Below, one piece after another: positions 1 through 23,120 of a stretch of DNA of 23,120 nucleotides. Positions within the stretch are counted from its first letter, which is position 1, and each line of letters starts with the position of its first letter. The notes below the pieces were generated by a model. That model made no database searches and had not been told where the DNA came from. It saw only the letters and a program-made list of their open reading frames with translations. Both the position numbers and the translations under genes were made by a program. The DNA lies in IMG/VR virus record IMGVR_UViG_3300021356_000180, positions 1 to 23,120 of that record. The stretch is one strand, 5' to 3'. This DNA comes from a virus.

Positions 1-2
1 AA

Positions 3-695
3 GAATATAATGTACAAAGTAAAAATCCAAAGGGTTCTGTCCATAAGATACGCAGTATAGTAGATATAGACTTTAGTCAAGGTACATGGCTCATATTAGC
101 AAGAAATAAATTATTCCTGCCGTACTTTGAACAACAACTAATAAAGCGTAACATACTATTTATATCTAGTAATGAAGACTCAATGTTCAATGAGAAACAA
201 GTACACTACATAAAAGTATGGAACAAGCTGCGTCGTGGTTACAAGATACCAGTGTCAGAACTCAAAGTATTGTATCGTGACTATCTACCTTCTGGTAAAG
301 TAGTAGCTCGTGGATCTAAAAACCTCATGGATACAATGCCTGACCAAGAGATGTTTGACAAGAATGAGCTATGTGATAAGTTTGGACTCAGAACAACTAC
401 TGAATGGTATAATGTATTTAGACTACCAGACACAACAAAACGAATTTTAATGGACGCCTACAAGAATGGCGAACTAGATAAAACAACAAACATAGAAATA
501 ACAACTATTCACTCATCTAAAGGTAGAGAGGCAGACAATGTGATTGTATTACCTGATATGACACCAGTCAGCTACCACGTACTACAGAAAGATCCAGACA
601 ACGAACACCGTGTGTTCTATGTTGCTGCTACTCGTGCCAAAGAAAATTTATATATCCATTCACCACTAACAGATAAATTCTATACCTTACCATGA
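3..695 (+). CDS. UvrD/Rep-like superfamily 1 DNA helicase, C-terminal part (5' truncated by window edge)
   Basis: The reading frame is open from the first bases of the window. The ATG at 183 is therefore internal, and the true start lies upstream. The visible 230 residues match the second RecA-like domain of UvrD/PcrA helicases. A motif IV-like stretch (WLILARN) lies at visible residues 29-35. Motif V (TTIHSSKGREADNVIV) begins about residue 167. Motif VI (RVFYVAATRAKENLY) begins about residue 203 and contains the arginine that contacts ATP. Such enzymes unwind DNA from a single-stranded tail and act in repair, recombination or replication restart. The Walker A half is outside the window. The stop overlaps the start of the SNF2 helicase by 4 nt (ATGA), so the two are probably co-translated. 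The family call is firm; the role in this phage is inferred. Confidence 0.88.
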   Translation, partial: EYNVQSKNPKGSVHKIRSIVDIDFSQGTWLILARNKLFLPYFEQQLIKRNILFISSNEDSMFNEKQVHYIKVWNKLRRGYKIPVSELKVLYRDYLPSGKVVARGSKNLMDTMPDQEMFDKNELCDKFGLRTTTEWYNVFRLPDTTKRILMDAYKNGELDKTTNIEITTIHSSKGREADNVIVLPDMTPVSYHVLQKDPDNEHRVFYVAATRAKENLYIHSPLTDKFYTLP

Positions 696-2092
696 ATTAT
701 AAAACAGAACCACTATCACACCAAAAGACAGCAACCGAACGATTCGTAGACGAAGAGTACGGTGCATTGTTCTGCGAAATGGGTACTGGCAAGACTAAGA
801 TTATTCTTGACATTACACAAAATGCAAAGAAACCAGTCAATGTACTAGTTGTTGCACCCAATGGTCTACATCATAACTGGGGACGCAACGAGATACCAAA
901 GCATTGTGAAAGCACAGATGTATACTGCTGGAACGGTACACCTTCTAGTAGAAAGCGTACAAAAGAAATAGAACGCTTTTTTAACAAAGAGTCATACAAC
1001 AAGTTCTTTCTTATCAATGTAGAAGCATTGCGTACAAAGTCTGGCTTTGATTATGCACTTGCATTCCTAGTAGGTGGTAATGGCAATGAACGACACATCA
1101 TTATTGATGAGTCTACTTGTATTAAGAATCCTAAGGCACAACAAACAAAAGCTGTTATGCGTCTAGCACAACACGCTGAGCGTAGATGGATTCTTAATGG
1201 TACACCTATTACACAAGGTCCTCTGGATCTGTACAGTCAGTGTAGATTCTTACACAAAGATGCATTACCATATCCTACATACACATCATTCAAACATCAG
1301 TTTGCTGTAGAACAAACAATGACTATGGGTAATCGTGCATTTAGTAAGGTAGTTGGTTACAAGAACTTAGATGAACTTACAAAGATACTTGAGCCATTCA
1401 GCCTAAGACTAGAAAAGAAAGACTGTCTAGACTTACCAGATAAGACATTCAACAGAGTGTATGTAGAACTTACACCAGAACAAGAGCGTGTATACAAAGG
1501 TATCAAAGAAGATTGTATTGCACTACTAGATGGTGAGCTAGTCACAACTACTATTGCACTTACAAAAATTGTAAAGCTGCACCAGATACTAACTGGGTTT
1601 GTCATTACAGATGGTGAGACTGTTGTTAACTTACAGAACAATAGAATCAACATACTTAAGCAACTAGCAGAAACAACCACACCTATGGTCGTCTTCTGTG
1701 CATACAAACACAATGTAAAACAAATTAAAGATGCATTGTCAGACTTCAAGGTTGTAACTTACACTGGTGAAGACTCATCACAACAAAAGACAGAAGCTGT
1801 GGACAGTTTCCAAAATGGTGAAGCAGATATATTTGTTGGTACAAGTGCAGCCGCTAAGGGCTTGACATTGACCAGGGCGTCCACTATGGTCTACTACAGT
1901 AATAATTATAGTCTAGAAACCAGACTACAATCACAAGATAGAATACACCGTATTGGACAAGACAACAAATGTACATACATAGACCTCGTTGTGCCTAACA
2001 GTATAGATGAAGCAATTTTAAAAAGATTAGAGGAAAAGAAAGAACTATCCAACGAAGTTCTGGATGACCTCATAGACATTATCAAACAATGA
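692..2092 (+). CDS. SNF2-type DEAD-like superfamily 2 helicase/ATPase
   Basis: This 466-residue protein contains the complete two-domain motor of the SNF2/Rad54 group. Motif I (GTGKT) is at residues 31-35 and motif Ia-like VVAPNGLHHNW at about 53-63. Motif II is DEST at 139-142, in place of the usual DEAH/DEGH. Motif III (LNGTP) is at 168-172. Motif V (VGTSAAAKGLTLT) starts at 382, and motif VI (QSQDRIHRIGQ) at 413-423 is the classic SNF2 signature. There are no accessory domains, so it is a minimal DNA translocase rather than a chromatin remodeller. Phage proteins of this type are thought to act in replication, recombination or fork remodelling; no specific role can be read here. It overlaps both neighbours by 4 nt and has no recognisable ribosome binding site, which supports coupled translation. 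Confidence 0.92.
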   Translation: MNYKTEPLSHQKTATERFVDEEYGALFCEMGTGKTKIILDITQNAKKPVNVLVVAPNGLHHNWGRNEIPKHCESTDVYCWNGTPSSRKRTKEIERFFNKESYNKFFLINVEALRTKSGFDYALAFLVGGNGNERHIIIDESTCIKNPKAQQTKAVMRLAQHAERRWILNGTPITQGPLDLYSQCRFLHKDALPYPTYTSFKHQFAVEQTMTMGNRAFSKVVGYKNLDELTKILEPFSLRLEKKDCLDLPDKTFNRVYVELTPEQERVYKGIKEDCIALLDGELVTTTIALTKIVKLHQILTGFVITDGETVVNLQNNRINILKQLAETTTPMVVFCAYKHNVKQIKDALSDFKVVTYTGEDSSQQKTEAVDSFQNGEADIFVGTSAAAKGLTLTRASTMVYYSNNYSLETRLQSQDRIHRIGQDNKCTYIDLVVPNSIDEAILKRLEEKKELSNEVLDDLIDIIKQ

Positions 2093-3060
2093 CAAAAACA
2101 GACACAGTAAAAAAATATATACACAAGTACCCTAAACATGGTAATCGTACCATTGCTCAACTTGTTGTTAAAGAACACCCTAATCTATTTCCAACTTTAG
2201 ATGCTGCACGTTCCTGTGTACGACGCATACGAGGCAACATCGGTAAGTCAAAACTTCATCATTCAGATCCAGAACTTAGAAAACCCAATGGCAAAGCAGG
2301 TGAATACAAACTACCTAAATCACTCAACAAAAAGAAATCTATCGTTAAGATCCCTGATGGGACTACTCTCATCTTGTCTGATGTGCATGTTCCTTATCAC
2401 GACGTGGATGCTTTGGAGTGTGCTCTTAGCCATATTGAAAATCCTACAAACATTGTTCTCAATGGTGATGCGGTAGATTTCTTTGCTGTCAGTCGTTGGG
2501 ACAAGGATCCTGATGCTCGTGACTTAGCTGGTGAACTACAAGCTAGTCGTCAGTTCCTTATGCATCTAAGAGAAAGATTTCCAGAAACTAATATATTTTT
2601 CAAGATTGGTAACCACGAAGAACGTTGGGAAACATACCTGTGGCGTAAAGCTCCAGAGATATGTGGTGTACCAGACTTTAAACTTTCAAAGCTACTTCGC
2701 TTTGAGGAATTGGGTATAGAGGAGATCGGAGGTCGTCAGCTTGCAAAAGCTGGCGGTCTTTGGATCTTACACGGTCACGAGTTCCCAGGAGCTTTTGACC
2801 CTGTTAACTTTGCTCGTACCTTACAAGTGAAAACAGGATGTTGTACCATCGCTGGTCACAAGCATAAAACCAGTCAGCATTCCGTCAGGCGGATGAATGA
2901 CGATACGGTCAGTTGCTGGTCCATCGGCTGTCTCTGTGATCTTGATCCTGACTATATGCCTGTGAATCAATGGAACCTCGGCTTCGCTGTAGTCACCCAC
3001 AAAGGCAAAAAATTCAGCGTGGACAATTACAGGATTGTTGATGGAGAAGCCCACCGTTAA
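2089..3060 (+). CDS. Calcineurin-like metallophosphoesterase with a basic N-terminal extension
   Basis: This 323-residue protein has the full metal-binding motif set of the calcineurin-like phosphoesterase fold: SDVH (D98, H100), NGD (G126, D127), GNHEE (N175, H176), HGH (H228, H230) and AGHKH (H257, H259). The family hydrolyses phosphomono- or diesters with two metal ions; substrates range from nucleotides to DNA ends and phosphoproteins. About 90 residues precede the domain. Residues 1-55 are basic and helical in character and could be a DNA-binding helix-turn-helix, but I cannot confirm that. The gene overlaps the SNF2 gene by 4 nt, which suggests DNA processing. Its TAA stop overlaps the stop of the opposing fibre gene. 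Base composition rises to about 50-55 percent G+C in the last 240 bases, unlike the rest of the gene. Confidence 0.9.
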   Translation: MTKTDTVKKYIHKYPKHGNRTIAQLVVKEHPNLFPTLDAARSCVRRIRGNIGKSKLHHSDPELRKPNGKAGEYKLPKSLNKKKSIVKIPDGTTLILSDVHVPYHDVDALECALSHIENPTNIVLNGDAVDFFAVSRWDKDPDARDLAGELQASRQFLMHLRERFPETNIFFKIGNHEERWETYLWRKAPEICGVPDFKLSKLLRFEELGIEEIGGRQLAKAGGLWILHGHEFPGAFDPVNFARTLQVKTGCCTIAGHKHKTSQHSVRRMNDDTVSCWSIGCLCDLDPDYMPVNQWNLGFAVVTHKGKKFSVDNYRIVDGEAHR

Positions 3061-3695
3061 TTATCTGTTAGTTTAAAAATTGATAAGTGTACTGCACCAT
3101 AACCTGTAGAACCACCAGAACCTGGACCACCCCAAATTCTTTCAACTGTACAATAAAGACTTCCTGCACCCCTTATTTGTACTAAAGAGGTACCAGCATT
3201 ATCAACGCCATAATCAATAATCATTTCCCCTGCGTTAAAATATGAGCCTCCAGTAGTCTTATAATAAAACTTAAGTCGGCAATTTTTACCACTTGCAAGA
3301 GATACTGATATTTGATAATGACCTGTGGGTAAAGTAAAAGTACCATTAGATTCAGTTATACCTATATTTTCCTGTGAAGAAATACCCCAATTAGTAAGTG
3401 TACTTGCACCAACAGCACCACTAAAACTTTTGTAAGCTGAATACCAAGGTATGTTAGGTTTAAAGTTTGCAACCGCTTGTGTTGAAGGTACTGTTGTATT
3501 ATTTGGTGAGTTAAGGTTAGTTGCTATATCAGAAGTGCCTATCTTATCATCCAATGCAGTCTGAATACCTTGACTTGTTACAGCCTTAGTACTTGATGAA
3601 TCAGGTGCTGTGTCTATATTATTAAGATGAGCTAATGATTTTTCAATAGCTAAATCAACATCTGATCCTGAATAATTTAAATTATATTGTGTCAT
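3057..3695 (-). CDS. Fibre-like protein, third of three tandem paralogues
   Basis: This 212-residue protein is the last gene of the minus-strand late operon. Its first 80 residues (MTQYNLNYSGSDVD, then AIEK, DTAP, TKAVTSQGI and TVPSTQAV) are clearly related to the N-terminal regions of the next two genes upstream. The C-terminal 120 residues are unrelated in sequence, rich in Gly, Ser and aromatics, and beta-like (GHYQISVSLASG, LKFYYKTTGG, LSIFKL). They resemble the C1q/TNF-like jelly-roll heads often seen at the tips of phage fibres. I infer a short fibre or receptor-binding accessory whose shared N-terminus docks to the virion and whose head varies. Its start overlaps the preceding stop as ATGA. 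Its stop overlaps that of the opposing phosphoesterase gene. The exact binding partner is unknown. Confidence 0.6.
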   Translation of the reverse strand: MTQYNLNYSGSDVDLAIEKSLAHLNNIDTAPDSSSTKAVTSQGIQTALDDKIGTSDIATNLNSPNNTTVPSTQAVANFKPNIPWYSAYKSFSGAVGASTLTNWGISSQENIGITESNGTFTLPTGHYQISVSLASGKNCRLKFYYKTTGGSYFNAGEMIIDYGVDNAGTSLVQIRGAGSLYCTVERIWGGPGSGGSTGYGAVHLSIFKLTDN

Positions 3696-4237
3696 GATAA
3701 TGCTTTAAAATAAACTCTTTCTGTACTTGTCTCTCCACTAAAGGTTACACTCCAAGCTCCTCCATTAGATATTGCTATAGGTGGTATAGCTCTGGGAATA
3801 TTATTACCACCCTGACTAGTTTTGTATGTAATACCTTCAACAACAGCAGTAGCAAATCCATCTTCCTCGTTATCATTTCCTCTAAATGAGAATACTATAA
3901 ATCCATCACTTGTTGCAGTTCCACTTGCATTACTTTGATTACTTGCTAAGGTAGTAAAACCAGATGCAAAACTTTTTGTATTAGCATCAACATAGTCTTT
4001 CACTGCAGCAGCACTTGGAACTTTTGTATCTACATCATTAGCTGCAATAGTCTGTGTCTCTGTAACAATGTCTGATGTGTTTATCTTAGCATTTACTGCT
4101 GTGTATATACCATCACTATTTACAACTTTGTTACTACCTTGTTGTGGAGCTGTGTCTAAACCAACAACATGTACACGAGCCTTTTCAATAGCCTCGTTTA
4201 TCTGTACTCCTGTAAATGGTAAATTGTATTGTGTCAT
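3692..4237 (-). CDS. Fibre-like protein, second of three tandem paralogues
   Basis: This 181-residue protein shares the N-terminal module of its neighbours: MTQYNLPFTGVQINEAIEKA, then LDTAPQQGS, KVVNSDGIYTAV, INTSDIV and VPSAAAVKDYVD. The last 85 residues differ from both paralogues and look like a small beta-sandwich (SFASGFTTLASN, GFIVFSFRG, AWSVTFSGETSTERVYFKAL). The shared region probably forms a trimeric stalk or attachment segment and the C-terminal part a variable head, by analogy with other phage fibre proteins. It follows the first paralogue by one base and overlaps the third by 4 nt. I see no Shine-Dalgarno sequence, so translation is likely coupled. Confidence 0.6.
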   Translation of the reverse strand: MTQYNLPFTGVQINEAIEKARVHVVGLDTAPQQGSNKVVNSDGIYTAVNAKINTSDIVTETQTIAANDVDTKVPSAAAVKDYVDANTKSFASGFTTLASNQSNASGTATSDGFIVFSFRGNDNEEDGFATAVVEGITYKTSQGGNNIPRAIPPIAISNGGAWSVTFSGETSTERVYFKALS

Positions 4238-4238
4238 A

Positions 4239-4940
4239 TTATAAATGCTTGATTATAGTAACAGTAACTTCTTTCCAAAAAACAGTAAAAGTGTATGATG
4301 AATTAGAGTAGCTATAATTTAAGTCAATTCTAGCAAATGACTCCCTAGATGTATCATAAGTATTAATACACCTATTAAGACTAATTCTTTTATATTGATC
4401 GTCTGGTGGTGAGCCAGTATTATTAGGACGATTAGCTATTCGAATTTGTGGATTTTCAACAGTGTTGTGGTGATTAGCAGTCCACGTTAAACCTCTAAAA
4501 TACCAATTAGAAGCAAACCCTTGAGAGCCAACATACAAACCTGAAAATAAAATAGTGTAAATACCGTTTGCTGCAAGGGTTATTGTAGTGCCATTAGTAG
4601 AAGCAAAATTCTGAGGATCCGATGCTTCAGATAAAGTATTAAGATTAAATGTACCTGTGCCATTTCTAGTCACATTACCATCCGTTGCTGTAAAACGAGC
4701 TAAATTATAACCAGGACCTACATAGTCAACTATTGCTTGTGTTGTTGGGACTGATGTGTTATTAGGTGTATTAAGATTAGTAGCCAAAGAACCTTCTACC
4801 TTAGTATCTAATGCAGCTTTTATTCCCTCACTAGTAACCATCTTGGTACTAGGACTCTGCGGAGAAAGGTCAGGACTTACCACTCTAGTAAGCCCATCAC
4901 GTACCTCATTTCCACTGAATGGTAAATTATAATCAGTCAT
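4239..4940 (-). CDS. Fibre-like protein, first of three tandem paralogues
   Basis: This 233-residue protein is the first and longest of the trio in transcription order. Its N-terminus (MTDYNLPFSGNEVRDGL, then LSPQSPSTKMVTSEGIKAAL, LATNLNTPNNTSVPTTQAI) aligns with the other two. The ATNLN-PNNT-VP-TQA segment is nearly the same as in the third paralogue. The C-terminal 150 residues contain alternating hydrophobic beta strands (GIYTILFSGLYVG, SYTFTVFWKEVTVTII) of the kind found in C1q-like fibre heads. Its ATG directly abuts the TAA of the upstream basic-protein gene (TAAATG). A GGAAG about 7 nt before the ATG is a weak possible ribosome binding site. Function as a receptor-binding or decoration fibre is inferred from composition and position only. 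Confidence 0.6.
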   Translation of the reverse strand: MTDYNLPFSGNEVRDGLTRVVSPDLSPQSPSTKMVTSEGIKAALDTKVEGSLATNLNTPNNTSVPTTQAIVDYVGPGYNLARFTATDGNVTRNGTGTFNLNTLSEASDPQNFASTNGTTITLAANGIYTILFSGLYVGSQGFASNWYFRGLTWTANHHNTVENPQIRIANRPNNTGSPPDDQYKRISLNRCINTYDTSRESFARIDLNYSYSNSSYTFTVFWKEVTVTIIKHL

Positions 4941-5180
4941 TTAGCACTTCCACTTTCTAAGGGCTAACGCTTTACGAGTAGGACGCCCATTCTTATCTTT
5001 CATAGGTCCTTTGACCCCAGACATTCTAGCACAAAAAGATTTACGACGCTTCGCTGCTTTAGACCCACGCTTTACTTTACCAGTAACAGGAGCCTTGAGG
5101 TTCGCACCTTCTTTAGCTTTGAAGTATCTACGACCTGCGGCAGTTAAACCACCAGTCTTACTTTTGTGCTCTTTTCTCAT
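4941..5180 (-). CDS. Small cationic protein with SKTGGL and RKSFCARMSG motifs (DUF6321-like)
   Basis: This 79-residue protein has 27 Lys/Arg against 3 Asp/Glu. It contains SKTGGLTAAGR at residues 7-17, GANLKAPVTGK at 25-35, KRRKSFCARMSG at 44-55, and ends ALRKWKC. From memory this string of motifs recurs in marine phages and in large algal viruses, and it appears to correspond to DUF6321; I cannot search to confirm. Function is unknown. The charge and the late-operon position fit a nucleic-acid-binding virion component, but that is inference. The two cysteines (50 and 79) lie inside the conserved motifs. Its ATG shares a base with the stop of the upstream 70-residue gene (TAATG). Confidence 0.75.
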   Translation of the reverse strand: MRKEHKSKTGGLTAAGRRYFKAKEGANLKAPVTGKVKRGSKAAKRRKSFCARMSGVKGPMKDKNGRPTRKALALRKWKC

Positions 5181-5392
5181 TAGTACTTTAACTTCTTAAA
5201 GTCCTTAGTAGTCTCAGGTCCTTTCATACCTTGACCCTTGATCTTACCAAGTGATTTTTTCTTCTTCTTAAGTACATTACCTAAGAGTTGTAGTATTTTT
5301 GTTTTACTCATTTTTCCGTATTTTAATCCGTATTTGATTACACCTTTACCTCCGTAAAGATCTGCTAAAGGGTTGATTGGTGATTCTGGCAT
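5180..5392 (-). CDS. Small Lys-rich hypothetical protein
   Basis: This 70-residue protein has a neutral N-terminal third (MPESPINPLADLYGGKG) followed by a lysine-dominated body that includes a run of five lysines (LKKKKKS) and ends DFKKLKY. I recognise no domain. It lies inside the run of cationic mini-proteins and shares TAATG junctions on both sides. It has the best ribosome binding site in the window: AGGAGG eight bases before its ATG, inside the end of the upstream gene. That supports real and probably strong translation, and it favours this start over the internal ATG of MSKTK. Confidence 0.65.
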   Translation of the reverse strand: MPESPINPLADLYGGKGVIKYGLKYGKMSKTKILQLLGNVLKKKKKSLGKIKGQGMKGPETTKDFKKLKY

Positions 5393-5667
5393 TATGCGTT
5401 CCTCCTATTTGCTTTTACTCTTCTCGGCTTCCCTGCAGGCTGACCGATACGCTTCTTTTCTGCGATACGCTGACGCTTTTGCGATTCTGAAATCTCCGTT
5501 GCAGTCACAGGCGTCTTGCTTGTCACACGCTTTGATGGTCTGCAATATGGCGTTCCTCGCTTTTCGCCCTGTTGTCGTCCACAAGGCTTTCCAGAGCGGA
5601 CATCTACCCACTTCTCCTTGAACCACCTCTTCAGAGCTAGTCCCTTGGCTGTCTTCCGAACGCTCAT
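5392..5667 (-). CDS. Small basic protein with paired PCGR/YCRP cysteine motifs (DUF5872-like)
   Basis: This 91-residue protein begins MSVRKTAKGLALKRW. It carries the motif RWFKEKWVDV at residues 14-23, then PCGR at 28-31 and YCRP at 41-44, and a basic tail rich in KR pairs. The KWVD, PCGR and CRP arrangement matches what I remember as DUF5872, found in marine phages and algal viruses as small proteins or as parts of larger ones. Function is unknown; the two cysteines could bind a metal or form a disulphide. Base composition is about 50 percent G+C here, well above neighbouring genes. A second frame over the same DNA (down to 5405) is also open, but it lacks these motifs. The start is immediately after the stop of the 41-residue gene. 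Confidence 0.72.
   Translation of the reverse strand: MSVRKTAKGLALKRWFKEKWVDVRSGKPCGRQQGEKRGTPYCRPSKRVTSKTPVTATEISESQKRQRIAEKKRIGQPAGKPRRVKANRRNA
5401..5406 (-). promoter_or_regulatory. Strong Shine-Dalgarno sequence for the 70-residue gene
   Basis: On the minus strand the sequence reads AGGAGG, then eight bases, then ATG ending at 5390. It lies within the last codons of the upstream DUF5872-like gene. Most other starts in the window have no such purine block, which makes this one stand out. Confidence 0.7.
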
Positions 5668-5793
5668 TTAGCTCTTCGTCCCCCAATTCTTAGCTCCTTT
5701 CTTACGACATTTAGCTATAGCACCAGACGCATACGCACTAGGAAACACTCTGTACCGAGCTTTTACTTTCTTATAGCATGCGTCCTTAGCCAT
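5668..5793 (-). CDS. 41-residue protein with CYKKVKxRY and SAYASGAIAKCRK motif
   Basis: This gene is easily missed because it is so short. From ATG at 5793 to TAA at 5668 it encodes 41 residues. It starts MAKDACYKKVKARYRVFPSA, continues YASGAIAKCRKKGAKNWG and ends TKS. It fits exactly between its neighbours: the ATG shares one base with the upstream stop (TAATG), and the TAA directly abuts the next ATG. The CY(K/H)KVK-RY...PSAYASGA(L/I)-KCRK-GA-NWG pattern is one I remember from many marine phages and large algal viruses, often near DUF5872-type proteins. This cannot be verified here. The two cysteines (6 and 29) and the conserved aromatics suggest a compact fold despite the length. Function is unknown; it has 12 Lys/Arg against one Asp. 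Confidence 0.75.
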   Translation of the reverse strand: MAKDACYKKVKARYRVFPSAYASGAIAKCRKKGAKNWGTKS

Positions 5794-6110
5794 TAATTTC
5801 TTTTCTTTTTCTTATCGTATGTAAAGACTTGTTTCTGTCCTTTTTTCTCTTGGATTCTTTCTTGAACCCTTTGAGCTGCTGACTTAACACGTGTCTTAAC
5901 TTTCTTAGCTACTACAGGTGCTTGAGTTTTTACTTTCTTTACACCTTCTTTAGCTCCTTTAACAACAGCAGGGGCAATGACATCTTTGATTGCCTTGCCT
6001 TCCTTCTGTGCTTGTTTCTTAGCTAACTCAAGAGCTTTTTTAGCTGCTGGAGACAGAGCTTTACCGCCTGCCTTTGCTGCTTTTAATAATCCCATTAATA
6101 TTGACGACAT
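5793..6110 (-). CDS. Lys/Ala-rich histone H1-tail-like protein
   Basis: This 105-residue protein has about 26 Lys and 4 Arg against 7 acidic residues. It is dominated by Ala, Lys, Val and Pro patterns such as AAKAGGKALSPAAKKAL and APVVAKKVKTRVKSAAQR, and it ends YDKKKKRN. The composition resembles bacterial and eukaryotic H1-like tails, which bind DNA without sequence specificity. I recognise no defined domain. A short hydrophobic N-terminus (MSSILMGLL) precedes the basic part. It lies in the middle of the cationic mini-protein run. Binding or condensing DNA is a reasonable inference from composition; a low-complexity structural or membrane-active role is an alternative. Confidence 0.6.
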   Translation of the reverse strand: MSSILMGLLKAAKAGGKALSPAAKKALELAKKQAQKEGKAIKDVIAPAVVKGAKEGVKKVKTQAPVVAKKVKTRVKSAAQRVQERIQEKKGQKQVFTYDKKKKRN

Positions 6111-6113
6111 AAA

Positions 6114-6302
6114 TTATCTTTTCTTTCTAATTTTTTGTTTAATAAGTTTTTGTAAAATTTTCATTGGAAGTACCATGCCTTTTTTAGTGTTACTCATTTT
6201 TCCTAGCAACACAGATTCACCTTTAGCTCTTTTTTCCATTTGCATAATACCGTAACGATTACCATCCTTACGCATATTTGCTAATTGTTTAAGAGCGTTC
6301 AT
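6114..6302 (-). CDS. Small cationic hypothetical protein
   Basis: This 62-residue protein begins MNALKQLANMRKDGNRYG and ends with a very basic helix (LIKQKIRKKR). It has no acidic block and six methionines, including the start. I recognise no domain. It sits three bases before the next gene of the operon and one base after the previous one, with no Shine-Dalgarno sequence. It is real by context: a tight, co-directional, gap-free gene array. Its role is unknown. Confidence 0.55.
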   Translation of the reverse strand: MNALKQLANMRKDGNRYGIMQMEKRAKGESVLLGKMSNTKKGMVLPMKILQKLIKQKIRKKR

Positions 6303-6303
6303 G

Positions 6304-6486
6304 TTACTTAGATTTTAGTTTTAGTTTTAGTTTTGCTTTTTTAAGTCTTTCTGCTTCATCTTGCCTTTTTTTCTTGTCTGTATCGTAAGCTCTTGTGCCA
6401 CGAGGATCAAGGGCTCTGTTAAGATATTCAAGGACTGAATCTTTCTTTGCTTTAAATTTTTTAAGTTTTTCTGGAGGTATTCTCAT
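6304..6486 (-). CDS. Small charged, Lys-rich hypothetical protein
   Basis: This 60-residue protein starts MRIPPEKLKKFKAKKD, has a short central segment (EYLNRALDPRGTRAYDTD), and ends in a helix of alternating Lys and Leu (AKLKLKLKSK). Its 3' end is built from a 6-base tandem repeat, so the length of the K-L tail could vary by slippage. The start shares one base with the holin stop (TAATG). I recognise no domain. It is the first gene of the cationic mini-protein run in transcription order. Confidence 0.55.
   Translation of the reverse strand: MRIPPEKLKKFKAKKDSVLEYLNRALDPRGTRAYDTDKKKRQDEAERLKKAKLKLKLKSK
6313..6334 (-). repeat. Hexamer tandem repeat encoding alternating Lys-Leu
   Basis: On the plus strand the unit ttttag occurs three times in a row, followed by a partial fourth copy. 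On the coding (minus) strand it encodes the KLKLK tail of the 60-residue protein. Each unit is six bases, so gain or loss keeps the frame. Confidence 0.7.
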
Positions 6487-6893
6487 TATTTACTTACTGC
6501 TGCACTACCGAAATAGAAGGAGATGATGCTGATAACAGCAGTCTTTATCTCTGGTAGTATAATATAACCGTGTAGGGTTTGATAGGTTGTGCCTTTTACA
6601 AAGCCAAACCATTTACTATATTCACTAGCAACAGTGACCCCTTCTTCACTATGTGCTAAAATAAAAGGTGCAATAATTACACCAAATAAAACTGTTAAAA
6701 CAATAATGCGTCTTGTCCAAGCACCAAAGGAATCTACCCTAGCTGCTGCTGCATCGGCACTTTCGTCTGATGCTTTCTGTTTCTTAATCAAACCTTCAGT
6801 AATAGCTGCTTGATTCTGCACCATTGTACCAATAAGTTTAAAGACGAATCCTGAGAATCCGCCACCTAACATAGCTAATAGTTCTGTAGTCAT
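6486..6893 (-). CDS. Probable holin (three-transmembrane, GTA-holin-like)
   Basis: This 135-residue protein has an N-terminal hydrophobic segment (about residues 4-24) and a clear transmembrane helix at 62-80 (RIIVLTVLFGVIIAPFILA). A third lies at about 109-132, ending ISFYFGSAAVSK. The closing FYFGS motif and the three-helix layout are like the GTA_holin_3TM family, whose members make inner-membrane holes for lysis. The first helix is weak, so two helices are possible. It sits between small membrane proteins and downstream of the fibre gene, the usual place for lysis genes in T7-like phages. No endolysin is found nearby in this window. Confidence 0.65.
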   Translation of the reverse strand: MTTELLAMLGGGFSGFVFKLIGTMVQNQAAITEGLIKKQKASDESADAAAARVDSFGAWTRRIIVLTVLFGVIIAPFILAHSEEGVTVASEYSKWFGFVKGTTYQTLHGYIILPEIKTAVISIISFYFGSAAVSK

Positions 6894-6895
6894 AA

Positions 6896-7054
6896 TTACA
6901 ATTCTTTTAATATTTTTATAATTGACACAATCATAAATGTCAAGGTCGCAATACCCACTAAGATACTAACAACTAAATTTACTTGTGCTAGTTCAACAGT
7001 AGCAAATAAACCACTAATCCCTAGTATTGACCTTGTTGTACAATCTTCAATCAT
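6896..7054 (-). CDS. 52-residue membrane protein, possible accessory holin or antiholin
   Basis: This short gene fills the gap between the holin and the 90-residue membrane protein. From ATG at 7054 to TAA at 6896 it encodes 52 residues. An N-terminal part (MIEDCTTRSILGISGLFATV) is followed by a single strong transmembrane helix at about residues 26-46 (VNLVVSILVGIATLTFMIVS) and a basic end (KILKEL). The stop is two bases before the holin ATG, and the start is two bases after the preceding stop. Small one-helix proteins beside holins are often regulators or second holins; that role here is inferred from position only. Confidence 0.6.
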   Translation of the reverse strand: MIEDCTTRSILGISGLFATVELAQVNLVVSILVGIATLTFMIVSIIKILKEL

Positions 7055-7056
7055 TA

Positions 7057-7329
7057 TTAAAATCCCATTTTCTCAAACTTCCACTCAAGATGTTCAATCT
7101 TCATATTTTGTTCTACATCAAGAGGTAAGATTCCATCAGACTCCCAGTTCTCTATCCAGTCAGCATTTGAGTCTACATCCAATTGTAATCTAGCTTTTTG
7201 GTGTTCAAGCATTGTAATACGCTCATCGATCTCAAAGTACCCTATGACAGCCACAGCGACAGCAACAATAATAGCAATAAGATTCCTTAGTGGAATCGAA
7301 AGCACTGTACTGTCATTTAGTTCTGGCAT
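7057..7329 (-). CDS. Membrane-anchored coiled-coil protein, possible spanin-like
   Basis: This 90-residue protein has one N-terminal transmembrane helix (about residues 15-31, NLIAIIVAVAVAVIGYF). A heptad-like segment follows (ERITMLEHQKARLQLDVD, 36-53), then a tail rich in Trp and acidic residues (DWIENWESDG) and a final amphipathic helix. The layout of inner-membrane anchor plus periplasmic coiled coil is that of an i-spanin such as T7 gp18.5, but there is no sequence motif that proves it and no paired lipoprotein is visible. I have a general memory of similar proteins in marine podoviruses, without a known function. Its ATG shares a base with the fibre stop (TAATG). Confidence 0.6.
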   Translation of the reverse strand: MPELNDSTVLSIPLRNLIAIIVAVAVAVIGYFEIDERITMLEHQKARLQLDVDSNADWIENWESDGILPLDVEQNMKIEHLEWKFEKMGF

Positions 7330-8762
7330 TATTCATCAATTGTTCGGATATTAATAGTTGCAGTCCCTGTAGTCCCACGAGGTACATATAAAGTAGCACT
7401 ATGTGTTGCTCCATTAGCACCTCCTTTAAGTCTAGCATCGTAGCTTGTTGCGGAGTATTCAGTAATTTTAAATCTTACTTGATCAAAACTCATTTCAGTC
7501 CTACCATTAAGATTGTTGTAGTTCACACCAGCATAAAAATTTTGCGGTCCTATATTACCTATTCCAGTTATATCTATATACTCAACTATCTTACCAGCAT
7601 CTAGATTTATATAAAAAGGAACAGCTATTGAATTTCTATTATATATTGAAGCCGAAGTGTCTGTTATAGGTAAGGTAGGGTAATGAGTTACTGATGCTCC
7701 ACCAGCTCCTGAAATAGTCCCAGTAGCAGTAGAAACAGATGTAGCAGTTTCAGCAGAAACTGGTGTTACATAAGGATAATAAAAATCTACAGAACCTGTA
7801 AGAGTTCCATCGCCATTAAGGTAACTACAATTTTCTGCAAAAAACATAGCAAGCCCTACTCGTTTCATAGAACCTGAAGCACCCTGTAACGTTACAGTTT
7901 TTTCTATTCTAGTCCAACTACCTAAATCTTCAGCATCGTAATAATCAATACCTTCAACAGTAAGGTAATCATTCCAACGATATTTATCGTAACCAGTATA
8001 TTCCCAAGACTTTTCTCCTTCTAGGTGATTCATACCACTAAAATGATAATGCCCTTGACCTGTAGCTAATTGTCCAGTATCTAGATTAGGTGTATTCGAT
8101 GCACGTTTAACAACCATTGCATTTACTTTAACAGTTCTAGGACCAGTAAGACTTCCAGACACATCTTGCCATAGATAAAGTCCACCCATATTTAATTGTC
8201 TTAAAGCATCATTAGGATCACATCGTACCCAAGCTCCAAATGTTATAGTGTCAGCTGTTGTTCTAATAGTTTGATATCTATCGTACCTTGTCCAAGTACC
8301 TGTGTCACCCCAAGCTGTAGTGTCGTCAACTGTTTTGTTTTTTAATCCAACAATTGGAGGTTCTGCAAACGTTCTGTCTGCGTTTTGATTTAGTTCTAAT
8401 CCAAAATCATTACCTACCCCAAACATTTTAACAGCTTTATGTATTCTGGGCGGTATTTGAATCCAATTAGCTGGTGAGTCTACTAATGATGTTGTATTCT
8501 GATACGGTGGGTAAGGTAGTCTATACTGAAAGTTAAAAGCTTGTCTATAATCTACAGGACTTGTAAACAAAGGAGAATACATTTTCCACTTAGTGTTCCT
8601 AACTTCACCGCTATATATTGAACCGTCAGTATCGTTAAAGTTTTGAAACTCTGAGTTACTACACAAATTAATTTTTCGTTCATGGCGTTCCAATGTTGGT
8701 ATACCATCAACTCTTTGTACAGTAGGCTGTACAGAACTTGCAAACTCTAAGTACTCTTGCAT
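7329..8762 (-). CDS. Probable tail fibre / carbohydrate-binding structural protein
   Basis: This 477-residue protein lies just after the internal virion proteins, where T7 has its tail fibre gene 17. The sequence is rich in Tyr, Trp, Thr, Asn and Gly with few charged helices, typical of beta-structured fibres. It includes segments like NLCSNSEFQNF and TITFGAWVRCDPND, which recall carbohydrate-binding beta-sandwich modules. The C-terminal 120 residues are Ser/Thr/Ala-rich (ATSVSTATGTISGAGGAS) and end in strand-like repeats (GTTGTATINIRTID). I do not see the N-terminal anchor of T7 gp17. It may be a fibre, a receptor-binding protein or an adaptor. It shares TAATG junctions with both neighbours. 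Confidence 0.55.
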   Translation of the reverse strand: MQEYLEFASSVQPTVQRVDGIPTLERHERKINLCSNSEFQNFNDTDGSIYSGEVRNTKWKMYSPLFTSPVDYRQAFNFQYRLPYPPYQNTTSLVDSPANWIQIPPRIHKAVKMFGVGNDFGLELNQNADRTFAEPPIVGLKNKTVDDTTAWGDTGTWTRYDRYQTIRTTADTITFGAWVRCDPNDALRQLNMGGLYLWQDVSGSLTGPRTVKVNAMVVKRASNTPNLDTGQLATGQGHYHFSGMNHLEGEKSWEYTGYDKYRWNDYLTVEGIDYYDAEDLGSWTRIEKTVTLQGASGSMKRVGLAMFFAENCSYLNGDGTLTGSVDFYYPYVTPVSAETATSVSTATGTISGAGGASVTHYPTLPITDTSASIYNRNSIAVPFYINLDAGKIVEYIDITGIGNIGPQNFYAGVNYNNLNGRTEMSFDQVRFKITEYSATSYDARLKGGANGATHSATLYVPRGTTGTATINIRTIDE

Positions 8763-9049
8763 TAGACTTTGACTAAATTTACTTTGACTCCTGTAGAACC
8801 AATGTTAGTTGCATCAAACTTAACTGAACAATTCTTAGGTATTGTTATAACAGCATTGTAATCTTCGTTAATAGATAAGTCGACGCCAACAGCTGTTGTA
8901 AGTGGTGAGTAGTTTGTGCCGTCAACACTAACCAATACTTTTACAGTGCCACTAGAAGCAAATGTTCCATTGACATCTAAAAAATACTGACCACCACCGC
9001 TTGCTGAGATATCTACAATTTTGTCTTCTGAATTAATGAGAGTTATCAT
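8762..9049 (-). CDS. Small beta-rich virion-type protein of unknown function
   Basis: This 95-residue protein is composed almost wholly of beta-strand-like segments: GGGQYFLDVNGTF, GTVKVLVSVDGTNYSPL, YNAVITIPKN and GVKVNLVKV. Such short, Gly/Thr/Val-rich proteins beside fibre genes are common in phages and may be decoration or fibre-linking proteins. No family is certain. It is the first gene after the only clear gap inside the late block, and a promoter-like sequence directly precedes it. Its stop shares bases with the fibre start (TAATG). Confidence 0.6.
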   Translation of the reverse strand: MITLINSEDKIVDISASGGGQYFLDVNGTFASSGTVKVLVSVDGTNYSPLTTAVGVDLSINEDYNAVITIPKNCSVKFDATNIGSTGVKVNLVKV

Positions 9050-9084
9050 AGTTTTGTATATATAGTTTAGTTAAAAAAAGTCAA
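9050..9084 (-). promoter_or_regulatory. Candidate sigma-70-type promoter before the 95-residue gene
   Basis: Reading the minus strand, TTGACT (9084-9079) lies 16 bases before TATATA (9062-9057). These match the -35 and -10 consensus well (five and four of six). The predicted start point is near 9050, directly next to the ATG ending at 9047, so the transcript would have almost no leader. The gap is AT-rich, so chance matches are possible. Confidence 0.4.
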
Positions 9085-9085
9085 T

Positions 9086-12000
9086 CTACTCGCCTGCACT
9101 TTCAGCCAAATCCTGGTGCGAATGGGTTAAAACCTCTGCAAATGTGTTAGCATACATATGTTTTGCAATCGGACCGACCAATGGTAGGTTCTCTCCAGAG
9201 AATGGTGACATACCCTCTGCCACACCTTTACCATCTAATGTAAACACATCACCAGCAACTTCTGCTGCTGTACCAGCTAGTGGTGACAAGATCCCTGTTG
9301 GACCATCAGTCATAAGATTCATAGGATACTCAAAGAAACCAAATGTACCAGACTGTCTAATAAGTCTTTGGAATTCAAAGGCTGTCATATCAAACAGATT
9401 TATAGGTTCTTTGAACTTAGCTAAGTCTTTCAATACAGTCGCCATATATGCTAATGCAAACGATGTACCAACCCAACCTACCACATGCGACATCTGTTGT
9501 GCCTTAAGTGCATCACTACCTCTGTAACCATTTGCAAATCGTCTCATAATCTGACGAGACATAGCAATTGGGAACACAGAGTACTTCATACCAAATCTTG
9601 CAGCAACACCTTCTGGTGTACCAGATGTAGTGCCTAGCTTTGACATTGCTTGTGCTGACACATTAGGCATTAACACAGCGTCATTCATACCTTGAATAAA
9701 GTACTCTGACATCATCTGTCTTAGTTGTACATTGTCTTGAATATGACTAGGTGCAATACGATCAACACCATCATCAGTCTTTCTTACATAGTTTTTAAGA
9801 TTAGCTATGTCAGCATCACTAAATCCATTACGTCTTAACGCCTCTGTCATCAAAGGCATCTTAGAATTATCTTTTGCCCATATAGCCAAGTATCTAGACA
9901 AGAAATCAACATATACTTGCTGGTGTGCCGCAGTAGCGTGGTTAACACCATTAACACTAAACATTATGTCTTTGAGTCCGTGCATGAAACCACCAGCAGA
10001 CGCATCATTTGTAATACGAGTAGATGCAACCTTAAGAGCCGCATCGAACCCAGCAGCTTGTGCTTCAAAGTATGCAGTCATCTTAGATCGATCACCATTA
10101 AATCTTTCAGAGATAGCAGTCACATAAACATCAAACATCTCCTTAGAGAATGTTCCAATCTCAACACCATTGTATTTAAGCTGAGCTGTTATATTAGCTA
10201 AGTCACTTATTGTAGCAAATCCTGATGTAGGTAGGAATACTAAGTCTGACAGTGCCTCAAACGGTCTTGATGCTTGGTACAAGGCTGCATCTACAGGATT
10301 ATCTAAGTCACCTGTTAACTGACGAACACTTGCAATGTATGTCTCATAAGACAACTTCTTAGCTATGTTGTCTCCTTCTTTTGGTCTAAACTCTTCTGCA
10401 AGACCCTTAAGTGCATTAAGCGGATTAGCTGATACATACTCTGCAAGAGCTATACGCTCAGAACGAATGCGTACTTGGTCAAGGAACAACTTACCAAGAT
10501 TAGACTCACCACTAAATGTTTTAAGTGCATAAGCCTCAAACTCTGGCTTTACCTTAATTACCCTAGGGTTAATCAATCCAGACAGTAAGTACGAACCACG
10601 CTCGTCCCCCTCTTTCCTTGGAGAAGTAAGATCTTCGAACCACTCTTTAATAAATGTCTCTGTATCAAACTTTCTGTAGCCTTTCTTATCTTTTGGTTTC
10701 AAGAACCCACCGTGCAATCTTCTTGTTTCATCAAAGTCAATTATTCTAAGAATTTCTTCACGGAAACGCTCAAAACCCATCTCTCTGGCTACCGTTGGTG
10801 ACCACCTCTGACTCCAACCACTAAAGTCTCTTCTTGTAGGTATTGCGTAACCAAGCTGATTTAATCTAGCTAACTGTGATTGTGTGACGCCACGCATAAC
10901 TTGCATAAGCTTGATTGCATCTTTGTTGCCCTCTAGTCTCTTAGGAACTTTGTTAGTTCTAATCCCTTCCATAAGGTCAGAGATAAACTCAAAGGCTATC
11001 TCTTCAACAGTTCCACTGTATGCTTTGTGGTTTTCTAAAAGTCTATCATTCTTACCTTTAGGGTTAAATATGTCTTTTACGGTCTGTAACCAAGACTGAT
11101 AGTTATCTGCCAAGAAAATATCAGCATAACCATTCTCATGTAGAATATGTAATAAAGGTAATTGGTCAGCGTGTATCTGAGCACGGAGCTTAGTACCTAT
11201 AGATCTATACACTCTAGAATCACTACCAGTGTTTCTTTGCTCACCATCAATTAAACTCTTCAGTAAGTTAAATCTGTGGTCAGGGTTGTCTACTGATTGA
11301 AGTAGCTTTCTAATACCAGAGATGTTGCGTTGCTCTCTGATGTTAACAAGCAAGTCAGTCATCGCTTGCTGTCTAAGAAGTCGTTTTACTTTATTAGCTA
11401 CATCTGTATTTAGTACATTACTTTCATCTTGAATGATGTACGCAATCTTGCGAAGTAAACCATCGTTAATAACACCCTCAAAGCTTCTAAGGGCTGTAGC
11501 AGTCTCTCCAGCTTGTTTTTTAGCTAATTCTATAAGAACCTCTGCGTGACTCCCCTTAAGCGGCTCATGGTGCAATAGACGCTTACCAGCAAGCCTTCCT
11601 GTAGCAATCTCATTAAGAATCCAAGCTCTTTGTTCTTGTCTAAAGTTTTTAAACTGTGTACCCTCAAGCCAAGCTCTATAGTTTTCAACTGCTTGTCTTT
11701 TTGCTTCAGCTACAGTAAGTTTCTTTCCGTCCAAATCAGTTGTAACTAACTCAGCATTTCTTGTCTGACCTTTATAAGCTGTCCAAGGATTACCAAAATG
11801 ATTATCACCCTCTTTTCTATTTACATTAATGTAATTATCTCTTTGCTCTAAGTCTTTAATTTTAACTAAAGTAGCCTTTGCAAACTCTGGTGGTATAACA
11901 GCTTCCTGTCTTTCGTTTAAGAACTTAAAGAATTTATCAAGTGATATCCTGTCATCAGGACCACCTACTCTGTAATCTGTAATTAAGTTAATAACAGTTG

Positions 12001-14467
12001 CAATAGAGTTGTACCTAGCTTTTGATTGGTTAAACCAATTATCAATAAGATTCTTGGAGATACCAATCTTCTGTAAACGATCATATGTATCTTGTCTAAT
12101 TGGTTGTGTGAAGTCTAGTAAGTCTTCTACAATAGCGTTAGTACGATCAAGATTACCAAGGTTAAATATTTCTTTTAGTTGTTTCTCGTGGAAAGCAATA
12201 GGGTCTTTCATGAACTCCTTTTGCTCATTCACAAGTTTTACCATCTGTTCAAACTGATCTCTAATGTCATCAGCAAGACCACGAGGCGTTCTTTTTGCTT
12301 CTCTGTCTTTACTTGCCGCAGCTTGTGCTTCGTTGACTCGATCCTTAGACCTCTTCAACTCTACATCATTAGAGTCAAGAAACTTCTTGACCTTAGTAAA
12401 TGATGGTTCAACATCTTTAAAATCTTTTAATATCTTAGCTACATTTCTTGCAACAGCATCAGGGTTGTTGTTGTTAAACTTGTCAGCAGTAATATTTTTA
12501 AACTCTGGTGCTACCAACTCTTTAGCTGCACGGAAAATACGAAGAAGAGCATCTACCCATTTGTTATAGAATGTTGGGTCAAGTCTACGAAACTCTCTCA
12601 TAAACTCTTTCTGAGTTAATGCCCACTCAACTAACCATGATGGATACTCATCTCTGAACTTCCATTGAGGATAGTTGTTTCTTTCTAGTATCTTATCAAA
12701 CTCAGCTTTTAGTCTTGGATTAGTTATTACAATATCCACAAGTCTTTTCCAACTACGTGGATCAAGCTTACGCATATTATGCACAGTTTCGTGTAGGATA
12801 ACTTGGAATGGTGTGTATCCCTCAACTGCACGAGAATACCAAAAGTCTGCTCGTGATATGAATATATCATCTGTGTTACCTTTGATGGTATAACCCATAG
12901 GCTCTACACCATCTATGCGTGGAGGTACTACAGCCTTTACATTGAAATTCTTATATCCAAAGATTTCTCTTACAATTGCTTCAGCTTCTTTTATCTCTTT
13001 GTTGAACTGTTTTGCGTAGTTATCTTCAAAGGACTTTACTGCAGTCTCAAACTCTTCTTTGTATCTTTGGATCTTAGCAGGGTCAGTACCATCTCTGAGT
13101 GCTTGATTATAACGCTTTCTAAAGAATGAGACTTGACCTAATATTGATCTAGCTTCTGCAGCTCTAGACATATGATTACGTAAGTAGTTAGATTTGTAAC
13201 CTTTGTTACTCCACGAAGCACCTCTTCTACTTGGCTCTACGTTAGTCTCATCAAGTTCTTCTTTGCTTATTTTATAACCAATATCCTCAACAACAGATTG
13301 TAATCTCTGTGGTAGCTTACCAACAGTATCAGTTCTAACGGCTTCTGTTATTGTTAAGTAGTCAACAGTAAACTGTCTATACGCCTCTTTTAGTTGAACA
13401 CTACCCTCGTCAGCTAACATACTATTAACAAGTCCTGTGAACAATGAGTTTCTTAATCTACCATCAAGTATCATTAATGTTCTTTCATTAAGAACTCTGT
13501 CCATCTCCTTCAAAACCTTTGTAGGGATATTACCGTCAAACACTAAACTTTCTTCATTACCTTTAGCTTTTTTGACGCTGTTCAAATGTGTCTGTACAGA
13601 GTCTTGATTTAAGAAGTTTGCTAAGTGTGTGTTAACCTCATGATTTTTAATCATGTTCTTGTCTAAGGCAGTCAACAAAAAGAATGGCTTTGACACATTA
13701 CGTTGTGTCATAAAATCCTCAACCTTTACTTGCATCTCTAGTTGGAACGCTTGTTTCTTTCTGCTATGCAAACCCATGCCAACACCTATCTGACCAAAAG
13801 TTTGAGATGCTGTCAGCTCGGTTAAATAATTTAACAGAGCTTGTGATGATGATACATCAACACCTCTGTCGTGTAGTGCATAGTTTCTAGCTATATTAAG
13901 GGAAGTGGTAACTCCAAAATTGTATGCAAATAAATCAACATTAGACTTAAAAAAGTTTTGGAGTGTACCTCCTTGCTCTTTTAATTTCTTCAACCTTTGT
14001 GCAGTAGTTAGAACTTTAGTTGTTCTTCTTGCTGCATTCCACGCACCTACTGAACCAGCAGCAAGTGTTAATGGTATATCAACCGCACCTTCTGGTGTAC
14101 CAAACCCACCAATTAATTTTCCAAAAGTAAACTCATCTCCAGCAGGGACTTGTTTAGAATACAAGTAGTCCTTTGTAGCCATGTATGTTGCATTGGCTAA
14201 TTTATCTTCACTTGTATCATCTGGATCTAAATCAAGACCTAATCTTTCGTTTACATCTTTTACTGACTCTGGGGCTGCTTTAGGAGAATCACCTAATCCA
14301 AGTTTTACACTGTTATATATATTTACAAGGGCGTCATTATTAAACGCCATTTTTTGACCAAGAGACACGTCTTGAATAAAACTCTTTTTTGAAAGAGTGT
14401 TTACATTATCATTTGAACGAGCAAGCGATCGAGCATTAAACTCGCTATCTAAGAAATCAGTTGACAT
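9086..14467 (-). CDS. Giant internal virion protein (T7 gp16 position) with HExxH zincin motif
   Basis: This 1793-residue protein is much longer than T7 gp16 (1318). It holds the gp16 slot in the conserved order of ejection proteins, which leave the head and form a channel across the cell envelope. Residues 550-620 carry a metallopeptidase signature: VILHETVHNM, with the zinc ligands H559 and H563 and catalytic E560. A candidate third ligand is E614 in VEWAL. I see no lytic transglycosylase motif set in the N-terminal part. The middle is long, charged and helical. The C-terminal part has a hydrophobic segment from about H1661 (HVVGWVGTSFALAYMAT) and ends in a Gly/Pro-rich region (GPTGILSPLAG). 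Position and size give strong support for an internal virion protein. Protease activity is inferred from the motif. Confidence 0.8.
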   Translation of the reverse strand: MSTDFLDSEFNARSLARSNDNVNTLSKKSFIQDVSLGQKMAFNNDALVNIYNSVKLGLGDSPKAAPESVKDVNERLGLDLDPDDTSEDKLANATYMATKDYLYSKQVPAGDEFTFGKLIGGFGTPEGAVDIPLTLAAGSVGAWNAARRTTKVLTTAQRLKKLKEQGGTLQNFFKSNVDLFAYNFGVTTSLNIARNYALHDRGVDVSSSQALLNYLTELTASQTFGQIGVGMGLHSRKKQAFQLEMQVKVEDFMTQRNVSKPFFLLTALDKNMIKNHEVNTHLANFLNQDSVQTHLNSVKKAKGNEESLVFDGNIPTKVLKEMDRVLNERTLMILDGRLRNSLFTGLVNSMLADEGSVQLKEAYRQFTVDYLTITEAVRTDTVGKLPQRLQSVVEDIGYKISKEELDETNVEPSRRGASWSNKGYKSNYLRNHMSRAAEARSILGQVSFFRKRYNQALRDGTDPAKIQRYKEEFETAVKSFEDNYAKQFNKEIKEAEAIVREIFGYKNFNVKAVVPPRIDGVEPMGYTIKGNTDDIFISRADFWYSRAVEGYTPFQVILHETVHNMRKLDPRSWKRLVDIVITNPRLKAEFDKILERNNYPQWKFRDEYPSWLVEWALTQKEFMREFRRLDPTFYNKWVDALLRIFRAAKELVAPEFKNITADKFNNNNPDAVARNVAKILKDFKDVEPSFTKVKKFLDSNDVELKRSKDRVNEAQAAASKDREAKRTPRGLADDIRDQFEQMVKLVNEQKEFMKDPIAFHEKQLKEIFNLGNLDRTNAIVEDLLDFTQPIRQDTYDRLQKIGISKNLIDNWFNQSKARYNSIATVINLITDYRVGGPDDRISLDKFFKFLNERQEAVIPPEFAKATLVKIKDLEQRDNYINVNRKEGDNHFGNPWTAYKGQTRNAELVTTDLDGKKLTVAEAKRQAVENYRAWLEGTQFKNFRQEQRAWILNEIATGRLAGKRLLHHEPLKGSHAEVLIELAKKQAGETATALRSFEGVINDGLLRKIAYIIQDESNVLNTDVANKVKRLLRQQAMTDLLVNIREQRNISGIRKLLQSVDNPDHRFNLLKSLIDGEQRNTGSDSRVYRSIGTKLRAQIHADQLPLLHILHENGYADIFLADNYQSWLQTVKDIFNPKGKNDRLLENHKAYSGTVEEIAFEFISDLMEGIRTNKVPKRLEGNKDAIKLMQVMRGVTQSQLARLNQLGYAIPTRRDFSGWSQRWSPTVAREMGFERFREEILRIIDFDETRRLHGGFLKPKDKKGYRKFDTETFIKEWFEDLTSPRKEGDERGSYLLSGLINPRVIKVKPEFEAYALKTFSGESNLGKLFLDQVRIRSERIALAEYVSANPLNALKGLAEEFRPKEGDNIAKKLSYETYIASVRQLTGDLDNPVDAALYQASRPFEALSDLVFLPTSGFATISDLANITAQLKYNGVEIGTFSKEMFDVYVTAISERFNGDRSKMTAYFEAQAAGFDAALKVASTRITNDASAGGFMHGLKDIMFSVNGVNHATAAHQQVYVDFLSRYLAIWAKDNSKMPLMTEALRRNGFSDADIANLKNYVRKTDDGVDRIAPSHIQDNVQLRQMMSEYFIQGMNDAVLMPNVSAQAMSKLGTTSGTPEGVAARFGMKYSVFPIAMSRQIMRRFANGYRGSDALKAQQMSHVVGWVGTSFALAYMATVLKDLAKFKEPINLFDMTAFEFQRLIRQSGTFGFFEYPMNLMTDGPTGILSPLAGTAAEVAGDVFTLDGKGVAEGMSPFSGENLPLVGPIAKHMYANTFAEVLTHSHQDLAESAGE

Positions 14468-14470
14468 AAA

Positions 14471-17260
14471 TTATCTATTTGGGAATATTTGTATAGGTCC
14501 TGCACCTTGAGAAGGTTGTCCTCTTGGAATACTTGTATCTATTTCACCGTAATACAAATCAAGTAAAAAATCAGACTGTAGTGATGAATCATCATTTATA
14601 CCAGTGACTCTATACAATGAGTCAAGAAGTCCAATTGTTTGTTGGAACGGTATTGTAAGAAAATCACCATCAACAAATTGCCCCACAAATCCATCTTCTC
14701 GTAAAGTATACCTTTTTCCTAGCATACCCATTGTGTCATCAACTATTTTCTTAGTTGGTACTTTTACCCCTGTATACTGACCATTAGCGTCTAAATATGT
14801 AAATGGTATATGCTGAAGATTTAAACCAGGTTTAATATACATGACAGTAACATCCCCAATCTGTCTACCTCTGACTAGTTGCTCACCGTCCTTGTTTCTT
14901 AAACTTCTAATACCTTCTCTAATTCTTAGTACGTCAGCTTCTCCTTCAATAACCTCGCTAAGTAGAATATTAAGCTCTCGTTTCTGGTCATCTGGAATAT
15001 ACTGAGATAAGTGTTCTAATTGCTCAGTTGAAATAAATGAACCAGATTTTACATATTCAGAAAAAGCGGAAGCAAGATTTGTAGTTTGGGCTGTCTCATA
15101 CATCCTAGCATACTCTTGTTGAGGAACACCTCTAAACATCCTAACATCTCTAGGATGAAAAACCTTATCAAACGGATTGGAAGGTGAAAACATTCCTGTT
15201 ACTTGGACTGTAGGCTCACCTTGATTTTTGTGTCCTTCTGGGTAATACAATGCCTCTGGTGGTATAACAAATATCTCATCATGAACGTCACTTGCAATAG
15301 GTAATCCCATAACACTGCTAACAGTATCAGCTGTAGAATTTAAAGCGTTTATTGCTTTATCATTTCCTATAGCTGAAGATTCATACATAGAGAACTCAAA
15401 CCCTTCAGCTAACTCCCTAAAAGAACTTCCTAGATATGTTGAGCCTATGTCATCATAATAATCTGCAAAAACTCCAAGAGTGTTTTCGTACCAACCCCCA
15501 AACTCTTGCTTCTGAATACGACTCTTGTATTGTAAGTAGTCTTTACCAGTCATTTCACTCGCACTTGGAACTTTTGTAGCAATGCTTAAAAGTTGTTCTG
15601 CAAGTTGTTCGTTTTGACCTGAGAACTTAAGACCAATTAACAAAGCTGCTGCCGATGCAGAGCCTTCGCTACTTCTTTCTCTTGACATATAATGAAAGAA
15701 GTTTGAAACTGATTCTGGAGAGTTAAGTGTCTTTACAACTTTAATCCAATTTAATTGGTCACTTACAGATAGATTAGCTGCTTTCTTTATGTCGTTACCT
15801 TCTGGGAATATCAATAAACTATCTAACGCTAACTTAGGGTCTACACCAACAACATAATCATCTAATTCATCATATGCTTTTCTATATGACCCCCTAGCTG
15901 CATTTATAACCCTGTCATCATACGGCAAACCATTCAAAGCTTTTTGTGCTTCAATTTGTGCTTGGTTGACAAGAAACACAGTGTCTGGACTTGTGTGGGC
16001 AATCAGTGTTTGAACACTGTTAAATTGTTTGGCATCGTTTGCCATTCCTTGGACTCTTGAAATATACCCTTCAATTTGTTTATAGTAGTCTCCAAAGGTT
16101 TTTTGGTGATCTTTGTAACCTAATGAATCTAATATAGAAGTTACGTCTTGGCTATTATAGACAGTACTAGCTGTTCTTCCGTAGTAGCTTAATGTAGCAT
16201 CAAATAATAATGAATGACCATATCTAGGAAGTTCAGGACCTGCATCAAGTCTAACAGGTTCAAGCAACTTAACAAACTCTGCTGATTGTTTTTGTTCTTG
16301 TTCTAATTTTGGATAATTTGTAGCACCTTTAAGATAACTAAAATCAGTCTCTGAAAACTCTTTAAGTTTTAAAGCTTCACCCATAATTTCATCGTCAGTT
16401 GCAGTATCTGTACGAACATATGGTAATGTATCTAACTCTTCGGTTACAATTTTATTCTTCTCAGGAGTTTGTGCCAACGCTTTCTCTCTTGATATAATGT
16501 TGTTTCGAAGTGTGTTTCTTGTTCCTTGATCAACAATATTAACAAAAGCTGGATCACGCTCAAGTTCGTCAAGGGAAGCGGATATTATCTCAAGGTCCTC
16601 TGATGTTCTTGCGTTTCTAATAGAATTATTAAAAGTAAGAGACACTGATTGAGTCCACTCAGTGTTACTCGCATCTTCGTTACCAGCATAATACTTTCCA
16701 CTTTGCAGATTGTTTGTAAGTAATGCAGTATTTTCTGCTAAATTTCTTATGTCAGTTGTTCTCTCCAACTGAAAACCAAGTTGATTTACATCTCTAACAG
16801 AGTTGTTTGTTCTAATCTTTGAATTAAAATTATTTTGAGCTTCAAGTACATCTTTGGGATAGCTCTCTCTCCAAGTTCTGTACTTCTCGCTTTGGAAAAA
16901 ATCTTGCTCTGTATACTTCTGAGTAGAATCAGGACCTAACCAAGTTTCTACGTTACCCCAAGACATAAGTTTGTCTTCAGCTTCTTGTACAGCTTTTGCA
17001 TCAAAAACAGGGGCTTCGGATAAATCCTTGTAGGTTTGTAAATCAACTCTATATTGAGTTAAACCATTAGAAACACTTACATCAATCTCTGACTCTTTTT
17101 TGTTTTGTTTATATTCTTGACGTGCCTGTGCAAGATCACTAGCAAACTCACCTAGTTTCTCAAAACCAGACCCAGCTTGCTTTATACTACCAGGAACTCC
17201 GAACGCTGCCGATGGTAGTGCTTGTTGTTGTGGTGTATTAGGTGTAAGTTTAATAGCCAT
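14471..17260 (-). CDS. Internal virion protein (T7 gp15-like)
   Basis: This 929-residue protein sits between the gp14-like and gp16-like genes, in the position of T7 gp15 (747 residues). It begins MAIKLTPNTPQQQALPSAAF, followed by a basic helical stretch (about residues 40-60, rich in K, E and Q). The rest is long, mostly helical and polar, with no signal peptide and no transmembrane segment. Proteins in this slot are packaged in the head and ejected to form the periplasmic tube. I find no enzymatic motif. Assignment rests on synteny and size, not on a recognised motif. The neighbouring genes are 2-3 bases away on each side. Confidence 0.72.
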   Translation of the reverse strand: MAIKLTPNTPQQQALPSAAFGVPGSIKQAGSGFEKLGEFASDLAQARQEYKQNKKESEIDVSVSNGLTQYRVDLQTYKDLSEAPVFDAKAVQEAEDKLMSWGNVETWLGPDSTQKYTEQDFFQSEKYRTWRESYPKDVLEAQNNFNSKIRTNNSVRDVNQLGFQLERTTDIRNLAENTALLTNNLQSGKYYAGNEDASNTEWTQSVSLTFNNSIRNARTSEDLEIISASLDELERDPAFVNIVDQGTRNTLRNNIISREKALAQTPEKNKIVTEELDTLPYVRTDTATDDEIMGEALKLKEFSETDFSYLKGATNYPKLEQEQKQSAEFVKLLEPVRLDAGPELPRYGHSLLFDATLSYYGRTASTVYNSQDVTSILDSLGYKDHQKTFGDYYKQIEGYISRVQGMANDAKQFNSVQTLIAHTSPDTVFLVNQAQIEAQKALNGLPYDDRVINAARGSYRKAYDELDDYVVGVDPKLALDSLLIFPEGNDIKKAANLSVSDQLNWIKVVKTLNSPESVSNFFHYMSRERSSEGSASAAALLIGLKFSGQNEQLAEQLLSIATKVPSASEMTGKDYLQYKSRIQKQEFGGWYENTLGVFADYYDDIGSTYLGSSFRELAEGFEFSMYESSAIGNDKAINALNSTADTVSSVMGLPIASDVHDEIFVIPPEALYYPEGHKNQGEPTVQVTGMFSPSNPFDKVFHPRDVRMFRGVPQQEYARMYETAQTTNLASAFSEYVKSGSFISTEQLEHLSQYIPDDQKRELNILLSEVIEGEADVLRIREGIRSLRNKDGEQLVRGRQIGDVTVMYIKPGLNLQHIPFTYLDANGQYTGVKVPTKKIVDDTMGMLGKRYTLREDGFVGQFVDGDFLTIPFQQTIGLLDSLYRVTGINDDSSLQSDFLLDLYYGEIDTSIPRGQPSQGAGPIQIFPNR

Positions 17261-17262
17261 AA

Positions 17263-17886
17263 TTATGAAAAGTATTTATCTGGATTACCTAACGATTTGA
17301 GATCTCCAAACATATTTAAACCAGAACCAAGAGCAGACATAGTAGATTGAAATTGAGCTTGTCTTCCTGCACCTCTTAACCCTGCAGCTTTATTTTCTCC
17401 TGCAAATAAAATACCTTTTGCTTCTTGTTCCGCAAACTGCCTTGTTAGTCTGGCTTGTCTAGCAAGTAAATTCTCTCCTGTAGTTGCTTGTAATGATGCA
17501 TCTGAAATTTGTTCTTGCAACTCTTGAACTTTTTCTTGACTCTCAACCTCTTGACTCTTCATTACATTTACAAAAGTACCACCACGAAACCCAGTCTTTG
17601 CCCTTGTTGTAGCCTCTGCACTACGAATAACCCTATCTAAACCTTTTAATGCCCTTCCACCTTGTCTAAGAAGTTGTGCCTTGTTTCTTTGTGAAACACG
17701 TCTTTGAAACAATAAATCGTCAGACTTAGCTTGGGCATTAACTCTTCTTAACTGAGCATTATACCTAGCTTCGTTACGAGCCATAATAGCATTCTGTTCA
17801 GCTTGCTTTCTTTTAGCTCTGCCTCCTAAGATTCCACCTAAGAACCCTACTGCGTTAAAACCGAGTGATATTGGATCGAATGCCAT
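17263..17886 (-). CDS. Internal virion protein (T7 gp14-like)
   Basis: This 207-residue protein is close in length to T7 gp14 (196) and lies directly after the tail nozzle gene, as in T7. The N-terminus is a short Gly-rich hydrophobic segment (ISLGFNAVGFLGGILGG, about residues 6-22). Next come long basic Ala/Arg/Gln-rich helices (KRKQAEQNAIMARNEARYNA, then RRVNAQAKSDDLL) with coiled-coil character, and a conserved-looking RTGFRGGTF-like turn (KTGFRGGTFVNVM, about 97-109). gp14-type proteins form the outer-membrane part of the ejection channel. The start shares TAATG with the tail nozzle stop. The call rests on composition plus synteny. Confidence 0.78.
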   Translation of the reverse strand: MAFDPISLGFNAVGFLGGILGGRAKRKQAEQNAIMARNEARYNAQLRRVNAQAKSDDLLFQRRVSQRNKAQLLRQGGRALKGLDRVIRSAEATTRAKTGFRGGTFVNVMKSQEVESQEKVQELQEQISDASLQATTGENLLARQARLTRQFAEQEAKGILFAGENKAAGLRGAGRQAQFQSTMSALGSGLNMFGDLKSLGNPDKYFS

Positions 17887-20800
17887 TATTTATTTCCTAT
17901 GTCTGTTCTGACAACAACTGCAGCAATTGTCAAATCGTATGGTTGATCGTGTTTAAATTCAGGAACATTCTCTGCTCCGAATTTTGAATTAGCAACAGGT
18001 CTATCTTTATCAAAACCTGTGAAAGGTGTACTACTAAAATTAGTAGTTTTAAATTGTCCTTTGATGCCAGCTTGATAACTGTGTGAATCAATGAAGTATG
18101 GTTTGATAGAAACAACTCTAGTTTCATCAGCACCATACGCTGGTTGTGTACCACCATCCCAAGTAGGATACATCATCTGTAGTTCCCCTGTGTAGTGTTG
18201 ACCTACATATACGTCCCAACGTGTATTAGCATCTATTGTATAATCTGTTGGTAATGCAGTAGTGTCTAAATACACATTAGTAGAGCCTGATTCCATGTAT
18301 GGATCAGCACTAAGCTTAATAGGTAAATTTGTTGCTTTGTCTATAATGTAAGCTCTTAAACCTGTAGTCGGCACTACTGCAGAAGAGCCTAGTGTAATCT
18401 TAGTTGATACTTGATTACCTTGTACATCTAAATCTAAAAACTTAACAAAACCATCTAAGTGTATCTCCTCAGCTGTATTTTCATCTGTTAGTTTTTCAAT
18501 AGCATATTTAGGTGTTCCACCTGTATCTCTTTTTGTTTGTATAAATATACCATCTAAGTCGTTAACACCAGCTTCGTGAAGAACAGCTATATCTAGCACA
18601 TCTGTATTATCCATACCGTGTTTAGACCAAGCATAATAATCCTCCTGTCTGTGGTGTGACAAACAATATAAATTCTTGTTTTGTGTTCTTACCCAAACTC
18701 TAGGTTGTGGAGTCCTTTGGTGTACAATCTGTACAATTGGATCTTCATTGAATGTTGGATATATAAACTTAGTTATGTCGTTAGAAGTAGATTGCTGTAC
18801 CTGCTGCTCATACTTATACTCTAATAACTGTGAACCAGATTGATTTGGGAAGAACAATGAGTTGTTAACAACAATACCTTGTTTATCTACACCCTCTTCA
18901 TCTGATAGCTCAATACGAACTGTTTTTGGACTGATACCAAACTCAAACTGATTTGGCACCATTCTGAAAATACCACCAGTTGTACCAATAGCTAAGTCTT
19001 TTCCTGGGACTAAGAATCTAACAGATGCATTAGTTGCTGACAGTGGGTATGTAATTCCATCTGTATCTAAAACTATCTTATCTTCTTGTGCAGGACTAAA
19101 ATCAAACTCGTTGTCAACTCTGCTGATGAACAAATAGTTTGGATGGTAATATGTTCCACCATAAACTACACGACGTTCATACTTAGCAACAGTACGTGGA
19201 TAGTTATCAACAAACCAAGCTCCTAGTTGGAAGCCTAATGCTTGTCCGTCATTTTCAATGTTCTTTGTGCCCTTCTTGAATGGTATAGCAGACTTCACGT
19301 CAGCGACTGCAGTAGTTGATGTGATATCAGAAGATTGGTTAGAAAGTTTAATAGTAACATAACCACTTGGATACTCAAGAAGTACAAACCTCTCACGATC
19401 TGATATAGGATCAAATAACGGTGCTGTAGCAAACACATTCAACGTGTTCTTAATTTCATCAACAACTAAATCAACATCACTTGCAACTACAAGATTTGTA
19501 CCTGACTCAACTTTCGGTGTTCCGTCTGCAACACTATAACACTCAACAACAGCTTGCTCTTTTACAGTTGATAAATTGCCAACAACTGAGTCGGCTGTAC
19601 CAGTTATAAGTTCACCACTGTCTGGATCAACAGTATTTTGTTTAGCTGTTGCTAGAAGACCCCTAAATGTAAAAACCCTACTATCATTCCCAAGAGTTGA
19701 ATAAAACTTTACTATGTTTTGTATGACATCGAAGTGACCACTTGAAGTATCTGTTGTTAAACTAAAAAAGTAATCAACAGCATTATTAGTTTCTAAGGAA
19801 CCATTTCCATGTTCATTTGAATAAACTTTATATATACTTCCATCGTTAAAGTTTGCATTATCAAAAGCAGTTGTACCTCTGTAAAATTCTGTAGGATGGT
19901 TCTCTGTGCCTCTGTAATCTTTTATTTTAACCCATCTAGTTGTAGTTCTATCTTCTCCTACTACAACTTTATTATCACGTCTATCACTACCAACTCTAAT
20001 CCAAGAATCCTCTAGGGATTTGTTAAATACTAATGTGTCAGAACGAAGGTGTATTTTATCATTAGGTACACCATCAAGTTTTAGTTTTTCTAAATCTTCA
20101 GCGTCTGATGTTTCCTCTGCATCAAGTAAGAATAACTTGGCATCGTCGTCTTGAATATCAACAACAGAATCTACTGGTTGTACATAAACAACTGTAGCTG
20201 TTGGATCTGCTAACAATGGATCGTGAGCTGCATCTCTCACTCTTCCTAAAAGTTTCTCACCGTCTAAACTATACTCGACATACCAGTTCTCCCAGTTACC
20301 ATCACCAGCTGCTACAATATCTGCAAATGTATTAGTTGTACTAGTTAACTTAACATAGTGTTCATTTCTAGTTAAAGACAAGCCAGTCTTAGATACATCT
20401 GGTTCTAAGAATGGTTCTACATCAAAGTTAATAACACTAAAGTCCCAATTGGTATCAAGTGTAACTGTTGTATCAGCTCTAAGTTGAAGGTTTGATGTGT
20501 CAGCCTCTGTTGTATATAATGCGTCATTAGTACCATCACTTTCAGTAGTATTTAACTCTGCTTTTGCAATTGTAATACCAACAGTTAACTTTCTAGGTTT
20601 GTAACTTCCGTGACAAACATAAAGAACATCTGTTTCTGATGCAAAGCGTAACTCTGGTATATCATTTGCAGAGTATGGTGTTGTTATTGTATCAAGTAAA
20701 GTACCTGTAGAGGAATAAATTTTTAATACATTCTGAGTAAATACCGCTAAGTAAGATTGGTTGGTAGCCAATATAATCTCAGCACTAGCTACAACATCAG

Positions 20801-20984
20801 CAGACTCTGAAGTGTTTAAATGCATAAAACCAGCTCTGTATCTTGCTGGTCCTTGAAGGATAGGTAGGAAGTTGTTGAACTTACGACACGAGTTTTTTAC
20901 AGCTTGTAGATCTGTTCTACCGCTTACATAGTCGGTGATTAAACCACCAGAAAAGTTTGTAGTGATATCACTAAATCGAGCCAT
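17886..20984 (-). CDS. Tail tubular protein B / nozzle (T7 gp12-like)
   Basis: This 1032-residue protein carries the typical N-terminus of the nozzle family: FSGGLITDYVSGRTDL (about residues 11-26) followed by NFLPILQGPARYRAGF (38-53). A mid-protein block of the family type includes the segments YERRVVYGGTYYHPNYLFISR, split across residues, and VPGKDLAIGTTGGIFRM. It forms the hexameric tube below the gatekeeper at the end of the short tail. T7 gp12 has 794 residues, so this version is about 240 longer. The extra sequence seems to lie within residues 150-450, which look like inserted beta domains. Its first 14 bases overlap the end of the tail tubular A gene. Confidence 0.9.
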   Translation of the reverse strand: MARFSDITTNFSGGLITDYVSGRTDLQAVKNSCRKFNNFLPILQGPARYRAGFMHLNTSESADVVASAEIILATNQSYLAVFTQNVLKIYSSTGTLLDTITTPYSANDIPELRFASETDVLYVCHGSYKPRKLTVGITIAKAELNTTESDGTNDALYTTEADTSNLQLRADTTVTLDTNWDFSVINFDVEPFLEPDVSKTGLSLTRNEHYVKLTSTTNTFADIVAAGDGNWENWYVEYSLDGEKLLGRVRDAAHDPLLADPTATVVYVQPVDSVVDIQDDDAKLFLLDAEETSDAEDLEKLKLDGVPNDKIHLRSDTLVFNKSLEDSWIRVGSDRRDNKVVVGEDRTTTRWVKIKDYRGTENHPTEFYRGTTAFDNANFNDGSIYKVYSNEHGNGSLETNNAVDYFFSLTTDTSSGHFDVIQNIVKFYSTLGNDSRVFTFRGLLATAKQNTVDPDSGELITGTADSVVGNLSTVKEQAVVECYSVADGTPKVESGTNLVVASDVDLVVDEIKNTLNVFATAPLFDPISDRERFVLLEYPSGYVTIKLSNQSSDITSTTAVADVKSAIPFKKGTKNIENDGQALGFQLGAWFVDNYPRTVAKYERRVVYGGTYYHPNYLFISRVDNEFDFSPAQEDKIVLDTDGITYPLSATNASVRFLVPGKDLAIGTTGGIFRMVPNQFEFGISPKTVRIELSDEEGVDKQGIVVNNSLFFPNQSGSQLLEYKYEQQVQQSTSNDITKFIYPTFNEDPIVQIVHQRTPQPRVWVRTQNKNLYCLSHHRQEDYYAWSKHGMDNTDVLDIAVLHEAGVNDLDGIFIQTKRDTGGTPKYAIEKLTDENTAEEIHLDGFVKFLDLDVQGNQVSTKITLGSSAVVPTTGLRAYIIDKATNLPIKLSADPYMESGSTNVYLDTTALPTDYTIDANTRWDVYVGQHYTGELQMMYPTWDGGTQPAYGADETRVVSIKPYFIDSHSYQAGIKGQFKTTNFSSTPFTGFDKDRPVANSKFGAENVPEFKHDQPYDLTIAAVVVRTDIGNK

Positions 20985-21654
20985 AGTTGTCGTAGTACCT
21001 ATGAGAGTTTACAAAAGATGAGTTACCGTCGTGTATATATTGTTGAGCAGGAGATGATCTTCCTTCTAGTACACGTGCTCTTCTTATTGCCATTGTGTAC
21101 TGCTTGTACAGAATCTCATGTCTATTCTCTGAACCAGATAACTCAATACACATGTTTTGTGCCATATGCAGTGCTACAAGTCTTACTAAGAATGCAGGCA
21201 TACGAGATGCTTGTTCTCCTGCTGATGTTCCAGTAGTATTTAAATCTGGTATAAAAGTATAATAAATCTGTACATTCTCTTCTGTAGTGTACAAATAAGG
21301 TACGTCGTCATTGGTGCTTCCATCACTACCATCAAGTGTCCAATTCAAAAGAGTGTCACCCTCTTTGTTTGTTACTTTCAAAAATAAGTTATAGTCGTCT
21401 GGTATTGTATGTCTATAATCCCAAGTTAGACGATCTTCTTCGTTAAGTGTAGATGTTGCAGTACCTGTACTGTAAAATCGTTTTGTGTTATATTGAAAAA
21501 TATTGTCGGCAAAAACAGAGTTAACTGCATCTGTAAATGCTCGTGTTGCTATCTCATAAGTAGCACTAGTTGTGTCATCAGACTCAAGATGGTAACTGCC
21601 TACCATTCTCAAGGCGTTATTCATTATCTCTAATTTAGTGTGTGTAACTGCCAT
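20971..21654 (-). CDS. Tail tubular protein A / gatekeeper (T7 gp11-like)
   Basis: This 227-residue protein resembles T7 gp11 (196 residues). The N-terminal helix LEIMNNALRMVGSYHLESDD is followed by AFTDAVNSVFADNIFQYNTKRF, matching the family's N-ALR-LG...W-F pattern. A central beta part follows (WDYRHTIPDDYNLFLKV), then a C-terminal helix with LVRLVALHMAQNMC and RRARVLEGRSSP. It forms the dodecameric ring joining the portal to the nozzle. The gene lies immediately after a hairpin terminator that follows the capsid gene; the T-run of that terminator touches its ATG. It overlaps the nozzle gene by 14 bases. Confidence 0.9.
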   Translation of the reverse strand: MAVTHTKLEIMNNALRMVGSYHLESDDTTSATYEIATRAFTDAVNSVFADNIFQYNTKRFYSTGTATSTLNEEDRLTWDYRHTIPDDYNLFLKVTNKEGDTLLNWTLDGSDGSTNDDVPYLYTTEENVQIYYTFIPDLNTTGTSAGEQASRMPAFLVRLVALHMAQNMCIELSGSENRHEILYKQYTMAIRRARVLEGRSSPAQQYIHDGNSSFVNSHRYYDNYGSI

Positions 21655-21695
21655 AATAAAAAGGGTAGTCCCCTAGCATGGAAGCTAGGGAACTA
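21655..21695 (-). terminator. Intrinsic terminator after the capsid gene
   Basis: The minus strand has a stem of 12 pairs with one mismatch: arms 21684-21695 and 21666-21677, core CCCTAGC/GCTAGGG, six-base loop. After CCC comes a run of five Ts (21662-21658). It begins 12 bases after the capsid stop and ends at the next gene's ATG, the same place as the T7 late terminator between genes 10 and 11. Some read-through is needed for the tail genes unless a promoter overlaps. Confidence 0.85.
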
Positions 21696-21707
21696 CGAAT
21701 AAGATTG

Positions 21708-22799
21708 TTACTCAGCACAACGGATCTCACCAGAAACTTCACCCCACATACGAGATGCTTCAGCACAAAGCTTGAAGTAAATGTAAGGAATGTTTTTCTT
21801 GGCAGGAACACGCCACATATCTCCTTTAAGAGCTGTACCAACAGATAACTTGAGTGCCTTAGGAGTTGCAACAATAACACGACGCTCGTTACCGTCACTA
21901 CCACTAGAAAGAGGAAGTCTTTCAGTGTGAATGAAACGGAAGCCCATGAATGTTGTAACATTACCTTCAGCTAAGTTTTTGCGTACAGAGTAATCAGAGT
22001 TGATTACTTCGTCAATACGTAATAAATCGTCAAGCTGTTGTGCACCAACGAAACAGTTGAGAACTTCATCTTGATCGATTGATTGTAAACGTAACATGAT
22101 GTTACGAGCAGCACGAAGCTTGTCTAGTGTAAGACCAGACTCAGCAGCTGCACCACTAGCAACATATTGAGATCCAATAGAGAATCCCTCAGTGTTAGTT
22201 GTACCATCAACTACGATACCGTTTGGATTAGTAGAAGCATCGTACGTTGTTGTGATACCACCGTTATTAGTTGTATCAGCACCAACTTGGATACCTGTAC
22301 CATTTTCCTCATCACTATCAATTGTGAATGCTTTTGTAGTACCACCTGAACGACCTGTGTAAGCTTCACCGAAGTATTTGTCGATGATGATGTCGTCGAT
22401 TTTACGTTTACCAGAAGCAAGTAATGCTTGAGTGTAAGCATTCATTGGATCTGTTAATACACGTTTGAGATCTTTCTCATCAATGTATTTACCAAGCTCA
22501 TAGTCACGAAGACCAATACGTCTACGATCGTGTGAGATGTCTGAGTTAGGATTGTCACCGAAACGAGTATCATTGTCGCTCATTGCTTCTGCCACACCAA
22601 TGCGGTCGAAGTATTGGAACTCCTCGTTCTGTGTTTCCTGTTCGAAATACGGCTGGAGTATAGACTCTGTTTGCTGGAATGCTTGTTCGAAACCAGCTTT
22701 GAAAGCCTCTACATAAGCTGTATTGATTGCGGCTGCATTTGAAATTGCAGCTCCGCCTGAGCCATTAGAGCTCATATATGCAGGATCTGTATATGCCAT
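21708..22799 (-). CDS. Major capsid protein (T7 gp10-like)
   Basis: This 363-residue protein is close in length to T7 gp10A (345). It shows the family's characteristic middle part, DRRRIGLRDYELGKYIDEKD (residues 91-110) followed by LTDPMNAYTQALLASGKRKIDD (115-136). The R/Y/iD-D...DP...A..R..DD spacing is typical of T7-type capsid proteins with the HK97 fold. The N-terminus is Gly/Ser/Ala-rich and helical, as in other scaffold-interacting arms. The C-terminus ends GEIRCAE. Codon choice is visibly less AT-rich than in the fibre genes, as expected for the most strongly expressed protein. The gene is flanked by terminators on both sides, and no frameshift extension beyond the stop is apparent. 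Confidence 0.92.
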   Translation of the reverse strand: MAYTDPAYMSSNGSGGAAISNAAAINTAYVEAFKAGFEQAFQQTESILQPYFEQETQNEEFQYFDRIGVAEAMSDNDTRFGDNPNSDISHDRRRIGLRDYELGKYIDEKDLKRVLTDPMNAYTQALLASGKRKIDDIIIDKYFGEAYTGRSGGTTKAFTIDSDEENGTGIQVGADTTNNGGITTTYDASTNPNGIVVDGTTNTEGFSIGSQYVASGAAAESGLTLDKLRAARNIMLRLQSIDQDEVLNCFVGAQQLDDLLRIDEVINSDYSVRKNLAEGNVTTFMGFRFIHTERLPLSSGSDGNERRVIVATPKALKLSVGTALKGDMWRVPAKKNIPYIYFKLCAEASRMWGEVSGEIRCAE

Positions 22800-22913
22800 G
22801 ATTATTTAATAATTAGAATTTAAGAATGAATAGTTTGTTTTTCGACGAGCTACCCTTTCGGACTCTTCTAGTTATAACGTGACCAACGGCTTCTAAAGCT
22901 GTGTATCGGACTT
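22800..22913 (-). promoter_or_regulatory. Structured leader and presumed promoter region of the capsid gene
   Basis: This 114-base non-coding stretch lies between a terminator and the capsid ATG, so it should contain a promoter. On the minus strand there is a TATAAC (-10-like) near 22875-22870, without a good -35. An alternative is an unrecognised phage polymerase promoter. The transcript could form a hairpin GAGTCC-GAAA-GGG...CTC (22866-22848) with a GNRA tetraloop, and an upstream small hairpin GCTT-TAG-AAGC. The 25 bases before the ATG are A/T only apart from two C residues, with no Shine-Dalgarno sequence. Confidence 0.45.
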
Positions 22914-22950
22914 AAAAAAATAAGCTACCCAATATAAATCGAATAGCTTA
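22914..22950 (-). terminator. Intrinsic terminator between scaffold and capsid genes
   Basis: On the minus strand, TAAGCTATTC (22950-22941) pairs with GGGTAGCTTA (22930-22921), ten pairs including two G-T pairs, across a ten-base AT loop. Seven Ts follow (22920-22914). This is a textbook rho-independent terminator. It lies 31 bases after the scaffold stop and would end transcripts from the portal/scaffold genes. Confidence 0.85.
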
Positions 22951-22980
22951 TAAATAAGGATATGTCAAGTTAGTTTGACA

Positions 22981-23120
22981 CTAAGAGTATAGCTTTGTGT
23001 ATAAACTTGCTCTTTTTTGCAGAACCTCATCACGTTTCTGCCTATCTGCCATACTTAACATAGATGGATTTTGCATCATTAACTCACCATACTTCTCATT
23101 AAGATTATCAAGCTCTCCTT
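22981..23120 (-). CDS. Probable scaffolding (capsid assembly) protein, C-terminal end
   Basis: The last 45 codons of an open frame run in from the window edge and stop at TAG (22983-22981). The visible part is polar and helical (GELDNLNEKYGELMMQNPSM, then ADRQKRDEVLQKRASLYTKL). A short charged C-terminal helix of this sort is typical of phage scaffolds, which bind the capsid protein through it. The position directly before the capsid gene matches T7 gene 9. The assignment is mainly positional because most of the gene is missing. Confidence 0.65.
   Translation of the reverse strand, partial: GELDNLNEKYGELMMQNPSMLSMADRQKRDEVLQKRASLYTKLYS

Follow-up and report, generated by a model that had tools for sequence, protein, structure and literature searches.

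A conserved cassette of three small cationic genes in a podovirus as a candidate source of minor virion proteins

Our analysis of one IMG/VR virus record of 23,120 bases and 24 genes (hereafter the window) indicated that three adjacent late genes form a conserved cassette whose products may be minor virion proteins, likely internal to the head and resembling the internal proteins of phage T4 without being homologous to them; we assign this reading a probability of roughly one half (0.52). Each core gene would contribute one small cationic module, namely the YASGA module (our own name for the 41-residue family of the gene at 5668-5793), the C-terminal half of DUF5872, or DUF6321, as a separate late protein in this podovirus, whereas cyanomyoviruses string the same modules together on a single polypeptide chain. 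An intramolecular disulfide between its two conserved cysteines probably stabilises each module. By extension from their fused homologues, the separate module proteins would enter the particle and most likely sit inside the head next to the packaged DNA, from which some may leave with the genome at ejection. Four other cationic genes could be fast-changing companions of the same kind. The window capsid protein is a member of Phage_capsid_2 with ~28-35% identity to those of HTVC010P-type pelagiphages and a Manatee Spring phage, and on account of these relatives the virus was taken to be a podovirus of the broad HTVC010P kind.

An earlier note on this DNA had described seven adjacent, tightly packed genes for Lys/Arg-rich proteins, and this description proved accurate. 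Seven ORFs, all with an ATG start, follow one another on the minus strand from 6486 to 4941, with 1-base overlaps at 6486, 5793, 5392, and 5180 and 0-3 bases at the other junctions. The two extreme compositions (27 Lys/Arg against 3 Asp/Glu in 79 residues, and 30 against 7 in 105) and the three motifs (RKSFCARMSG, KWVD-PCGR-CRP, and PSAYASGA-KCRK) were found exactly as described. Net charge ranged from +11 to +24 per gene, summing to +122, and by charge density the seven ORFs ranked as the top seven of the 24 window genes (20-30 net charges per 100 residues; at most 6.3 in the rest), a contiguity with a chance probability of 5e-5. The late operon has the cassette at its 3' end, flanked by membrane genes and fibre-like genes and outside the head cluster, so that its position in the window gives by itself no placement in the head. 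The treatment of the seven genes as one set did not hold, since only three of them are conserved; in two close IMG/VR relatives (L407 and L408), these three alone adjoin a 135-aa gene, the order being this gene, then directly YASGA, DUF5872, DUF6321, and a fibre gene. Because the other four genes are lineage-specific, the cluster is better described as a three-gene core with variable cationic companions.

The first core gene (5668-5793, minus strand) encodes the 41-aa YASGA module (KDACYKKVKARYRVFPSAYASGAIAKCRK), a predicted helical hairpin with two conserved cysteines, which matched phrog_727 at 2e-17 and belongs to a family of 366 phage records. Its match to the N-terminal half of the DUF5872 profile PF19197 (positions 11-41) was sub-threshold, at 15.1 bits and E of 0.037 against a cut-off of 27.5. 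The second core gene (5392-5667, minus strand; 91 aa; KRWFKEKWVDV..GKPCGR..YCRP) encodes the C-terminal module of DUF5872, again with two conserved cysteines, and matched the same profile at 9.6e-16 and 58.9 bits (cut-off, 27.5), covering only positions 49-111 of 116. In PF19197, the stretch matched by YASGA precedes the C-terminal half, as in the two window genes; the YASGA gene may thus be the N-terminal half of the same family, in which case the window carries the two halves as two genes. The third core gene (4941-5180, minus strand; 79 aa; GGL..RRKSFCARMSG...RKWKC), in which the second of two conserved cysteines is C-terminal, matched the DUF6321 profile PF19846 over its full length, positions 1-72 of 72 (2e-27; 96.1 bits; cut-off, 28.5). 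Comparison with close IMG/VR relatives gave dN/dS values of 0.05-0.11 for the YASGA gene, 0.12-0.19 for the DUF5872 gene, and 0.02-0.06 for the DUF6321 gene (the last against L407, L408, and L404), and this purifying selection, at 0.02-0.19 overall, shows that the three core genes are real. PF19846 and PF19197 are both domains of unknown function, their Pfam entries as seen carry no link between DUF5872 and DUF6321, and in the open-access literature searched DUF6321 did not appear by name and DUF5872 was named in a single paper. A ribosomal-protein origin of DUF6321 was rejected, as the eS30 matches (E of 0.3) tracked common Lys/Arg composition. A host-gene origin was rejected as well: of the 70 loci matched in genome contigs, most were on metagenome-assembled contigs of possibly viral nature, and a partner module was also present in 23.

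All four companions are on the minus strand. The one at 5180-5392 (70 aa; net charge, +14) lies between the DUF5872 and DUF6321 genes with a 1-base overlap with each, and neither this ORF nor the Lys/Ala-rich ORF at 5793-6110 (105 aa; net charge, +23) had a relative among the phages or IMG/VR sequences searched. The latter had been compared to a histone H1 tail, a likeness that came down to Lys/Ala composition: it had no Pfam or phage relative, and homology to H1, HU, or nucleoid proteins was rejected on finding no Pfam match at E ≤ 1 and only unrelated, sub-threshold NCBIfam matches. Its slot is filled by other basic genes in L416 (153 aa) and L418 (161 aa). The ORF at 6114-6302 (62 aa; net charge, +15) is lineage-specific, with one match in the sequences searched. 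The ORF at 6304-6486 (60 aa; net charge, +13) has one clear relative, at the same position in L416 (phmmer, 1.5e-15; 58% identity), where it stands with the 153-aa basic gene ahead of the three core genes; the dN/dS of this pair, 0.83 over 60 codons, is uninformative. The reality of the four companion ORFs is supported mainly by their tight tiling.

The linkage of the three core modules was evident from their co-occurrence in IMG/VR, where the scans covered, for each module, the 80 loci nearest to the query, fetched with ±5 kb. In these sets of nearest relatives, which have some contigs in common, all three modules were present in 46 of the 80 YASGA-seeded loci and at least one partner in 78, YASGA accompanied DUF5872 in 79 of 80 DUF5872-seeded loci, and a partner module was found in 30 of 80 DUF6321-seeded loci. 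Every partner match (303/303) was on the same strand, mostly less than 1 kb away. The dominant orders were DUF6321-YASGA-DUF5872 and YASGA-DUF5872-DUF6321, the latter being that of the window, which itself matched the YASGA, DUF5872, and DUF6321 profiles at 1.4e-26, 9e-37, and 5.2e-34, respectively. Among 120 control loci from all habitats, amounting to 1.04 Mb and picked from IMG/VR through an arbitrary 14-base word, any module occurred in three and the YASGA-DUF5872 pair in one. The statement in the earlier note that the three motif families recur together was therefore borne out as a conserved neighbourhood, far above the random-contig control. The large neighbours of the YASGA-seeded loci with a named PHROG were mostly head, tail, terminase, or structural genes, with ferredoxin and exonuclease families also present, and 34 of 65 downstream neighbours matched phrog_12985, a family with one member that Pfam assigns to the SU10 adaptors.

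Two conserved cysteines are found in each of the three modules, and a new observation here is that these pairs are kept or lost together in YASGA and DUF6321, with some support in DUF5872. After dereplication, 43 DUF6321 sequences had both cysteines, 7 had neither, and none had a single one; the forms lacking cysteines mostly read SFAAR...KWGFG and carry a C-terminal extension. Among YASGA/YANA sequences, also dereplicated, 20 had both, 7 had neither, and 1 had the first only, this one being a chance pattern match. In DUF5872, both cysteines are replaced in a small group (DYS...FRP), whereas the second is retained in six sequences whose first cysteine is shifted. Fisher values for the paired pattern (6.8e-06 and 1e-08) overstate its significance because the sequences are related and represent about four or five independent losses. 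Retention or loss in pairs fits one disulfide within each module and suggests that such a staple is present. A phage-wide redox cause of cysteine loss was ruled out by two loci (L071 and L033) in which the cysteines are missing from YASGA/YANA and kept in DUF6321. A zinc-finger reading was considered less likely, as each module has only two conserved cysteines and no conserved histidine in its consensus, so that metal could be bound only between two copies. AlphaFold2 predicted a three-helix fold for DUF6321 (pLDDT, 90.4) and gave moderate confidence (pLDDT, 76) for a natural YASGA-DUF5872 fusion, in which YASGA formed the helical hairpin. Foldseek matches to the DUF6321 model gave no PDB entry (best E, 9.0), and the high-probability matches among viral models were essentially only DUF6321 proteins; YASGA and DUF5872 had no sequence match in the PDB.

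Beyond the window, co-occurrence of the modules spans podoviruses, roseophages, gammaproteobacterial phages, and cyanomyoviruses. Two or three modules are encoded by separate adjacent genes in P-SCSP2, CRP-7, the Pelagibacter phage HTVC023P, C72C1, and DSL-LC04, and YASGA takes a variant 'PSAYANA' form in all but CRP-7. The modules lie between the scaffold and capsid genes in Prochlorococcus phage P-SCSP2, beside capsid/cement genes in gammaproteobacterial phage DSL-LC04, and ahead of terL and portal in Roseobacter phage CRP-7; Pelagibacter phage HTVC168P has DUF6321 alone of the three, again between scaffold and capsid genes. The expectation in large algal viruses was supported in part: the haptophyte viruses CpV-BQ1 (PMC12085832) and CeV-01B encode DUF5872 proteins, and no DUF6321 was found in such viruses.

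In cyanomyoviruses, the modules were found joined in single polypeptides, including Syn9 gp114 (443 aa), S-SM2 gp109 (708 aa), ACG-2014f gp129 (839 aa), and S-SCSM1 ORF29 (517 aa), the last combining YASGA, DUF5872, and DUF6321. These multi-module proteins contain the same modules as the window, in one chain with long linkers and inserted domains such as DUF192, whereas the window encodes three free mini-proteins. The module protein lies between terS and terL in S-SM2, S-SCSM1, and ACG-2014f. Joined YASGA-DUF5872 proteins also occur in L281 and L074, which supports YASGA as the N-terminal half of DUF5872, and phrog_727 and phrog_3477 contain YASGA stretches and, at other positions, DUF6321 stretches. 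S-SM2 and S-B68 label their own multi-module proteins T4-GC119, which S-B68 annotates as structural; the main text of Sullivan 2010 calls T4-GC119 hypothetical, and the proteomics evidence considered here excludes it.

These fusions bear on an alternative that we consider unlikely, in which the modules serve to tag or anchor proteins for encapsidation, a C-terminal DUF6321 bringing whatever is joined to it into the head, and the free mini-proteins are either bare tags or bind their cargo in trans. A cargo-carrying reading follows from the fusion partners: DUF6321 was C-terminal wherever it occurred in a fused protein, including those with DUF192 (S-SM2) and a cytidine/dCMP deaminase (L069), GP88 accompanies a YASGA/DUF5872 protein (L143), DUF5661 accompanies two YASGA proteins (L163 and L171), and viral structure models named AAA and Ferritin/DPS also hold DUF6321. 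However, only a minority are cargo fusions, the genome-contig set consisting mostly of DUF6321 ORFs of 79-125 aa, YASGA and DUF5872 are also found without cargo, and the presence of the fused enzymes inside virions is hypothetical.

Evidence of virion presence, the role proposed in the earlier note, came from two fused homologues reported as virion proteins. S-CREM2 gp160 (128342-129235), which contains DUF5872 and YASGA modules, has coordinates identical to those of the published ORF160, identified by mass spectrometry in the proteome of CsCl-purified virions with 7 unique peptides and 13.1% coverage (PMC10665884, Table 3); its authors cautioned that proteins expressed at high levels may turn up in CsCl-purified phage as contaminants. 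S-SCSM1 ORF29 was deposited as 'virion protein', and the paper on this genome describes 45 virion proteins identified by mass spectrometry, in passages that do not give ORF29 by number (PMC9602691). A virion role is well supported for the fused homologues, and we infer it for the separate genes of this phage.

The same proteome bears on a reading that we consider quite unlikely, in which the proteins are bulk DNA condensers, that is, protamine- or histone-like neutralisers that would compact the packaged genome in hundreds of copies, as the extreme net charge over the seven genes and their position in the late operon might suggest. Next to the 165 unique peptides of the major capsid protein and the 53 of the portal (PMC10665884), the low count for ORF160 makes bulk condensation less likely, although trypsin digestion leads to under-counting of proteins rich in Lys/Arg. 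The definite predicted fold and the conserved aromatic, glycine, and cysteine positions, which are not those of low-complexity proteins, also stand against it.

Lower still in probability is a placement on the capsid or tail surface, where the proteins would act as cement or fibre-associated adaptors, pairing with acidic virion proteins and stabilised by disulfides on the exterior. Disulfides are typical of exposed proteins, fibre-like genes come next in the window, and the tail and capsid proteins of the window are acidic. In other phages, however, the neighbours are head and packaging genes, and DUF6321 has no relative in the PDB. Evidence from P-SCSP1u points in the same direction: this phage encodes an 84-aa DUF6321 protein, yet the main text of its cryo-EM study covers capsid, portal, adaptor, nozzle, and fibre proteins (PMC10575957), so that the protein either lacks an ordered, symmetric place in the particle or is missing from it, which also counts against the main reading. 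Least probable are intracellular nucleic-acid binders (late regulators or host take-over factors) co-purifying with particles. Small basic late-operon proteins can be regulators and non-structural proteins do occur in cyanophage virion proteomes, but two homologues come from two separate virion proteomes and the modules sit among packaging genes.

Collectively, two DUFs and a nameless motif from hundreds of marine phage genomes are brought together as parts of a single linked system, which is backed by virion evidence and has a testable chemistry of one disulfide per module. If correct, the reading of the cassette as encoding minor, likely head-internal virion proteins would put a name to late genes that are common in cyanophages and pelagiphages and are annotated as 'hypothetical', add a form stabilised by disulfides to the internal head proteins, and hint at the fused enzymes that the particle carries. 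A broader and more speculative idea, which we regard as rather unlikely as a whole, is that YASGA, DUF5872, and DUF6321 are widespread, interchangeable, disulfide-stapled cationic mini-domains, used by marine phages as free proteins, beads, or enzyme tags outside the capsid-targeting pathway of T4. They would then form a general encapsidation and delivery code, by which proteins are loaded onto packaged DNA and delivered into the host cell, extending to algal giant viruses in the case of DUF5872.

Small ejected virion proteins are known from phage T7, namely gp6.7 and gp7.3. Their short genes lie near the portal, scaffold, and capsid genes, like the modules of P-SCSP2 and HTVC168P, whereas the window cassette comes after fibre and lysis-like genes, and the likeness drawn here is one of gene context. 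In T4, the internal proteins IPI, IPII, and IPIII and Alt number ~300 copies apiece, can bind DNA when salt is low, and are in many cases ejected (PMC9026906). No sequence link to these proteins was found, and the modules here differ in having a conserved cysteine pair. By inspection, no N-terminal capsid-targeting leader, which in the T4 proteins is cut by the prohead protease, was visible, the module starting within the first few residues of the proteins at 5668-5793 and 4941-5180, so the window modules are not members of the T4 internal-protein family. What the T4 internal proteins and the window genes have in common is that they are small, basic, and poorly conserved between phages, packaging into the head being the T4 feature that the products of the cassette may share.

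Beside the seven-gene cationic run (4941-6486), the window encodes a putative membrane protein of 135 aa (6486-6893; phrog_38283), which is strongly conserved in IMG/VR, with at least 80 relatives and identities of up to 98%. The genes downstream of it differ between these relatives, unlike the 135-aa gene itself, and its locus is possibly a hotspot of gene exchange. On the other side of the run, three tandem fibre-like proteins (3057-4940) share the N-terminal start MTxYNL; they are likely paralogues that have an attachment domain in common and differ in their tips. The 1793-aa protein (9086-14467) was assigned to virion structural proteins through phrog_684, and its residues 870-978 matched DUF4326 below threshold; this stretch could be an enzyme domain within an internal virion protein.

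Elsewhere, a DUF6321 module forms the C-terminus of a protein with a cytidine/dCMP deaminase domain (L069:4007-4795), possibly an enzyme that the virion carries. A DUF6321 relative (37% identity), which may be a prophage or a cellular copy, was also found in Nonlabens xiamenensis (L506, contig NZ_RMVE01000006.1); this genome comes from a bacterial isolate and is not a metagenome bin. The fused proteins, which join several cassette modules in other phages, contain two more recurrent small two-Cys modules (L153:3859-4665, L002:3666-5792, L011:2239-3132, L033, L039 and L048), with the patterns CWxGYxxxG...NCVKK and KRRKSFRARHNC...ARYWSC; the latter resembles the second half of DUF6321, but its first Cys is shifted.

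The window lacks the short EF-hand-like gene, with the motif LKGNQKKxDxNKDGKISxEDF, that adjoins the cassette in two unrelated phages, P-SCSP2 (gp20, L001:3761-3886) and HTVC023P (gp53, L009:4281-4646).
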